From assembly GCA_028874795.1 (NCBI GenBank), contig JAPPHT010000070.1, forward strand, positions 70,484 to 134,483: DNA of 64,000 nucleotides. The letters run 5' to 3'. Position 1 is the first letter of the stretch. The number at the start of each line of letters is the position of its first letter. The notes beneath the pieces were generated by a model, which did no database searches, was not told the origin of the DNA, and saw only the letters and a list, made by a program, of their open reading frames with translations. This document shows positions 1 to 64,000 of the stretch, piece after piece. The translations under genes and the position numbers were made by a program. The DNA comes from Chloroflexota bacterium. Its GTDB lineage: Bacteria > Chloroflexota > Dehalococcoidia > Lucifugimonadales > Australimonadaceae.

Positions 1-49
1 CGGGCTCATAACCCGAAGGTCCCAGGTTCGAGTCCTGGCCCCGCTACCA
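1..49 (+). tRNA. Initiator tRNA-fMet (CAU), 5' end cut by window edge
   Basis: The 3' part of an initiator methionine tRNA: anticodon stem-loop with the GGG/CCC stem typical of initiators around CAT, T-arm and encoded CCA. It is identical over all 49 bases to the second copy 120 bp downstream, so the two are recent duplicates or under gene conversion. The D-arm and acceptor 5' strand lie outside the window. Confidence 0.9.
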
Positions 50-119
50 ACCTTCTCCAGCGCGCAAAGGCATCACCGCCGCTGGCCTCTCTTCCAGAGA
101 GAGCCGCGTCAGGGATCGG

Positions 120-195
120 TGCGGGGTGGAGCAGCGGCTAGCTCGTCGGGCTCATAACCCGAAGGTCCCAGGTTCGAGTCCTGGCCCCGCTACCA
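120..195 (+). tRNA. Initiator tRNA-fMet (CAU), second tandem copy
   Basis: A complete 76-nt cloverleaf. The acceptor strands TGCGGGG and CCCCGCT pair except at position 1-72, where T faces T. An unpaired 1-72 is the hallmark of bacterial initiator tRNA (C1-A72 in E. coli), and the anticodon stem carries the three G-C pairs that direct it to the P site. The body closely matches E. coli tRNA-fMet. CCA is encoded. The 70-bp spacer to copy 1 shows no promoter that I can recognise, so the two are probably cotranscribed. Confidence 0.93.
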
Positions 196-210
196 ACCTT
201 CCTCTTCCAG

Positions 211-230
211 CGCCCCGCAACAGGGCGTTT
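211..230 (+). terminator. Probable terminator after the tRNA-fMet pair
   Basis: CGCCC (211-215) and GGGCG (223-227) form a short stem around a 7-nt loop, followed by TTT. It lies 15 bp after the second tRNA. The stem is only 5 bp, so efficiency is uncertain. Confidence 0.45.
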
Positions 231-246
231 CCTGCTTGAATCGCGC

Positions 247-266
247 ACATGTCAAGGGTGACATGT
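247..266. promoter_or_regulatory. 8-bp perfect inverted repeat upstream of the RDD genes
   Basis: ACATGTCA (247-254) and TGACATGT (259-266) are perfect inverted repeats separated by AGGG, about 57 bp upstream of the first RDD gene. This could be a dimeric regulator site or an RNA hairpin; nothing in the sequence decides between them. Confidence 0.35.
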
Positions 267-322
267 CCGTTCAGCCCTGTGCTACGCTCACGCTGGCCTG
301 TTCGGTCAGGAGGAGCCGGACG

Positions 323-718
323 ATGGAGTACGCTGGCCCCCTGCAACGCCTCGCGGCGTTCATCGTGGATGCCGTCGTTATCTCGGTGGTCATCGGCGTC
401 CTGGATGCAGTCGGCCTCATCGACCTTGGCGATCCCACCACCACGGACCAAGCCCTGGAAGCCGTCATCAGCTTCGGCTACTTCATCCTGCTTACTGCCG
501 CATTCGGCGCCACGCTGGGCAAGATGGCGCTCGGAATGAGGGTGGTCGAAGAGGGCGGCCAGAAGGCGGGGTTCTTCAGGGTGCTCATCAGGGAGACCAT
601 CGGGAAGATCGTCTCAGCCATTGTCTTTCTGCTGGGCTTCATCTGGATCCTGTTCGACGGTAAGCGGCAAGGCTGGCACGACAAGATAGGAGGAACATTC
701 GTGGTGAAGGCGCGATAG
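323..718 (+). CDS. RDD family membrane protein, copy 1
   Basis: A 131-residue integral membrane protein of the RDD family (Pfam RDD). It has three hydrophobic segments (about residues 10-30, 48-68 and 92-112). The family signature is visible as the ATLGKMALGMRVV segment after helix 2 and the closing FDGKRQGWHDKIGGTFVV segment. The start chosen is the ATG with an AGGAGC ribosome-binding site 8 bp upstream; an in-frame ATG 29 codons earlier has no such site. The gene is followed after 61 bp by a paralogue, so the pair looks like a tandem duplication. RDD proteins have no single established function; some members have been linked to ion transport or stress. No partner gene here refines that. Confidence 0.85.
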   Translation: MEYAGPLQRLAAFIVDAVVISVVIGVLDAVGLIDLGDPTTTDQALEAVISFGYFILLTAAFGATLGKMALGMRVVEEGGQKAGFFRVLIRETIGKIVSAIVFLLGFIWILFDGKRQGWHDKIGGTFVVKAR

Positions 719-779
719 GCGCCATCACCACGCGTTCTGGAACCAACGCGATCCGCTACGGAAGAGAGAAGGAGCCGCC

Positions 780-1238
780 ATGGAGTACGCAAGCCGCCTG
801 CAACGTTTCATCGCATTCGTGATCGACTTCATCATCCTGGCCGTTATCCTCGGGATCCTGACTGCGATCGGGATCATCGAATTCGCTCTCACTGAGGAGG
901 GTGAATTCTCCAGGATCGACAACCTCATCCAGGCACTCATCGTGGTGGCCTATTTCGTCATCCTCACCGTCGCCTTCGGCGCTACGCTGGGCAAGATGGC
1001 GCTCGGCATGCGCGTAGTGGACGGGAACGGCAACAAGGCCGGAGCCGGCCCCGTTCTCATCAGAGAGGTCATCGCGCGAGCGGTGGGCGCCCTCCTCACC
1101 GTTGTGGTAGGCGCAAGCATCGGCCAACTCGTGGGGATTGCCGTCGTCGTCATCATCGTCATCATGATCCTGTTCGACGAGAAGCGACAGGGCCTGCACG
1201 ACAAGATTGGCGGCACGTTCGTGGTGAAGGCGAAGTAG
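780..1238 (+). CDS. RDD family membrane protein, copy 2
   Basis: A 152-residue paralogue of the preceding gene, sharing the start MEYA.RLQR, the ATLGKMALGMRVV core and the end segment DEKRQGLHDKIGGTFVVKA. It is about 20 residues longer, mostly in the loop after helix 1 and in a more hydrophobic last helix (VVVIIVIMILF). A GGAG ribosome-binding site lies 6 bp before the ATG. The two copies are probably one transcript, closed by the long hairpin at 1294-1336. The function is unknown beyond membership of the RDD family. Confidence 0.85.
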   Translation: MEYASRLQRFIAFVIDFIILAVILGILTAIGIIEFALTEEGEFSRIDNLIQALIVVAYFVILTVAFGATLGKMALGMRVVDGNGNKAGAGPVLIREVIARAVGALLTVVVGASIGQLVGIAVVVIIVIMILFDEKRQGLHDKIGGTFVVKAK

Positions 1239-1293
1239 CGTCGAAGACGGGCGTCGCCGGCACACCCGCGCTGGCATCGGCACGAGAATGCGT

Positions 1294-1336
1294 ACGCAGG
1301 ACGGCAGCACGCCTGAGGTGTGCTGCCGTCCTGCGT
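1294..1336 (+). terminator. 17-bp perfect hairpin after the RDD pair
   Basis: The arms 1294-1310 and 1320-1336 are perfectly complementary (17 bp) around a 9-nt loop. The hairpin lies 55 bp after the second RDD stop and 78 bp before the nitroreductase start. There is no clean U-run after it, so it could be a terminator or an mRNA-stabilising structure. Confidence 0.6.
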
Positions 1337-1413
1337 CATGTCGTTCGGGCCTCTTGCGTGCCCCTGCTACAGGGTAGAATCCGGACAACCGCAACTCTCA
1401 GGGGAGGCGCAAC

Positions 1414-2010
1414 ATGCCTGACTTCTTCGACGTCGTCCGCAGCCAGCGAGGCACCGCCTACTACAAGCCCGACCCGGTACCGGACGGCGTCCTGCACCAG
1501 ATACTGCAGGCGGCGACGCGTGCGCCCAGCGGCAGCAACCGCCAGCCGTGGCGGTTCATCGTGGTCCGCGACCGCGAGGTCAAGCGCCGGCTCGGCGAGC
1601 TGTACCGGGAGGGCCAGCACCGCGCGTCGGGCGGAGCCCCTGGCAGGGACGCCGGAGAGGTGCCTGTCCACTTCAGCGTCGGCATGGAGGACGTGCCGGT
1701 CCTCGTGATGGTGTGCGTGGAGCTGTGGGAGATGCGCGGGGCCGAATGGTACCGCGGGGCATCCATCTACCCGGCGGTCCAGAACCTCATGCTGGCAGCG
1801 GCGGCGCACGGCATCGGCACGCGCCTCACGACGATCTGGCAGCACTGCTACGAGGACGTGGCTGAACTGCTCGGCGTGCCGGACGACTGGGGAGCGATGG
1901 CGCTGGTCCCGATCGGCTACCCGCAGCCGCCCGACCACCTGGGAGGCAGCCGGCGCAAGCCGGTTTCCGAGGTGACGTTCTACGACAGGTGGGGCAACAC
2001 GGGGGCGTAG
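1414..2010 (+). CDS. Nitroreductase family oxidoreductase
   Basis: A 198-residue FMN-dependent nitroreductase-like protein. The N-terminal pattern (FFDVVRSQRGT, then RAPSGSNRQPWRFIVV near residues 38-53) is the FMN phosphate-binding region of the family. The C-terminal part has the usual GTRLTTIW helix and the ALVPIGYP strand. Members reduce nitro, quinone or enone groups with NAD(P)H through a homodimeric flavoprotein; the substrate cannot be assigned. A GGGGAGG ribosome-binding site lies 9 bp before the ATG. The gene stands alone and converges on ispG with a 9-bp gap. Confidence 0.88.
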   Translation: MPDFFDVVRSQRGTAYYKPDPVPDGVLHQILQAATRAPSGSNRQPWRFIVVRDREVKRRLGELYREGQHRASGGAPGRDAGEVPVHFSVGMEDVPVLVMVCVELWEMRGAEWYRGASIYPAVQNLMLAAAAHGIGTRLTTIWQHCYEDVAELLGVPDDWGAMALVPIGYPQPPDHLGGSRRKPVSEVTFYDRWGNTGA

Positions 2011-2019
2011 CGGAGGGAC

Positions 2020-3162
2020 CTACTCCCCTACGGCAGCGGCAACAGTCTCGACCTCTTCGAGCAGCGCGTCGAGCATGTCCGCTTCCTCGACGATGCGCGC
2101 CTTCTGCCCCTTGCGGAAGATGATGGCGCGCCCGTTACCCGCCGCGATGCCGACGTCCGCGTCCTTCGCCTCACCGGGGCCGTTCACCTCGCAACCCATC
2201 ACCGCGACCTTCACCGAGGTGTCCATGCCCTTGAGCATCTGGTCCACGGTGTTGGCGAGCTTGCGGATGTCCACGTCGGCGCGCCCGCAGGAAGGACAGG
2301 CAACCATCTGGACGCCCTTCTTGCGGAGGTCCAGGGCCTTGAGTATCTCGTAGCCGACCTCCACCTCCTCGCGGGAGTCGTCGCTCAGCGAAACGCGGAT
2401 CGTGTCGCCGATCCCGTCGTAGAGCAGCGTGCCGAGGCCGATGGCGCTGCGTATGGAGCCGGAGCGAGCGGTGCCGGCCTCGGTGATCCCGAGGTGGAAG
2501 GGGTACGGCACCATCTTCGCGAGCTTGCGGTACGCCTCGACGGTGGTGTCGATGTCGTAAGCCTTGAGCGAGATCTTGATGAGATCGAAGTCGAGGTCCT
2601 CGAGGAGCTGGATCTCCCAGAGCCCGGTCGCGACCATGTGGTCGACGACGGAGGCTTCCTCTCCGTCACCCGACGCCGACGAGCCCTTGACGAGACGGTT
2701 GACGCCGTCGACGTGGCGGTGCTGGCCGCGCGTCACGCCGATTGCGCCGACCGGGGGCAGGCTGCCGAAATTGACGCCGATGCGGATGGGTATCTGCCGG
2801 GCTTTCGCCTCGCGCACGACCGTGCGCACCTTCTCCGCATCGCGGATATTGCCGGGGTTGAGCCGCAGGCAGTCCACGCCCTGGTTGAGGGCTTCCAGCG
2901 CGAGCTGGTAGTGGAAGTGGATGTCCGCGACGATGGGGATGGACACCTGGCGCTTGATGGCGCCCAGGGCCTGCGCGGCCTCCATGTCCGGAACGGCGCA
3001 GCGGATAATCTCGCAGCCGACCTCCTCGAGGCCGTGTATCTGTGCGACTGTGGCCTCGACGTCACGGGTGTCGGTCTTGGTCATGGACTGAACGCTGACG
3101 GGAGCGTCCCCGCCGACCTTCACGTCTCCCACCCACACAGGCTTGGTTACGCGGCGTGCCAT
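2020..3162 (-). CDS. ispG: 4-hydroxy-3-methylbut-2-en-1-yl diphosphate synthase (IspG)
   Basis: A 380-residue enzyme of the MEP isoprenoid pathway. It converts methylerythritol cyclodiphosphate to HMBPP using a [4Fe-4S] cluster. The N-terminal TIM barrel begins with the characteristic VKVGGDAPVSVQSMT. The cluster ligands are C289 and C292 (CPSCGR), C324 (MGCEVNGPGE) and E331. The length matches the short two-domain bacterial form. The start MARRVTK is preferred over an ATG 19 codons earlier because a G-run (GGGGGG) sits just upstream and the extra residues do not resemble the family. It lies downstream of dxr and rseP but is separated from rseP by 346 bp holding a phased repeat array, so it may have its own control. 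Confidence 0.95.
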   Translation of the reverse strand: MARRVTKPVWVGDVKVGGDAPVSVQSMTKTDTRDVEATVAQIHGLEEVGCEIIRCAVPDMEAAQALGAIKRQVSIPIVADIHFHYQLALEALNQGVDCLRLNPGNIRDAEKVRTVVREAKARQIPIRIGVNFGSLPPVGAIGVTRGQHRHVDGVNRLVKGSSASGDGEEASVVDHMVATGLWEIQLLEDLDFDLIKISLKAYDIDTTVEAYRKLAKMVPYPFHLGITEAGTARSGSIRSAIGLGTLLYDGIGDTIRVSLSDDSREEVEVGYEILKALDLRKKGVQMVACPSCGRADVDIRKLANTVDQMLKGMDTSVKVAVMGCEVNGPGEAKDADVGIAAGNGRAIIFRKGQKARIVEEADMLDALLEEVETVAAAVGE

Positions 3163-3508
3163 TTCCGGCCCCCCTTGGGTTGCTGCCAACCATGATACAC
3201 CCGGCCGAAGATGTGACACCCGCCACTTACTCGAACGCCTGCCCGTACGCTACGCTGGTGCTTGGCGGGGTCTGGGCCGCGAAGTCCTTCCGCCCGAAAG
3301 CGACACAATTCGACACCTTTGCGGAGAACGATCGGCATCTCACTCCTGGCAGCCTTCAGTTCAGGAGTGAAGGGCCTGTCGGAAACTGTCGGATAACTGT
3401 CGGAATTATGTCGGACTGCGTCGGATGCCTGTTGAGTTGCTGTCGCCTCATGTCGGGCGCGTTGCAGGCAGCCTTACTCCCTCTCCTGAAGAGAAGGAGT
3501 GCGGGCGC
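3163..3508. other. Spacer between rseP and ispG with two clusters of TGTCG/CGACA heptamers
   Basis: This 346-bp noncoding stretch contains two CGACAC heptamers at 3301 and 3311 and a longer array of TGTCGG heptamers in the opposite orientation at 3377-3457 (separate entry). I see no plausible coding frame. It is upstream of ispG and downstream of rseP on the transcribed strand. Confidence 0.7.
3377..3457. promoter_or_regulatory. Helically phased array of eight TGTCGG-type heptamers
   Basis: TGTCGGA-like heptamers start at 3377, 3387, 3398, 3409, 3419, 3430, 3441 and 3451: four exact, one CGTCGGA, one TGTTGAG, one TGTCGCC and one TGTCGGG. The steps are 10, 11, 11, 10, 11, 11 and 10 bp, one DNA turn each, so all sites face the same side of the helix. 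Direct heptamer repeats with a period of about 11 bp, often preceded by C (CTGTCGG), are the layout of PhoB/OmpR-type response regulator sites such as the Pho box. The array is probably an operator acting on ispG; the regulator is not identified. Confidence 0.55.
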
Positions 3509-4789
3509 TCACGCGAACAGGCGCTGGATGTCGTTCACGGAGATCATGACGATCGCGGCGATGAGCATCACGAACCCCGCGGCATGGACGAAGCGCTCCT
3601 TCTCCGGGGCAAGGCGCCGTCCCCCGCGAGCGATCTCCACCAGCACGAACGCGATGCGCCCCCCGTCCAGCGCGGGGAAGGGGATGAGATTGATGATGGC
3701 GAGGTTGATGGAGAGCAGCGCCGTCCACAGGACCAGCGGGCTGATGCCGGCCTCGGCCACGTCGCCGGTTATCTGCGCGATGCCGATGGGTCCGGCGACC
3801 TGAACCGACGATGCGCCCGCTATCCACCGCGAGATCTCGTTGCGGAAGAGCAGGAGGACCTCGCCGATCTGGACGAAACTCGCGCGGAACGCGGTCAGCG
3901 GCCCCATGGAGCGCGTCTCTTCCGGATAGACGTTGACGGCCAGTCCGTCGAGTGCATCCTCGTCCGGGGGCAACTCCAACGTCACTATGCGGCCCTGCCG
4001 CAGCACCTCCACCTGCAACGGCTCTCCGGGTGAAGCTTCCAGGGCAGCGGTAAGGGCGGTCTGCGGGCTGTCTTCGTTCAGCACACGCCTGCCTCCGACC
4101 GACAGGAGCAGGTCGCCGGGAAACAGGCCGCTCCGCGCAGCCGTCGAACCGGAAGCCACGGACGCTACGGCGAGCCGGGCGTCGGTGAGCAGGATGCCGA
4201 CCGCGCCCTGCCCTTCAGGCGGGTCGACTCGCGCCTCCGGTATGCGCAGCCCGACGAGCCGTCCGCGCCGCTCGACCGTCCATGCGGTGTCGGCGCCCAG
4301 TCTGCGGTTGATGGCGATGAACAGGTCCGACGAGTTGTCGATGCTCCTGCCGTCCGCCTCCCGGACGAGATCGCCGGGCATGACTCCCGCCTGCTCCGCG
4401 GGCGACCCGGGCGCGACGCTCAGCACGGCCACGTCGGTCACGGGCACGGGCTGTGGGGTCATGAAGACGACCGTGAGCAGGATTACGGGAAGCACGGCGT
4501 TCATCGCTGAGCCTGCGCCGAGGATGACCAGCCGTTGCCACGCACTCTTGCCGGCGAAACTCGCTGGCGCTGTGGGGTCCTCCTCGCCGAGCATCCGCAC
4601 GAAGCCTCCGATCGGCAGCAGGTTGAGCGAGTAGGTGGTCCCGCCGCGCGTGAAACCGAATACGCGGGGGGGCATCCCGATACCGAACTCCAGGACGTGC
4701 ACCCTGGCCAGCTTCGCAGCGGCGAAGTGCCCCAGCTCGTGCACGATGACGAGCAGACCGAGAACGGCGAGGAAGAGGAGGATGGTCAT
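3509..4789 (-). CDS. rseP: Site-2 protease RseP (M50 zinc metalloprotease)
   Basis: A 426-residue intramembrane metalloprotease that cleaves transmembrane substrates such as anti-sigma factors and signal-peptide remnants. Helix 1 carries the zinc motif HELGH (residues 18-22). Two PDZ domains follow (about 110-200 and 205-285, seen as PGSPAEQAGVMPGDLV and GSTAARSGLFPGDLL). The third zinc ligand motif NLIPFPALDGGRI lies near residue 370, followed by a last helix. The gene starts 18 bp after the dxr stop, and the dxr-rseP order is common in bacteria. No clear ribosome-binding site precedes the ATG, so translation is probably coupled to dxr. Confidence 0.95.
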   Translation of the reverse strand: MTILLFLAVLGLLVIVHELGHFAAAKLARVHVLEFGIGMPPRVFGFTRGGTTYSLNLLPIGGFVRMLGEEDPTAPASFAGKSAWQRLVILGAGSAMNAVLPVILLTVVFMTPQPVPVTDVAVLSVAPGSPAEQAGVMPGDLVREADGRSIDNSSDLFIAINRRLGADTAWTVERRGRLVGLRIPEARVDPPEGQGAVGILLTDARLAVASVASGSTAARSGLFPGDLLLSVGGRRVLNEDSPQTALTAALEASPGEPLQVEVLRQGRIVTLELPPDEDALDGLAVNVYPEETRSMGPLTAFRASFVQIGEVLLLFRNEISRWIAGASSVQVAGPIGIAQITGDVAEAGISPLVLWTALLSINLAIINLIPFPALDGGRIAFVLVEIARGGRRLAPEKERFVHAAGFVMLIAAIVMISVNDIQRLFA

Positions 4790-4807
4790 GCCGCGGGCTC
4801 AGTTGCG

Positions 4808-5926
4808 CTAGCCGAAGCCAGCGGTAGCCGCAGCCTCTCGGCGCGCCCATCGGTCGGCCTCGAGCACCGCCTCGGGCGTCGAGGCGTCGAACGGCTCGTG
4901 CCGGTCAAGCACGCTCTCCACGACGCGGTGTATGTCGCCGAAGCCGATGCGTCCGTCCAGGAAGTAGTGGACGGCTTCCTCGTCGGCGGCGCTGAGCACG
5001 GCCGGGTAGGTCTGTTCCCGGCGTCCCGCTTGCACCGCGGTCGCGAAGCAGGGATAGCGCGCGGGGTCCAGCGGCTCGAAAGTGAGCGACGGCCACGCGA
5101 GCGGGTCGTAGCGCGGGAGTTTGCCGTTGTCGAGACGCGCAGGCCAGGCGAGAGCCGCCTGGATGGGCAGCCGCATGTCCGGCGGCCCCATCTGCGCCTT
5201 CACCGAACCGTCGGCGCATTCGATCATCGAGTGGATGACGCTCTGGGGGTGTACGACGACCTCTATGCGGTCGAACGGGATGTCGAAGAGCCAGCGGCTC
5301 TCGATGACCTCGAAGCCCTTGTTCATCAGCGTGGAGGAGTCGATGGTGATCTTGCGCCCCATGACCCAGGTGGGATGCACGAGCGCCTCGGCAGGGGTGA
5401 CGCCGGCTATCTCCTCCAGCCGGCGCGTCCGGAAAGGGCCGCCGGACGCGGTGATGATGAGCCTGCGCACCGGCTCGTCCTCGCCGCGCATGCACTGCCA
5501 GATGGCGGAGGGCTCGCTGTCGACGGGCAGCAGCGGCGCGCCATGCTCGGCGGCAACACGCGTCACCAGCTCCCCGGCCATGACGACGACCTCTTTGTTG
5601 GAGAGCGCAACCGCCTTGCCCGCCCGGAGCGCGTTCAGCGTCGGCACGAGTCCCGCGCGACCCGTCGTCGCGACCATCACGAGGTCGACGTCCGGTTCCG
5701 TGACCATCTCCTCCGGCGGGACGAGCGCAGCGCCGTCGACGCTGTCGCGCCCTTCCTCAGACCAGACCATGCGTGGCTGGAACTCGGCGACCTGTTCGGC
5801 GAGCAGGTCGAGGTTGCGCCCCGCCGACAGCCCCGCGACGCGGAAGTCATCCGGCAGCGCGCGCACCACGTCCAGCGTCTGTGTGCCGATGGAGCCGGTT
5901 GAGCCGAGTACGACGATGTTCTTCAT
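4808..5926 (-). CDS. dxr: 1-deoxy-D-xylulose-5-phosphate reductoisomerase (Dxr)
   Basis: A 372-residue NADPH enzyme that converts DXP to methylerythritol phosphate, the first committed MEP step and the fosmidomycin target. The nucleotide-binding motif GSTGSIGTQTLDVV is at the N terminus. Metal and substrate motifs follow: DSEPSAIWQC, ASGGPFR, then HPTWVMGRKITIDSSTLMNK and the flexible-loop region ending in MGPPDMRLPIQ. The length is slightly below the usual 380-400 residues. It lies between the cytochrome c gene and rseP, and with ispG it places two MEP enzymes in this block. Confidence 0.95.
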   Translation of the reverse strand: MKNIVVLGSTGSIGTQTLDVVRALPDDFRVAGLSAGRNLDLLAEQVAEFQPRMVWSEEGRDSVDGAALVPPEEMVTEPDVDLVMVATTGRAGLVPTLNALRAGKAVALSNKEVVVMAGELVTRVAAEHGAPLLPVDSEPSAIWQCMRGEDEPVRRLIITASGGPFRTRRLEEIAGVTPAEALVHPTWVMGRKITIDSSTLMNKGFEVIESRWLFDIPFDRIEVVVHPQSVIHSMIECADGSVKAQMGPPDMRLPIQAALAWPARLDNGKLPRYDPLAWPSLTFEPLDPARYPCFATAVQAGRREQTYPAVLSAADEEAVHYFLDGRIGFGDIHRVVESVLDRHEPFDASTPEAVLEADRWARREAAATAGFG

Positions 5927-5946
5927 GACGTGGCTGTCATTCGCCT

Positions 5947-6300
5947 TCAGTAGATGCCGCCTTCACGCTGTCGTTCGCGTACGTAGGCGATGACCTGCTC
6001 CAACTCCTCGTCGGAGACCCCCACTATAGGCGGCATGTCCCCGAAGAACCAGTGATGAGAGGGAACTCCATCGCGCACCGCGCGGCGGATCGAGTCGTCG
6101 TTGTGGTGTCCCGGCACGTAGAGCCCGTGGACAAGCGGAGGGCCGGTCCCAGTGCCCAGCGCGCCAGCGCCGTGGCAGGTCGCGCAGTTGGCGTCGAACA
6201 CCTGCTTGCCCTTCTCGATGTCACTGCTTCCCCCACATGAGAGCGTTCCTGCCAGGAAGAGGAGTGCCAGTACGCCCAGGGCCGCACGTCGTCCGTTCAT
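5947..6300 (-). CDS. Membrane-anchored cytochrome c, class I
   Basis: A 117-residue single-heme cytochrome c. The N terminus is a signal sequence ending in GTLSC, a plausible though imperfect lipobox, followed by Gly/Ser. The heme motif CATCH lies near residue 37, and the sixth ligand is probably the Met of DMPPI near residue 88. The end (ISDEELEQVIAYVR-like) is the usual final helix. The start chosen has GGTGAG 8 bp upstream and lies just after the cdsA stop; an upstream ATG would overlap cdsA by 20 bp. A cytochrome gene inside the cdsA-dxr-rseP block is unusual. It may pass electrons to an oxidase, in keeping with the heme A genes at 21-23 kb. Confidence 0.88.
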   Translation of the reverse strand: MNGRRAALGVLALLFLAGTLSCGGSSDIEKGKQVFDANCATCHGAGALGTGTGPPLVHGLYVPGHHNDDSIRRAVRDGVPSHHWFFGDMPPIVGVSDEELEQVIAYVRERQREGGIY

Positions 6301-6307
6301 ATGCTTC

Positions 6308-6990
6308 TCACCATGCCCTCGATGCATAGTAGGCGAGCGGAAACACCGGGAGAAGGCTGTCCAAACGGTCGAGCAGGCCCCCGTGGCCGGGGATGAGACG
6401 CCCGGAGTCTTTCGCGTCCGCCATGCGCTTGATCTTCGATTCCAGGAGGTCGCCTGCCTGCGCCACGATGCCGATGCCCACCCCTAGCGCAGCCGCGAGC
6501 GCGAGATGGCTTTCGATGCCGTCCAGGAGCACCACGAGCGCGGCGGACGCCGCAGCCGCGCCGGCCAGCCCGCCGATCGCGCCCTCCCATGTCTTGCCCG
6601 GTGAAACGGACGGGGCAAGCCTTCGCCGGCCCACCGCCCTGCCGACAGCGTAGGCGCTCGTGTCGGTCGCGAACGTCACGAGGAAGGCCAGCACCGTCCA
6701 CTGCAGACCGGCTTCGTCCAGCCGCATGAGCACCAGCGCCGCGAACGGGATGACGACGTAGGCGACGCCGGCCAGAGCGCGAGCGCCGTCCAGCAGCACG
6801 GGACCTCCTCCGCGCATGGAACGGGCGCGGCGCAGCAGGTCCAGCAGTTCCCGGAGTGCGATGAGCGCCGCGACGACAGCAACGGCTGCGAAGGTGGGTC
6901 CTCCGGCCCAGAGGACAAGGAAGAGGAGCGGAAGGCCGACCGCCGCGCTTACGACGCGGAGGAACAGCTCGCTCCGCGGGAGGACGCTCA

Positions 6991-6994
<4 letters not shown>
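6308..6994 (-). CDS. cdsA: Phosphatidate cytidylyltransferase (CdsA)
   Basis: A 228-residue polytopic membrane enzyme that makes CDP-diacylglycerol from phosphatidate and CTP. The family signature is complete: SPGKTWEGAIGG near residues 130-141 and the C-terminal PGHGGLLDRLDSLL segment with its metal-binding aspartates. It is shorter than typical CdsA (about 265-285 residues), with fewer N-terminal helices, as in some Chloroflexota and Actinobacteria. Its ATG overlaps the uppS stop by 4 bp, so the two are translationally coupled. Confidence 0.92.
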
Positions 6995-7731
<737 letters not shown>

Positions 7732-7738
7732 GAGCGGC

Positions 7739-8314
7739 CTAGACCTCCATCAACTCGGCTTCTTTCTTGTCATTCACCTGGTCCGCCCTGACGATGTGCT
7801 CGTCCGTGATCTTCTGGAGCTGGTCCTGCTCGCGGCGGAGTTCGTCCTGGGAGATCTCCTTGTTCTTCTCCAGGCCGCGCAGATGGTCGAGCGCGTCACG
7901 GCGGACGTTCCGGATGGCGACGTGGGCGTCCTCGCGGAGCCGGTGCAGGCGCCTCACCATCTCCTGCCGTCGCTCCTGGGTCATCATGGGGATGGGCAGG
8001 CGTATCACGGTGCCGTCGTTGCTGGGCGTCAGGCCCAGGTCAGCGCGCATCAGCTCTTTCTCGATGGTACCCAGCGTCGACCTGTCGAACGGCTGCACGA
8101 CGAGGAGGCGCGCGTCCGGCGCGTTGACGGTGGCAACCTGGTTGAGCGGCATGGCTGTTCCGTAGAGTTCCACCCGGACGGAGTCCAGCATCGCGACGTT
8201 GGCGCGTCCCGTGCGGATGGTGTCGGCCTCATGGCGGAGCACTTCAACGGACTTGTCCATCCGCTCCGCCGCGTCCATCAGGATGAGTTCAACCTCTTCG
8301 TTCGTGTCTGCCAT
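7739..8314 (-). CDS. frr: Ribosome recycling factor
   Basis: A 191-residue RRF that splits post-termination ribosomes with EF-G. The sequence is recognisable along its whole length: an N-terminal helix with AERMDKSVEVLRHEADTIRTGRA, the small domain with VRVELYGTAMPLNQVATV, and a C-terminal three-helix bundle with RRLHRLREDAHVAIRNVRRDA. A GAGG site precedes the ATG. It lies between pyrH (32-bp gap) and uppS (7-bp gap), the standard order. Confidence 0.96.
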   Translation of the reverse strand: MADTNEEVELILMDAAERMDKSVEVLRHEADTIRTGRANVAMLDSVRVELYGTAMPLNQVATVNAPDARLLVVQPFDRSTLGTIEKELMRADLGLTPSNDGTVIRLPIPMMTQERRQEMVRRLHRLREDAHVAIRNVRRDALDHLRGLEKNKEISQDELRREQDQLQKITDEHIVRADQVNDKKEAELMEV

Positions 8315-8346
8315 GGTAGGAGCCTCTTCCGCTTGCCCTGCCGGGA

Positions 8347-9084
8347 TCAGACGGTCACTGCGTGAGCGCTCACCAGCGTGCCCACGTGCTCACCGGCAAG
8401 GATGCGCTGAATGGAGCCCTGATTGAACACGTCGAACACGCGTATAGGCAAGTTGTTCTCCATGCAGAGTGAGAGCGCCGTGTAGTCCATCACTTCCAAC
8501 TGGCGATTGAGCAGGTCCATGTAGCCCACGTGCTCGAACTTCCGGGCATTCGGTTCGACACTGGGGTCAGCATCGTAGACGCCGTCCACGTTGTTCTTCG
8601 CCATCAGCAGCATGTCCGCGTTCATCTCTACGGCGCGCAGTGCGGCCGTGGTGTCGGTGGTCATATACGGGCTGCCGGTCCCTGCGGCGAAGATGACCAC
8701 CCGCCCCTTCTCCAGGTGGCGGAGCGCACGGCGGTAGATATAGGGCTCCGCGACGGCGCGTATCTCCAGCGCGGACTGCGTTCGCGTGATGACGCCCGCG
8801 CGCTCCAGAGCGTCCTGCATGGCAAGCGCGTTTATGAGCGTCGCCAGCATCCCTGCATAGTCGGCGGTGGCCCTGTCCATGCCGTGCCGCTCTGCCGATA
8901 CGCCGCGCCAGATGTTCCCGCCACCGATGACGAGCGAGAGTTCCACTCCCAGTTCGATCGCCTGCTTCACTTCCCCGGCAAGGTATCCCAGGACGGACCA
9001 GTCGATGCCGTCGGACGACCGTCCGCGCAGCGACTCGCCGCTCAGCTTGAGCACCACCCTGCGGTATGCGGCGTTTGCAGGCAC
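8347..9084 (-). CDS. pyrH: UMP kinase (PyrH)
   Basis: A 245-residue amino-acid-kinase-fold UMP kinase making UDP. Motifs are VLKLSGESLRG (ATP site), VIGGGNIWRG, TQSALEIRAVAEPYI, FAAGTGSPYMTTDTTAALRA and the KNNVDGVYDADP loop. The start is GTG with GGAG 8 bp upstream. It follows tsf by 15 bp in the conserved rpsB-tsf-pyrH-frr order. Confidence 0.96.
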   Translation of the reverse strand: MPANAAYRRVVLKLSGESLRGRSSDGIDWSVLGYLAGEVKQAIELGVELSLVIGGGNIWRGVSAERHGMDRATADYAGMLATLINALAMQDALERAGVITRTQSALEIRAVAEPYIYRRALRHLEKGRVVIFAAGTGSPYMTTDTTAALRAVEMNADMLLMAKNNVDGVYDADPSVEPNARKFEHVGYMDLLNRQLEVMDYTALSLCMENNLPIRVFDVFNQGSIQRILAGEHVGTLVSAHAVTV

Positions 9085-9099
9085 AGGCAGGGCTCCGCG

Positions 9100-9603
9100 C
9101 TACTGCCCCAGGCCGAAACGGGCGAAACGCCCGACCCGGATGTTCTCGCCCACCTTGGCCCGCACGTCCATGATCAGGTCCCCGATGGTCTTGCCCGGGT
9201 CCTTGATGAAGGACTGCCTCAGCAGGCAGACCTCCTCGGGTTTGCCCTCCTCGTCCTCGGGCAGGTCGGCCTCGTCCAGATACAGCGGGGCCATGGCGGC
9301 GACCTGCATCGCGATGTTGTGGGCGAGGTCGCGGAACTCCGGCGTCCTGCCCACAAAGTCAGTCTCGCAGTTGAGTTCTACCATCGCGCCGATGCGGCTG
9401 CCTGCGTGGATGTAGGCGTCTATCACCCCCTCCGCAGTCGCCCGGTCGGACTTGGAAGCCGCCCTGGCGATGCCCTTTTCGCGCAGGGCCTGCTCAGCCT
9501 GGTCGATGTCGCCGTCAGCCGCTTCGAGCGCGCGCTTGGAGTCCATGATGCCAGCCCCGGTGCGCTCGCGGAGCTCGCGGATCATCTCAGTGGAAACCTG
9601 CAC
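9100..9603 (-). CDS. tsf: Elongation factor Ts, short form
   Basis: A 167-residue nucleotide exchange factor for EF-Tu. The N-terminal UBA-like domain has MIRELRERTGAGIMDSKRALE; the core contains the TDFVGRTPEF motif (residues about 76-85) that contacts EF-Tu. The start is GTG at 9603, preceded by GAGGTAAC. The open frame runs upstream without a stop, but those residues are not EF-Ts-like. The coiled-coil and second core subdomain of E. coli EF-Ts (283 residues) are missing. Short EF-Ts of this size are typical of Chloroflexota, so this is a lineage trait rather than truncation. Confidence 0.93.
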   Translation of the reverse strand: MQVSTEMIRELRERTGAGIMDSKRALEAADGDIDQAEQALREKGIARAASKSDRATAEGVIDAYIHAGSRIGAMVELNCETDFVGRTPEFRDLAHNIAMQVAAMAPLYLDEADLPEDEEGKPEEVCLLRQSFIKDPGKTIGDLIMDVRAKVGENIRVGRFARFGLGQ

Positions 9604-9629
9604 TGTTACCTCGCTTCTGGATGGAGTGC

Positions 9630-10538
9630 TTACTCTTGTTCTTCGTCCTGCGCGACGTCTGCGGGTGGGATGTCTGCGTCTTCGAGAGTCATGGCGTCCG
9701 GATCTGCGCCGTCCTCCGCGGGTACCGTCTCCGCATCGTCCTCTATGACGGGTTCCGGCTCCACCGGTTCGTCCACGACCTGACTGTAGCCGCCGCGGGA
9801 CCCGAGCCACTCGTTATGGCCCGCCTGTGCGGAGCGGGCGATGTGGCCGGAGATGAGCCGGATGGAACGTATCGCGTCGTCGTTGCCGGGGATCGGCCAG
9901 TCGATCTGCGTCGGATCGCAGTCTGTATCGACGAGGGCAATGATGGGGATACCTGCGCGTCGGGCCTCGGCAACGGCGATGTTCTCGCGGCCAACGTCCA
10001 CTATGAAGAGCGCGCCGGGGAGGGAGGTCATGTCCTTGATGCCGCCGAGGTAGCGGTTGAGCTTCTCGATCCTCGCGTCCAGTTTCAGTGCTTCCTTCTT
10101 CAGGAGGCGGTTGAACTCGCCGCGGGCCTTGCGCTCCTCCAGGTTCACCAGGTGGTCTATACGCGTCTGGATGGTGGCGAAGTTGGTGATGGTGCCTCCG
10201 AGCCAGCGCTGGTTTATGTAGTACTGCCCCGCGCGGATGGCTTCTTCCTTGACGGACTCCTGTGCCTGCTTCTTGGTCCCCACCATGAGGATGCGCTTGC
10301 CGGCGGCGGCAACCTCCGTGGCAAACGCGCACGCCTGTTCCAGCAGTTCCATCGTTTGCTGGAGGTCCACGATGTGGATCCCGTTGCGCTGGGCAAAAAT
10401 GAAGCGCCGCATCCGGGGATTCCACCTGTGCGTCTGATGACCAAAGTGGACTCCTGCCTCCAGCAGCGCTCGCATGCTGAGCGACTCGTCCCCCTGAGGC
10501 GCAACCTCCCGGGGCGCGTCGGACTGTATCTGTACCAT
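9630..10538 (-). CDS. rpsB: 30S ribosomal protein S2 with acidic C-terminal tail
   Basis: A 302-residue S2. Core motifs are [39 protein letters not shown] and the LVDTDCDP loop. Residues after about 237 form a proline- and acid-rich tail ([24 protein letters not shown]) not found in S2 of E. coli. The ATG chosen has an AGGCAGG site 5 bp upstream; a GTG 12 codons earlier is the alternative and lies within a leader hairpin. It is the first gene of the minus-strand block and is divergent from apt. Confidence 0.95.
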
Positions 10539-10570
10539 GAGACCTGCCTTTCTGTCGGTCTGAGAGATGT

Positions 10571-10595
10571 CCACGAGGTTCGACCTTCCTCGTGG
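10571..10595 (-). promoter_or_regulatory. Leader hairpin upstream of rpsB
   Basis: CCACGAGG (10571-10578) and CCTCGTGG (10588-10595) form a perfect 8-bp stem with a 9-nt loop, 33 bp upstream of the rpsB ATG on the transcribed strand. S2 operons in other bacteria are controlled by leader RNA structures that bind S2. This hairpin is a candidate for a similar role, but it does not match a motif I can name. Confidence 0.4.
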
Positions 10596-10762
10596 CTACG
10601 CCGGAGCGCTGAGAGATTGTAGCACAGCGCCCGGCGCGGGCGCTCCCGCGAGCGAGCGCGCTCCGGCCGCCGCCCCGCTCCCAGGCACAAGGTGGGGCAC
10701 ACCTGCGCGGATGCTATATTGATTGCCCTTGCCCTTGGCCTATCCCTGGACAGGAGAGAGGG

Positions 10763-11281
10763 ATGACAACGCACTACGCAGGTCTCATCCGGGCCATACC
10801 GGACTTCCCGCAGCCCGGCATCCTCTTCCGGGACATCACGCCGCTGCTGGGCGACGGGAAGGCGTTGCAGGCGGTGGTGCACGACCTCGCCGCGCCGTTC
10901 CGGCAGCAGCGCATCGACCGCGTCGCGGCGATAGAGGCGCGGGGGTTCGTCATCGGCGCGCCCCTGGCGGTGGAACTGGGTGCGGGGTTCGTTCCCATGC
11001 GGAAGGCGGGCAAGCTGCCCCACGAGACGTTCTCCGCCCAATACGAGTTGGAGTATGGCGACGCGGCCATAGAGCTCCACCAGGACGGCCTGCAGCCCAA
11101 CGACAACGTGCTGCTGGTCGACGACGTGCTGGCTACGGGCGGCACGATGGCAGCCGCGGTAGAGCTCGTGCGGCAGGCGGGAGCAAACGTGGCCGGGATC
11201 GTCACGCTCATCGAACTCACCGCGCTGAACGGACGGGCCCGTTTGCCCGGCCACGATGTGGTCGCGCTGGTCCGGTACTAG
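10763..11281 (+). CDS. apt: Adenine phosphoribosyltransferase
   Basis: A 172-residue purine salvage enzyme forming AMP from adenine and PRPP. The family start (IRAIPDFPQPGILFRDITPLL) and the PRPP-binding motif VLLVDDVLATGGTM (near residues 115-128) are clear, as is IEARGFVIGAPLA. A GAGAGAGGG site directly precedes the ATG. It is divergent from rpsB across 224 bp and is followed by a thiolase gene with its own candidate promoter. Confidence 0.95.
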   Translation: MTTHYAGLIRAIPDFPQPGILFRDITPLLGDGKALQAVVHDLAAPFRQQRIDRVAAIEARGFVIGAPLAVELGAGFVPMRKAGKLPHETFSAQYELEYGDAAIELHQDGLQPNDNVLLVDDVLATGGTMAAAVELVRQAGANVAGIVTLIELTALNGRARLPGHDVVALVRY

Positions 11282-11292
11282 CGCAGCGCGGT

Positions 11293-11322
11293 TTGACACA
11301 TCGCGAACCACGCACGGACAAT
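11293..11322 (+). promoter_or_regulatory. Candidate promoter of the thiolase gene
   Basis: TTGACA (11293-11298), an 18-bp spacer and GACAAT (11317-11322) lie just after the apt stop and 30 bp before the thiolase ATG. The -35 is perfect and the -10 matches at four of six positions. Confidence 0.45.
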
Positions 11323-11352
11323 CCGCGCAGCACCAGCTGGAGAGTGGATCTC

Positions 11353-12537
11353 ATGCAGGACGTGGTCATCGTAGGCGGCGCGCGGACGCCGGTAGGGCGG
11401 TTCGGAGGCGCTTTCAAGGACATCCTGGCATCGGACTTGGGGGCTGTCGCGATCAGGGCCGCCGTCGAACGCGCGGGCATACGCCCGGAGGACGTCGACG
11501 AGGTGATCATGGGCAACGTCCTGCAGGCAGACGAGACCGGCTACACCGCCCGGCGCGCCATGCTGAAGGCCGGGCTGCCTGAGCACATCCCGGCCATGAC
11601 CGTGAACCGTGCGTGCTCGTCCGGGCTCGAGGCCATCAACCTGGCGGTGCAGGCCATCGCCACCGGCGAGTCAGAGGTAGTCGTGGCAGGAGGCGCCGAC
11701 AGCATGAGCCGCGTGCCCTATCTCATGCGGGGCGTCCGGTTCGAGGGACCGCGCATGGGCGACTACAGCGTGACGGATGGCCTCACGTTGGGCCTGAGTT
11801 GCCCCATCTACGACTACCACATGGGCGTCACGGCGGAGAACGTGGCAGAGCGCTTCGAGGTGAGCCGGGAAGCGCAGGACGAGTTGGCCGTGAGCAGCCA
11901 CCAGCGCGCCGTCAACGCACAGACGGAAGGCTACTTCGACGCCCAGATCGCCCCGGTGAGCGTCCCGCAACGGCGCGGGGACCCCGTGACGGTCACGCAG
12001 GACGAGCACCCGCGCGCGGACACGACGCTGGAAGGACTGGCCAAGCTGCGTCCCGTGTTCAAGGAGGGCGGCACGGTCACGGCTGGCAACTCCGCCGGCA
12101 TCAACGATGGCGCCGCCGCAGTCGTCGTTATGTCACGGGAGCGCGCCGAGGCGGAAGGATTGACGCCGCGCCTGCGCTGGGTAGGGCGGGGCGTCTCCGG
12201 CGTCGACCCTTCGGTGATGGGGGTCGGGCCGGTGCCGTCCACCCGCAAGGTGCTCGAAAAGACAGGGATGGCGATAACCGACCTCGACGTCGTCGAGCTG
12301 AACGAGGCGTTCGCCGCGCAGGCGCTCTACGTGATGCGCGAGTTGGACATGGACTTCGAGCGGACGAACGTGAACGGAAGCGGGATATCGCTCGGTCACC
12401 CGGTCGGGGCGACCGGCGCGATCATGACGGTCAAGCTGATGGAGGAGTTGACGCGCACGGACGGGCATTTCGGCCTCGTGACCATGTGCGTCGGCGGGGG
12501 ACAGGGTGTCTCGACCATATTCGAGCGGCTCAACTGA
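11353..12537 (+). CDS. Acetyl-CoA acetyltransferase (thiolase II family)
   Basis: A 394-residue thiolase. The nucleophile is C88 in [10 protein letters not shown]; the C-terminal catalytic motifs are [16 protein letters not shown] (His) and CVGGGQG (Cys), both intact. It either condenses two acetyl-CoA to acetoacetyl-CoA or cleaves 3-ketoacyl-CoA. The sequence start [18 protein letters not shown] is of the biosynthetic/degradative AtoB type. The frame is open far upstream across apt, but the start is set by the family N terminus and a GGAG 11 bp before the ATG. No other fatty-acid genes are adjacent. Confidence 0.92.
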
Positions 12538-12592
12538 CGAGTACGGCGAAGGTCGCTCCGGACCGGCGCCGGCGCGCCCCTGAGGGCCGGGC

Positions 12593-12621
12593 TTGACATG
12601 CCCCAACAAGTCTGCTAGTGT
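12593..12621 (+). promoter_or_regulatory. Strong sigma-70-type promoter of rpoB-rpoC
   Basis: TTGACA (12593-12598), a 17-bp spacer and TAGTGT (12616-12621), with TG at 12613-12614 forming an extended -10. Transcription should begin near 12628, giving a leader of about 155 nt before rpoB. Confidence 0.75.
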
Positions 12622-12637
12622 TAGTCGGACGTATCAG

Positions 12638-12682
12638 ATGCTGTTTTTCGCGCCTGAGCATCAGAAGCCCCGAAACCCCTAA
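12638..12682 (+). CDS. Possible 14-codon leader peptide of rpoB
   Basis: ATG at 12638 opens a short frame MLFFAPEHQKPRNP ending in TAA at 12680. It starts about 10 nt after the predicted transcription start, has no ribosome-binding site, and ends 12 nt before the leader hairpin at 12694-12726. It may be a leader peptide that couples translation to attenuation, or a chance frame; codon statistics cannot decide at this length. Confidence 0.3.
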   Translation: MLFFAPEHQKPRNP

Positions 12683-12693
12683 AGCCTTATCGC

Positions 12694-12729
12694 AGAGGTC
12701 TGGCGTTGCATATCCGCCGGGCCTCTTTC
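12694..12729 (+). terminator. Attenuator-like hairpin in the rpoB leader
   Basis: The arms 12694-12705 and 12715-12726 pair over 12 bp (two G-U pairs) around a 9-nt loop and are followed by TT and then C/T-rich sequence. It lies between the strong promoter and rpoB, 54 bp before the ATG, where an intrinsic terminator would act as an attenuator. Confidence 0.55.
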
Positions 12730-12782
12730 CGTGTCTCTTGAGCATCCGCAGGTCGTGCGCTGCGAGGAGGTTCTAGCCAGCA

Positions 12783-15700
12783 ATGACGTCGCTCATGCCC
12801 CGTGTCAACCGCGCCCCCATGCATCCCGTCAAGTCGTACGCACGTACGCATCAGGTATTGGAGCCGTCCAACCTCGTCAACATCCAACTCGAATCGTTCG
12901 AGGCTCTCAAGACGACCGGCATCCGCGAAGTGCTGGACGAGATCAACCCCGTGCAGGACGTCACCGGCAACCGCTTCGAACTGCGCTTCGGAACGCACCT
13001 GTTCCGCGAGCCCCGCTACTCCGAGGAAGAGTGCCGCGCTCGCGAGGTCACCTACGAAGCGCCGCTCTACGTCACGGTCGAGCTGGAGGTGAAGGAGACC
13101 GGCGAGGTCAAGGAGCAGACGCTCTTCTTCGGCGACATCCCGATGATGACCTCCACCGGCACCTTCGTCATCAACGGCGCCGAGCGCGTCGTGGTAAGCC
13201 AGCTCGTGCGGTCGCCCGGCGCATACTTCACCCGCGTCCAGGACCCCAGCACGGGGCGCAACGTCTCCTTCTCGAAACTCATCCCGTACCGCGGCGCGTG
13301 GCTGGAGTTCGAAACAAGCCCCCGGGACGTCATCTCGGTGAAGATAGACCGCAAGCGCAAGCTGCCCGTCACCACCTTCCTCCGCGCCATCGGCTTCGCG
13401 GAAGACCAGGAGCTCCTGGAACTCTTCGACGACGTCGACGACGACCCGGAGCACCCCTACATCCGTACCACGTTGGAACGCGACACGGGGGTGCAGAACG
13501 AGGCCCAGGCCTTGATGGAGGTCTACCGCCGGCTCCGCCCGGGTGAGCCTCCCAGCGCCGAGAGCGCCCGCACACTCCTGGACAACCTCTTCTTCAACCC
13601 TCGCCGGTACGATCTTGGCCGCGTCGGCCGCTACAAGATGAACCGGCGCACGGGCAAAGACGTACCCCAGGAGAGCCGCACGCTCACCAAGGACGACATC
13701 ATCGAGATGATCCGGATGATGATCCGCATCAACAACGGGGCGGCTAACCCGGACGACATCGACCACCTGGGCAACCGGCGTGTTCGCGCGGTCGGCGAAC
13801 TCATCATGAACCAGTTGCGCGTCGGCCTGCTCCGCATGGAGCGCGTCGTCAAGGAGCGCATGACGATCCTCGACCAGGGCGAGGCGACGCCCAGCGCACT
13901 GATCAACATACGCCCCGTGGTCGCCGCGGTACGCGAGTTCTTCGGCGGCTCCCAGCTCTCCCAGTTCATGGACCAGACGAACCCTCTGGCCGAACTCACG
14001 CACAAGCGCCGCCTCTCCGCGCTGGGCCCAGGGGGACTCTCCCGCGAGCGGGCGGGGTTCGACGTCCGGGACGTGCACTACTCGCACTACGGCCGTATCT
14101 GCCCCATCGAAACGCCCGAAGGCCCGAACATCGGCCTTCTCGGTTCCCTGGCCACCTACGCGCGCCTCAACGACTACGGCTTCATCGAGACACCCTACCG
14201 GAAGGTGCTCAAAGGCATCTCCAGCAAGGACCCGGACATCCAGGGGCGCACCGTCACCGAAACAGTTACCGGCGACGACGGCAAGGCCATCGTCCGCGCG
14301 AACCACGTCGTCTCCGCGAACGCCGCGAAGAAGATCGCCGGGCTCAGCGACCGCATGATCGCTGTTCAGCCCTTCGTCTCCGCGGACCCGGACGAAGTGG
14401 TCTACCTTCCCGCGGATGAGGAGGACAAGTTTGTCGTCGCGCAGGCCAACTCCCCCATGGACGACAAGTTCCAATTGCTGGGAGAGCGCGTCGAATGCCG
14501 TGTATCCGAGAACTACCTGATGGAGCCGCCCGAGCGGGTGGACTACATGGATGTCGCGCCGATCCAGATCGTCAGCGTCTCCACCGCGCTCATCCCGTTC
14601 CTTGAGCACGACGACGCCAACCGGGCGTTGATGGGCTCCAACATGCAGCGGCAGGCCGTGCCACTCATCAAGCCGGATGCTCCGCTGGTGTGCACGGGAA
14701 TGGAGCAGCGCATCGCGCGCGACTCCGGGCAGATGGTGCTCGCCAGGGCCTCCGGCGTGGTCACGTCCGTGACGGGTGACGTCGTCGTGATAAAGGGCGA
14801 TAACGGCACGGAGTACACACACGTGCTGCGGAAGTTCATCCGCTCCAACCAGGGCACCTGTCTCACGCAACGGGCGATCGTCTCCGTCGGCGACGCTGTG
14901 GCGGCAGGCGACCCGCTCGCCGACAGCTCCTCGACGCAGGAGGGCGACCTCGCACTCGGCCAGAACGTGCTCTGCGCGTTCATGGCCATGGAGGGCTACA
15001 ACTTCGAGGACGCCATCATCGTCTCGGAGAACCTCGTTCGCGACTCCAAGTTCACGTCCATCCACATCGAGCGTTACGAAGTCGAATCGCGCGACACGAA
15101 GCTGGGTCCGGGCGAAATCACCCGGGACATCCCCAGCGTGGGCGAGGACGCGCTTCACAACCTCGACGAGGAAGGCATCATCCGCATCGGCGCCGAGGTC
15201 GGGCCGGGTGACATCCTCGTCGGCAAGGTAACGCCCAAGGGCGAGACCGAGCTTACCGCGGAGGAGAAGCTGCTGCGCGCCATCTTCGGAGAGAAGGCGA
15301 GGGATGTGAAGGACACCTCCCTCCGCGTTCCTCACGGTGAGCGCGGCAAGGTCATAGACGTGAAGGTCATGTCACGGGAGAGCGGGGATGAACTCGCACC
15401 CGGTGTCAACAAGCTCGTTCGCGTCTGGGTCGCCCAGACCCGCACCCTCTCCGAAGGGGACAAGATGGCCGGACGCCACGGCAACAAGGGCGTCGTGTCC
15501 CGCATCATGCCGGTGGAAGATATGCCCTACCTGCCGGACGGTACCGCCGTGGACATCATCCTCAACCCCATCGGCGTGCCATCCCGCATGAACCTCGGGC
15601 AGGTCCTGGAGACCCACCTGGGCCTCGCTGCCCACAAACTGCGCTTCCGAGCCGCAACGCCCGTCTTCGACGGTGCGACCGACGCCGACATCCGCAACGC

Positions 15701-16658
15701 CCTCGCACGAGCATGGCTCCTGGAGCGCGCAGGAGCGCTCGGCAGCGACCTTGAAACGTCCGAGGGCTACGAGCCGGACTGGGCCAGGGCCCGCGCGTGG
15801 GTCGCTGAGCGCGGCTACGACGCGGACCGCGCTTTCGACGAAAGCGACCGCGACTCCAACTATGCCTCGACGATCGGCCTCCGGCTCTGGCTCGACGATT
15901 TCACGGAGGTGTACGAGGAAGCCACCGGGCAGCAGCTGGACCTCGGTGACGAGTCGTTCGACGCGCTCTATGGCGAGGCGCTGCGGGTGGGACGCGCGCT
16001 CAATGTCGCCTCGCCCGTGCTCGGCAAGTCGGTGCTCTATGATGGCCGCACCGGTGAGCCGTTCAACAACCCCGTCACCGTCGGCTACATCTACATGCTC
16101 AAGCTGATCCACCTCGTGGAGGACAAGATCCACGCGCGGTCCACCGGCCCCTACTCCCTCATCACGCAGCAGCCTCTGGGCGGCAAGGCTCAGTTCGGCG
16201 GACAGCGTTTCGGAGAGATGGAAGTCTGGGCGCTGGAAGCCTACAGCGCCGCGTACAACCTCCAGGAGATGCTCACCGTAAAGTCCGACGACGTTGTCGG
16301 ACGCGTGAAGACGTACGAGGCCATCGTCAAGGGCGAAGAAGTGGTACAGCCCGGCGTGCCGGAGTCCTTCAACGTCTTGCTCAAGGAACTGCAGAGCCTC
16401 GGCCTCGCCGTTGAACTCCGGTACGAGGAGGACGAGGGCGTGGTCTCCTCCCGGTTCACCTACACCGGCGAGGAAGAAGAAGAGGACGAACTCGAGGCCG
16501 TTGCCCCGCTCCCGATCGAGCCTGTCGCACCGTCGTGGGAGGCGGACTTCGCCCCCCTGGAGGAGCCGGACGGCGACGTCGCAACGAACGTGCGCATAGA
16601 TCTGGGCGCCTACGCCCGCAAGGCCTCCGAAGAAGAGAGCGAGAGCAGCGGAGAGTAG
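12783..16658 (+). CDS. rpoB: DNA-directed RNA polymerase subunit beta
   Basis: A 1291-residue beta subunit. The rifampicin-pocket segment ([28 protein letters not shown]) keeps the residues of sensitive enzymes. Further landmarks are [31 protein letters not shown], the [10 protein letters not shown] segment, [15 protein letters not shown] and the C-terminal clamp region [17 protein letters not shown]. After about residue 1225 comes a non-conserved acidic tail ([25 protein letters not shown]). It is not preceded by rplJ-rplL as in most bacteria; it follows a thiolase gene and has its own promoter and leader. rpoC follows after 81 bp. Confidence 0.97.
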
Positions 16659-16739
16659 TGCGCACCGGCCCCCGGGCCGGATACGCGCCTTGACATGAAG
16701 CGGAGCGGGGACACACGCCCCCGCAGGAGAGCAGCGAAC

Positions 16740-21077
<4,338 letters not shown>

Positions 21078-21113
21078 ACCGGCGTCCACGCTGCGACGCG
21101 ATAGCTGGATATG

Positions 21114-21142
21114 GAAGGGGCGCCCTTGCTGGGCGCCCCTTC
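21114..21142. terminator. Strong terminator after rpoC
   Basis: The arms 21114-21125 and 21131-21142 pair perfectly over 12 bp, GC-rich, with loop TTGCT, and are followed by TTG. It lies 36 bp after the rpoC stop and 28 bp before the end of convergent ctaB, so it may serve both strands. Confidence 0.8.
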
Positions 21143-21170
21143 TTGTCACATGGGATGCCCCGCCTGCCTG

Positions 21171-22043
21171 CTACGCATACCAGGGCAGCATGGGCTCGAC
21201 CGCCAGCGTAAGGAATACGAGCGCCAGGTAGAGCAGCGAGTACTTGTACGCGGCGAGCGTCTCCTCGGTGCTGCCGCCTCGGAGCAGCGGCCACGACAAC
21301 CGCAGCCAGACCACGCTGAGCAGCGTCGTCACGACTCCGAACGTCAGGCCGCCGTAGCCCGCGGCGAGCGGTAGCCAGGCCATCGCCGCCAGGAGAGCGA
21401 CGTAGAGCAGCACCTGCCTGGCCGTATCGCGCCGCTCCGCCACCGCGGCCAGCATCGGCACATTTGCGGCGGCGTAGTCTTCACGTAGCAGCATGGAGAG
21501 CGTCCAGAAGTGGGGAGGCGTCCAGAAGAACACGAAGGCGAACATATACAGCGCCACGGCTGTCACCTCGCCGGCAACCGCAGCGGCCCCGATCATCGGC
21601 GGGAAAGCCCCCGCTGCTCCGCCGATCACGATGTTGTTCCAGGAGCGCCGCTTCAGAAGCATCGTATAGACCAGCACATAGACCGCAGCCGCCACCGCGG
21701 TGAGCAGGGCTGCCAACGGGTTCGCTCCCACCCCCATCAGCATCGTCGCGACTACCACGAGTGCGACACCGATGAGTGCGGCGCTCCGCGCGCTCATCTG
21801 TTCCGAGGGGACCGGACGCACCCTGGTACGTCGCATAACTGTGTCTATGTCTGCATCCAGACTCTGGTTGATCGCGTTCGCCCCGCCCGCGGCCAGCGCT
21901 CCCGCGACGATCACGGTCAGCAGCACCAGCCCGTCAGGTGCCGCCTCGGCCTGCTTCCAGGCCCCCGCGGCCCCGGTTACCACGAGCAGCGCGACGATGC
22001 GCGGCTTGCACAGGGCCGTCACCCGGCGGAGGAACGGGACCAT
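21171..22043 (-). CDS. ctaB: Protoheme IX farnesyltransferase (heme O synthase)
   Basis: A 290-residue UbiA-fold membrane enzyme that adds farnesyl to heme B to make heme O for cytochrome oxidases. The first Asp-rich motif is NAINQSLDADIDTVMRRTRVRP (near residues 61-82); the second region is PPHFWTLSMLLREDYAAANVPML. About eight to nine hydrophobic segments are visible. The ATG overlaps the ctaA stop (TGATG), so this start is favoured over ATGs upstream inside ctaA. It acts together with ctaA. Confidence 0.94.
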   Translation of the reverse strand: MVPFLRRVTALCKPRIVALLVVTGAAGAWKQAEAAPDGLVLLTVIVAGALAAGGANAINQSLDADIDTVMRRTRVRPVPSEQMSARSAALIGVALVVVATMLMGVGANPLAALLTAVAAAVYVLVYTMLLKRRSWNNIVIGGAAGAFPPMIGAAAVAGEVTAVALYMFAFVFFWTPPHFWTLSMLLREDYAAANVPMLAAVAERRDTARQVLLYVALLAAMAWLPLAAGYGGLTFGVVTTLLSVVWLRLSWPLLRGGSTEETLAAYKYSLLYLALVFLTLAVEPMLPWYA

Positions 22044-22921
22044 CAGCGGTTCCGTCCAAGGAGAGCGAAGCTCCATTGGGCCACCACTGCCCACCAGACC
22101 GTGGCCGCCAGCCCCAGGTGCATGATCCGCAACTCCTGCGGCAACCGGAACGCAACCGCGCTCACTCCCACGGTGAACTGCGCCGCGGCCAGCAGGGCGG
22201 CGATCACACTCATCCGCAGCATCCAGCCTCCCTTGTCCCGCGCCTGCCATGCGGTCCACACCAGCGCCAGGAGCAACGCCGTGGCCGCCGCGCGGTGTAC
22301 CAGGTGTAACCACGCCGCTTCTGTGCTGCTGCGCGAGTCACACAACGGCAGGCCGGGGCATCCGGCGCTGTGGCCTGTCCCCACGATCGTCCCTCCGGCG
22401 AGCACCACGAACGCCGCCGCGATGACGAGTGCCCGCCAGCGACGGGCGTCCGGCGCAGGCGAGAGGCGCACGTCGAGCGCTCGCACCGCGCCTCCGGTCA
22501 GGAGAGCGAGTGTCAGGAGCGAGAACGTCAGGTGCGCCAACCTCACCATGCTGTGGAGCTCGGTGAGCACAGTGATGCCGCCCAGTACGGCCTGAACGAG
22601 GATCGCCGCGAGAGCGCCGACAAGCAGGTGCGACGTCAGCCGGTCGTGTGCGCGGGCGCGGAAGGCGAATGCCGCGGCTGCCGCGACAATCAGCATGGTG
22701 ATGCCTGCGTAGACGCGGTGGCCGAACTCGATGGCGGTTGCCCCTTGGATCTCGGGGACGAGCACCCCTTCGCACAGAGGCCAGTCCGGGCACCCGAGGC
22801 CGGAGCCGGAGACGCGCACCCACGACCCGTAAGCGATGAGACCCACCGTGAGCACGGACGCCACGAGCGCGAGCCACCCGGCACGGCGCACGTCCGCCGC
22901 GCGTGATCCCTCCGCCGCCAT
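22043..22921 (-). CDS. ctaA: Heme A synthase (COX15/CtaA)
   Basis: A 292-residue membrane enzyme that oxidises heme O to heme A. It shows the typical duplicated four-helix layout: GSWVRVSGSGLGCPDWPLCEG after helix 1, EFGHRVYAGI (heme-ligand His), then the second half with GHSAGCPGLPLCDS and LVHRAAATALL. The paired cysteines of the first extracellular loop (GLGCPDWPLCEG) are present. The ATG lies 4 bp after the stop of the upstream small gene. The genes are ordered small COX2-like protein, ctaA, ctaB. Confidence 0.93.
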   Translation of the reverse strand: MAAEGSRAADVRRAGWLALVASVLTVGLIAYGSWVRVSGSGLGCPDWPLCEGVLVPEIQGATAIEFGHRVYAGITMLIVAAAAAFAFRARAHDRLTSHLLVGALAAILVQAVLGGITVLTELHSMVRLAHLTFSLLTLALLTGGAVRALDVRLSPAPDARRWRALVIAAAFVVLAGGTIVGTGHSAGCPGLPLCDSRSSTEAAWLHLVHRAAATALLLALVWTAWQARDKGGWMLRMSVIAALLAAAQFTVGVSAVAFRLPQELRIMHLGLAATVWWAVVAQWSFALLGRNR

Positions 22922-22925
22922 CCGC

Positions 22926-23129
22926 CTACGCCGCTCCGTACGACATGACGATGAGGATGCCGATGAGGCCGGCAGGCAGCAGCGTCCAGACCACCTCGGC
23001 GGCACGGCTGCCCACGATGCCGCGGGAGGAGTCCCGCTGAACGCGCATGCGCAGCGCCGTGACCACGATGGCCACCTCTGCCAGCACCATGAGGCTGACG
23101 ACTACCCAGAATCCTGCGTGGGGTGTCAT
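22926..23129 (-). CDS. Small two-helix membrane protein resembling the COX2 N-terminal hairpin
   Basis: A 67-residue protein with helix 1 (residues 7-26, FWVVVSLMVLAEVAIVVTAL), a short basic loop, and helix 2 introduced by AAEVVWTLLPAGLIGILIVM. The pattern E-x-x-W-T-x-x-P at the start of helix 2 is typical of cytochrome c oxidase subunit 2, just before its second helix. The copper domain is absent and a TAG ends the frame naturally. It is first in the ctaA-ctaB transcript, so an oxidase assembly or accessory role is likely. No ribosome-binding site is visible. It could also be a relic of a COX2 gene. Confidence 0.7.
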   Translation of the reverse strand: MTPHAGFWVVVSLMVLAEVAIVVTALRMRVQRDSSRGIVGSRAAEVVWTLLPAGLIGILIVMSYGAA

Positions 23130-23290
23130 ATAGAACGATTGCAAGGGATGCGCGGAAAGGGCCAATCCATGTCCGGCGCACTCGCTTATGGTAGCGTAAG
23201 CGAGCAGCCGCCGCCACGTTCGGCGCGCCGGTGCGGAGTGGGCCGCCCGGGGAGGTGGCCTAGCCCGGTGCGGTGGCGAGGAAGGTGTCT

Positions 23291-23331
23291 GGTCCCTTCC
23301 CTCTTGACGGGGGAAGGTTAGGATGGGGTGA
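23291..23331 (+). repeat. Interspersed palindrome, family D
   Basis: A copy of the CCTTCCCC..GGGGAAGG hairpin followed by TTAGGATGGGGTGA. Four other copies occur at 33849, 53909, 55235 and 59306. It lies in the 255-bp spacer between the ctaA block and the dienelactone hydrolases, which otherwise shows nothing coding. Confidence 0.7.
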
Positions 23332-23384
23332 GGGCCCTCGGTGAAGTGGGGCGAGCGTCGGTAACGCAAGTCCGGGAGGTGGGG

Positions 23385-24155
23385 ATGGCTATACGAGAGG
23401 AAGAGTTTGACCTGCCGGTGGACGAAGGCACTATGGCCGTCTTCCTTTACGAACCGGACGATGCCGGGCCGCTGCCGTCCATCGTCATGGTGCACGACGC
23501 CAACGGCCTCACCGTGGAGGCGCGAGAGCAGGCCAGGTGGCTGGCGGGGCATGGCTACGCCGTCGCGGCGCCGGACGTCTTCCACCGCGCGGGACGCCTG
23601 CTTACCACCGCCGCGCTCGGCGGCGGGCCGGAGGCAACGCTGCGGGTCCGCGCGGGCATGACCAACGACGGCCACGCCTCGGACGTCGCGCGGCTCGCCG
23701 CGTTCCTGCGCGAACGGCCGGGCAGCGACGGGCGCGTGGGGCTCATCGGGTTCTGCCTCGGCGGGCGCATCGCGTTCCTCGGAGCGACGCTCGGCGGGGT
23801 CGTGGACGCGACGGTAGCGTTCTACCCCACGCGCCTGCTGGAGTCCGATCCGGCGATACCCGGTTCGCCGTGGCCGGTCCACGGCGCAAGCAACGTGACG
23901 ACCCCGCTGCTCGTGTTTTTCCCTGCCCTGGACGGCTTCAACCCGTACTCGAACGTCGAATCCATCAGGGCCGCCTTCGGCGAGACGGAGGGCCTCGTCC
24001 GCGCCGTTTGGGTAGAGGACGCCGACCACGCCTTCGCACAACCGGAGACTTCCGCTTACCATCCGGTGCGAGCCGCCGAGGCGTGGGAAGAGACGCTCGC
24101 ATTCTTCGACCGTCACCTCCGGAGGGCAGAGTCACCCGTCGTACACGCAGGATAG
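23385..24155 (+). CDS. Dienelactone hydrolase family protein, copy A (divergent)
   Basis: A 256-residue alpha/beta hydrolase of the dienelactone hydrolase family. The nucleophile elbow GFCLGGR holds C124; the other triad members are probably D183 (ALDGFNP) and H215 (DADHAF). At the position where classical enzymes have a Glu after strand 3 it has VMVHDANG. GGGAGG precedes the ATG. It is the most divergent of four tandem paralogues, with an insertion around residues 150-170 (YPTRLLESD..). Dienelactone hydrolases open lactones in ring-cleavage pathways, but many homologues act on other esters, so the substrate is not known. Confidence 0.88.
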   Translation: MAIREEEFDLPVDEGTMAVFLYEPDDAGPLPSIVMVHDANGLTVEAREQARWLAGHGYAVAAPDVFHRAGRLLTTAALGGGPEATLRVRAGMTNDGHASDVARLAAFLRERPGSDGRVGLIGFCLGGRIAFLGATLGGVVDATVAFYPTRLLESDPAIPGSPWPVHGASNVTTPLLVFFPALDGFNPYSNVESIRAAFGETEGLVRAVWVEDADHAFAQPETSAYHPVRAAEAWEETLAFFDRHLRRAESPVVHAG

Positions 24156-24200
24156 GCTGGACCGTGGCAGACGCCATTTCAGGCAGGAAGGAGCGTTCGC

Positions 24201-24965
24201 ATGGAAACCGTACAACGAGTCGTAGACATACAGACAGCTGACGGCCTCATGGCGGTCCCCACCTCCCGCCCCGTGGAGGGTGGAACGAGGCCTGCGGTGA
24301 TCGTCGTTATGGGGAGTCCGGGTGTGAGCCCCAACATCGTGGGGATCGTCGACCGCTTCGCTCAGGAAGGATACGTGGCTGTCGCGCCGGACCTTTACCA
24401 TCGCGCGGGGAGGCTCCGCTGGGCGCCCGCTGAGAAACGTCAGGAGATGCAGGGCGAGCTCCGCGCCAATGGCTTCAGCGACGCGTCCATCGACATGGAC
24501 GTGAAGGCCACGCTCGACTACCTCCGCAGCGATCCGGGTGTCAGCACGATCGGTATCACGGGCTTTTGTCTCGGGGGGCGCGTTTCGCTGCAGACCGCGA
24601 TACGCGCGAGCGGGCTGTCAGCGGCTGGCATCTTCTACGGCGGCAACATGTTCCCGGGCGATGACCGGCCGGAAGCGTTCTCCGCCATACGCGAGTCCGC
24701 GACGCTTGCCGTGCCGGTCATAGGCTTCTTCGGCGAGGAAGACCAGAACCCGACGGCTGAGGAGGCACGCTCGCTGGATGCGCACCTGACGAACATCGGC
24801 AAGGAGCACGCGTTCTACTACTACGAGGGCGCGGGCCATGCCTTCTTCAACGACGACTCTCCCGGGTACCGCCCCGGGCCGGCGGCGGACTCCTGGGAGA
24901 AGATCCTCGAATTCTTCGACCGCCACCTCCGGCGTGCAGGGTCGCCAGCCGCAAGCAGAGCATAG
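24201..24965 (+). CDS. Dienelactone hydrolase family protein, copy B
   Basis: A 254-residue paralogue. The triad is C123 (GFCLGGR), D181 (EEDQNPT) and H213 (GAGHAFF). Residue 38, Glu in copy D and in the Pseudomonas enzyme's active site, is Gly here (VMGSPG). The ribosome-binding site is GGAAGGAG 7 bp before the ATG. The 45-bp spacer upstream resembles the one before copy C, so the duplication included the upstream sequence. It also has a C-terminal extension RAGSPAASRA. Confidence 0.9.
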   Translation: METVQRVVDIQTADGLMAVPTSRPVEGGTRPAVIVVMGSPGVSPNIVGIVDRFAQEGYVAVAPDLYHRAGRLRWAPAEKRQEMQGELRANGFSDASIDMDVKATLDYLRSDPGVSTIGITGFCLGGRVSLQTAIRASGLSAAGIFYGGNMFPGDDRPEAFSAIRESATLAVPVIGFFGEEDQNPTAEEARSLDAHLTNIGKEHAFYYYEGAGHAFFNDDSPGYRPGPAADSWEKILEFFDRHLRRAGSPAASRA

Positions 24966-25010
24966 GTCGGACCGTACCGGGCTCTTGCTCGAGCAGGAAG
25001 GAGCGCTCGC

Positions 25011-25745
25011 ATGGACACCCTGGAACGAGTCATCGACATAGAGACCGCGGACGGCCCGATGGCCGCGCCCACCTCCCGCCCCGCGGCAGACGGAACGAGG
25101 CCCGGGGTCATCGTGATCATGGGGGGGACCGGCGTAACCCCCAACATCGTGAGCATCGTCGATCGCTTCGCCCGGGAGGGGTACGTGGCCGTCGCACCGG
25201 ACCTCTACCATCGCGCGGGAAGGCTCCGCACCATCCCGGCTGACAAGCTCTGGGAGATGCGCGACCAACTCCGCGCCAATGGCTTCAGCGACGCGTCCAA
25301 CGACATGGACGTCCAGGCCACCATCGACTGCCTCCGCAGCGACCCCAGTGTCGGCGCGATAGGCATCGTCGGTTTCTGCCTCGGCGGGCGCGTCTCGCTG
25401 CAGTCCGCGATACGCGCTGACGGGCTGTCGGCCGCTGCAGTCTTCTACGGCGGGTTCATGTTCCCGGGCGATGACCAACCGGAGACGTTCTCCGCCATGC
25501 GCGAGTCCGGGACGCTCGCCATCCCGGTCGTGGGCTTCTTCGGCGAGGACGACCAGAACCCCACGCCGGAGCAGGCGCGGATGCTGGATGAGCACTTGAC
25601 CGGTCTTGGAAAGGAGCACACATTCCACTACTACGAAGGCGCGGGCCACGCCTTTTTCGGCGATGACTCTCCCAGCTACCGCCCCGGACCGGCTGCAGAC
25701 GCATGGGAGAAGACGCTCGCGTTCTTCGACCGGCACCTGCGATAG
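25011..25745 (+). CDS. Dienelactone hydrolase family protein, copy C
   Basis: A 244-residue paralogue, closest to copy B across the N-terminal half and to copy D in the middle. The triad C123, D181 and H213 is intact. Residue 38 is Gly (IMGGTG) where copy D has Glu. GGAAGGAG lies 8 bp before the ATG. The genes are about 45-70 bp apart and on one strand, so they are probably one transcript. Confidence 0.9.
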   Translation: MDTLERVIDIETADGPMAAPTSRPAADGTRPGVIVIMGGTGVTPNIVSIVDRFAREGYVAVAPDLYHRAGRLRTIPADKLWEMRDQLRANGFSDASNDMDVQATIDCLRSDPSVGAIGIVGFCLGGRVSLQSAIRADGLSAAAVFYGGFMFPGDDQPETFSAMRESGTLAIPVVGFFGEDDQNPTPEQARMLDEHLTGLGKEHTFHYYEGAGHAFFGDDSPSYRPGPAADAWEKTLAFFDRHLR

Positions 25746-25817
25746 ATATAATCGCGCTCCGCGCAGAGCAAGGCGAACAGCGCTCATCAGCGCATCTCAG
25801 CACGAAGGAGCACTGGT

Positions 25818-26552
25818 ATGGACACGATAGAGCAGGTAGTGGACATCGCGACAGCCGACGGCCCGATGGCGGCGCCGACCTCGCGCCCCGCGGATGGCGG
25901 AGCGCACCCGGCGGTTATCGTCATCCAGGAGGTGTTCGGCGTGAACGCGAACATCGAGGGCATCGTGCAACGCTTCGCCCAGGAGGGCTATATCGTCGCC
26001 GCACCGGACCTCTACCATCGCGCCGGAAGGCTCCGCTCCATCCCTTACGACAAGCTGCAGGAGATGCGGGACGAGATGCGCGCAGGCGGCTACGGCGACG
26101 CGTCCATCGACATGGATGTCCAGGCCACCATCGACTACCTCCGCAGCGATCCCAACGTCGGTGCGATAGGCATCGTCGGCTTCTGCCTCGGCGGGCGCGT
26201 CTCGATGCAGTCGGCGATACGCGCCAAGGGCCTGTCGGCGGCTGCCATCTACTACGGCGGCTTCATGTTCCCTGCCGATGACCAGCCCGAAGCGTTCTCC
26301 GTGCTGCGCGAGGCCGAGGCGCTCTCGATCCCCGTGGTCGGGTTCTTCGGCGAAGAGGACCAGAACCCGACCCCGGAGCAGGTCAGAACGCTGGACGAGC
26401 ACCTCACCGCCCTCGGCAAGGAGCATGAGTTCCACGTCTACGCGGGCGCTGGGCACGGCTTCTTCTGCGACGACCGCGCCGGCCACCGGCCGGAGGCGTC
26501 GGCGGACGCCTGGGAGAAGACGCTCGCCCTCTTCGCCGCACACCTGCGCTGA
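25818..26552 (+). CDS. Dienelactone hydrolase family protein, copy D (canonical)
   Basis: A 244-residue member that keeps both the triad (C123, D181, H213) and the conserved Glu38 (IQEVFGVN), which in characterised dienelactone hydrolase holds the resting nucleophile and is needed for normal catalysis. It is therefore the copy most likely to have the classical activity. GAAGGAG precedes the ATG. It is last of the four, followed by a repeat-bearing spacer. Confidence 0.92.
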   Translation: MDTIEQVVDIATADGPMAAPTSRPADGGAHPAVIVIQEVFGVNANIEGIVQRFAQEGYIVAAPDLYHRAGRLRSIPYDKLQEMRDEMRAGGYGDASIDMDVQATIDYLRSDPNVGAIGIVGFCLGGRVSMQSAIRAKGLSAAAIYYGGFMFPADDQPEAFSVLREAEALSIPVVGFFGEEDQNPTPEQVRTLDEHLTALGKEHEFHVYAGAGHGFFCDDRAGHRPEASADAWEKTLALFAAHLR

Positions 26553-26572
26553 GCCTGCGAATGCCCCCGCTT

Positions 26573-26620
26573 TCGTCATTCCCGCGAAGGCGGGGATCCA
26601 GCGTGCCCGCCAGGGCACCC
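26573..26620. repeat. Interspersed palindrome, family A
   Basis: A copy of the CATTCCCGC..GCGGGAATCCAG type palindrome (here with GGGGATCC), followed by a second small GC palindrome. Other copies are at 55068, 56276, 56581, 57555 and 59267. The motif resembles the ATTCCC-N8-GGGAAT repeats known from Neisseria and many other bacteria. Confidence 0.75.
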
Positions 26621-26686
26621 GGCCGGGTGGGGTGGAGGAGTTTCTCAGCAGCGTCCTCGTAGGGGAGGAAAGAGAGGAGACACCAC

Positions 26687-28075
26687 ATGGCCGACGCGTA
26701 TGACGTCATCATCATCGGAGGCGGGTCTGCCGGCGAGAACGTCGCCGGGCGCACGGCGCCTGCCGGGCTCAGCACCGCCGTAGTGGAGGCAGAACTGGTT
26801 GGGGGCGAGTGCTCGTACTGGGCGTGCATGCCCAGCAAGGCGCTCCTTCGTCCAGGCGAGGCGCTGGCGGCGGCGAGGCGCGTGCCCGCGGCGCGGGACG
26901 CCGTCACCGGCAGCGTGGACGCCGCCCGGGCCCTCCGCGGACGCGACGCGTTCGCCAGCCACTGGAACGACGAAGGCCAGGAGCAGTGGGTCGCCTCCGT
27001 GGGCGCGACGCTCATCCGGGGCTGGGGACGGCTCGACGGCGAGAAGCGCGTCGTCGTCGAGATGGCCGACGGCAGCGGCAGCGTCGAGCTCGAGGCGAAC
27101 AAGGCAGTCGTGCTAGCAACGGGCTCGGTTGGCTTCATCCCGCCCATCGAAGGGCTGGCCGAGGCCGAGCCGTGGACGAGCCGGGAGATCACCTCCGCGA
27201 AGAGCGTGCCGGAGAGCCTTATCGTTATCGGATCGGGCGTCGTCGGGTTGGAGATGGCCCAGGCGTGGAAGTCGCTCGGCACGGCGGAGGTGACCGTACT
27301 GGAGCGCATGGCGCTGGAGGACACGCCGTTCGAGCCGTTCGCTATGCAGGCGGTCGTCGACTCGCTGGAGGCGCAGGGCGTCGTCTTCCGGTTCGGGTGC
27401 GTCGTGGCCTCGGCCGCCCGGACGAGCGATGGCGTGACCGTAACGATGGACAACGGCGAGACGCTGTACGCGCAGGAGCTGCTCGTTGCCGCGGGGCGCA
27501 CCGGCGTCGTACAGGGAGTCGGCCTCGAGACGGTGGGCGTCGACGCGCGGCGCTTCGTGACGGTGAACGACTACCTGCAGGTGGACGGCGTGGACGGCGG
27601 CTGGCTGTACGCGGTGGGCGACGTGAACGGGCGTGCGCTGCTGACGCACCAGGGCAAGTACCAGGCGCGGCAGGCGGGCGACCACATACGGGGGATCGAC
27701 GCCTCCGCTTGGGCGGACAACGGCATGGTGCCCGCCGTAGTGTTCACGGACCCCCAGATAGGGAGCGTGGGGCTGACCGAGCGTGCCGCCCGCGAGCGCG
27801 GCCTGAACGTGCGCGTCATCGAGATGGGCTGGCCGGTGGCCGCCGCGCCGCTCCACGGCGAGCATTTCACTGGCGGGGTGAAGTTCATCGTCGACGAGGA
27901 CCGGCGCGTGCTCGTCGGCGCGACGTTCGCCGGGCCGGAGGTCGGCGAACTGACGCACGCGGCGACCATCGCCATCGTGGGTGAGGTGACACTCGACCGC
28001 CTCTGGCACGCCGTGCCGTCGTTCCCCACCCTCAGCGAGGTCTGGCTGCGCTTCCTGGAAACCTACGGCCTCTGA
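26687..28075 (+). CDS. FAD-dependent pyridine nucleotide-disulfide oxidoreductase
   Basis: A 462-residue member of the dihydrolipoamide dehydrogenase/mercuric reductase superfamily. The FAD-binding motif IIIGGGSAGENVAG is at the N terminus. The redox-active disulfide is in GGECSYWACMPSK (the two Cys separated by four residues). NAD(P) binding is by VIGSGVVGLEMA, and the second FAD motif ends LYAVGDVNG. The C-terminal dimer motif reads HAVPSFPTLSE, not the HPHPTLSE of true lipoamide dehydrogenase, as in several uncharacterised actinobacterial and Chloroflexota homologues. No HMA domain or lipoyl partner is nearby, so the disulfide substrate is unknown. AGGAAAGAGAGGAG lies upstream of the ATG. 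Confidence 0.9.
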   Translation: MADAYDVIIIGGGSAGENVAGRTAPAGLSTAVVEAELVGGECSYWACMPSKALLRPGEALAAARRVPAARDAVTGSVDAARALRGRDAFASHWNDEGQEQWVASVGATLIRGWGRLDGEKRVVVEMADGSGSVELEANKAVVLATGSVGFIPPIEGLAEAEPWTSREITSAKSVPESLIVIGSGVVGLEMAQAWKSLGTAEVTVLERMALEDTPFEPFAMQAVVDSLEAQGVVFRFGCVVASAARTSDGVTVTMDNGETLYAQELLVAAGRTGVVQGVGLETVGVDARRFVTVNDYLQVDGVDGGWLYAVGDVNGRALLTHQGKYQARQAGDHIRGIDASAWADNGMVPAVVFTDPQIGSVGLTERAARERGLNVRVIEMGWPVAAAPLHGEHFTGGVKFIVDEDRRVLVGATFAGPEVGELTHAATIAIVGEVTLDRLWHAVPSFPTLSEVWLRFLETYGL

Positions 28076-28486
28076 GTGGAGGGCAGCCCGATCAAGGATG
28101 CCAACGGGCCTCAGATTCTGGCACTCTTGATCGCCAACTTACGAGTGAAACGTCCTTGCCGTTTGGCATCCTTGAGGTCCTTGATCGGAGCGTTTCCAAG
28201 GCCACGGCCTGCTTCCGGGGCACCGGAGCATCAAGAATCTCAAGAGTGCCAATGTTTTCAAGTTTGTGGGCCGTTCCCATAGACCTCTTCGATACCTGGG
28301 CCATGTACCCATAGATGTCGTCTATGGGTCGTGCAGGGGCAACGGCCATGCAACCAGCGTAGCGGGCGCAGGGTCGACCGCGATATGGGCGGGTGTCATA
28401 CGTTGGGACAGAGCTGCGAGGTTCCTGCCTCCGCAGGAACGACAGGCTCTCTGTTGCCGCGCGGGACGGGCGCGTAAACTGCCCGC
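28076..28486. other. 411-bp noncoding spacer with nested inverted repeats
   Basis: CAAGGATGCCAACGG (28093-28107) pairs with its complement at 28159-28174; CGATCAAGG (28089-28097) with 28179-28187; TGGCACTCTTGA (28119-28130) with 28240-28251. A separate perfect hairpin ACCCATAGA/TCTATGGGT has arms 28307-28315 and 28321-28329 and a 5-nt loop, and a family-A-like hairpin GTTCCTGC/GCAGGAAC lies at 28421-28440. I see no convincing gene. It may encode a structured RNA or be the relic of a small mobile element. Confidence 0.6.
28475..28486 (+). promoter_or_regulatory. -10 box of menB, leaderless arrangement
   Basis: TAAACT (28475-28480) is followed by 6 bp and then the menB ATG, and no ribosome-binding site exists. 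The transcript would start at or within a base or two of the ATG. The -35 is weak. Confidence 0.5.
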
Positions 28487-29284
<798 letters not shown>

Positions 29285-29287
29285 GGG

Positions 29288-29707
29288 TCAGCCCCAAGCT
29301 GACACAATCGCAGCGGCTGCGGCGATGAGGGCTGCACCCGCGCCGACCATGGCAGCCGCGCTTCCCACCACCCAGCGGATGATGCGGGTCTCCATCTGCA
29401 GCATCCGCTGCTCGAGGTCCACAACCCTGTCCTCGACCCGAACTGTGCGCTGTTCAGCTTGTGCCGTACGGTCTATGCCGCGCTGCTCTGCCTGCGCCGT
29501 GCGGTCCATGTTGCGCTGTTCTGCTTGCGCCGTACGTTCAACGCTGTGCTGTTCGGCCTGCGCGATTCGGTCGACGCTGCGCTGTTCGGCCTGCGCGATT
29601 CGGTCCGAAAGCGCAGCGTGCTGGGCAGCGTTCTCAAGCGCAAACTCGTGGAACCAGCGCGGAACGCTGGCATCGTCGGCGGGGTATTCGATCGGCGTCG
29701 TGGTCAT
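29288..29707 (-). CDS. Membrane-anchored coiled-coil protein with 11-residue repeats
   Basis: A 139-residue protein. After a short N-terminal region (WFHEFALENAAQH), residues 35-89 are five consecutive 11-residue repeats of the type DRIAQAEQRSV, encoded by 33-bp DNA repeats (29441-29605). A further coiled coil (VEDRVVDLEQRMLQMETRIIRW) leads into one C-terminal transmembrane helix. Eleven-residue (hendecad) periodicity predicts a nearly straight, slightly right-handed coiled coil. The layout resembles small bacterial DUF1640/CCDC90-like proteins, but the match is only general. It lies convergent to menB with a 3-bp gap. The function is unknown. Confidence 0.75.
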   Translation of the reverse strand: MTTTPIEYPADDASVPRWFHEFALENAAQHAALSDRIAQAEQRSVDRIAQAEQHSVERTAQAEQRNMDRTAQAEQRGIDRTAQAEQRTVRVEDRVVDLEQRMLQMETRIIRWVVGSAAAMVGAGAALIAAAAAIVSAWG

Positions 29708-29837
29708 GGCGGCTTACCGTCCCTCATCGGTATTATAATGATAGCCACGATATATGCCACTGCGTGCCATACGTAACAGCCGAATGACATATACAAGCCG
29801 CCAACGAGGACGTGCCGCTCGTACGCCCGGCCTCTTG

Positions 29838-29849
29838 TATCCTTCCCGC
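29838..29849 (+). promoter_or_regulatory. -10 box of menA, leaderless arrangement
   Basis: TATCCT (29838-29843) is followed by 6 bp and the menA ATG with no ribosome-binding site, the same geometry as menB. The -35 is not clear. Confidence 0.45.
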
Positions 29850-30758
29850 ATGGCCGCCACTCCTGCCCCGCGATCGAAGCTCGTCTCCTGGTTCTGGGCG
29901 ACGCGGCCGTTCTCGCTGTCGGCTTCGATCGCGCCGGTGCTGGTAGGGACGGCGCTCGCGGCGACGGCCGGGTCGCTGGACTGGCTGCTGTTCGCGCTCG
30001 CGCTGACGGGATCGGTCGCCATCCAGATCGGCACCAACCTCACGGACGAGTACTCGGACCACCGGAAGTCCGGCAGCGAGGGGAAGTTCCTCGCGCCGCA
30101 CAAGGTGATCCAGCGCGGGCTGCTCTCGGAGCGGGCGGTGGCGCTGGGGATGGGCGCGGCGTTCGGCTACGGCGTCGTTGCAGGGCTCATCATCGTCGCG
30201 CACGTAGGCTGGCCTATCCTCGCGGTGGGGCTGGCGAGCGTCGCGGCGGCGTACCTGTACGCGGGCGGGCCGAAGCCGCTGGGGACGCTGGGGCTCGGCG
30301 AGCCGGTGGTGTTCGTGTTCATGGGGCAGGTGATGGTGATGGCGTCGTACTACGTACAGCAGCAGGCGCTCACGTGGGCGTCGTTCTACGTCTCGCTGCC
30401 GGTCGCGTTCATCGTCACGGCCATCCTCGTCGTGAACAACATCCGCGACGTGCAGGAGGACCGGGAGGCCGGGAAGCGGAGCCTCGCCACGGCCGCCGGA
30501 GCGCGGGTGGCGACGTGGACGTACGCGGCGTTGCTGGCTGGGGCGTACCTGAGCATCGCAGGCGCGGCGCTCGGCGGGGCGGTGAGCCTCTGGGCGCTGC
30601 TTGGGCTTGCGCCGCTGCCGTGGGCCGTGGGCGCCGCGCGGGCGCTGTCCGCGGCGGCAGAGCGACCCGCGATGAACCGGCTGCTCGTGCGCAGCGGGAA
30701 GCTACACGGCTGGACCGGGCTCGCGCTCGCGGCGGGGCTGTACGCGTCGAGCCTGTGA
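29850..30758 (+). CDS. menA: 1,4-dihydroxy-2-naphthoate polyprenyltransferase (MenA)
   Basis: A 302-residue UbiA-superfamily membrane prenyltransferase that attaches the isoprenoid tail to DHNA in menaquinone synthesis. The first Asp motif is NLTDEYSDHRKSG (near residues 62-74); the second is NNIRDVQEDREAGKRSLA (near 193-210). Eight to nine hydrophobic helices are visible. The N terminus KLVSWFWATRPFSLSASIAPVL is typical MenA. With menB it gives two menaquinone steps here. The frame is open upstream, but the ATG next to the -10 box fits the family start. Confidence 0.92.
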   Translation: MAATPAPRSKLVSWFWATRPFSLSASIAPVLVGTALAATAGSLDWLLFALALTGSVAIQIGTNLTDEYSDHRKSGSEGKFLAPHKVIQRGLLSERAVALGMGAAFGYGVVAGLIIVAHVGWPILAVGLASVAAAYLYAGGPKPLGTLGLGEPVVFVFMGQVMVMASYYVQQQALTWASFYVSLPVAFIVTAILVVNNIRDVQEDREAGKRSLATAAGARVATWTYAALLAGAYLSIAGAALGGAVSLWALLGLAPLPWAVGAARALSAAAERPAMNRLLVRSGKLHGWTGLALAAGLYASSL

Positions 30759-30780
30759 ACGGCTGCGTCGTGCACGTGGA

Positions 30781-30810
30781 TACGTATAATGATATAGTGT
30801 ATACGTATAC
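30781..30810 (+). promoter_or_regulatory. Promoter and inverted-repeat operator of the toxin-antitoxin pair
   Basis: A perfect TATAAT (30785-30790) lies inside an inverted repeat TACGTATA (30781-30788) / TATACGTA (30800-30807). The right arm is part of a longer palindrome, GTATACGTATAC. Overlap of the -10 with a palindrome just upstream of a ribbon-helix-helix gene fits autoregulation by the antitoxin. Confidence 0.6.
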
Positions 30811-30828
30811 CAGCTTGGAGAGCGCGGT

Positions 30829-31074
30829 ATGAAGAGCAAACTGACCATCACCGTGGACTCGGACCTCATCCCCGTGGCGAAGCGGTTCGCACGCTCCAGG
30901 GGAGTGTCTCTGTCGGCGGTCATCGAGCAGGCGTTGCGGGAAGCGACCGAAGAGACTGGAGAAACCGGTGCATCATTCGTCGCTAAGTGGAGGGGCGCGT
31001 TCAAACTCGATCCCGAAGACTATCCCAAGGACGACCCACGCTTCGACTACCTCGCACGTAAGTACCTCACGTGA
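30829..31074 (+). CDS. Ribbon-helix-helix antitoxin
   Basis: An 81-residue protein. Residues 1-45 (MKSKLTITVDSDLIPVAKRFARSR, then VSLSAVIEQALRE) fit a ribbon-helix-helix DNA-binding fold: a short strand followed by two helices. The rest (GAFKLDPEDYPKDDPRFDYLARKYL) is the kind of tail that wraps and neutralises a toxin. GGAGAG precedes the ATG. The stop codon overlaps the start of the PIN gene (GTGA), so the two are translationally coupled. It probably represses its own operon at the palindrome upstream. Confidence 0.85.
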   Translation: MKSKLTITVDSDLIPVAKRFARSRGVSLSAVIEQALREATEETGETGASFVAKWRGAFKLDPEDYPKDDPRFDYLARKYLT

Positions 31075-31478
31075 TACTCCTCGATACTGATGTCCTCCTG
31101 GACGTCGCGCTCAATCGACATCCTCATGCAGATGCCTCTTCGGAGTTCCTCGCGAAGGTTGCCGACGGAACGCCTGAAGGGTTCGTCGCGTGGCATTCCG
31201 TCTCCAACCTCTTCTACGTGATAGCTCGTGCGCGAGGGGCAGCGGCCGCCCGGGACTTCATCACAGGCCTCATGGATTACTTGGCGGTCGCACCGGCCAG
31301 CACCGAGGCTGTCCGATACGCCGCATCCCTCCCCATGGCCGACTTCGAGGACGCCATGCAAGTGGCCGCAGCACGTGCCTGCAACGCCGAGTACATCGTC
31401 ACTCGGAACCTCAGCGACTTCGAACGCTCGCCTATTCCTGCGGTCACGCCGCAAGAGGCGCTCACTCGGCTGCACTGA
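31071..31478 (+). CDS. PIN-domain ribonuclease toxin (VapC-like)
   Basis: A 135-residue PIN protein starting at GTG. Acidic catalytic residues are seen in ILLDTDVLLD (D5, D7), in the central MADFEDAMQVAAA segment, and in VTRNLSDFERS near the C terminus, the usual PIN quartet. VapC toxins cleave tRNA or rRNA; the target is unknown. The N-terminal DTDVLLDVALNR and the spacing resemble the PIN_3 subgroup. It is coupled with the upstream antitoxin. Confidence 0.87.
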   Translation: MILLDTDVLLDVALNRHPHADASSEFLAKVADGTPEGFVAWHSVSNLFYVIARARGAAAARDFITGLMDYLAVAPASTEAVRYAASLPMADFEDAMQVAAARACNAEYIVTRNLSDFERSPIPAVTPQEALTRLH

Positions 31479-31496
31479 TCTCCCCGTCCTCTCGCG

Positions 31497-31525
31497 TTGA
31501 CCGTGCGCCATCGCGCGCCTAGACT
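31497..31525 (+). promoter_or_regulatory. Leaderless promoter of the 695-residue VWA gene
   Basis: TTGACC (31497-31502), a 17-bp spacer and TAGACT (31520-31525), then 7 bp to the ATG at 31533. Five of six bases match the -35 consensus. There is no ribosome-binding site, so the mRNA probably starts at the ATG. Confidence 0.7.
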
Positions 31526-31532
31526 CCCCACG

Positions 31533-33620
31533 ATGGCCATCTACCGCTACTCACGATGGGACGGCTCCCAGGACGTCGCGCTCCCCACGACCGACGACCT
31601 GTTCGACCGCCTCTCCGAACAGATCCTGCAGGGCGACGACCTGCGCGGCGCGCTCAACCGGATGATGCGCTACGGCATGCGCGGCGAGGGACAGCGCGGC
31701 CAGGGGCTCCAGGAGCTTCTCGAACGCCTCCGCGACGCCCGTCAACGCAACCTCGACCGCTACGACCTCTCCTCCATCTTCGACGACATCCAGGAGCGGC
31801 TCGACGCCATCATCGACAAGGAACGGCAGGGCATCAACCAGCGACTCGATGAGATCGCGCCGCCGAGCGACGGGGCGCCGTCCGGCGACGGCGGGCAGGA
31901 CGGTGAGGGACAGCATGGGGAAGGCCAGGGCCAGCCCGGTGGGAGCGGCGCGCCGCCGGACGAGCTTGCCAACATGCTCCGGCAGATGGCGAACCGCCAC
32001 CTCAACCAGCTGGAAGCGCTGCCGCAGGGCGCGGGCGGGCGCATCAAGCAACTCCGCGACTACGACTTTATGGACAGCGGCGCGCGCAAGGACTTCGACG
32101 CGCTCATGCAGGAGCTCCAGCAGCAGTTCCTCCAGCAGTACTTCCAGGGGTTGCAGCAGAGCCTCCAGAACCTGACGCAGGCCGACCTAGCCCAGATATC
32201 CGAGATGGTGCGCGACCTCAACGAGCTCGTGAAGCAGAAGCTGCAGGGCGACGACCCGGACATCAGCGACTTCATGAACAAGTGGGGGCACATGTTCCCC
32301 CCGGGCATCGAGACGTTCGACCAACTGATGGAGTACATGTCCAACCAGATGGCGCAGATGCAGTCCCTCATGAACTCGATGACGCCGGAGATGCGCCGCC
32401 AGCTCGAGGAGATGATGGACGGCCTCCTGCAGGACAACCGCCTCGCGTGGGACCTGTTCGAGCTCGGTATGAACCTCGAACGGATGAACCCGGACAACTT
32501 CCCGGACAACGACTTTCGCCTGTTCGGCGACGAGCCCGTCACCCTGCAGCAGGCGCTCCAGCTCATGGGAGACCTCAACGACATGGAGGAGCTGGACCAG
32601 CAACTCCGCCAGGCGCTCCGTACGAACGACGCCACGAACATCGACGCAGACGAACTCGGGAAGGTCCTCGGCGAGGAGGCGCGGCAGTATGCGCAGGAGC
32701 TGCAGCGGCTCACGAAGGAGCTGGAGGAGGCCGGGCTGATCCGCAAGCGCGGCCAGCACGGCTGGGAGCTGACGCCGCAGGCGATGCGCAAGATCGGCGA
32801 CAAGGCGCTCACCGACATCTTCAACCGCATCCGCGGCGGCGACATCGGCGACCACAACCGCGAGAAGAGCGGCGTCGGCGTCGAGATTACCGACGAGACG
32901 AAGCGGTGGGAGTTCGGCGACCCGCTCCACCTGAACACGCTCAAAACGGTGAGCAACGCCGTGCTCCGCGAGGGACCGGGCACGCCTGTGCGCATCAGGC
33001 CGGACGACTTCGAGATCGACCGCACCATCTCGCAGTCGCGCGCCTGCACAGTCATCGCCATCGACATGAGCTACTCGATGTTCTGGGACGGCGCGTTCCA
33101 GGCCGGCCAGCGCGTCGGGCTGGCGCTCGACACCCTCATCCGTTCCAAGTTTCCGAAGGACCAGGTGACCGTCGTCGCGTTTTCCTACTTCGTGCTGCCG
33201 CTGCAGCCGCACATGCTGCTGGACACGTACTGGGTCGAGTTCGGAGGCGGGACGAACTTCCAGGAGGTGCTGCGCCAGTCACGGCAGATACTCGGCAGGC
33301 AGGGCGGCACCAACAAGCAGATCATCCTCATCACCGACGGCGAGCCCACCACCTACAACTGGACGGAGAGCGACCTGCGCGCGAACTACGGGCGGCGCGG
33401 CGGCGGTCTCGTTGAGGCGACGATGCGCGAGGTGATGCGTTGCACGCGCGACAACATCACCATCAACACGTTCATGCTGGACCAGAGCCCGTCCCTGCTG
33501 CGGTTCGTCCAGCTGATGACGAAGATCAACAGGGGCCGCGCCTTCATCGCCAGCCCGCACAGCCTCGGGTCCTACGTCGTGGCAGACTACGTCTCGAACC
33601 GGAACAAGGTCATCCGCTGA
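31533..33620 (+). CDS. VWA domain protein with long Gln/Met-rich helical N-terminal region
   Basis: A 695-residue cytosolic protein. Residues 1-95 are helical. Residues about 105-145 form a Gly/Gln/Asp-rich linker. Residues 150-430 are rich in Gln, Met and Leu and predicted to be helical (LMQELQQQFLQQYFQ and similar). The C-terminal von Willebrand A domain (about 505-690) has a MIDAS site: DMSYS, the GGGTNF threonine and LITDGEPT. Similar proteins in Actinobacteria and Chloroflexota occur near Mg-chelatase-type AAA ATPases. Here the nearest MoxR ATPase is 5.5 kb away. The function is unknown; a metal- or cofactor-insertion role is an inference from the domain only. Confidence 0.85.
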   Translation: MAIYRYSRWDGSQDVALPTTDDLFDRLSEQILQGDDLRGALNRMMRYGMRGEGQRGQGLQELLERLRDARQRNLDRYDLSSIFDDIQERLDAIIDKERQGINQRLDEIAPPSDGAPSGDGGQDGEGQHGEGQGQPGGSGAPPDELANMLRQMANRHLNQLEALPQGAGGRIKQLRDYDFMDSGARKDFDALMQELQQQFLQQYFQGLQQSLQNLTQADLAQISEMVRDLNELVKQKLQGDDPDISDFMNKWGHMFPPGIETFDQLMEYMSNQMAQMQSLMNSMTPEMRRQLEEMMDGLLQDNRLAWDLFELGMNLERMNPDNFPDNDFRLFGDEPVTLQQALQLMGDLNDMEELDQQLRQALRTNDATNIDADELGKVLGEEARQYAQELQRLTKELEEAGLIRKRGQHGWELTPQAMRKIGDKALTDIFNRIRGGDIGDHNREKSGVGVEITDETKRWEFGDPLHLNTLKTVSNAVLREGPGTPVRIRPDDFEIDRTISQSRACTVIAIDMSYSMFWDGAFQAGQRVGLALDTLIRSKFPKDQVTVVAFSYFVLPLQPHMLLDTYWVEFGGGTNFQEVLRQSRQILGRQGGTNKQIILITDGEPTTYNWTESDLRANYGRRGGGLVEATMREVMRCTRDNITINTFMLDQSPSLLRFVQLMTKINRGRAFIASPHSLGSYVVADYVSNRNKVIR

Positions 33621-33624
33621 AGTC

Positions 33625-33798
33625 CTACCGTCCGAACCGGGCGTACCAGTAGACGAACAGCGCCATCGCCACCCCGATGACTACGAGGCTTGCGACGGCG
33701 AACGCCGGGTCCAGCAGCACGCCAAGGCTGTTGAGGACGACGGCGATGATGACGAAGATGAAAACGACGCCGACCAGTCCTGCATCCTCACGTTTCAT
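33625..33798 (-). CDS. Small two-helix membrane protein
   Basis: A 57-residue protein with two hydrophobic segments (about residues 10-27 and 33-52) and basic ends, KREDAG and YARFGR. The ATG with GGAGAGGG 5 bp upstream is preferred over a TTG five codons earlier. It is convergent with the VWA gene (4-bp gap). I do not recognise a family. Confidence 0.6.
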   Translation of the reverse strand: MKREDAGLVGVVFIFVIIAVVLNSLGVLLDPAFAVASLVVIGVAMALFVYWYARFGR

Positions 33799-33848
33799 CG
33801 CTTCCCTCTCCAAGTGAGGTGTTGGCCGGACAGACGTGTCCGCCCCGA

Positions 33849-33889
33849 TTCACTCCCATCCTGACCTTGCCCCATCAAGGGGGAAGGGA
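33849..33889 (-). repeat. Interspersed palindrome, family D (reverse copy)
   Basis: A reverse-orientation copy of the family D hairpin that ends exactly where the stop codon of the enoyl-CoA hydratase begins, so this gene is bounded by repeats at both ends. Confidence 0.65.
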
Positions 33890-34720
33890 TCAACGGCCGG
33901 GGAAGTTCGGCGGGCGCTTCTCCCGGAACGAGCGCACGCCCTCCAGGAAGTCCTCGCTTGCCTCGACGCGGTCGAGCGCCCGCAGCCGCTCCTCCGGCAC
34001 CTGCTCCGCCGCGCCGTACTCCAACAGGTCGCGAATCACTTGCTTGTGCGTGCGGTGCGACACCGGCGAGAGCGATGCAATCTCCTCCGCGAGTACACGC
34101 GCCTTCTCCATGAGCGTATCGCCGTCCACGACGATGCTGACGATGCCCGTCGCCAGCGCGCGCTCCGCCGGGACCATGCGCCCTGTCAGCATGAGGTAGG
34201 CCGTGTCGCCCGGTCCCGCGAGGCGCAGCAGGCGGTCGATGTGCCCGTGCGACACGCCGATGCCGCGCTTGGCGGCGGGCAGCCCGAACTGCGCGTCTGT
34301 CGACGCTATGCGCACGTCGGCGTAGAGCGCCAGCTCCAGCCCGCCGCCGAGGCAGTAGCCGCGTATCGCGGCGACGGTCGGCTTGGAGAGCGCGTTCAGC
34401 GCGTCGCAGGCGGCGTGTACGGCTTCCCGGTAGTTGCGGGCGCGTTCCGGCGTGCTGCGCGTCTCCTCGAAGTCCTTGATGTCTGCTCCCGCCGAGAACG
34501 CCTTCTCTCCCGCGCCGGTCAACAGCACCGCCCGCACCGCGTCGTCGGCGTCCAGCCCGGCGAAGAGCGCCGGCAGGCGCTGCCACATGTCGTACGAGAT
34601 GGCGTTCCGCTGTTCCGGACGGTTCAGCGTCAGCGTCGCGACCGCGCCCTCGCGCTCAAGCAATATCTCCCTCTCCCTTGAGGGGAGAGGGCCGGGGTGA
34701 GGGTGAGACTCGGCGCTCAT
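33890..34720 (-). CDS. Enoyl-CoA hydratase/isomerase family protein
   Basis: A 276-residue crotonase-fold protein. The oxyanion motifs are AFSAGADIKDFEE and GYCLGGGLELALYADV. The usual catalytic Glu pair is partly replaced (AAKRGIGVSHGHIDRL), so hydratase activity is not certain. The end SFREKRPPNFPGR is typical. Residues 4-18 (ESHPHPGPLPSRERE) are encoded by an interspersed repeat of family C, so the native N terminus begins near ILLEREGAVATL. The ATG overlaps the coxG stop (TGATG), which keeps the two coupled and suggests a role near the molybdenum hydroxylase. Confidence 0.88.
   Translation of the reverse strand: MSAESHPHPGPLPSREREILLEREGAVATLTLNRPEQRNAISYDMWQRLPALFAGLDADDAVRAVLLTGAGEKAFSAGADIKDFEETRSTPERARNYREAVHAACDALNALSKPTVAAIRGYCLGGGLELALYADVRIASTDAQFGLPAAKRGIGVSHGHIDRLLRLAGPGDTAYLMLTGRMVPAERALATGIVSIVVDGDTLMEKARVLAEEIASLSPVSHRTHKQVIRDLLEYGAAEQVPEERLRALDRVEASEDFLEGVRSFREKRPPNFPGR
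34662..34710 (-). repeat. Interspersed palindrome, family C, inside a coding region
   Basis: A copy of the CTCTCCCC..GGGGAGAG..GGGTGAGGG element lying just inside the 5' end of the enoyl-CoA hydratase gene. Other copies lie at 53986, 54098, 55128, 56718 and 57710 in spacers. Confidence 0.75.
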
Positions 34721-35172
34721 CAACCGCCTCCGGCCGGGCCAGCCGCCTTCGCGCGCAGGCAGTCGAAGAAACGGTCGATCTGCGACTTCGCGACAGTGCC
34801 CATGAGCCGCTGGCCGACGCGCGCGAGCACGCCGGTCACCTGCACGTCGCCCTCGAAACTGAGCTCCGTGACGTCCCCGTCGTCCGCGAGCGCCAGCGAC
34901 CCGCTGCCCCGGACCTCGGTCCGCGCGCCGGAGCCCACGACTGTCATGCGGTACGACTCTGGCTCGACTACGTCGGTCATGGTGAGCGTCCCCTTGTACG
35001 AGCCGGAGACGATGCCGACGCGCACGGAGAGTTCGATCTCGTAGCGGTCCTCGCCGAGGGGCGTGAACGCACTGACGCCGGGGATGCATGATCCGACGGC
35101 GCTCGTGTCCATGAGCGTCTGCCAGAGGCGTTCTCGCGGCACGTCGAAGCGGTACGCTCCGCTCAGCTTCAT
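34720..35172 (-). CDS. coxG: CoxG-type SRPBCC protein
   Basis: A 150-residue carbon monoxide dehydrogenase subunit G family protein. [22 protein letters not shown] is the family start. [20 protein letters not shown] strands and [30 protein letters not shown] form the long C-terminal helix. CoxG proteins are SRPBCC-fold factors thought to anchor the enzyme to the membrane. GAGGAG precedes the ATG. It is divergent from coxS across 191 bp, so the two directions form one functional locus. Confidence 0.9.
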
Positions 35173-35199
35173 GGGACTCCTCACAGGGGTGCTGCGCTC

Positions 35200-35205
35200 A
35201 CTATA
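35200..35205 (-). promoter_or_regulatory. Candidate -10 of coxG
   Basis: On the minus strand TATAGT (35205-35200) lies 28 bp before the coxG ATG, preceded by TGC. A good -35 is not seen. Confidence 0.35.
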
Positions 35206-35247
35206 GCAGCGCCGGGGCGCGCCGGGTGTCGGGCGTTGTTCCGCCGA

Positions 35248-35275
35248 TTGACAAACCCGCACTGTCAGATACCCT
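35248..35275 (+). promoter_or_regulatory. Candidate promoter of the coxSLM operon
   Basis: TTGACA (35248-35253), a 16-bp spacer and TACCCT (35270-35275), about 89 bp upstream of the coxS start. The -35 is perfect; the -10 matches at four of six positions. Confidence 0.45.
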
Positions 35276-35363
35276 TCCCGCGCAAGGCGCACGCGTGTGC
35301 AGGGCGCAACGGCGCACGCGGCAATCCCAGGCGCGACCTGACGGGTCGAGGGAGGAGGTCGAC

Positions 35364-35837
35364 GTGACAGTTCCTGTCGAGATCACCATCAACGGGAAGG
35401 CCTGCGCCGGAGACGTGGAGGAGCGGCAGTTGCTCGTCCACTTCATCCGGGAGAACGCAGGGCTGACCGGAACGAAAGTGGGGTGCGACACCAGCCAGTG
35501 CGGCACGTGCACCGTGCAACTGGACGGCGTCTCGGCCAAGGCGTGCACGGTGCTCACCGTGCAGGCGTCCGGCTCCTCGGTCACGACGATCGAGGGCATC
35601 TCCGACGGCGTCGACCTGCACCCGCTGCAGGAGGCGTTCTGGAACAACCACGGGCTGCAGTGCGGCTTCTGTACGCCGGGCATGATCATGGCGGCGAACG
35701 AGCTGCTGCGCAACAACCCTTCCCCAACTCGTGAAGAGATACGCCACGGGTTGGAGGGGAACATCTGCCGGTGCACCGGCTATCAGAACATCGTGAGCGC
35801 CGTCGAGGACGCCGCGAAGGCGATGGGAGGGAGGTAA
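35364..35837 (+). CDS. coxS: Molybdenum hydroxylase small subunit, two [2Fe-2S] (CoxS-like)
   Basis: A 157-residue iron-sulfur subunit. The plant-type cluster is held by CDTSQCGTC with a later Cys (AKAC); the second cluster by CGFCTPGM and CRCTGY. The start is GTG with GGGAGGAGG 5 bp upstream; the family N terminus VEITINGK begins right after. It is followed 3 bp later by coxL. In the complex it carries electrons from the molybdenum site to FAD. Confidence 0.95.
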
Positions 35838-35840
35838 GCC

Positions 35841-38195
35841 ATGACCACTCGGATATTCGGTTCCGGTATCCGCCGTCGTGAAGACCCGCGACTCATCACG
35901 GGCCGCGCGTCCTACACCGACGACATCAAGCTGCCTGGGACGCTCCATGCGGCGATCCTCCGCAGCCCCTACGCCCACGCGAACATCAAGGCGGTCGACG
36001 CCAGCGGCGCGGCAGGCCAGCCCGGCGTCGTCGCCGTCTACACCGGCGAGGACACGGACGGCGTGCTGAACGGTCTGCCTTGTGCGTGGCTGATTCCCGG
36101 CTCCGACCTGAAGACCCCTGCGCACCCGGCCATCGCGAAGGACAAGGTGCGCTACGTCGGCGACGCCGTCGCCGTCGTGGTCGCGGAGTCGCGCTACCAG
36201 GCCGAGGACGCGCTGGAGCACATCGCGGTCGACTACGAGCCACTGGACGTCGTCGTCAGCCCGAAGGCCGCCGCGCAGGACGGCGCGCCCCAGCTCCACG
36301 AGGACGTGCCGAACAACATCGCATTCACCTGGGCCCTCGCCGGGGGCGACACGGACGCGGCGTTCGCGGACGCGGCCGTCACTGTGAGCGACACGATCAC
36401 GCTCCCGCGGCTCATCGCGAACCCGATGGAGCCGCGCTCGGCGCTCGCGCAGTGGAGCGCGGCGTCCGGCGAGCTGACGCTGTGGAACACGACCCAGAAC
36501 CCGCACATCGCGCGGTTCGTCACCTGCGTCGTGACCGGTGTGCCGGAGCACAAGATACGCGTGATCGCGCCGGAGGTCGGCGGCGGGTTCGGGAGCAAGA
36601 TCCCGTTCTACGCGGACGAGGCCATCACCGCGTTCTGCTCGATGAAACTGGGCGTGCCGGTGAAGTGGACGGAGACGCGCAGCGAGAACTACCTGATCAC
36701 GACGCAGGGCCGCGACCACATCGAAGAAGTGGAGATGGCGGCGACGAGCGACGGCGTCATCACCGGCCTCCGCACCACGGTCTACGCGGGCATGGGCGGG
36801 TATCTCTCGACCGCCGCTCCCGGCGTCCCCACCATCCTGCACGGGCTGATGTACTCCGGTCCCTACAACATCCCCAACATCAGCGGCACGGTCTACGGCG
36901 TGTTCAACAACGGCGCGCCGGTCGACGCCTACCGCGGCGCAGGCCGCCCGGAGGCCACGATGCTCCTGGAGCGCATGGTCGACCTCGTCGCGGCAGCGGT
37001 CGGACAGGACCCCGCGGAGGTACGCCGCAAGAATCTCATTCCGAAGTTCGAGAACGGCCACGACGTTGCCACCGGTATCACCTACGACAGCGGCGACTAC
37101 GAGTCGGCGTTGGACTCCTGCCTGAGCGCGGCGGGCTACGAGGCGCTGCGCGCGGAGCAGGCGCAGGCGAGGGCGGAGGGCCGCTGCGTCGGCGTCGGCG
37201 TCTCCAGCTACGTCGAGATATGCGGCCTCGGCCCGTCGCAGGTGGCGGGAGCGGTCGGCTTCCAGGGCGGACTCTGGGAGAGCGCCATTATCCGCTTCTA
37301 CCCCACGGGCAAGGCCAACGTCATGGTCGGCTCGTCCCCGCACGGACAGGGCGAGGAGACGACGTTCGCCCAGATCGTCGCCGGCGAGCTCGGCGTGGAC
37401 GTCGACGACGTGGAGGTCATCCACGGCGACACCGACACCACCCCGATGGGATGGGGCACGTACGGCAGCCGCACCACAGCGGTCTCCGGTGCGGCGATCA
37501 CGGTGGCCGCGCGCAAGATCAAGGAGAAGTCGCGGGCGCTGGCCGCGCACCTGCTCGAAGCCGCCCCCGAGGACATCGAATACGAGGATGGCCGCTTCTA
37601 CGTGCGCGGGTCCCCAGACCAGCACAAGACGATCCAGGACATCGCGCTCATGGCCAACGTCGCCTGGAACATGCCCGAGGGCATGGAGCCGGGTCTGGAG
37701 GCGAGCGCGTTCTACGACCCGCCCAACTTCACCTACCCCTTCGGCGCACACGTAGCCGTCGTGGAGGTGGACCCGGAGACGGGCCACATCGACCTTCAGC
37801 GCTACGTCGCAGTGGACGACTGCGGCGTGCAGATCAACCCCATGATCGTGGAGGGCCAGGTGCACGGCGGCGTCGTTCAGGGCGTCGGCCCGGCGCTCTG
37901 GGAGGGCGCGGTCTACGACGACGACGGACAGCTCGTGACCGGCTCGATGCTGGACTACGCGCTGCCCCGCGCGGACCTGCTGCCGGACATCGAGGTCTCG
38001 TCCAACAGTACGCCCTCGCCGCACCACCCGCTGGGGGTGAAGGGCATCGGCGAGGCGGGCACCATCGCGTCTACGCCCACCGTCTACAACGCGGTGATGG
38101 ACGCGCTGCGTCCGCTGGGCGTTACCCGCGTAGACATGCCGTTGACGCCGGAGAAGGTCTGGCGCGCGATCAACGACGCACGGAACGGAGGCTAG
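35841..38195 (+). CDS. coxL: Molybdenum hydroxylase large subunit, form II CoxL-like
   Basis: A 784-residue molybdopterin-cytosine-dinucleotide subunit. The active-site loop is AYRGAGR (near residue 360), which marks form II; form I CO dehydrogenases have AYXCSFR. The catalytic Glu motif GVKGIGEAGT is near residue 735. The N terminus GSGIRRREDPRLITGRA and the GGGFGSK motif are standard. Form II enzymes are not proven to oxidise CO efficiently and may act on other small substrates. The complete S-L-M order with coxG, MoxR and coxE nearby supports an active enzyme. Confidence 0.94.
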   Translation: MTTRIFGSGIRRREDPRLITGRASYTDDIKLPGTLHAAILRSPYAHANIKAVDASGAAGQPGVVAVYTGEDTDGVLNGLPCAWLIPGSDLKTPAHPAIAKDKVRYVGDAVAVVVAESRYQAEDALEHIAVDYEPLDVVVSPKAAAQDGAPQLHEDVPNNIAFTWALAGGDTDAAFADAAVTVSDTITLPRLIANPMEPRSALAQWSAASGELTLWNTTQNPHIARFVTCVVTGVPEHKIRVIAPEVGGGFGSKIPFYADEAITAFCSMKLGVPVKWTETRSENYLITTQGRDHIEEVEMAATSDGVITGLRTTVYAGMGGYLSTAAPGVPTILHGLMYSGPYNIPNISGTVYGVFNNGAPVDAYRGAGRPEATMLLERMVDLVAAAVGQDPAEVRRKNLIPKFENGHDVATGITYDSGDYESALDSCLSAAGYEALRAEQAQARAEGRCVGVGVSSYVEICGLGPSQVAGAVGFQGGLWESAIIRFYPTGKANVMVGSSPHGQGEETTFAQIVAGELGVDVDDVEVIHGDTDTTPMGWGTYGSRTTAVSGAAITVAARKIKEKSRALAAHLLEAAPEDIEYEDGRFYVRGSPDQHKTIQDIALMANVAWNMPEGMEPGLEASAFYDPPNFTYPFGAHVAVVEVDPETGHIDLQRYVAVDDCGVQINPMIVEGQVHGGVVQGVGPALWEGAVYDDDGQLVTGSMLDYALPRADLLPDIEVSSNSTPSPHHPLGVKGIGEAGTIASTPTVYNAVMDALRPLGVTRVDMPLTPEKVWRAINDARNGG

Positions 38196-38198
38196 GCC

Positions 38199-39065
38199 AT
38201 GTTTCCAGCACAGATCACCTACCACCGCGCAGGCTCGGTAGCCGAAGCGGTGCAACTGCTCTCCTCCAACGAGGGCGCGAAGCTCCTGGCGGGCGGGCAC
38301 AGCCTCCTCCCGCTGATGAAACTGCGGCTCGCAGCGCCCGCCGTGCTCGTGGACATCGGGCGCATCGAGGCGCTCAAGGGCGTCTCCGCGAGCGGCGGCG
38401 GTATCACCATCGGCGCACTGACGACGCATGCCGAGATCGCCTCGTCCGACCTGGTCAAGCAGCACGCCCCGGTGCTTGCGGAGGCTGCCGCTCTCGTCGG
38501 CGACCCGGCGGTGCGGAACCGGGGCACTATCGGCGGCAGCGTCTCCCACGCCGACCCCGCGTCCGACCAGCCGACCGTCCTCACGGCGCTGGGCGCGACG
38601 TTCAACGTGACGGGGCAGGGCGGCGACCGCAGCATCGCAGCGGGCGACTTCGCCACAGGCCTGCTGGAGAACGCGCTCGAAGAGAACGAGGTATTGACGA
38701 GCATCTCGGTGCCGTCCGTACCGTCCGGCGCGGGCTCGGCGTACGTCAAATTCCCGCACCCGGCGTCACGCTACGCCGTGGTCGGCGCTGCAGCGGTCGT
38801 CGCGGTGAGCGGCGGCACGTGCTCGTCGGCGAGCGTCGTGGTCGGGGGCGTGGAGACGACGCCGGCACGGGCGTCGTCCGTTGAGGCCGCGCTGGCGGGA
38901 TCGGACCTGGGCGACGCGGCGCTGGACGCAGCGGCTGCTGCCGTCGGTGGCGATCTCAACGGCGACCCGATGGGCGACGTCTTCGCGTCCGCCGAGTACC
39001 GCAGGGCGATGGCGGCGGTCTACGTGCGCCGGGCGCTCGGCGCGGCAGCGTCGCGAGCGGGCTGA
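38199..39065 (+). CDS. coxM: Molybdenum hydroxylase FAD subunit (CoxM-like)
   Basis: A 288-residue FAD-binding subunit of the PCMH fold. FAD motifs are LLAGGHSLLPLMKLR (residues 28-42) and TIGGSVSHADPASD (near 110-123). It passes electrons from the iron-sulfur subunit to quinone or oxygen. It starts 3 bp after coxL. A strong hairpin follows the stop. Confidence 0.93.
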   Translation: MFPAQITYHRAGSVAEAVQLLSSNEGAKLLAGGHSLLPLMKLRLAAPAVLVDIGRIEALKGVSASGGGITIGALTTHAEIASSDLVKQHAPVLAEAAALVGDPAVRNRGTIGGSVSHADPASDQPTVLTALGATFNVTGQGGDRSIAAGDFATGLLENALEENEVLTSISVPSVPSGAGSAYVKFPHPASRYAVVGAAAVVAVSGGTCSSASVVVGGVETTPARASSVEAALAGSDLGDAALDAAAAAVGGDLNGDPMGDVFASAEYRRAMAAVYVRRALGAAASRAG

Positions 39066-39093
39066 CCGCTCCGCCGCAACGAAGCAGCGAACG

Positions 39094-39122
39094 GCAGGGG
39101 GCGGCTTCGGCTCGCCCCCTGC
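39094..39122 (+). terminator. Stable hairpin between coxM and the MoxR gene
   Basis: The arms 39094-39103 and 39113-39122 pair perfectly over 10 bp; inside, two more G-C pairs close a TTCG tetraloop. No U-run follows, so it may be a terminator of the SLM unit or a processing/stability element within a longer transcript. Confidence 0.5.
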
Positions 39123-39160
39123 GCGTCTGCAAGAGATACGAGAGCCCGGAGGAGAGCCAC

Positions 39161-40099
39161 TTGGACGAAACGCGCACCGACTCAGCGCCCGCGTCAGTTG
39201 ACGAACTGCAGCAGGCGCTGCGAGGCGAGTTGTACGTCGCCGACCGTGCGCTGGCGATGTCGGTCTACCTCGCGCTGACGCTGAAACGCCCGCTCTTCCT
39301 CGAGGGTGAGGCTGGCGTCGGCAAGACGGAGGTCGCCAAGGTGCTGGCGTCGGCGCTGGGCGCGCGCCTCATCCGCCTGCAGTGCTACGAGGGGCTGGAC
39401 GTGAACCAGGCCGTCTACGAGTGGAACTACTCGCGGCAGCTGCTGCATATCCGGCTGCTGGAGGCGTCCGGCAACGTCGATCGCTCGGCGGCGGAGCGCG
39501 AGCTGTTCAGCGAGGGGTTCCTCATCAAGCGGCCGCTCCTGCAGGCGCTCGATCGGAGCGAGGGCCCCGTCGTGCTCCTGATCGACGAATTGGACCGGGC
39601 CGACGAGGAGTTCGAGGGCTACCTGCTGGAGATGCTCTCCGACTTCCAGATCACGATTCCGGAGGTCGGCACGTACACGGCTGACGAGCCCCCGGTTGTC
39701 GTCATCACGTCCAACCGCACGCGTGAGATACACGACGCCCTGAAGCGCCGCTGCCTCTACTACTGGATCGACTACCCGGACCTCGACAAGGAGACGCAGA
39801 TCGTGCGGAGCAAGGTGCCGCAGGCGTCGCAGAAGCTCGCGGGACAGGTCGCCGCGTTCGTGCAGGAGCTGCGCGGCACGGAGCTGTACAAGGTGCCCGG
39901 CGTCGCCGAGACGCTCGACTGGACGGCGGCGCTCGTGAGCCTCAACGAGACGGAGCTCAGCCCGGACGTGATCGACGACACGCTCGGCATCATGCTGAAG
40001 TACCGCGAGGACGTGCAGGCGGTGCGCGGCGAACAGACCCGCGCGCTGCTGAACCGCGCGATGCACCGCGGCACGCAGCGCGGGGGCAGGCGTGGCTGA
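39161..40099 (+). CDS. MoxR-type AAA+ ATPase (CoxD-like)
   Basis: A 312-residue AAA+ ATPase. Walker A is GEAGVGKTEVAK (residues about 50-61) and Walker B is VLLIDELDRADEEFEG; sensor 1 is VITSNRTREIHDALKRRC. CoxD in CO-oxidising bacteria is a MoxR ATPase required for maturation of the [CuSMoO2] site, and its partner is a VWA protein, as here. The start is TTG with GGAGGAG 5 bp upstream. Confidence 0.92.
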   Translation: MDETRTDSAPASVDELQQALRGELYVADRALAMSVYLALTLKRPLFLEGEAGVGKTEVAKVLASALGARLIRLQCYEGLDVNQAVYEWNYSRQLLHIRLLEASGNVDRSAAERELFSEGFLIKRPLLQALDRSEGPVVLLIDELDRADEEFEGYLLEMLSDFQITIPEVGTYTADEPPVVVITSNRTREIHDALKRRCLYYWIDYPDLDKETQIVRSKVPQASQKLAGQVAAFVQELRGTELYKVPGVAETLDWTAALVSLNETELSPDVIDDTLGIMLKYREDVQAVRGEQTRALLNRAMHRGTQRGGRRG

Positions 40100-40119
40100 C
40101 GGTCCGAGAGCGCACTTGT

Positions 40120-40155
40120 TGTCATGCTGAGCGAAGCCGAAGCATCTCTCGGGGA
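40120..40155 (+). repeat. Interspersed palindrome, family B, overlapping the coxE start
   Basis: TGTCATGCTGAGCGAAGCC followed by GAAGCATCTCTCGGGGA is a copy of the family B repeat. Its ATG serves as the start codon of coxE. Other copies lie at 48927, 54027, 55194 and 56434 in noncoding sequence. Confidence 0.75.
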
Positions 40156-41461
40156 GGACGGTTACATCCTCGGCAACCTCCTCCTCTTCGGGCGGCTGCT
40201 CCGGCGGCTCGGCCTCGACGTGCACGTGGGGCGGATGCTGGACGCCATCCGCGTGCTGGAGGACATCGGCCTCGAACGCCGCGGCGACGTGCGCGCCGCA
40301 TTGCGTACGCTGCTCGTGCACCGCAAGGACGACCTCCCCTTGTTCGACGAGGCGTTCGACGTCTTCTGGCGCCAGCGCAAGGACAGCACTTCCACGATGG
40401 ACCTGCGCTCGATGGGCGAGCAGCGCCGCTATCGCAGGCCGTCCGCCGGGCCGCCCGCGCCGGGCAGGGAGCCGGACGACTCCGCAGAGCCCGCCGACCC
40501 GGACGAGGGCTTCGACCGCGTCGATCTCACCCGCACGTTCAGCGCTCGGGAGGTGCTGCGGACGAGGGACTTCGCTGAGTTCACGCCGGAGGAGATGCTG
40601 CAGGCGCGGCAACTCATGGCGTCGCTGCAGTGGGATCCCGGCCTCAGGCGCACCCGCCGCAGGGAGGCGGGTAGAGGGCCGGGGTTGGACGTGCGCCGGA
40701 CGCTGCGGCGCAACGCCCGGTTCGGCGGCGAGCTTGTATACCTGGAGACGCGCCGCCGCAAGGAGAAACCGCGCAGGCTGGTGGTGGTCTGCGACGTGAG
40801 CGGCTCCATGGAACGCTACACGCGGATGCTGTTGCACTTCATCCACAGCCTCTACGCCGGGCTGGACAACCGCATCGAGGCGTTCCTGTTTGCCACGCGG
40901 CTCACGCGCATCACCAGGCACTTGGGCCAGCGCGACATCGACCGCGCCGTCTCGGAGGTCGCGAAGGCCGTGCCGGACTGGTCCGGCGGCACGCGCATCG
41001 GCGATGTGCTCAAGGAGTTCAACTTCCGCTGGGCGCGGCGGACGCTCGGGTGGGGCTCCATCGTCCTCATCGTGTCGGACGGTTGGGACCGCGGCGAGCC
41101 GGAGCTGTTGGGGCGCGAGATGGCGCGCCTGCAGCGCAGCTGCAACCGGCTGATATGGCTGAACCCGTTGGCGGGCAATGAGGACTACGAGCCGCTGACG
41201 GTGGGGATGCGGGCCGCCGCGCCGTACATCGACGACCTGCTGCCGGTGAACAACCTCGCGGCGCTGTTCGACCTCGCCGAGCACTTGAACGGCCTCTCGC
41301 AGGGCCGCCCCGTGCGCCATCAGCAGCAGACCCTGCGTCTGGCCGAGGAGGCGCCGGTCGCCGCCGCGGCCACACCGCAGCAGCGCTCGTGGCACGGCGC
41401 CGCGAACCCCACGTTCCGCCACCCCATGTGGGGTCGCGGCGAGCCGCGGAACGGCGGGTAG
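40124..41461 (+). CDS. coxE: CoxE-type VWA domain protein
   Basis: A 445-residue protein. The N-terminal helical half ends near residue 200; the VWA domain (about 215-400) has a MIDAS motif VCDVSGSMERY, the GGTRIGD threonine and VSDGWDRG. CoxE works with the MoxR ATPase in maturing the hydroxylase. The first ten residues (MLSEAEASLG) are encoded by the family B repeat, so the original start may have been elsewhere; a GTG at 40092 is out of frame. The distance to the MoxR gene is 24 bp. It is convergent with the next gene by 3 bp. Confidence 0.88.
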   Translation: MLSEAEASLGEDGYILGNLLLFGRLLRRLGLDVHVGRMLDAIRVLEDIGLERRGDVRAALRTLLVHRKDDLPLFDEAFDVFWRQRKDSTSTMDLRSMGEQRRYRRPSAGPPAPGREPDDSAEPADPDEGFDRVDLTRTFSAREVLRTRDFAEFTPEEMLQARQLMASLQWDPGLRRTRRREAGRGPGLDVRRTLRRNARFGGELVYLETRRRKEKPRRLVVVCDVSGSMERYTRMLLHFIHSLYAGLDNRIEAFLFATRLTRITRHLGQRDIDRAVSEVAKAVPDWSGGTRIGDVLKEFNFRWARRTLGWGSIVLIVSDGWDRGEPELLGREMARLQRSCNRLIWLNPLAGNEDYEPLTVGMRAAAPYIDDLLPVNNLAALFDLAEHLNGLSQGRPVRHQQQTLRLAEEAPVAAAATPQQRSWHGAANPTFRHPMWGRGEPRNGG

Positions 41462-41464
41462 GCC

Positions 41465-42562
41465 CTACGCCGAGGGGTAGAACCCCTTGTCGTACCAGTA
41501 GGTGAGGTCGCTGCCGAACCACTCGGTGGGGATCTCCTGCCCGACGCCGGCCTCGACCGCCTTGCGGTAGATCAGCGCCCCCGCCGCGGCCATCTGTATC
41601 CCCATGCCGGTGCTGTTCTTGTAGTAGACGATGTCGCCGGGCTGCGCCTCCAGTGTGCTCGTTCCCGCCACGACCTCGCCCAGCGTGCATATCCTGTCCC
41701 AGGAGACGAGCCCCTGCTCGATGGGGTCGAGCAGCTCCACCTGGTTGTTCGAGTAGACGCTGTCCCGGTCGTTGATGCAGATGAATGCGCTCCTGGCGAA
41801 CGTCTTGTCGTCCACCTCGGACTTCTTGAAGTTGGCGTCGCTGTTTTGCAGCGAGATGACGAACTGCCCCGGCTCCAGCCAGTCGCCGTCGAAGACCGGC
41901 TTGCCGCTCACGTAGCCCGCGTTCGTCGCGCAGCAGACGATCTCCGTGCCCTCCATCGCCTCGCGCGGGCCCTCAACGGGCGTCACCTCTATCTCCAACT
42001 GCTGCGTCATCTCACGGGCGAACTCCTCCCGGTGCTCCTTCGTGGGGCTGTAGACCTTGACGCTGCGCACCGGACACACCTGTACGAGCGCCTCCAGGTC
42101 CGTCCGCGCCAGCTTGCCGCTGCCGAACATGCACACCGTCTGCGCATCCGGCGGCGCGAGGTACTTCGCCGCGACACCCGACGTTGCGCCGACCCGTATC
42201 CCCGACAGGTAGAACTCGTGGATGAAGGCGAGTGGACGTCCCGTCTGCATGTCGATGAGGACGATGAAGCCCCAGTTGCGATTGTCGAACCTGGGCGAGC
42301 GCTCGCCCTGCGCATTCGGCTTCGTGCTGCGCGCGCTGCCGCCGATGCGTATCGCCGCGGTGTCGTACGACGGCGTCGTGCCGATGTGGATGTTGGAGCC
42401 GTACACCGTGTCGGCGTCCGTCGTGGGGCTGACGTAGCGGATGCGGGGGATGTTCACGGCCCCGCTGAGAGCATGGTCGCGGTAGGCCGTTTCCATCGCC
42501 TCGATGCAGTCGGCCATCGGGTGCACCCGTGCAACGTCTTCGTCACTCAGCACCAGCGTCAT
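41465..42562 (-). CDS. Ornithine cyclodeaminase / mu-crystallin family dehydrogenase
   Basis: A 365-residue NAD(P)-binding protein. The nucleotide-binding motif is VCMFGSGKLARTDLEAL (GxGxxA variant) near residues 149-165; the substrate-side segment AIRIGGSARS is upstream. The family includes ornithine cyclodeaminase, alanine dehydrogenase and ketimine reductases; this one is longer than average and has an insert around RSPRFDNRNWGF, so the substrate is open. GGGAGG lies before the ATG. A VOC gene starts upstream on the same strand, followed by an alcohol dehydrogenase. Confidence 0.85.
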   Translation of the reverse strand: MTLVLSDEDVARVHPMADCIEAMETAYRDHALSGAVNIPRIRYVSPTTDADTVYGSNIHIGTTPSYDTAAIRIGGSARSTKPNAQGERSPRFDNRNWGFIVLIDMQTGRPLAFIHEFYLSGIRVGATSGVAAKYLAPPDAQTVCMFGSGKLARTDLEALVQVCPVRSVKVYSPTKEHREEFAREMTQQLEIEVTPVEGPREAMEGTEIVCCATNAGYVSGKPVFDGDWLEPGQFVISLQNSDANFKKSEVDDKTFARSAFICINDRDSVYSNNQVELLDPIEQGLVSWDRICTLGEVVAGTSTLEAQPGDIVYYKNSTGMGIQMAAAGALIYRKAVEAGVGQEIPTEWFGSDLTYWYDKGFYPSA

Positions 42563-42579
42563 GCATTCCTCCCGTGTGG

Positions 42580-42951
42580 TCAGACGTGCTGGTCCACCAG
42601 CACCGGGTTGCCGTCCGGGTCGATCGCCACGAAACTGGCCGGCCCCGTGCCGCTCTCGTCCGCTTCGCTCACCAGCTGGACGCCCCTCCCTTTCAACTGC
42701 CGCTGCAGCTCCCGCACGTCCGTAAACGCGTCCAGCGGACGCGCCTGGCTGTCCCAGCCCGGATTGAACGTGAGTATGTTCTTCTCTAACATCCCCTGGA
42801 AGAGACCGATGGTGTGGTCGCCGTTCCTGAGTATCTGCCAGCCCTCCGCGGGGTCGCCTCCGACAGCCTCGAACCCGAACTGCTCGTAGAAGTCCCTCGA
42901 AGCCGCGATATCCGCGACAGCCAGGCTGATGGAGAACGCGCCAAGTTCCAT
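42580..42951 (-). CDS. VOC/glyoxalase family protein
   Basis: A 123-residue vicinal-oxygen-chelate protein with two beta-alpha-beta-beta-beta units. It starts [28 protein letters not shown] and ends [12 protein letters not shown]. The typical metal ligands are not all visible (first His replaced by S), so it may bind rather than transform its ligand. AAGGGA precedes the ATG. It lies between the ornithine cyclodeaminase family gene and the alcohol dehydrogenase on the same strand. Confidence 0.82.
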
Positions 42952-42993
42952 GTGTCCCTTCTCTTCTGTCGTCAGCGACCCGCGAAGCAGGCC

Positions 42994-44079
42994 CTAGTTG
43001 CCGTGCGGCAGGATGACCGTCTTCACCTCGCGGAAACCGGCCATGGCATGCAGTGCGTCGGACGTCTCGTCGAGCGCGTAGGGACGCGAGAGCATCCGCT
43101 CGAACGGCACCGACGCACCACGCGTCCGCAGGAACTCCAGCGCCTGGTGATAGTGACGCCCTTCGCCGGAACGCACGCTCACGATCGTCACCTGCTGCCC
43201 GAAGCCGTCGATCGACACCGGCCCCCCGCCGCCGCCGATGGAGAGGTAGCGCCCGCCGGGACGCAGGAAGCCGAGCCCCTCAGGGATGACGACGTAGGAC
43301 ACACATTGGATGGCAACGTCCGCGCCGCGTCCGCCGGTGCGCTCCATCACCCACTCGTGCCGGTCCTTCGCGTCGGGCATGTCGCCGATGTCCAGCGTTT
43401 CGTCCGCGCCCCACGCTTCTGCAACCTCCAGCCTGACGCGCGGGGCGCCGATAACGAGCACGCGCCCGGCGCCCCGGTCGCGCGCCACAGCCGACGCGTA
43501 CAGCCCGACCGGTCCCGAACCCTGCACGACGACCGTGTCGTGGGGGTAGATCGGCCCGAGTCGCTCGAAGCCGTGCATCACCGTGCGCAGCGCGCACGCG
43601 GCGGACGCCGCCTGGGGTGACGTCACCTCGTCCGGGATGGGGATGATGGCCGTTCCCGGCGGGATGTAGTGGTACTCCGCGCAGCCGCCGAGCAGGTACG
43701 GTGGCACGTCCGCTCGACCGCGTCCGAACCGGATGCTGTCGTCGCACAGCGAGGGCTGGTTCGCGACCGAGCAGTAGAAGCAGTGCCCGCAGAAGCGGTA
43801 CGCGGAGATGATGCGGTCGCCCTCCTTGAGCTGCCTGCCGTGCACGTCGTATCGCTCGCCATTGATCGCCACGATGCGTCCCGCGGTCTCGTGGCCGGGG
43901 ATGTAGGGCAGCATCTTCGGGTTCGCGGCGTCGTGCCAGATGTGCACGTCCGTGCCGCAGAGCGTCGCGGCCTCGACCTCGACCAGCATCCCTGTCGGCT
44001 CCAGGTCCGGCATCTGGACGTCGCGCATCTCGGTCGGTTCGTTGAACCCTGTGATAACCGCAGCCTTGCACGTCTCCAT
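42994..44079 (-). CDS. Zinc-dependent medium-chain alcohol dehydrogenase
   Basis: A 361-residue MDR enzyme. The catalytic zinc ligands are in ATLCGTDVHIW and PGHETAG. The structural zinc site CGHCFYCSVANQPSLC has all four Cys. The NAD-binding motif GSGPVGLYASAVAR is near residues 180-193. GGAGGTGA precedes the ATG; an upstream extension in the open frame is not family-like. It oxidises an alcohol or reduces an aldehyde; the substrate is unknown. The amidase and formate dehydrogenase follow upstream on the same strand. Confidence 0.9.
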   Translation of the reverse strand: METCKAAVITGFNEPTEMRDVQMPDLEPTGMLVEVEAATLCGTDVHIWHDAANPKMLPYIPGHETAGRIVAINGERYDVHGRQLKEGDRIISAYRFCGHCFYCSVANQPSLCDDSIRFGRGRADVPPYLLGGCAEYHYIPPGTAIIPIPDEVTSPQAASAACALRTVMHGFERLGPIYPHDTVVVQGSGPVGLYASAVARDRGAGRVLVIGAPRVRLEVAEAWGADETLDIGDMPDAKDRHEWVMERTGGRGADVAIQCVSYVVIPEGLGFLRPGGRYLSIGGGGGPVSIDGFGQQVTIVSVRSGEGRHYHQALEFLRTRGASVPFERMLSRPYALDETSDALHAMAGFREVKTVILPHGN

Positions 44080-44161
44080 GGCGTCACCTCCGCTTCCGAT
44101 GGGTACTCGGCCCTTCGCCGGTACTTTATCGCAGCGGGGCTGGCTGCGTACGGTATGTGGT

Positions 44162-45658
44162 CTACAGTCCCAGATCGGGCGGCCTGCGGTGGCGTGTTGC
44201 CTGCTCATAGGAGTAGGCGAAACCAATGATGGCCCCGTCGCAGTACGGCCTCCCCAGGAATGTCATCCCCACGGGCAGCGAGTCAGCCGTGAACCCGGCG
44301 GGCACCGACATCGCCGGGACGTAGGTGGTGAAGGTATTCAGGTGCGTGGCGCCGCGCATGCCAACGAAGCCCGGAGCGGTTGCTTCCTCGATGAGGGTCG
44401 GCTGGTGCTCGACGCTCTTGTGGACGATCGCGTCGAGTTCGTGGTCGGCCATCGTCTTCAACAGGTTGAACATCAGCTTCTCGCGCGCCATGAGGTCCTC
44501 GTGGTGCGCCGTCACGTCCCACGGGCCGATGGACGCCATCCGCTTGTTGCGCACGAGCGGGAAGTCGGGTGAAGCGAGCATCTCCTCACGCGACGCATAT
44601 GGGGGACGCGCGCTGCGCTCGAAGTAGGCGTCCCATGCCGGCTTCGTATAGGGGCCGCCGGCCCTCTTGGCCAGGAGCTCCCGCACGTCGGGGATCGTGA
44701 TCGGGTCGACCAGTACCGCGCCCGCCTCCTCAAGCTCCGCCACTGCCCTGTCGAATACCGCTGACACCTGCGCGAAGTCCTCTGTGTCGGGTTCGCTGCC
44801 GAACCCCATCGACTCGCGCATGACGCCGATCCTTGCGCCCGCTAGAGCCCCGGCGTCGAGGCGGCTCACGAACGTCTCTCCGAGCCTGCCCACGCCCATC
44901 GCCGTGAGCGGGTCCTCCGGGTCGTAGCCCGCGATGACGTCGAGGAGCGCAGCGGCGTCCGTGACCGTGCGCGTCATGGGTCCCAGCACCCCCTGGACTC
45001 CCGGCCACCCCGAATACACTCCACCCCGGCTCACGAGACCGGCCGTTGGCCGCATGCCGACGATGCTGTTCCAGGCGGACGGCCGCCGGATGGAGGCGAA
45101 ACCCTCCTGTCCGATGCCAACCAGCCCGAGATTCGCTGTGATCGCCGCTGCCGTACCTCCGGACGATCCCCCAACAGTGCGGGCCAGCGCATACGGGTTC
45201 CTGGTCGAGCCGAACAGCGATCCGTGCGTGTCGCCTCCTCCCATCTCTCCAAGCGTCGCCTTGGCCAGGATGATGGCGCCCGCCTCCCTCAACCGCTCGA
45301 CGACGAACGCATCGCGGTCGGGGAAGTAGTCCTTGAACAGGACCGATCCCATCGTCGTGGCCATGCCGGCAACGTCGATCTGGTCCTTCAGGATGACGGG
45401 GACGCCGTGTAGCGGCCCCTTCGGTCCGGACGCGGCGCGCGCGGCCTCCAGCTCGTCGGCGTCCTCGATCGCCTTCGGGTTCACTGAGATGATGGAGTTG
45501 ATGGCAGGCCCGCCGCGGTCGAGCGCCTCGATGCGATCGAGGTAGGTCTGCACGAGCTCACGACACGAGATGTCTCCCGCCTCGAAGGCGAGGCGGATGT
45601 CGTCCAGGGTTGCCTCTACCACCTTCCAACCTGTGCGTGGCCCGGTGTCCTGTTGCAT
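44162..45658 (-). CDS. Amidase signature family hydrolase
   Basis: A 498-residue amidase. The catalytic Lys is in VILKDQID, the cis-Ser in VGGSSGGTAAA, and the nucleophile Ser in EGFASIRRP, where most members have a TGGSIR pattern; the serine is retained although the neighbours differ. AAGGAGG lies 11 bp before the ATG; an upstream frame is not family-like. Amidases of this class release ammonia from amides or act on indoleacetamide, aryl amides or malonamide. Confidence 0.9.
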   Translation of the reverse strand: MQQDTGPRTGWKVVEATLDDIRLAFEAGDISCRELVQTYLDRIEALDRGGPAINSIISVNPKAIEDADELEAARAASGPKGPLHGVPVILKDQIDVAGMATTMGSVLFKDYFPDRDAFVVERLREAGAIILAKATLGEMGGGDTHGSLFGSTRNPYALARTVGGSSGGTAAAITANLGLVGIGQEGFASIRRPSAWNSIVGMRPTAGLVSRGGVYSGWPGVQGVLGPMTRTVTDAAALLDVIAGYDPEDPLTAMGVGRLGETFVSRLDAGALAGARIGVMRESMGFGSEPDTEDFAQVSAVFDRAVAELEEAGAVLVDPITIPDVRELLAKRAGGPYTKPAWDAYFERSARPPYASREEMLASPDFPLVRNKRMASIGPWDVTAHHEDLMAREKLMFNLLKTMADHELDAIVHKSVEHQPTLIEEATAPGFVGMRGATHLNTFTTYVPAMSVPAGFTADSLPVGMTFLGRPYCDGAIIGFAYSYEQATRHRRPPDLGL

Positions 45659-45716
45659 GGCTCCTGGCCTCCTTCTTGGAATCAGCGCTCCGACGTTCGG
45701 AGCACCTCGTGACCTC

Positions 45717-46940
45717 TCAGGCCTGGCCGGCGGTGAACCGCGTTGCCTCTTCCGAGCCGCCCGTCGCATCGCCCTCGCTGTACGAGTGCGCCCCGGTCCC
45801 GGCGAGCGCTCCGCCCTGCACGATGAGGTACTCCTCCCTGATGGGCCGTCCGTCGAACCAGCACTCGAGTATCTCCCGGACGCCCGCCGCGTAGCGGGCC
45901 TGCGCCGACAGCGACGTGCCCGACGTATGCGGCGTCATCGCGTGGTTGGGCATCGTCCTCCACGGGTGATCGTTGGGAGGCGGCTGCGGGAACCACACGT
46001 CTCCTGCGTAGCCGGCCAGTTGCCCGCTCTCTAGGGCTCTGACGATGGCGTCCCGGTCGCATATCTTCCCGCGGGCCGTGTTCACGATGTACGACCCCCG
46101 CTTCATCTTCCCGATCAGCGCGTCGTTGAACATGTGCTCGGTCTCTGCGTGCAGCGGGCAGTGGATGCTGACGACGTCGCACACGCCCACCAGCGACTCG
46201 ACGTTCTCGTGGAACGTCAGGCCGAGCTCCTGCTCTACGTCAGCGGGAAGCCGGTGCCTGTCCGTGTAGTGGAGTTGCACGTCGAACGGTTTCATCCGCT
46301 TCAGCACGGCAAGGCCGATCCTTCCGGCTGCCACGACGCCCACGTCCATCCCCTCGATGTCGTACGAGCGCGAGACCGCGTCGGCGATGTTCCAGCCGCC
46401 CCTGACCACCCAGCCGTACTGCGGGATGTAATCACGCACGAGCGCAAGCATCTGCATCACCGCGTGCTCAGCGACGCTGACGCTGTTGCACCACGTCACC
46501 TCGCAGACCGTGATGCCCCTGTCGATGGCGGACCTGAGGTCCACGTGGTCCGACCCGATGCCGGCCGTGACGGCGAGCTTGAGTCTGGACGCCTTTTCGA
46601 TACGCTCGGCGGTGAGATACCCGGGCCAGAACGGCTGCGAGATGACGACATCCGCGTCGGGCAACTCCCGCTCGAAGACCGAGTCGGGGCCGTCCTTGTC
46701 CGATGTCACCACGAACCGGTGCCCCCGCTCCACAAGGAACCGTTCGAGGCCGAGCCCGCCAGAAACGGACCCCAGCAGATGACCGCGGGTGAAGTCGAGG
46801 GCGGTCGGCGACGGCAGCGTTTGACCATCCGGGTAGTGCGTGAGCGTGGGTATCTCCCCACGGGCATAGGTGGGCGGGAACCCTCCCACCGGATCGTCGT
46901 AGAGAACACACAGCACTTTCTGGGAAGAAGCAGTGCTCAT
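45717..46940 (-). CDS. NAD-dependent formate dehydrogenase
   Basis: A 407-residue D-2-hydroxyacid-dehydrogenase-fold enzyme that matches the NAD formate dehydrogenase group along its length. It has QPFWPGYLTAERI (substrate Pro/Phe motif), TAGIGSDHVDL, WCNSVSVAEHAVM, GVVAAGRIG (NAD motif), YTDRHRLP (Asp that binds adenosine ribose), NTARGKICDRDA (catalytic Arg) and TPHTSGTSLSAQ (catalytic His). It oxidises formate to CO2 without metals. GGAGG lies before the ATG. Its presence beside the CODH-type cluster suggests use of C1 compounds. Confidence 0.94.
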   Translation of the reverse strand: MSTASSQKVLCVLYDDPVGGFPPTYARGEIPTLTHYPDGQTLPSPTALDFTRGHLLGSVSGGLGLERFLVERGHRFVVTSDKDGPDSVFERELPDADVVISQPFWPGYLTAERIEKASRLKLAVTAGIGSDHVDLRSAIDRGITVCEVTWCNSVSVAEHAVMQMLALVRDYIPQYGWVVRGGWNIADAVSRSYDIEGMDVGVVAAGRIGLAVLKRMKPFDVQLHYTDRHRLPADVEQELGLTFHENVESLVGVCDVVSIHCPLHAETEHMFNDALIGKMKRGSYIVNTARGKICDRDAIVRALESGQLAGYAGDVWFPQPPPNDHPWRTMPNHAMTPHTSGTSLSAQARYAAGVREILECWFDGRPIREEYLIVQGGALAGTGAHSYSEGDATGGSEEATRFTAGQA

Positions 46941-47021
46941 GGCCACACCTCCACAGGTCCGATCACGCACAGTGTATGCGGGGTTGCCTGCGCGGGAAAC
47001 CGCGGCTGCCGGCGGGGGCGT

Positions 47022-48773
47022 CTACCGCGTGCCCGGAGGCCCGACGCGCACCGTGATGATGTCGGTGCCATGGAACTGCTGGTGCCGCACCGATGAGGCG
47101 TAGCGCCGCAGCAATCGCAGCGATATCTCGTTCTCTGACACGGTCTCCTCGTCGTGCTGCTGCAACTGGCGGATGCGGTCCTCCAGGTTCTCTTCGTCCC
47201 CGCCGCCGATGAATTCGAGTTCCGCGATCGTCCCCTCGCTGGACGCCAGCACGACCAGCCGTCGCGTCTCCTGCTCGTCGCCGTCGTCCTCCAGGTCGAG
47301 CGTCAGGTCGAGCGGGGCGAGCGTGAGCAGCGTCTCTTCCGCAACCGCGCTCAGCCGCTCCTTCATCGGCTGGTCCCATCCCCTGCTCTCGGCGAACCGC
47401 TCCGTGAACGCGAAGAGGTCCGGCAGCACCTCGGCGTCGAGCTTCGACTCGAAGCGCATCCGGCGTTTCTTGGTGAACTCGAGGAACAGGATCATCACGA
47501 TCGCGGCGACTCCTCCGGTGGTGATGGCGCTCTTCACCAACGCTCCGAACACCGGACCGAGTTGCGGAAGCGTGAACAGGTCGAACTGGAACGACGCTCC
47601 GATCCAGAAGGAGATGCCCGCAACGATGAGTTTCTGGGTGTTCTGTTCGGACTGGATCACTGTCCGTGCGCCGTCCACGAACAGCATGCCGGTGACGAGG
47701 ATGAGGTAACCAGCCATCACGGGGCCCGGCAGGCTGCTCAGAAGCCCGGACAGCTTCGGGAGGAACGCCACGAGAATGAAGATTGCGCCGATGGAGTAGC
47801 CCATCCTGCGGGAAGCGACGCCGGTGACCTGGATGAAGGAAACGATGGCCGGGTTCACCGCATTGGGAACTGCTCCGGTCACGCCTGCCAACGCATTGCT
47901 GACGCCTGCACCCGTCAACGCTCCCTGCACGTGCCGGAAATCGACGGCCTTCACCTCGCGCTGGGAGACGCGCTGGTGCGTTATCGCCTGTCCGTTCACC
48001 TGGATCGCGATGATGACACCGAGGAACAGGAACGCCGGCAGCAGTGTCCAGAAATCGACGCCGAGGTCCAGCGCGAACCCCGGCGCCTCGGAGGGAAGCC
48101 CCACCCAGGCGGACTGCGTGATCCGGCTGGTGTCGTAGATGCCGAACGCTGCAGCGACAAGCACGCCCACCACGATGCCGATCATCGGCGCCCACAGGCG
48201 CAACCGCACGCTGCCCCGCATCGTGAGCGCGGTGACGACCGTCAGCGTCGCCAGGGCGGTCAGCGGCGCGGCCACCGGCTCCTCTATCGACGCGTCGTCG
48301 AGGAGCCCGAAGACGACCGACGCCAGTGTGATGGAGAGGATCATCATCACCGTGCCGCTCACGACGGGCGTCACGAGCCTTCGCAGGATGAACAGCCACC
48401 TGGCTACGATGAACTGGAATGCCGCCGAGGCGAGCACCAGCGTCGTCAGCGTTGCGGGGCCACCGTCCACCACCGCCGTGATGCAGAAGGGGATGGCGAA
48501 GGCCGCCGTGAAGAACGGCATCACCGCGCCCGCGCCCAATGGGCCCAGGCGGCGCACCTGCACCAGCGTGGAGAGCCCCACCGCCAACAGCGAAGCGAAG
48601 ACCATCCACGTCACGTACGGCTCGCCTCTGTCCGACGCATTCGCCACGATGACCGGCGTCACCAGCAACGTCGCAGACGCGATGATGCTGAACTGCAGGC
48701 CGAGGCCGAACGAGGTCCGCCAGGACGGGTTCTCGTGCGCCTCGTACCGGGGGCTCTGCGTTGCCGTAGCCAA
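47022..48773 (-). CDS. NCS2-family nucleobase permease with C-terminal RsbW-like domain
   Basis: A 583-residue protein. Residues 1-435 form about 12-14 membrane segments of the xanthine/uracil (NCS2) family, with VMPFFTAAFAIPF and the conserved PAIVSFIQVTGVASRR region. Residues about 440-583 are soluble: WDQPMKERLSAVAEETLLTL, a strand ending EGTIAELEFIGGG, and SLRLLRRYASSVRHQQFHGTDIITVRV, a layout like the anti-sigma histidine-kinase-fold ATPases (RsbW). The Gly-rich ATP lid is not visible, so it may be a degenerate, regulatory domain. The start is TTG with GGAGG 7 bp upstream. Confidence 0.82.
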   Translation of the reverse strand: MATATQSPRYEAHENPSWRTSFGLGLQFSIIASATLLVTPVIVANASDRGEPYVTWMVFASLLAVGLSTLVQVRRLGPLGAGAVMPFFTAAFAIPFCITAVVDGGPATLTTLVLASAAFQFIVARWLFILRRLVTPVVSGTVMMILSITLASVVFGLLDDASIEEPVAAPLTALATLTVVTALTMRGSVRLRLWAPMIGIVVGVLVAAAFGIYDTSRITQSAWVGLPSEAPGFALDLGVDFWTLLPAFLFLGVIIAIQVNGQAITHQRVSQREVKAVDFRHVQGALTGAGVSNALAGVTGAVPNAVNPAIVSFIQVTGVASRRMGYSIGAIFILVAFLPKLSGLLSSLPGPVMAGYLILVTGMLFVDGARTVIQSEQNTQKLIVAGISFWIGASFQFDLFTLPQLGPVFGALVKSAITTGGVAAIVMILFLEFTKKRRMRFESKLDAEVLPDLFAFTERFAESRGWDQPMKERLSAVAEETLLTLAPLDLTLDLEDDGDEQETRRLVVLASSEGTIAELEFIGGGDEENLEDRIRQLQQHDEETVSENEISLRLLRRYASSVRHQQFHGTDIITVRVGPPGTR

Positions 48774-49015
48774 GGGCGGCCTCCCTGACGGGGACGTACC
48801 TTGCGGTTGGCCCAACTTTACTACGGCTGCGCCCCGTTGCCACAGCCCGCACGGGACGGGGTAACTGTTCAGAGTTGGGAGGACCTTGTTGACCGGCAGG
48901 CCGCACGATGGTGGGTGTAGGAGCCCTGTCATGTTGAGCGGAGCTGAAGGCGCAGCCTGAAGCGCAGTCGAAACATCTCTCGGGGAACGTTGTATGGGGC
49001 ACGGGCGGTAACCAG
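48774..49015. other. 242-bp spacer, mostly repeat B
   Basis: It contains a family B repeat copy (48927-48984) with an internal duplication (GAAGGCGCAGCCTGAAGCG). I see nothing else of note between the permease start and the BrkB stop. Confidence 0.6.
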
Positions 49016-49924
49016 CTACCGCCGCGGTTCCTCGCCGCCCTTCGGGCGGAGCTCGCCCGCGGCCCGGGTCAGAGCAGCCCCGTACAGGAAGATCATGCCG
49101 GCGACGTACCCCCACATCAGCAGCAGGACGAACGAGGAGATAGGTCCGTAGACCGCGTTCCGCTGGGCGGCCAGGCCCGTGAACCAGAAGAACAGGTGCT
49201 TGCCCGCCTCGAACAGTACGATGGCCGTCACCGCGCCGAACACCGCGTTCCTCCATTCCAGGCGGACGTTCGGCATGAGGTAATACACCAGCGCGAACAA
49301 CGTCATCGTGAAGAATGCGGGTAGCAGCGTCGAGGCGGCCCCCAGCGCAAGCAGGACAACCCCGGAGAGGCCGCCCGTGGACTCGGCTATCCCTTCGCTG
49401 AAGCGCACCGCCAGCTGGAGCGACGCCGAAACTCCGATAGACAGCAGGAACAGGAGAACGAGGGTTGTCGTCAGCGTCACCTGCAGGACGGTTATGCGGA
49501 GGACCTTCTGCGTCTCAGCGCCAAAGACCCTGTTCACCGACCGGGTCGCGGCCATGAACAGCCCGTTGGCCCCCATCACCAGGCTCACGAACGCCACCAG
49601 TCCGATCGCCAGCGAACCCCGGAGCAGGTTCTCCACGGCGTCCTGTATCAGGCTCTGCGACGTTGGGAAGTAGTAGAGGAGGGTCGCCGTCAGCGTCTCC
49701 TCGATCACCTCGGGTTCGCCGAAGACCGCTATCGTCATGATAGCCAGTGCGACCGCCGGGAGGAGCGACAGGATCGTGAAATAGGCCAGCGAGCCCGCAA
49801 GGTCGATCCCGCCTGCCTGGAGCAGGATGCGCACCGCCCTCGCGATGGCCGCGCCGCGCCACGCCCCTCTCTTCCTCGGCAACTCGCGTGATAGCCGCCG
49901 GAGCCTTGCCTGTCTGCGTTTCAA
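49016..49924 (-). CDS. YihY/BrkB family membrane protein
   Basis: A 302-residue polytopic membrane protein of the YihY/virulence factor BrkB family. About six helices are seen, with the family segment SLAYFTILSLLPAVALA near residues 44-60, then FFTMTLFALVYYLMPN and WFTGLAAQRNAVYGPISSFVLLLMWGYVAG at the C-terminal side. The function is not established. The start is TTG; the preceding AGGA is weak. It is divergent from the next gene across 104 bp. Confidence 0.88.
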   Translation of the reverse strand: MKRRQARLRRLSRELPRKRGAWRGAAIARAVRILLQAGGIDLAGSLAYFTILSLLPAVALAIMTIAVFGEPEVIEETLTATLLYYFPTSQSLIQDAVENLLRGSLAIGLVAFVSLVMGANGLFMAATRSVNRVFGAETQKVLRITVLQVTLTTTLVLLFLLSIGVSASLQLAVRFSEGIAESTGGLSGVVLLALGAASTLLPAFFTMTLFALVYYLMPNVRLEWRNAVFGAVTAIVLFEAGKHLFFWFTGLAAQRNAVYGPISSFVLLLMWGYVAGMIFLYGAALTRAAGELRPKGGEEPRR

Positions 49925-49993
49925 CCGCGGTTCCTGCTCAACTGCCTAGCTGACGCTCGATTCTACGTCTCTGCGCCTGCGAAGCGTGCCGCA

Positions 49994-50022
49994 TTGCGTT
50001 GCCTGATGTCCCCGACTATCGT
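49994..50022 (+). promoter_or_regulatory. Leaderless promoter of the NMT1-like gene
   Basis: TTGCGT (49994-49999), a 17-bp spacer and TATCGT (50017-50022), then 6 bp to the ATG at 50029. No ribosome-binding site is present. Confidence 0.6.
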
Positions 50023-50028
50023 TCCGGC

Positions 50029-50904
50029 ATGAGCACGCCGCTTCCGTGTGGATACGCCAGCGAGGGCCAGGGAGTCACGCCCCTGGCTGCCGCGCTGGAG
50101 TCCGGCGCGATGACCGAACAGGGCTTCGACGTCACGCTCGCCAAGATGGGCGACGCACATGCGGTCGTGGCCGGGCTCGCGTCGGGCGCCATCGTCTTCG
50201 GCAACCTGGCCGCGCCCGCGCTCGTGCTCGCTGCCGCGCAGGGCCGGGCCGACCTCATCTTCCTCGCAGGCGGCGTCAACCAGCAGTTCCTCGTCGGCGC
50301 TCCCGGCATGACGCTGGAATCGCTCCGAGGCCAACCCCTGGGCATGAGCCACCCCGGGGACCTCACCGATTTCCTCGGCCAGCTCACCATCGACCGCGTG
50401 CTCGGCGGTTCCGGTGAACTTCGCGCCGTGGGCGGCAGCCAGTCCCGCCTGCGGGCCGTGCTGGACGGTGAGGTCGCCGCGACGCCGCTCTCTCCGCCCA
50501 CCGCCGTGCAGGCGCGGCACGCCGGATGTCCCTGGCTGTACGACTATGCGCAGATGGACCTGAACTTCGCCATCGGCGGCATCGCGGCGACACGCTCGCT
50601 CGTCGCATCCGAGCCGGAGCTCGTGCGGCGTTTCCTCAGCGGCTACCTCGAGGGCCAGCGCCGCTACAAGCAGGACCGGGAGTTCGGCGTCGCCCTCCAC
50701 GAGAAGTACGGCGAGACCACCCGCGCGATTGCCGAGGAGACCTACGATGTCACCCACGCCGGGTTCCGGGACTTCCCCGATCCCGCCACCGACGGCATGC
50801 GCATGCTCGTCGAATTCTGGAAGAGCACCGGCGTCATCCCCGAGGCGTTTCACGCCGAGAGCGTTGTCGACTCAGGCCCTGTCACCGCGGTCTGCGGCAG
50901 GTAA
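50029..50904 (+). CDS. NMT1/SsuA-like substrate-binding protein
   Basis: A 291-residue protein of the NMT1/THI5 or sulfonate/thiamine-precursor-binding periplasmic-type fold (two-lobed). Sequence landmarks are MTEQGFDVTLAKMGDAHAVVAGLASGAIVFG (first lobe), GQPLGMSHPGDLTDF, and RFLSGYLEGQRRYKQD (second-lobe helix). It has no signal peptide, so it may be a cytoplasmic enzyme-like member rather than a transporter subunit, and no ABC permease is nearby. The start is the ATG 6 bp after the -10 box, ten codons inside a longer open frame. A 120-bp copy of its 3' end lies downstream at 51733-51853. Confidence 0.82.
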   Translation: MSTPLPCGYASEGQGVTPLAAALESGAMTEQGFDVTLAKMGDAHAVVAGLASGAIVFGNLAAPALVLAAAQGRADLIFLAGGVNQQFLVGAPGMTLESLRGQPLGMSHPGDLTDFLGQLTIDRVLGGSGELRAVGGSQSRLRAVLDGEVAATPLSPPTAVQARHAGCPWLYDYAQMDLNFAIGGIAATRSLVASEPELVRRFLSGYLEGQRRYKQDREFGVALHEKYGETTRAIAEETYDVTHAGFRDFPDPATDGMRMLVEFWKSTGVIPEAFHAESVVDSGPVTAVCGR

Positions 50905-50974
50905 GAGGCTCCAGCGCGCCTGGACTGGTTGATCTGCACCCGCGCCCCGGATGGGACAGCCTGGTCGATCGCAG

Positions 50975-51358
50975 TTACATCTGCATCATCTGGATCAGGT
51001 TGCCGCAAGTGTCGTCAAGGACCGCGATAGTGACGTTGCCCAGTTCCGTGGGCTCCATCGTAAAAGCTACGCCCAGTGACTTCAATTTCTCATACTCTGC
51101 ACGGATGTCCGTAACCCCAAAGGACGCCGCCGGGATGCCTTGGTCAAAGATCCCCTTCTGATATTCCTGTGCTACCGGATTGTCGTTCGGTTCAAGCAGG
51201 AGCTCGGTTCCATCGAGGTCATCGGGCGAGACGACGGTAAGCCACTTGAATTGCCCCACAGGCACGTCATGCTTCTTCACGAAGCCAAGGGTCTCCGTAT
51301 AGAACCTCAGGGCTTCGTCCTGGTCACTTACGAAAACACTGGTGAGTGTAATGCGCAT
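50975..51358 (-). CDS. VOC/glyoxalase family protein
   Basis: A 127-residue vicinal-oxygen-chelate protein. It starts MRITLTSVFVSDQDEALRFYTETLGF and has the second repeat ASFGVTDIRAEYEKLKSLGVAF; the strand GTELLLEPNDNP carries a Glu ligand candidate. AAGGAGG lies 7 bp before the ATG. Its codons are less GC-rich than the neighbours' and it is flanked by a duplicated gene tail, which suggests it came in as a cassette with the arsR gene that precedes it. The arsR-VOC order is common and suggests the regulator controls this gene. Confidence 0.87.
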   Translation of the reverse strand: MRITLTSVFVSDQDEALRFYTETLGFVKKHDVPVGQFKWLTVVSPDDLDGTELLLEPNDNPVAQEYQKGIFDQGIPAASFGVTDIRAEYEKLKSLGVAFTMEPTELGNVTIAVLDDTCGNLIQMMQM

Positions 51359-51385
51359 ATCTGGCCTCCTTTTCTTCTCATGGTG

Positions 51386-51658
51386 TCACTTGAGCCATCG
51401 GTCCATGACGGCCCTGAGGGGTTCATCGTTGAAGACAAGCATCCGATACTTGCCACGCTTCTCTGAGCTTACGAGCCCTGCTCTTTCCAGGATATCGATG
51501 TGCTTGGCCAGGGCCTGTCGCGAGATGGCGACTTCATACCGCATGATCAAGCGCGCTGTAAGCTCGTAGAGCGTCTGCTCGTTGCGCTCAGAGAATTCGT
51601 CCAGCATCAACCTCCGTGTTGGATCCGCGAGTGCCCTGAAGACTAGGTCTGCATGCAT
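51386..51658 (-). CDS. ArsR-family transcriptional repressor
   Basis: A 90-residue winged helix-turn-helix regulator. It starts MHADLVFRALADPTRRLML, followed by the recognition region ISRQALAKHIDILERAGLVSSEKRGKYRML. It lacks the metal-binding ELCVC motif, so it belongs to the non-metal-sensing type often paired with VOC or SRPBCC genes. The start chosen is the ATG 9 bp after the -10 box; two ATGs further upstream lie within or next to the -10 and cannot be in the mRNA. The VOC gene follows after 27 bp. Confidence 0.88.
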   Translation of the reverse strand: MHADLVFRALADPTRRLMLDEFSERNEQTLYELTARLIMRYEVAISRQALAKHIDILERAGLVSSEKRGKYRMLVFNDEPLRAVMDRWLK

Positions 51659-51667
51659 TGCACGCAT

Positions 51668-51697
51668 ATGATACGCAACCATGAGGTTGCATGTCAA
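51668..51697 (-). promoter_or_regulatory. Promoter and overlapping operator of arsR-VOC
   Basis: On the minus strand TTGACA (51697-51692), an 18-bp spacer and TATCAT (51673-51668). The spacer contains the palindrome GCAACC-ATGA-GGTTGC (51675-51690), placed to block RNA polymerase. This is the usual layout for autoregulation by a small dimeric repressor. Confidence 0.7.
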
Positions 51698-51732
51698 GGA
51701 GTGGACCTCCAGGCTGGCAGGAACTGGCCCCC

Positions 51733-51853
51733 CTGCCACTGAGGGCATGCGGATGCTCGTCGAATTCTGGAAGAGCGCCGGCGTCATCCCGGAAGCGTTC
51801 CACGTCGAGAGCGTTGTCGATTCAGGCCCCATCACCGCGCTCGGCGGCAGGTA
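51733..51853 (+). pseudogene. Duplicated 3' fragment of the NMT1-like gene
   Basis: Roughly 120 bp closely matching 50787-50904, the last 39 codons of the NMT1-like gene, through a stop codon (TAG in place of TAA). The encoded tail (MRMLVEFWKSAGVIPEAFH) is readable but has no start or body. The two copies flank the VOC-arsR cassette as imperfect direct repeats. Confidence 0.8.
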
Positions 51854-51919
51854 GCTCACGCCCCGGATTGGGATCCTGCGACGATGATCGGCTCGAACGC
51901 CGGTCGCGCCTCGCCGGTC

Positions 51920-53287
51920 CTAGTTGCCGCGGGACGCCAACAGGTCCGCGGCCTTGACTGCGGCGCTGTAGCCGCTGGACAGGGCGCCGTTGACCGACGG
52001 CACGCGCATGTAATCGCCCGCCAAGAACAGGTTGTCGATATGCCCGGCAATCTGCCCCGGGATGTTTGCCATCGCGGCGAGCATACCGGGCGTCCCCATG
52101 CACAGCGCTTCCTCCCAGCGGTACACGCGGAAGAACAGCCCCTCGTCGTCGCCCGGAAGAGCGGAGCCCGGAGGCGCGTTCCGGCGGGCGGCGCCCAGCA
52201 GCTCCCGCTTTATCTCGTCGTCGCCGAGCGGGATCAGCTCCCTGGCGCGGTCGCGCCCGATGAGCAGGTCGAGGATGCTCTTGCCCGGAGGCGCGCAGGC
52301 GGGAAGGAAGGCGCACCGGTCCAGCAGGAGCGGCGTGTCGTCGTCCTCCGGGTAGAGCGCGCCATGCCAGCCGGGAGGCAGTGGAGAGTGGTCGAGGCCT
52401 ATCACCACCCGGCAGCCGGTTGAGTAGCTCACGGCGCCGAACGCGCGGCGGGTCTCCGCCGGCAGGTCGGGGATGAGGTCCGGGACCTTCGTGCCGGGGA
52501 CAGCGCAGATGACCGCGTCCGCTTCGATGGTCTCGCCGTCCACGACGACGCTGGTCGCCGTCCCGTCTGCAACGACGATCCTCCTGACGGGGGTCGAAAC
52601 GCGGATCGCATCGGAGCAGGCGCTGGCAAGCGCCTCGCTCAGGGAGCCGATGCCTCGCTCGGGCATGTAGACCTTGCCGGAGTGCAGCATCGTTTCTCCG
52701 ATGTATGCCCGCATCAGCGCCTGGCCTGCGGGCGCTGGATCGCCCAGGATCATTTCGAGGGGCCCTCTGAGCGTCACCTGCAGGTTCTCGGGCACGCGGA
52801 GCCGCTTCAGGTAATCACCGAAGGACTCGTCGTCGTCGATCTCGGCGAGGGGGCTGTCGCCGGCGAAACTCATGTACGCCGCCTGGCGACGTATCTCCCG
52901 CATCACCCTCGAGCCAGCCCGCATACCCGAAGGTGAGAGGAAGCCCATGGTGAAGGCTGTACGCAGATGGCGTACGAAGTTCCAGAGCGATTGGTCCGGC
53001 GTCGTGGTGACCCACCGCCCGTTCCGGTAGTGGCCGAACTTCATCTTTGAAGGGACCAGGGGCAGTCCCAACTCCTCGCAAAGGCGGAACGCCGTGTCGT
53101 AGGTGGATGTGAAGACGAATGCGCCCATGTCCAGGGAGAACCCGTCCACCTTCTCGCCGCTGCCGCGTCCACCGACGCGCTCTTGAGCTTCGAGCAGGAG
53201 GGGAGTGATGCCCCGCTTCATCAGCGTGTAGGCGGCGTTGAGGCCGGCGAAGCCCCCACCGACGATGACGACCCGCTTGGTGCTCAT
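51920..53287 (-). CDS. FAD-dependent amine oxidase/desaturase family oxidoreductase
   Basis: A 455-residue flavoprotein. The dinucleotide motif VVIVGGGFAGLNAAYTLMKRG is at residues 6-26, followed by the Glu (LLEAQERVGGRG) that binds the FAD ribose. The C-terminal FAD motif is NLFLAGDYMRVPSVNGALSSG, typical of protoporphyrinogen oxidase, phytoene desaturase and amine oxidase relatives. The middle domain is not diagnostic, so the substrate is open. The ATG has GGAG 11 bp upstream; the longer open frame runs towards tRNA-Val and is not family-like. Confidence 0.85.
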   Translation of the reverse strand: MSTKRVVIVGGGFAGLNAAYTLMKRGITPLLLEAQERVGGRGSGEKVDGFSLDMGAFVFTSTYDTAFRLCEELGLPLVPSKMKFGHYRNGRWVTTTPDQSLWNFVRHLRTAFTMGFLSPSGMRAGSRVMREIRRQAAYMSFAGDSPLAEIDDDESFGDYLKRLRVPENLQVTLRGPLEMILGDPAPAGQALMRAYIGETMLHSGKVYMPERGIGSLSEALASACSDAIRVSTPVRRIVVADGTATSVVVDGETIEADAVICAVPGTKVPDLIPDLPAETRRAFGAVSYSTGCRVVIGLDHSPLPPGWHGALYPEDDDTPLLLDRCAFLPACAPPGKSILDLLIGRDRARELIPLGDDEIKRELLGAARRNAPPGSALPGDDEGLFFRVYRWEEALCMGTPGMLAAMANIPGQIAGHIDNLFLAGDYMRVPSVNGALSSGYSAAVKAADLLASRGN

Positions 53288-53356
53288 AGGCGCTGGGCTC
53301 CGTTCCCGCCACCCTCGATCCATTGCGCAGGCGTTCCGAGCGGGGAGCAGGAGTCG

Positions 53357-53433
53357 TGGTGGGCGGTAGAGGACTCGAACCTCTGGCCTCCGCGATGTCA
53401 ACGCGACGCTCTAACCAACTGAGCTAACCGCCC
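53357..53433 (-). tRNA. tRNA-Val (GAC)
   Basis: A complete 77-nt cloverleaf on the minus strand. The acceptor is GGGCGGT with ACCGCCC, the anticodon loop is TTGACAT with anticodon GAC (Val), the T-arm is AGAGG/CCTCT, and CCA is encoded. It lies between the FAD gene and the zinc-ribbon gene, whose direction is opposite. Confidence 0.95.
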
Positions 53434-53575
53434 CGTCCACCGTGCCCACGAGTATAGCACTCCGGCTGCCCGGGGTCGGGGCAGCGCCGTTGCCGCACGG
53501 GTGGCGGACGTGCCTAGTGCGAGTGTGCTACCATCGATCTTGCTGCCGCAGGCAATACGACGGAGGAGGTGGATG

Positions 53576-53782
53576 ATGGTGGAAACAGCACTGCCCGCAT
53601 GCCAGGCATGCAACGAAGGAGACCTCGTCCCGCTCTCGGACTTCGGGAGCCAGGGTGCGCCCATCCACTACAAGGCGTGGGTCTGCACCAACCCCGACTG
53701 TGGGTTCAACCTGAAGATCCGCAACGGCGACGTTTACATCAACGAGCCGATCAACAACGGCGCCCTGGCGGGCAGGCGCTAG
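53576..53782 (+). CDS. Small zinc-ribbon-like protein
   Basis: A 68-residue protein with two Cys pairs, CQAC near residue 9 and CTNPDC near residue 37, able to bind one zinc as a ribbon. The segment between reads as two strands (GAPIHYKAWV), and the end FNLKIRNGDVYI is strand-like. AGGAGG lies 6 bp before the second of two adjacent ATGs, favouring 53576. I do not recognise a named family; short zinc ribbons like this are often ribosome- or RNA-associated. A possible extended -10, TGCTACCAT, lies about 45 bp upstream. Confidence 0.75.
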   Translation: MVETALPACQACNEGDLVPLSDFGSQGAPIHYKAWVCTNPDCGFNLKIRNGDVYINEPINNGALAGRR

Positions 53783-54221
53783 CCCCCCGCTCCGTCGGGC
53801 CATTTCCCGCTCTCGGCAGATGCCTGGTCCCTTCCCCATCTCGGCAGGTGTCTGGTCCCTTCTCCCTCTCGGCAGGTGCCTGGTCCCTTCCCCTCTCGGC
53901 AGGCGCCTGGTCCCTTCCCCCTCGATGGGGGAAGGTTAGGATGGGGGTGAACGGAGTGCGGGAGTGGGGCCGGACGGGTGCCTTACTCCCCTCTCCCCAG
54001 GGGAGAGGGGCTGGGGGTGAGGGTTGATTGTCATGCTCAGCGGAGCGCAGCGGAGTCCCGCGCTTCAGCGCGCAACATCCTCTCAGGATGCCTGGTCCCC
54101 TCTCCTGAGGGAGAGGGTTAGAGCCTGCCCCGCACTTGGTGCGGGGTGAGGGCCCTGCGTGCGGCGGGGTGGAGTTCGACGGTTATGGGTTACCCAGGGC
54201 TTCTTGCAGGTGAACGCTGAC
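53783..54221. other. 439-bp repeat-only spacer before the sortase gene
   Basis: It contains four 27-28-bp tandem repeats (53811-53920), a family D palindrome (53909-53951), a family C copy (53986-54027), a family B-like copy (54027-54086) and a second family C copy (54098-54151). I see no gene in it. Confidence 0.75.
53811..53920 (+). repeat. Four tandem copies of a 28-bp unit
   Basis: TCTCGGCAGGTGCCTGGTCC followed by CTTCCCC is repeated with starts at 53811, 53839, 53867 and 53894 and a few substitutions. The copies are contiguous without unique spacers, so this is a tandem array that ends by running into the family D palindrome. Confidence 0.85.
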
Positions 54222-55010
54222 ATGGGAGGGCGCGCGTCCGTCCTTGGCGTTGCGTTGCTCGCATGCGGCGCGCTCCTGCTCGCCGCCGCCGGCGCCTACT
54301 ACGCTTACGGCGTCTTCGCCGAACGCGGGTTGGGGGACCTCACCGTGGTCGTCCCGGACCCCTCCGAAACGCTGCCGGTGATGCCGACCGCAGCCCAGGA
54401 AGGGCCGTCGCCCGCATCGCAGCAGCTCTACCCCGGATCGCTCATGCCCGCACGGCAGTGGGCGGACCCGCGCGGAGCGATCTCGCTCGGCGTGCCGGAC
54501 CTGGATGGCTTCGTGCCGCTCAGCAACGAAGGGCGGCCTCACGTCGCCGGGATCGTCGGCGGGGCGGAGCGCATAGCCATCCCGGAACTGAACGTCGACG
54601 CCGAGGTCGAGGAGCTCAGCATCATCAACCTCGCGTCGAGCGCGGAGTACGAGACTCCCGCATTCACCGTGGGGCACATCCCTACGACGCCCAATCCCGG
54701 TTCCGCGGGCAACGGATGGTACTTCGGCCACCTGGAGAACCCCCTGCAGGGCGAGGGCAACGTCTTCCTGCGCCTGCCTGAGATCGCAGACCTGCTGCGC
54801 AACGGCGACGACGTGCACGTCATCCTCACTGCCGGTGGGCGCGATTACCTCTACCTCGTGAACGAGACGAGCACCGTGCACGCCGACGATCTCACGCTCT
54901 ATCCGTCGGACGACGCCCGCGTCTCGCTCGTCACCTGCTTCCCGCGCCTCAAGTACGACCACCGCCTCATCGTTACCGCGCAGCTCGTCGCCTTCAGGGA
55001 CCTTGCATAG
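54222..55010 (+). CDS. Class D/E-like sortase
   Basis: A 262-residue membrane-anchored sortase. An N-terminal transmembrane helix (residues 6-28) is followed by a linker and the catalytic domain (about 115-262). Active-site residues are His in VGHIPTTPN or FGHLENP, Cys in SLVTCFPRL and Arg in DHRLIV, an arrangement of His-Cys-Arg. Sortases join LPXTG-type proteins to the cell wall, or polymerise pilins, outside the membrane; this suggests a single-membrane cell. No LPXTG substrate is evident in this window. The adjacent predicted selenoproteins are lipoproteins, not sortase substrates. The ribosome-binding site is weak (AGGTGA). Confidence 0.86.
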   Translation: MGGRASVLGVALLACGALLLAAAGAYYAYGVFAERGLGDLTVVVPDPSETLPVMPTAAQEGPSPASQQLYPGSLMPARQWADPRGAISLGVPDLDGFVPLSNEGRPHVAGIVGGAERIAIPELNVDAEVEELSIINLASSAEYETPAFTVGHIPTTPNPGSAGNGWYFGHLENPLQGEGNVFLRLPEIADLLRNGDDVHVILTAGGRDYLYLVNETSTVHADDLTLYPSDDARVSLVTCFPRLKYDHRLIVTAQLVAFRDLA

Positions 55011-55362
55011 CCCCCGGGAGCGGATGGGGGTGACCCGGCTGGGGAGGGTGGAGGGGCGCCCCGTCGTCATTCCCGCCTCCGCGGGAATCTCGCAGCCTCG
55101 GGGGAGGAGGGTGCTGCCTGGTCCCCTCTCCCTACAAGGGGAGAGGGTTAGAGAGAGGGTACTGCGCGGGGTGGCGCGGAGTTTGTCATGCTGAGCGCAG
55201 CGGAGCGGAGTCGAAGCATCTCTCGGGTGCTGTTGGTCCCTTCCCCCTTGATGGGGGGAAGGCTAGGATGGGAGTGAATAAGCGGGATTGGGGCCACGCG
55301 GTACGGTCATGCGGGCCGCCTTCAGAGGACCTCCACGCTGGGATGCGCGTACAATAGACGCG
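55011..55362. other. 352-bp repeat-rich spacer upstream of the first selenoprotein gene
   Basis: It contains family A (55068-55092), family C (55128-55158), family B (55194-55227) and family D (55235-55280) palindromes in a row, all facing the same way, followed by the promoter of the selenoprotein gene. I see no gene in it. Confidence 0.75.
55350..55355 (+). promoter_or_regulatory. -10 box of the first selenoprotein gene, leaderless
   Basis: TACAAT (55350-55355) with a 7-bp gap to the ATG at 55363 and no ribosome-binding site. The -35 is not clear. The spacing matches the other leaderless genes of the window. Confidence 0.5.
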
Positions 55363-56244
55363 ATGGGTACGGCACCGGGATCAGGCCTCCTCCCGCGAGT
55401 GGCAGCCGCCGCGCTGTTCGTGCTCGCGCTCGCCGCCTGCGCCAGCAACGAGGTAACCGTCGTCACCGAGCCCCCGGCGGACACGCCAACCCCCGTCCCG
55501 ACGAACACGCCCGCGCCGGTCCCGACCGACACCCCCGTCCCGCTCCCCACCAGCACGCCCACGCCTGAGCCCCTGCCTACGGATACGCCCGCTCCTGACT
55601 TGCTCGGCGACCAGCCCGCCATTGAGGGCGTGATTGCGCAGCCAACCCCAACGCCGGAGCCGCAGCCCACTCCTACGCCAACCCCCGCGCCAACGCCGAC
55701 GAACACGCCCACGACGGGAATGCTCCCGGCCGACACGCCGACGCCTGCCCCCACGGACACCCCGACTCCTGAGCCCGCTCCTGCGCCGCCTGCCGGCTGG
55801 CGCACCGACCTCGCCACCGGTCCCAACCCCGGCGACCGCGCGGTCGACGCATCGCTGACCCTCCCGGACGGCTCCACCGCCACCATCGAGTCCGCCGCCG
55901 GAGGCCGGGCCGTCATCCTCTACTTCTTCGCCACGTGGTGACCGTCCTGTAACGCCGAGTTACGGACGTTAACCAGCCTCTACAGCGACTACAGCAGCGA
56001 TGTCGAAGTCATTGCTGTCGCCTTCAACGAGGACGCTTCCAGGCTAGGCGACCACGCCGCACAGCGGGGCTACGCCGGCGTGTTCGCAGAGGGCCCCGCG
56101 TCGCTCGTCCGCGACTACAACGTCCGGCAGCAGTCGTCGTGGGTTTCCATCGGGCGCGACGGCGCCATCGTCAACAGGCGCGGCTACGGATCGGACGGCG
56201 CCTCGTTCTGGCGCGGCGTCCTGGACGCCCTCCGCGCCTCGTAA
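55363..56244 (+). CDS. Predicted selenocysteine-containing thioredoxin-like lipoprotein 1
   Basis: A 293-residue protein if TGA at 55939 is read as selenocysteine. Residues 1-25 are a lipoprotein signal (LFVLALAACASN). Residues 30-145 form a Pro/Thr-rich linker of PTPTP type. Residues 150-293 are a TlpA-like thioredoxin domain: GWRTDLATG, LTLPDGSTATIESAAGG, then YFFATW-U-PSC at residue 193, followed by ELRTLTSLYSDYSSDVEV and SIGRDGAIV. Without readthrough the protein would end exactly at the redox motif. The cis-Pro usual in thioredoxins is absent (RQQSSWVSIG). A SECIS-like hairpin follows the TGA. A second gene shows the same arrangement. The role is probably thiol redox on the outer face of the membrane. 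Confidence 0.82.
55939..55968 (+). promoter_or_regulatory. Candidate SECIS element with in-frame TGA (Sec codon), protein 1
   Basis: TGA (55939-55941) is followed at once by CGTCC (55943-55947), a bulged T (55948), GTAAC (55949-55953), loop GCCGA (55954-55958), GTTAC (55959-55963) and GGACG (55964-55968). The stem is 10 bp with a single bulged U in the 5' arm and a loop beginning with G. The loop lies 16 nt from the U of UGA. This follows the layout of bacterial SECIS elements recognised by SelB, such as that of E. coli fdhF, though the loop sequence differs. Confidence 0.65.
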
Positions 56245-56275
56245 CCCTCCCCCACCGTTCCCATGAAAGTGGCAT

Positions 56276-56385
56276 CCGTCATTCCCGCACAGGCGGGAAT
56301 CCAGAGTGACCGGGCAGGTCACGCGGCGGGGCTGGTGGGAGTGGGAGTGGTCATGCCGAGCAGAGCACAGTCCGCGCTTCAGCGC
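56276..56385 (+). repeat. 110-bp direct repeat, copy 1
   Basis: It begins with a family A palindrome and includes a CAGGTCAC palindrome and GCCGAGCAGAGCACAGTCCG. It is about 95% identical to 56581-56690. Confidence 0.85.
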
Positions 56386-56580
56386 GCAGAGAGCAGGAAC
56401 CTCGCAACCCGGCGGGGGGAGAGTGGAAGAGGCTTGTCATGTTGAGCGAAGCCAGAGGCGAAGCCGATGGCGTAGTCGAAGCATCTCTCGGGAGGCGCAC
56501 CAGCCCACTCGTTTCATTCCCTTACACGGCCCGACAGGGTCGCGGGCCATCCCTGCGAAGAGAAGGAACCTCGCCCCCGT

Positions 56581-56690
56581 CCGTCGTTCCCGCACAGGCG
56601 GGAATCCAGAGTGACCGGGCAGGTCACACGGTGGGGCTGCTGGGAGTGGGAGTGGTCATGCCGAGCAGAGCACAGTCCGCGCTTCATCGC
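56581..56690 (+). repeat. 110-bp direct repeat, copy 2
   Basis: A second copy of the 110-bp unit in the same orientation, 305 bp after the first. Confidence 0.85.
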
Positions 56691-56893
56691 ACGCGGGCAG
56701 CAGAACCTCGCCTTCCATCTCTCCTGAGGGAGAGAGCCTGCCCTGAGCTTGCCGAACGGGTCGACGCGCTTGCGCGGCGGGTGAGGGCCCTTGGGGGTGG
56801 TGCTGGGCATGGCGTCTCCTTTGTCCCCCCCCCCCCGCCCGCATTGACACCCCATCCCTGGCAAGCCTAGCCTTACCCGGAGCGTTCCCCAGC

Positions 56894-57547
56894 ATGACCA
56901 CGCGCGCCGCATCCGCATCTCGCCTCGCAAGGGCAGGGGCAGCCCTGCTCCTCGTCCTGTTCACGATCGCCGCGTGCGGCTCGGACCCCACCCCGACGCC
57001 CACACCGCAGCCCACGCCAACGGCGACGCCGGAGCCGGCCCCCACTGCCGATCCGGGACCGGCCGCCACGACGGAAACCGAGACGGACACCATCGCCCCG
57101 GCAGGCTGGCGCACCGATGTCGAGGTCGGCGCAGGCCACGGCGACCGCGCCGCCAACGCCTCGCTGACGCTCGTGGACGGCTCCTCCGCCACGCTCGAAT
57201 CCGTGGCCGCGGGGCGCGGTGTCCTCCTCTACTTCTTCGCCACGTGGTGACCGACCTGCCGCGGCGAGGCTCGCACGCTGGACACCCTCTACGACGACCA
57301 CAAGGACGATGTCGCGTTCGTCTTCGTCGCTTGGTCGGACCCGCTCGCCAGTCTCAACGAGTACGCCCAGGAGAATGGCTACGACTGGGTCTTCGCCGAG
57401 GCCGGCCCGGACACGCCGCGCGACTTCAACATCCGCTCCCAGGCGACCTACGTCGGCATCGGGCGCGACGGCGCCATCGTTGCCAGCAGCGCCGGCGGCT
57501 CCGGCAAGGACTGGCCAAGCATCCTCGAGCAACTCAGCGCCACCTAG
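56894..57547 (+). CDS. Predicted selenocysteine-containing thioredoxin-like lipoprotein 2
   Basis: A 217-residue paralogue of the previous gene, with in-frame TGA at 57248 (residue 119). It has a lipoprotein signal (LFTIAACGSD), a short Pro/Thr linker (residues 30-65), then GWRTDVEVG and SLTLVDGSSATLESVAAG, YFFATW-U-PTC, and a thioredoxin-like tail (RTLDTLYDDHKDDVAFVFV, IGRDGAIVASS) ending at TAG. The DNA around the Sec codon is identical over 27 bp to copy 1, including the preceding FATW codons, while flanking sequence has diverged. The linker is about 80 residues shorter. The cis-Pro position is again not Pro (SQATYVGIG). No clear ribosome-binding site is seen; the -10-like TAGCCT is 23 bp upstream of the ATG. 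Confidence 0.8.
57248..57273 (+). promoter_or_regulatory. Candidate SECIS element with in-frame TGA (Sec codon), protein 2
   Basis: After TGA (57248-57250), CGA (57252-57254) pairs with TCG (57271-57273) and CCT (57255-57257) with AGG (57267-57269), with C57270 bulged and a G-first 9-nt loop (57258-57266) that can partly pair inside. The fold is less SECIS-like than in copy 1 because it is so GC-rich that alternatives exist. Confidence 0.45.
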
Positions 57548-57905
57548 ATTGGCCCGTCATTCCCGCGAAAGCGGGAATCCAGGGTGCGCGGGCAGCGCAC
57601 GGAATCCTCTCGGGGCGCTCCCCGTCCTCCTCCCCATTTTCGTTCCCTTACACGACCCGACAGGGCCCCGTCGTTCGTGCGTATGCAGGAACCTCGCCCC
57701 TTGTCCCCCTCGCCCCCTGGGAGAGAGCCTGCCCTGAGCTTGCCGAACGGGGCAACGCGCTTTAGCGCGTGGGTGAGGGTTGGTGGTGGGGAGTGGAGGG
57801 CTAGTTATACTGAGCGCGGCAGAGGCGCGGGTTGGCGAGCGCGGCGCATCTGCGATAGCATCCCTCGCAGCAGGACGCGGCCGGCGCGGGCCGCAGGGAG
57901 GCTCT
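57548..57905. other. 358-bp repeat-rich spacer between selenoprotein 2 and the orphan coxS
   Basis: It contains a family A palindrome with an attached second palindrome (57555-57600), a module shared with the previous spacer (about 57645), a family C relative (57710-57779) and a degenerate family B copy (near 57803-57872). I see no gene in it. Confidence 0.7.
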
Positions 57906-58385
57906 ATGACCACCACCCCAGTCAGGCAGACGGTCACGCTCACCGTCAACGGCCAGGAATACACCCGCGAGGTGCCCACCTACCGCACCCTTGTCGACTT
58001 CATCCGCTACGACCTCGGCCTCACCGGCACCAAGGAGGCGTGCAGCGTCGGCGTCTGCGGCGCGTGCACCATCGAACTGAACGGCAGGATCGCCGCATCG
58101 TGTATCACGCTTGCCGTTCGGGCGGACGGCGCGGACATCACCACCATCGAAGGCGTCGCCGACGGCGACACGCTCCACCCCGTGCAGGAGGCGTTCATCA
58201 ACTATGGCGGCTTCCAGTGCGGCGCCTGCACCCCCGGCCAGATCATGGCCGCCAAGGCGCTCCTGGAGCACAACGCTCATCCCACCGAGGCGGAGATCAA
58301 GGAGTGGATGATGGGCAATCTCTGCCGCTGCACCGGCTACTACCAGATCATCGAGTCCATCCAGGCTGCTGCGGAGGCGAAGTAG
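57906..58385 (+). CDS. Orphan molybdenum hydroxylase [2Fe-2S] subunit
   Basis: A 159-residue CoxS-type subunit. Cluster 1 is held by CSVGVCGAC with a later Cys (AASC); cluster 2 by CGACTPGQ and CRCTGY. It is a distinct paralogue of the coxS at 35364 (the loops and N terminus differ). GGGAGG precedes the ATG; the longer open frame upstream is repeat sequence. The FAD subunit follows 2 bp later, but no large subunit is adjacent. Confidence 0.93.
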   Translation: MTTTPVRQTVTLTVNGQEYTREVPTYRTLVDFIRYDLGLTGTKEACSVGVCGACTIELNGRIAASCITLAVRADGADITTIEGVADGDTLHPVQEAFINYGGFQCGACTPGQIMAAKALLEHNAHPTEAEIKEWMMGNLCRCTGYYQIIESIQAAAEAK

Positions 58386-58387
58386 CC

Positions 58388-59245
58388 ATGCACGACTTCA
58401 CCTTCCACGCACCCGATTCCCTCTCCGGCGCCCTCGACCTGCTCGCCGAGCACAACGGGGACGCCAAGCTGCTCGCCGGCGGGACCTCGCTCACTACGCT
58501 CCTCAAGCAGTCGCTCATCGCGCCTGACCACATCGTCAGCCTCCACCGCGTTCCCGGCCTCGACTCTATCGAGGCGTCAAACGGCGAGCTCCGCATCGGC
58601 GGACTGGTCACCCAGCGCGACGTCGAGACCTCCCCGGTCGTCAAGGAGCACGCTCCCCTCCTGGCGGAGGCGTACCGCCGCGTCGCCACCGTCCGCATCC
58701 GGAACGTCGCCACGGTCGGCGGCGGCATCGCGCAGGCCGACCCTGCGATGGACCCCCCGCCGTCGCTGCTCATCCTCGGTGCGAGCGTCGTGGCCACGTC
58801 CACGCGCGGCGAGCGCGTCATCCCCATCGCCGACGTCTACGCCGACTACTACGAGACGACGCTGGAGCCGGACGAGATCGTGACCGAGTTGCGCGTCCCC
58901 GCGCAGCCCTCCGGGGCGGGTTGGACGTACATCAAATACCTCCCCCGCACGGAGGACGACTACGCCACCGTCGCCGTCGCCGCGATCGGCAGCGTCGAGG
59001 GCGGCAGCATCGCCGACGTGCGGGTCGCGCTCGGGGCCGTCGCGCCGACCGCGGTGCGCGCCTCGGTTGTCGAGGAGGCGCTCACGGGTCAGACCCCGAC
59101 GCTCGGCGCGCTGCGCGAGGCGTCGCAGGCGGTGGCCGACATCGTCGACCCCACCGACGACCCGCGGGGCTCCGCCTGGTACAAGCGCGACATGTCCGTC
59201 GTCTTCACCCGCCGCGCACTTGAACAGGTACTGGGCGTCTCCTAG
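58388..59245 (+). CDS. Orphan molybdenum hydroxylase FAD subunit
   Basis: A 285-residue CoxM-type subunit. FAD motifs are LLAGGTSLTTLLKQ and TVGGGIAQADPAMD. The end segment VVEEALTGQTP..ALREASQAVADIVDP is family-like. It is followed by repeats and the convergent cysteine synthase, so the S-M pair lacks a co-transcribed large subunit; either this lies elsewhere or the pair serves another complex. Confidence 0.92.
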   Translation: MHDFTFHAPDSLSGALDLLAEHNGDAKLLAGGTSLTTLLKQSLIAPDHIVSLHRVPGLDSIEASNGELRIGGLVTQRDVETSPVVKEHAPLLAEAYRRVATVRIRNVATVGGGIAQADPAMDPPPSLLILGASVVATSTRGERVIPIADVYADYYETTLEPDEIVTELRVPAQPSGAGWTYIKYLPRTEDDYATVAVAAIGSVEGGSIADVRVALGAVAPTAVRASVVEEALTGQTPTLGALREASQAVADIVDPTDDPRGSAWYKRDMSVVFTRRALEQVLGVS

Positions 59246-59266
59246 CAACCCGTCGTCCGCGCCCTT

Positions 59267-59350
59267 CCGTCATTCCCGCGAAGGCGGGAACCTCGCAGCC
59301 GTGTCGGGTCCCTTCCCCCTCGACGGGGGAAGGCTAGGATGGGGGTGAAT
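59267..59350. repeat. Family A and family D palindromes in tandem
   Basis: A family A copy (59267-59295) followed by a family D copy (59306-59349) fill the spacer between the FAD subunit and the cysteine synthase. Confidence 0.75.
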
Positions 59351-59370
59351 CGGCGAGGACGAGCTCTCCC

Positions 59371-60315
59371 CTACCACCAGTGCACCTCGTCCAGCGCCTC
59401 GGCGTCCGCGCCGGTGGCGTCCCACGGACGCGACGGCAGGTACTTCCACGCCCCGTCCGAGAACATCATCACGATGTTCCCGCGCTCCATGCCCTCGGCG
59501 ACCCGCAGCGCTGTGTGCAGCGCCGCGCCGGACGACACCCCCGCGAAGACACCCTCGGCTCGCATCACCTCTCGCGCCGCCGCGATGGCGCTCGCGCTGT
59601 CGACGAGGAATCGCCGGTCCAGCATCCCCAGGTCGAGAAGCGGCGGGATATAGCCCTCCGAGAGGCTCCGAAGCCCCTGCAGCCGCTCTCCCAGCCTCGG
59701 CTCGACGCCGACGACCTGTACGTCCGGCCACTGCTCCCGAAGGCGCCGCGCAACGCCGGTGATCGTGCCCCCGGTGCCGATACCGGCAACGAACACGTCC
59801 ACCGCGGTCTCGCCCATCGCACGGACGATCTCCTCGCCTGTCGTGGCATAGTGACAGAGGACGTTGGCAGGGTCACTGAACTGGCCGACGGCGTAGTAAC
59901 CGGGTTGCCTGGCCAACTCCTGTACCCGCCCGATGGCCCCGCGCATCCCGGCTTCCGGCTCGCACCACTCGATCTCGGCCCCGTACAGATCCAGGATGTC
60001 CGCAACGCTGGGCACGATGCCCTTCGGCAGGACGACGCGCACGCGGTAGCCCCTGCGGGGAGCAAGCGCTGCGAGGGCGATGGCGGTGTTCCCCGTGCTC
60101 GCTTCCACCAGCGTCGCTCCGGGTTGGATGGCGCCCCTCAGCTCTGCCGCGTCCAGCATCGCGATCGCTATGCGGTCCTTCACGCTGCCGCTGGGGTTCT
60201 GTCCCTCGAGCTTGGCGAAGAGCCGCACGCCGGGGTGCGGGCTGAGTCCGTTCAACTCGATGAGCGGTGTTCCTCCCACGAGAGCAGCGAGTGTTCCCTG
60301 TCCGTTCTGAGGCAT
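59371..60315 (-). CDS. cysM: Cysteine synthase (PLP-dependent, CysM-like)
   Basis: A 314-residue PLP enzyme of the beta-replacing family. The PLP lysine is K46 in NPSGSVKDR; the phosphate loop is GTGGTITG; the substrate loop STGNTA is near residue 70. It makes cysteine from O-acetylserine (or phosphoserine) and sulfide. The C-terminal MFSDGAWKYLPS resembles CysM of Actinobacteria. The ATG lies 6 bp after the -10 box TAGAAT, a leaderless layout, and has no ribosome-binding site. Confidence 0.92.
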   Translation of the reverse strand: MPQNGQGTLAALVGGTPLIELNGLSPHPGVRLFAKLEGQNPSGSVKDRIAIAMLDAAELRGAIQPGATLVEASTGNTAIALAALAPRRGYRVRVVLPKGIVPSVADILDLYGAEIEWCEPEAGMRGAIGRVQELARQPGYYAVGQFSDPANVLCHYATTGEEIVRAMGETAVDVFVAGIGTGGTITGVARRLREQWPDVQVVGVEPRLGERLQGLRSLSEGYIPPLLDLGMLDRRFLVDSASAIAAAREVMRAEGVFAGVSSGAALHTALRVAEGMERGNIVMMFSDGAWKYLPSRPWDATGADAEALDEVHWW

Positions 60316-60321
60316 GCGGCG

Positions 60322-60327
60322 ATTCTA
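60322..60327 (-). promoter_or_regulatory. -10 box of cysM, leaderless
   Basis: On the minus strand TAGAAT (60327-60322) lies 6 bp before the cysM ATG (60315). The -35 is weak. Confidence 0.55.
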
Positions 60328-60377
60328 TCGCGGCGTACCTCCGGGAACGATGCGCGCTATCCCGCAGCCGCGATTCG

Positions 60378-60405
60378 TTGACTCGCCCCCGACGCCTGTT
60401 AGAAT
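60378..60405 (+). promoter_or_regulatory. Promoter of the trkH cluster
   Basis: TTGACT (60378-60383), a 16-bp spacer and TAGAAT (60400-60405) with TG just upstream of the -10 (extended). Transcription should start near 60412, leaving a leader of about 75 nt that contains the palindrome GCCGTCGACGGC. Confidence 0.7.
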
Positions 60406-60487
60406 TTCTCACGCCGTGCCGTCGACGGCTGGAGTTCGTCACGCTCACCTCCAACCCAGTCCCCCCGGAACGCGTCGAGGCCTTACG

Positions 60488-61948
60488 ATGAGGCGCAACG
60501 GTTGGCGTCTCCGTCCTGGCGACCGTGTCGTCAGGCGTCCCCGCCAGAGCGAGACCGCACCCGTGCGCATCCGCACGCAGGACCGGCGGCGGCGTATCGT
60601 CTTGCCATCATCGCTCTCGGCGCTGCTTACGCTCGCGGGAGGGTTCGCGGCGCTCATCACCGCGGGTACTGCCATCCTCATGTTGCCCTTCGCGACGGCA
60701 GGCCCGGAGGGCGCCAGCTTCGTCGCCGCACTCTTTACCGCCACCTCCGCCGTCTGCGTGACCGGGCTCGTCGTTGTCTCGAGCGGAACGTACTGGGGCC
60801 TGTTCGGGCAGGTCGTGATCGCTGCGCTCATGCTCATGGGAGGCCTGGGCATCATGAGCGCAGGCATCGTCGTGCTGGCGGTGTTGGGGCGGCGCGTCAC
60901 GCTGAACCAACGGCTCCTCGTCCGGGAGACGCTGGGGGGTGAGGCGCTGGGCAGCGCGGTCCGCGTCGTGCGCTACATCATCTACTTCGCGCTGGGAGCG
61001 CAAGCCGTCACGTTCCTGCTCCTGTTCGTGCGTCTCATCTTCAAGTATCCGGCTGTCGAGGCGTTCTGGCAGAGCCTCTTCCACAGCATCTCCGCCTTCA
61101 ACAACGCCGGGTTCACGATCTTCCCCGACTCGAACAGCCTCTCCGCGTTCCAGTCCGACCCTGCCGTGCTCTGGACCATCGGCCTGAGCATCCTGCTCGG
61201 GGCGATGAGCTATCCCGTGATGAACGAGCTGGCGCGGCGCAAGGGCTTCAGCCGATGGACACTGGACACGCGCCTTGTCGTGCTGGGGATACTGGGACTC
61301 TGGGCCACCGGCGTTGTGACGATGCTGCTGTTCGAGGCGACGAACCCCGCAACGCTCGGCGGCATGAACCTGGCGGACAAGATCAGCAACGGCGCGTTCC
61401 AGGCGCTGACCTCGCGCACCGCGGGCTTCAGCTCCATGGACTTCGGCCAGGCGGAGGCCGGCACGAGTTTCCTGTTCATGATCATGATGTTCGTGGGCGG
61501 CGCATCCGGTTCCGTCGCAGGCGGCATCAAGGTCAACACGGCGATGGTTATCATCGTGGCGACCATCGCCGCGGTGCGTGGACGCACGCATGTCGAGTTC
61601 GAGCGGCGCGAGATCGCATACACCCAGGTAGGCCGGGCCCTGTCGGTGCTTGTGCTCGCGGTCATCGGCGTCTCACTGTTCATCATCGCGCTCATGGTCT
61701 CCGAACGTTCGAACCTGGATGCAGGCTCTTTCACATTCGGCGACGTCATGTTCGAGACGATGTCCGCCTTCGGCACCGTCGGCCTGTCGCACGGAATAAC
61801 ATCGGACCTCTCCACCCCAGGAAAACTCATCGTCACGTTGGCGATGTACGTGGGGCGGCTCGGTCCGCTCACCATAGCGCTCGGGTTGGCGCTGCGCGAA
61901 CGCCGGGCCTTATACCGGTACGCCGAGGAACGCGTTAGAATCGGTTGA
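60488..61948 (+). CDS. trkH: Potassium uptake channel TrkH/KtrB
   Basis: A 486-residue potassium translocation subunit. Four pore loops carry the selectivity filter: TSAVCVTGL (near residue 80), FNNAGFT, SRTAGFSSMD and AFGTVGLS. About eight to ten helices are seen. The gate and Na/K preference cannot be read. It is followed by three TrkA/RCK-type genes and a UspA gene, so the system is a Trk/Ktr complex whose gating depends on NAD or nucleotide binding. The frame is open upstream; the ATG at 60488 fits the 5' leader. Confidence 0.95.
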   Translation: MRRNGWRLRPGDRVVRRPRQSETAPVRIRTQDRRRRIVLPSSLSALLTLAGGFAALITAGTAILMLPFATAGPEGASFVAALFTATSAVCVTGLVVVSSGTYWGLFGQVVIAALMLMGGLGIMSAGIVVLAVLGRRVTLNQRLLVRETLGGEALGSAVRVVRYIIYFALGAQAVTFLLLFVRLIFKYPAVEAFWQSLFHSISAFNNAGFTIFPDSNSLSAFQSDPAVLWTIGLSILLGAMSYPVMNELARRKGFSRWTLDTRLVVLGILGLWATGVVTMLLFEATNPATLGGMNLADKISNGAFQALTSRTAGFSSMDFGQAEAGTSFLFMIMMFVGGASGSVAGGIKVNTAMVIIVATIAAVRGRTHVEFERREIAYTQVGRALSVLVLAVIGVSLFIIALMVSERSNLDAGSFTFGDVMFETMSAFGTVGLSHGITSDLSTPGKLIVTLAMYVGRLGPLTIALGLALRERRALYRYAEERVRIG

Positions 61949-61958
61949 GGGAACCGCA

Positions 61959-62621
61959 ATGGCCCACCAAGTAGCCGTGATAGGCATGGGCAGGTTCGGT
62001 ATGAGCCTGGCGCGGGAGTTGTACCGCGTCGGTCACGACGTGCTCGCCGTCGACAGGGACGAGTCGCTCACCCAGATGATGATGGGGCAGGTGACCTACT
62101 CCGTAACGGGCGACTCCACGTCCATGGAGTTCCTTGAGGAAGTGGGCATCCGCAACTTCGATACCGCTGCGGTTGCCATCGGCACCGATATCCAGTCGAG
62201 CGTGCTCACCACCGTGCTCCTCAAGCAGACCTTCGCGCTACCGCTCGTGATGGCCCGGGCGATCAGTGACATCCACGGCAAGACGCTCTCCGCAGTGGGG
62301 GCTGACCGCGTCGTCTACCCTGAGCAGGAAACCGGGCTGCGTGCGGCGCACAGCCTCTTCCAGCGCGACGTGCTGGAGTATATGGAGCTCGCCGGCGGTT
62401 TCGGGTTCAGCAAAGTGAGCGTCCCTGCCGACATGGTCGGGCTGTCGCTGGAGCGCGCAGGACTGACCTCGGCGCGCGACAGGTATGGCGCGGCGGTCGT
62501 TGCCCTCCGCAGAGGGCGCGAGCCCATCCTTTCACCGTCCAAGGACGAAGTGCTGCAGGAGGGCGACCTGCTCATCCTTGCAGGCAGGGAAGACACGCTC
62601 GAACGCTTCGGACTGCAGTAG
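61959..62621 (+). CDS. trkA: TrkA/KtrA-type RCK regulatory subunit
   Basis: A 220-residue protein with an N-terminal RCK domain (GMGRFGMSLARELYRVGHDVLAVDRD, residues 8-33; the GxGxxG motif for NAD/ATP) and a C-terminal RCK_C domain (about 140-220, LSPSKDEVLQEGDLLILAG). It forms the ring that gates TrkH in response to nucleotide. It starts 10 bp after trkH. Confidence 0.94.
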   Translation: MAHQVAVIGMGRFGMSLARELYRVGHDVLAVDRDESLTQMMMGQVTYSVTGDSTSMEFLEEVGIRNFDTAAVAIGTDIQSSVLTTVLLKQTFALPLVMARAISDIHGKTLSAVGADRVVYPEQETGLRAAHSLFQRDVLEYMELAGGFGFSKVSVPADMVGLSLERAGLTSARDRYGAAVVALRRGREPILSPSKDEVLQEGDLLILAGREDTLERFGLQ

Positions 62622-62623
62622 GC

Positions 62624-63076
62624 ATGGCAGAGATCAAGCGCGCTCTCGCACTCGTCACCGGCACTCAGATGGACAAGCCCGTCGTGTCCATAGCGTGCGA
62701 CCTGGTGCGCGCCAACAAGGGCAAGGTCTGGGCGCTCTACGTCATCGAGGTCGGCCGGAAACTGCCCCTGGACGCGGAACTGCCCAACGAGACTGCGCGC
62801 GGGGAGCACCTCCTCCAGCGCATGGAGGCATTCGGCCACTCGCTCAAGTGCACAGTCGAAGGGGACATCCTGCAGGCCAGGGACATCGGGGCGGCCGTCG
62901 TGCAGGAAGCCGTTGACCGCCAGACCGATGTCATCGTAACGGGGATGCCGTACACCGAGCGCTACGGCAGCCCTTCGCTCGGCGAGATGGTGCCGTACGT
63001 TCTGCGCCACAGCCCGTGCCGGGTCGTCGTCTACCGCGACCAGCAGCCAGCGCCCATCCCGGAGGGAGCCCAGTGA
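62624..63076 (+). CDS. Universal stress protein (UspA family)
   Basis: A 150-residue UspA-fold protein. The ATP-binding loop (G-2x-G-9x-GS type) is partly seen as TGMPYTERYGSPSLGEM near residues 105-122, and VLRHSPCRVVVYRD is the usual last strand. A UspA gene within a Trk cluster suggests a role in coupling potassium uptake to nucleotide or stress state. It starts 2 bp after trkA. Confidence 0.88.
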   Translation: MAEIKRALALVTGTQMDKPVVSIACDLVRANKGKVWALYVIEVGRKLPLDAELPNETARGEHLLQRMEAFGHSLKCTVEGDILQARDIGAAVVQEAVDRQTDVIVTGMPYTERYGSPSLGEMVPYVLRHSPCRVVVYRDQQPAPIPEGAQ

Positions 63077-63477
63077 CCCGGCACGTGATGATCGTCGGCT
63101 GTGGCAGGCTCGGCGCGACCGCCGCGAACGCGCTGCTCGACCGCGGCGACCGTGTCACCATCCTCGATACGGATGCGGAGAACTTCCGGCGCCTGCGCCC
63201 GCGTACGCGGCTCAGCATGTACGTCGGTGACGGCACTTCTCACGAGGTGCTGCGCCGCACCGGGATCGAATCCGTAGGCGCGTTCATCGCGGCCACGGGA
63301 CGAGACACCACCAACGCGCTCGCAGCGCAATCAGCCCGCACCACATTCGGCATCCAGCACGTGGTCTGCAGGATCAACGACCCCATCAGGAGCGAGATGT
63401 ACGAGCAGTTGGGCCTCACGACCTTGAACCCGAACCAGTTCCTCGTCACACTCGTCCTCCAGGCGATGGAGGAGTAG
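63073..63477 (+). CDS. TrkA-N domain protein without C-terminal domain
   Basis: A 134-residue protein consisting of an RCK_N domain only: VMIVGCGRLGATAANALLDRGDRVTILDTD (Rossmann motif) through LNPNQFLVTLVLQAMEE. It lacks RCK_C. The GTG start overlaps the UspA stop (GTGA) and GGAGGGAG precedes it. It may heterodimerise with the next gene. Confidence 0.88.
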   Translation: MTRHVMIVGCGRLGATAANALLDRGDRVTILDTDAENFRRLRPRTRLSMYVGDGTSHEVLRRTGIESVGAFIAATGRDTTNALAAQSARTTFGIQHVVCRINDPIRSEMYEQLGLTTLNPNQFLVTLVLQAMEE

Positions 63478-63480
63478 CGG

Positions 63481-64000
63481 ATGTACGTCATCGTCGTAGG
63501 CGCAGGCAAGATCGGCTTCTACCTCACCCGTGAGCTCCTCTCCGCCAGTCATGAGGTGGCGCTCATAGAACGCGATGCTCTCGTGAGCGCAGTCGCAGCC
63601 GAGGAGTTCGGCTCCATCGTCATCACCAGCGACGGCACCGAGCCCACCGTGCTCGGCGAAGCCGGGGCGGAACGTTGCGACATCCTCATCTCCACAAGCG
63701 GCCAGGACGCGACCAACCTGACCGCGTGTCAGGTGGCCAAGTATTCGTTCAAGGTCCCCAAGACGATGGCGGTAGTCACCGACCCGGACCACGTGCCCCT
63801 TTTCCGCGCACTGGGTGTCGATGTCACGATCAGCACCACCGAGCTCATCCTCTCGCACGTCGAAGAGGAGCTCACCGGCGGGCCCTTCGTGCACGTGCTG
63901 CCGCTCCGCGGCGCGACGAGCGGCATCGTCTCCATGCGTGTGCCAAGCGGTTCACCCGTGGTGGGTCAGCCCGTGTCGCGGATCAGGCTGCCGCAGGGCA
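63481..64000 (+). CDS. trkA: TrkA-type RCK protein, cut at the window end
   Basis: It starts ATG 3 bp after the previous stop and stays open to the last base (173 full codons seen). The Rossmann motif is VIVVGAGKIGFYLTRELL, with the acidic residue ending strand 2 in ALIERD. After about residue 135 a C-terminal RCK_C domain begins (GIVSMRVPSGSPVVGQPV). It is the third RCK gene of the cluster. Confidence 0.93.
   Translation, partial: MYVIVVGAGKIGFYLTRELLSASHEVALIERDALVSAVAAEEFGSIVITSDGTEPTVLGEAGAERCDILISTSGQDATNLTACQVAKYSFKVPKTMAVVTDPDHVPLFRALGVDVTISTTELILSHVEEELTGGPFVHVLPLRGATSGIVSMRVPSGSPVVGQPVSRIRLPQG

Follow-up and report, generated by a model that had tools for sequence, protein, structure and literature searches.

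A phased repeat array between ispG and rseP in a Chloroflexota genome is one copy of a dispersed promoter-and-array module linked to TerS-like genes

Here, we show that the phased repeat array lying between ispG and rseP in the window (the whole 64,000-nucleotide stretch of Chloroflexota DNA analysed) is one of many dispersed copies of an intergenic module. It is not a regulator site of ispG, as had originally been predicted, because the orthologous site is empty in the congener G005 and the same module recurs as a dispersed family. Within this family, phasing at about 10.5 bp is independent of unit sequence and extends across unit classes, the module stands before genes for TerS-like proteins, and copies are present or absent at the same place in different congeners. 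In one genome only, G036, TerS, TerL and portal genes are linked behind an array. We think it probable that the window copy is an orphan TerS-binding array, akin to a pac site or operator, around which a TerS ring would wrap DNA.

The array and its spacer

The array lies in a 344-bp spacer between the start of one minus-strand gene (2020–3164), which we take from its sequence to be ispG, and the stop of another (3509–4789), presumably encoding an rseP-type protease, whose 3′ end faces the array; both genes come from the open-reading-frame list. Re-reading of the sequence places eight phased direct units at 3377–3456 on the plus strand, starting at 3377, 3387, 3398, 3409, 3419, 3430, 3441 and 3451 (window coordinates), with steps of 10, 11, 11, 10, 11, 11 and 10 bp. 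The original prediction, eight TGTCGG heptamers at alternating 10- and 11-bp steps preceded by two inverted copies, was right about all eight starts and about the inverted copies (CGACA on the minus strand, 3301–3315, starting 10 bp apart at 3301 and 3311). It was wrong about a uniform heptamer: TGTCGG is exact in only five of the eight units (3377, 3387, 3398, 3409 and 3451), and the fifth to seventh are degenerate (CGTCGG at 3419, TGTTGA at 3430, TGTCGC at 3441).

The 5′ part of the element is a promoter-like module on the plus strand (3213–3257; 39.2 bits and E = 4.9e-11 with sequence model R1, in whose training set this copy is one of 15 rows), and it points away from ispG. Its predicted boxes, picked by eye, are a −35-like TTACTC (3227–3232) and a −10-like TACGCT (3251–3256) with an 18-bp spacer. 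The promoter is followed by the inverted units, a plus-strand hairpin, TCACTCCTG / CAGGAGTGA (inverted repeat I1, 3340–3370), and the phased units; the hairpin arm AGGAG corresponds, in a comparison by eye, to the ribosome-binding site preceding terS in gene-bearing copies. A coding origin for the array was considered and rejected: a plus-strand reading frame (3156–3803) is open through it, but the 10/11 steps shift the frame, the steps differ between orthologues, and many other copies contain stops.

Three exact units at the array spacing gave two overlapping matches in the window and none in each of 100 dinucleotide-preserving shuffles. Across the whole genome, the same pattern gave 8 matches at 4 places, and at least three TGTCG-core units at 10 or 11 bp gave 10 matches at 5 places, with 0 for the reversed-pattern control in both searches. 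The module is present once more in the window (28059–28398, minus strand, left limit approximate; R1 32.9 bits at 28355–28398), there with another downstream architecture, AAGAGTGCC/GGCACTC-type units and different direct and inverted units. Elsewhere, the window contains tandem repeats at 29446–29596 (33/66-bp units, 4.6 copies) and 53804–53923 (28-bp units, 4.3 copies).

TGTCG-type arrays were found in 6 of 39 relatives searched, a count in which the window genome is included and one AT-rich genome contributes just a single weak match; a stricter array pattern, applied to 247 genomes of the order, matched 6 of them. The TGTCG class is therefore patchy. The claim that such an array is rare holds outside the lineage and fails inside it, where the array belongs to a large family. 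Comparison of the orthologous ispG upstream regions, suggested along with the original prediction, gave a mixed picture. In G004, the ispG-rseP spacer contains an orthologue of the element (85% identity across 1.7 kb) whose array keeps 7 of the 8 unit starts in place while the unit letters differ; the GTC core columns, whose choice was guided by the window units, are the same at 19 of 21 positions, versus 35 of 59 for the remainder. As far as can be judged from these sequences, the kept spacing argues for constraint in the recent past. In G005, ispG and rseP are adjacent with a spacer of 63 bp, as opposed to 344 bp in the window, and the element is absent, the very finding that had been named as refuting a role at ispG. 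The stretch missing between the two G005 matches gives the approximate extent of the inserted element (3206–3509, plus strand). The G003 spacer holds a differently arranged element of another subtype. Two further congeners are uninformative, as the G002 match stops inside ispG near a contig end and ispG and rseP are not adjacent in G001.

A dispersed family of modules

Alignment of the five places with TGTCG units, found in a search of the genome for other arrays, revealed a shared promoter-like stretch some 100 bp ahead of the array. R1, a 46-position model of this promoter part built from 15 gene-less copies, matched (E ≤ 0.05) at least 94 times in the window genome (G000), and at least 110, 70, 76, 47 and 21 times in G003, G004, G005, G002 and G001, respectively; these counts are lower bounds, with 150 candidates scored per genome and part of the sites checked for an array. 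To our knowledge, which here extends to a limited literature search, no paper has described this promoter-plus-array family.

A TGTCG pair occurs in 16 of the 78 module copies read out. The other 62 carry other units, which we named by eye (GAGCAG, GAGCGG, GAGCC, TGTCTCA, TGGCACA and others). In these 62 copies, identical 5-mers recur at lag 10 far more often than in shuffles (213 vs 23.9, z 28.6), and lags 21 (z 9.5) and 31 (z 11.2, with 31–32 raised) are also elevated, as are lags 8, 9 and 45 (z 5.2, 13.0 and 14.4), with lags 13–17 at background; the z values are inflated, since some of the copies are orthologous to each other. Helical phasing does not depend on any one unit sequence.

The genes next to one further module locus are the same in four congeners. 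All-versus-all BLASTP around 43 loci, mostly gene-less copies, returned mainly orthologous neighbourhoods and no TerS cluster, and on this basis a shared neighbour gene acting as a mobilising enzyme was rejected. One group, the type C copies (L256, L257, L262, L270, L271, L274, L276, L278 and L282), shares conserved GGAAGCAGGCC..GGCC and TTTACTCGTA together with four variable, mutually complementary segments, and could represent either a site with two palindromes or a structured RNA. The type C copies have few, differently arranged units, and we could link no TerS to them, which counts against TerS as the reader of the arrays. At L290 and L316, the promoter module stands directly before a reading frame, at the expected start point, and the frame has a CxxxxC-type zinc motif (ALRCGIPGC..CPSH).

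The family is also seen in G036, a related member of the Dehalococcoidia (2.518-Mb chromosome, the record of locus L056), which holds 99 copies of a 39-base promoter part. Strand polarity along this chromosome was considered and rejected, the strands being mixed (47 plus, 52 minus). The first 800 kb contain 33 class-1 copies, each with a sharp left edge at the −35 box and then an array of TGTCGCA, TGTCGGA, TGTCGTA, TGTCACA or TGTCAGA units; a second class has TGTTCCA-type units. Class-1 elements have 8–10 units in 27 of the 33 cases (mode 9), and when steps of 9–12 were allowed, 170 were 11, 82 were 10 and none had any other value. The array pattern is absent from G070, a congener of G036 (about 74% identity, broken-up assembly). 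A tRNA locus that carries an element in G036 is without it in G070, a distant genome in which the edges are unreadable.

In three classes (G036 class 1, class 2 and type C), an ATG lies about 7 bases past the −10 box and short frames, read by eye, follow, an arrangement that would suit leaderless messages. Array-bearing elements at two loci of G058 (L215 and L219) have promoters that hold CGAAC-N4-GTTCG, which we take to resemble a LexA box, and the G036 promoters hold a degenerate form of it. SOS control of elements with this LexA-like box is possible.

Association with TerS-like and other packaging genes

In two copies of the module, the array continues into a gene that encodes a small helix-turn-helix (HTH) protein. 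This protein has 30 homologues in six congeners (6, 7, 5, 8, 3 and 1, the window genome accounting for 6), and R1 matches upstream on the same strand at 29 of the 30 loci, L331 being the exception. The model was trained on gene-less copies only, not on these loci, and 3 of the 29 matches are weak (E 9e-5 to 2.7e-3). Location at terS, as expected of a pac site, is therefore seen for the module; the window copy itself is an orphan. All 30 homologues match PHROG 2538 (terminase small subunit). Because matches to Pfam HTH_Tnp_1_2 fall below the curated cut-off, we base the name TerS on PHROGs, gene order and satellites. No TerS came up when PDB sequences were searched with a profile, which gave only helical-repeat matches of low significance (best E 0.034).

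Across the 33 TerS loci (these 30 plus three in G036), the stretch from promoter to gene contains phased repeats, with counts of 204 vs 12 at lag 10, 103 vs 11.7 at lag 22 and 65 vs 10.4 at lag 43, and with lags 21–22, 32–33 and 42–44 raised; some single loci, such as L327, L329 and L352, show no clear period. By eye, the units overlap the terS start at several loci. Repeated 6-mers are shared by 28 of 48 locus pairs whose HTH domains are at least 70% identical, by 22 of 239 at 50–70% and by 22 of 241 below 50%. TerS similarity correlates with shared repeated 6-mers (Mantel r 0.368, 0/2000 permutations, 33 loci), a result confounded by common descent, which alone could give part of it.

All three HTH genes of G036 follow an array whose class also occurs scattered through the genome: two stand directly after 9-unit TGTCGCA/TGTCACA arrays, and the third after a TGTTCCA-class element. 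At one of these loci the order is array, TerS, ORF2, TerL (PHROG 2, 6.1e-33) and portal (PF04860, 8.1e-74). Linkage to TerL and portal was seen at this one G036 locus, and most of the congener TerS loci looked at have ordinary neighbour genes. Each of the six congeners has one portal-family gene; in five of them the portals are 85–88% identical and share the same conserved neighbour, and identity to the G036 portal is 46%. The lone portal gene at L393 (12683–13963) and its orthologues sit among the same neighbours in at least five congeners, and it is probably a domesticated phage gene. TerL-family matches number 5, 8, 5, 9, 5 and 6 in G000–G005, several being fragments or interrupted by stops. 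TerL-like fragments with stops also occur on the window's own contig, outside the window (G000:C84:19687-21154).

Among 50,697 phage records, the closest relatives of two TerS queries all belong to Streptococcus satellites (8 of 8 records for one query, 6 of 6 for the other). No phased array is present at two such satellite loci, whose TerS homologues are distant. One viral-contig relative is an LTPRQ-type protein followed by a gene that reads, by eye, as TerL; again by eye, that contig has no phased array. Both of these results count against TerS as the reader of the arrays. Finally, inspection by eye found a TGTCG array at none of the six TerS homologues of the window genome (97% complete). 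It appears that the cognate TerS of the window's unit class is missing from this genome or has been lost, and the window copy may be read by a protein of outside origin, may have been read by one since lost, or may go unrecognised today.

What the array may be

The broader idea in the original prediction, a helically phased protein-binding array, fits all of our findings, and we infer the binding itself. If the reader is TerS, as we think probable, the window array would be an orphan copy of a terS-type 5′ region, consisting of a promoter and a pac- or operator-like array from which the gene is absent. One HTH would read each unit, and about nine HTHs, spaced by a helical turn, would form a ring that wraps 85–105 bp with all units on one face of the DNA. 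Where the gene is present, the complex would lie over the promoter and start of terS, and there it could repress terS and mark the DNA for packaging. The gene-less copies are possibly packaging signals, operators or non-autonomous mobile copies.

This proposal draws on PMC4737164, which describes pac-binding TerS rings of 8–11 subunits with adjacent HTHs about one B-DNA turn apart, an SPP1 pac site with direct repeats across the promoters and start of terS and a length (about 100 bp) that suits wrapping, and a lowering of transcription by TerS-pac of its own operon. By analogy, an array of 8–10 units at 10–11 bp beside terS is what a TerS ring would be expected to read best. SPP1/SF6-type pac is like the present element in the position and extent of its repeats, in the HTH spacing, and in the packaging and repression roles proposed there (PMC4737164). 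It differs in that our elements have 8–10 regularly phased, sequence-specific units plus inverted units, with many unit classes per genome and most copies lacking terS. PMC4737164 also describes the SF6 HTH as nearly sequence-independent, with data that favour shape over sequence; sequence-specific units within an element go beyond, and partly against, those data. Satellites offer another parallel. PICIs and satellites may carry their own TerS or only the helper's pac/cos site, and the TerS of satellite phages redirects packaging (PMC6092414). The satellite matches of our two TerS queries belong to this setting. PICIs differ in their integrase, replication and capsid-interference genes and in having a helper, none of which has been linked to the copies here, which measure about 300 bp.

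It is possible, if doubtful, that the copies are non-autonomous mobile repeats (MITE- or BOX-like) and the array the binding site of a transposition protein. This would suit the 99 near-identical promoter parts of G036 and the absence of the array pattern from its congener G070, the sharp left edge, the empty site in G005 and the other subtype in the same G003 spacer; presence and absence between relatives, as expected of a MITE, is what the ispG-rseP spacer shows. BOX elements and MITEs are likewise modular and intergenic, with about 100 copies and a variable number of a middle unit, whereas here the middle unit is one helical turn, varies in sequence between copies and is linked to TerS genes. 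Moreover, no terminal inverted repeats or target duplications were seen by eye in 33 copies, no transposase was tied to the copies, and the associated proteins are of TerS and TerL types.

We consider it unlikely that TerS-like HTH proteins have been domesticated as transcription factors, with the dispersed copies forming their regulon, each array serving as operator for the promoter of its copy, and that promoter driving a nearby gene or short RNA. Every copy has a promoter-like module, as the search was built to require; 35 of 55 G036 elements lie between divergently read neighbours, according to crude gene calls; many of the TerS genes have no other phage genes around them; and the repression by TerS-pac of its own operon, as reported in PMC4737164, would fit. 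Against this, the window promoter reads antisense into rseP, divergent spacers hold no orientation information, the ispG-rseP copy is absent in G005, and the unit classes differ between copies, and therefore one protein could not serve all of them.

A structured RNA, with the repeats serving as RNA-protein or RNA-RNA sites, is very improbable. The element has its own promoter, its direct and inverted units could pair, and there is the hairpin at 3340–3370, but folding is little better than in shuffles (z −1.23 for 3258–3500, plus strand; z −1.57 for 3160–3510, minus strand) and a 10.5-bp period is a property of B-DNA. Rfam gave 0 matches at E ≤ 1 in window positions 2900–3800, and across five loci a single match, CcsR1 (L144 441–511), below its gathering score and about 1 kb from the array. 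Hardly credible is a response-regulator array of the PhoB/OmpR family controlling ispG, as first proposed, or rseP: direct repeats of about 11 bp beginning CTGTC do resemble Pho boxes, but the same module precedes many unrelated unit sequences and lies at 29 of 30 TerS loci, the linked proteins are TerS-type, and in place of the conservation at ispG expected of such a box, the element is absent in G005 and of a different subtype in G003.

An extension of the TerS-binding interpretation is quite unlikely as a whole. Here, some 100 or more TerS-recognised packaging signals of many specificities across the chromosome, together with several TerS and TerL and one portal, would make up a domesticated dispersed packaging system, GTA- or satellite-like, that marks many places on the host chromosome and in which units and TerS helices co-evolve. 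Gene transfer agents are similar in that there is one conserved portal per genome (six of six congeners) and several TerL and TerS genes; they differ in their typical clustering, which is not seen here, where the system is known from portal, TerL and TerS genes alone.

As to how an HTH ring finds pac DNA, the published SF6 data favour shape over sequence (PMC4737164). The many apparently matched pairs of TerS and phased array, with 8–10 units each, would allow unit sequence, number and phase to be compared. If the orphan copies are recognised, they may map out where packaging or silencing takes place across the whole genome in this uncultured lineage of Chloroflexota.

Follow-up and report, generated by a model that had tools for sequence, protein, structure and literature searches.

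The analyzed window, a DNA stretch of 64,000 nucleotides, carries two tandem genes on its plus strand that each contain an in-frame UGA codon. Gene 1 (positions 55363 to 56244, with ATG at 55363 as its probable start codon) encodes 293 amino acids if the UGA is read through as selenocysteine (Sec, U). The translation has a lipoprotein-like signal (LALAACAS), a Pro/Thr-rich linker, and a redoxin/TlpA-ResA-type domain with the motif YFFATW-U-PSC. Gene 2 (56894 to 57547, 217 amino acids) is a paralogue of the same design, with the motif YFFATW-U-PTC and a domain that is 52% identical to that of gene 1. Alignments to homologues predict Sec at both UGA codons, which are located at 55939 to 55941 in gene 1, where Sec would occupy the first position of a UxxC motif, and at 57248 to 57250 in gene 2. 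Directly upstream of gene 1, on the same strand, is a gene of the sortase family (54159 to 55010; Pfam PF04203, 2e−17). A sortase gene adjoins the Sec-redoxin gene in other genera of the family as well (loci L029 to L031, L033 to L035, L038, and L042; tblastn, 58 to 83% identity), and these matches suggest that the two form a conserved neighborhood. The intergenic regions around both genes (55040 to 55330, 56250 to 56840, and 57550 to 57800) hold short recurring GC-rich pieces (ttcccgc..aggcgggaat and tgagcgaagc..tcgaagcatctctcggg) that look like dispersed repeats.

In Pfam, both domains fall under Redoxin/AhpC-TSA (for gene 1, PF08534 at 4e−11 and PF00578 at 9e−11), and their nearest matches in profile searches are thiol-disulfide oxidoreductases of the ResA/TlpA type. 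Among the best profile matches are the ResA structures 4nmu and 3c71 (4e−14 to 6e−14) and the ResA model NF002854. The window proteins differ from ResA/TlpA/DsbE in scoring below the curated cutoffs and in having Sec in place of the first Cys. In the alignment, the UGA is in line with the first Cys of the CxxC motif of ResA/TlpA relatives and with the catalytic Cys of Cys homologues. We suggest that both products are membrane-anchored, extracytoplasmic thiol-disulfide oxidoreductases with Sec for the first Cys of CxxC. Both SECIS elements in bacteria and selenoproteins of the UxxC redoxin type have been described before (PMC13188914, PMC2398784, PMC1088965). The window proteins share the redoxin/TlpA fold and Sec at the first CxxC position with the UxxC redoxin, Prx-like, and Trx-like 1 selenoprotein families (PF08534, PF00578, COG0526). 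They differ from these families in their lipoprotein-like design with a Pro/Thr linker, and also in their tandem copies (up to three) and their wide spread through one order, both of which are lineage-specific here. In the literature on selenoproteins in SAR202, Chloroflexota, or Dehalococcoidia, we found no description of this family or set.

The source genome (3.33 Mb, 97% complete) has selA, selB, selC, and selD together, including a full-length selB (341 bits), a tRNA-Sec of 94 nucleotides with a UCA anticodon (69.9 bits), selA (508 bits), and a selD (389 bits) with its own in-frame UGA. Within the order, selA is present in about 86 of the 93 genomes with the UGA form of the redoxin, versus 199 of 247 genomes overall (counts read from tables). 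Seven of the 93 UGA-bearing genomes had no detected selA (G013, G032, G152, G162, G212, G215, and G244), and these are mostly incomplete assemblies; selA was also not detectable in G245 and G150, two genomes in which a Cys form is the best match. A variant tRNA might read the UGA as Cys or Trp rather than as Sec. UGA-decoding Cys tRNAs are described in other bacteria, and one homologue has TGG at the site. However, the presence of tRNA-Sec, selA, selB, and selD argues against such a reading, under which a SECIS-type hairpin after the UGA would also be needless. On this evidence we rejected decoding as Cys or Trp, which we regard as extremely unlikely. The homologue in question (L112; site at 230, minus strand, G249:C282) is the sole TGG form; its SECIS hairpin is intact (6 of 6 pairs) and its tandem neighbor retains TGA. 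Its TGG is either a sequencing error or a very recent loss of Sec.

The order yielded 147 homologous sites. TGA is present at 134 of them, spread over about 93 genomes, and 127 of the TGA sites are distinct over 42 nucleotides. Outside the order, a 400-genome sample of the phylum yielded only two UGA forms. A contig search with patterns that have Cys at the Sec position returned Cys homologues only, mostly distant.

Downstream of the UGA codon, the homologues share a short hairpin. With the U of UGA numbered 0, positions 13 to 18 pair with 24 to 29, or with 24 to 26 and 28 to 30 around a bulged position 27, and positions 19 to 23 form the loop. The hairpin begins 9 to 10 nucleotides past the UGA, and its loop, (A)G[U/G]N(N), lies 16 nucleotides past it. 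In gene 1, the hairpin spans 55951 to 55970 of the plus strand (AACG-CCG / AGUUA / CGG-CGUU, with A55966 bulged between the two segments of the 3′ arm), and one further pair, U55950-A55971, is possible. Its apical loop AGUUA (55958 to 55962) carries G55959 and U55960; in the homologue counts, position 20 is G in 127 of 127 sequences, followed by U in 120 and by G in 7. In gene 2, the hairpin lies at 57261 to 57278 of the plus strand (GCG-GCGA / GGC / UCGC-(A)-CGC). Relative to copy 1, its fourth pair has undergone a double change from C-G to G-C, and its first pair is G-C in place of A-U. The conserved hairpin has no bulge in its 5′ arm; where there is a bulge, it is an A, U, or C on the 3′ side.

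All six core pairs are formed in 116 of the 127 homologues and five pairs in the remaining 11, when the better of the two registers is taken. Synonymous-codon resampling of the same genes, in which the amino acids were kept, gave on average 5 of 127 full stems and at most 15 in 1,000 draws. Constraint on the loop bases acts at the nucleotide level, as codon choice there shows: UUR encodes 104 of 104 Leu residues (background, 16%), UUU encodes 14 of 15 Phe (background, 24%), and GAG encodes 117 of 117 Glu (background, 63%). Conservation is owed partly to the protein (CRAELR), and the codon test controls for that part. We assigned the sequences to a bulged and an unbulged class by best fit. The unbulged class has double changes at all six pairs (68 cells, a number reached in 0 of 500 shuffles), and when the partner is shifted by one column, pairing falls from 98% to 26 to 34%. 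Pairing extends to 99.6% of cells in the bulged class, where three pairs show double changes (16 cells; 0 of 500 shuffles); among these is the C-G to G-C swap by which copies 1 and 2 differ. On a tree from which the hairpin codons were left out, we counted 49 changes between standard pairs. Of 21 well-supported independent 5′ changes, about 17 were followed by the 3′ base, which never moved in the opposite direction; this result was pooled over pairs, as individual pairs have too few changes for significance alone.

These results also bear on whether the genes are pseudogenes, or the UGA a real stop, with a hairpin conserved merely through its amino acids. For most genes a UGA does signal termination, and the CxAELRxL motif is conserved. 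However, the downstream coding sequence is kept at 134 UGA sites, the codon-preserving null is rejected, and the Sec machinery is complete. In addition, the 12 Cys forms have at most 4 of the 6 core pairs and none has the conserved hairpin, although several encode similar amino acids. We consequently rejected the UGA as a real stop, an explanation that has next to no chance of being correct.

Covariance models recovered the same element. The model trained on the bulged class with all sequences of the window's family left out (R2) ranked copy 1 first (28.4 bits) and copy 2 second (26.7 bits) in the 64-kb window, with the next match at 14.7 bits. In the whole genome, where 150 of 7,025 candidates were scored, these two hairpins were the only matches at E up to 1. 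The model of the unbulged class (R1) recovered the hairpin at the same place in two homologues that do not belong to the order (36.4 and 30.4 bits), with the match starting one base past the UGA, and gave copy 1 only 11.9 bits because of its bulge. Scores of both models partly reflect sequence that is conserved for the sake of the protein. The best R1 match in the window (28735 to 28764, minus strand) is antisense to an apparent enoyl-CoA hydratase gene and was taken as chance.

The published consensus model of the bacterial SECIS (bSECIS) has a G[U/G] loop 16 to 37 nucleotides from the UGA, an upper stem of 4 to 16 bp, and a minimum free energy at or below −7.5 kcal/mol (PMC13188914). The conserved hairpin resembles this model in its location directly after an in-frame UGA inside coding sequence, its stem of 6 to 8 bp (six core pairs, 7 to 8 in copy 1), its spacing of 16 nucleotides (55942 to 55957 in copy 1), and the compensatory changes across relatives. 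The loop agrees as well, having five nucleotides (or three closed by A-U) and a G at the first or second position, then U or G. It differs in that the energy of copy 1 is borderline (−6.5 kcal/mol with 7 bp or −7.8 with 8 bp, versus −9.0 for copy 2), although 104 of the 127 homologues are at or below −7.5 kcal/mol. Rfam gave no SECIS match, either over the whole window at the gathering threshold or over 55900 to 56020 at E up to 5. Specific to this lineage are the AGUUN loop, the lack of a U bulge in the 5′ arm, and the optional bulged nucleotide in the 3′ arm. In bacterial Sec insertion, SelB carries Sec-tRNA(Sec) and contacts the SECIS loop at the outer edge of the ribosome. In Escherichia coli fdhF, the minimal SECIS stem-loop comprises nucleotides 15 to 31, 11 nucleotides from the UGA (PMC8659212, PMC11431864). 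The conserved hairpin lies within 1 to 2 nucleotides of that position (nucleotides 14 to 31 from the U of UGA) and also has GU in its loop; in contrast, it lacks the bulged U (U17) on the 5′ side of the fdhF upper stem.

We propose that the twin genes encode Sec redoxins and that the conserved hairpin is the SECIS for SelB-driven Sec insertion, a prediction that is very probably correct. The mRNA after each UGA would fold into the short hairpin, with its loop 16 nucleotides past the UGA, and SelB with Sec-tRNA(Sec) would bind the loop and bring Sec to the ribosome while it pauses at this codon.

The preliminary description had likewise placed a SECIS right after the Sec codon of gene 1, within the coding sequence. 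An element at this place is strongly supported, but it is not the hairpin that was drawn. The latter spans 55943 to 55968 of the plus strand and agrees with the sequence letter for letter: the arms 55943 to 55947 and 55949 to 55953 pair with 55964 to 55968 and 55959 to 55963 in 10 bp, U55948 is bulged, and the five-nucleotide loop GCCGA (55954 to 55958) starts with G. Folding and homologue comparison show that it is mutually exclusive with the conserved hairpin and is not itself conserved. Its ten pairs are all formed in 2 of the 127 distinct UGA homologues, which represent one sequence type common to three species of the window's genus; it is absent from copy 2 and from every other homologue among the 127 sites. 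On the alignments, 58 to 64% of cells pair, and covariation is at or below the shuffle mean. Covariation had been proposed as the check, with a retained TGA but no conserved stem-loop as the refuting outcome; that outcome is what we observed for the drawn stem, while compensatory changes support the hairpin shifted to 55951 to 55970. The reported distance of 16 nucleotides to the loop had counted the U of UGA as 1, whereas 12 nucleotides (55942 to 55953) separate the UGA and the loop. Copy 2 was said to fold differently, which is true of the drawn fold, but the conserved hairpin is present in both copies. The bulged U, which had been seen as part of the SECIS, is outside the conserved element.

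The 10-bp hairpin (CGUCC-U-GUAAC / GCCGA / GUUAC-GGACG) might still serve copy 1 as its SECIS, as an element of the E. coli-like bulged-U type that emerged in this genus in place of the ancestral element. It is the most stable fold of the isolated RNA (−13.1 versus −6.5 kcal/mol for the conserved hairpin) and dominates the computed ensemble of the 57 nucleotides after the UGA (pair probabilities of about 0.9). The 30-mer that contains it folds at −12.4 kcal/mol (z = −3.7; 1 of 200 shuffles as good). One U is bulged, the loop opens with G, and the hairpin is identical in three species that diverge at synonymous sites elsewhere: across 36 nucleotides at this place, 0 or 1 of 8 synonymous sites differ, versus 22 to 35% just upstream and 8 to 28% downstream. 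The conserved hairpin alone could be a sufficient explanation of this low variation. When amino acids and local codon usage are preserved, the ten pairs would arise by chance with P of about 0.0013; with codons 4 onward fixed, as these are constrained by the conserved hairpin, P is about 0.045 from the first three codons alone, and we therefore regard the stem as largely coincidental. The 10-bp hairpin has a 5′ bulged U as in fdhF, but this U is about 7 nucleotides closer to the UGA, and the loop at 12 nucleotides falls short of the 16 to 37 of the bSECIS model (PMC13188914). The 10-bp hairpin is missing in all other homologues and in copy 2, and the conserved hairpin retains all its pairs in this sequence, among them the A-U pair that stands in for G-C. 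Moreover, its lower stem would be within the seat of the ribosome during UGA decoding. We rejected it as a functional element; that it is the SECIS of copy 1 is highly improbable.

A ribosome with UGA in its A site should cover roughly the first 11 nucleotides after the UGA. This cover would remove the lower 5′ arm of the 10-bp stem and open the copy 1 hairpin, and the remaining RNA may then refold as the conserved hairpin, which is the best computed fold of RNA from 55950 on (−7.8 kcal/mol). The nested, exclusive hairpins could also mean that, for copy 1 in this genus, the stable 10-bp hairpin hides the SECIS and acts as a gate. Such a role is unlikely; if real, it would expose the SelB site only once the ribosome reaches the UGA, or tie read-through to ribosome traffic.

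The locus shows clearly that the thermodynamically best fold behind a Sec codon can differ from the element kept by evolution, and single-sequence folding, one criterion of SECIS finders, would give the wrong structure here. The 127 covarying sites, at which amino acids, codons, and RNA pairs can all be read, define a precise consensus (UGA, 10 nucleotides, six pairs, loop AGUUN), and SelB recognition without a bulged U becomes directly testable.

Other UGA-containing genes were observed in the source genome and the order. In the source genome, selD (L024; G000:C89:24806-25726) has its UGA near the start (ATCAG-U-AGK) and a downstream hairpin with the loop GGC. A third UxxC thioredoxin-like gene with a UGA (L021; G000:C43:6961-7191; IEFGSVT-U-PPC) has a hairpin in the same register as the conserved SECIS, with the loop GUC. 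A fragment in a genome of another family (L069; G156:C83:6544-6828) carries a hairpin nearly identical to that of copy 2 of the window's genus and represents either transfer or assembly contamination. At L154 (G175:C53:21667-23910), three UGA-containing redoxin genes lie in tandem.
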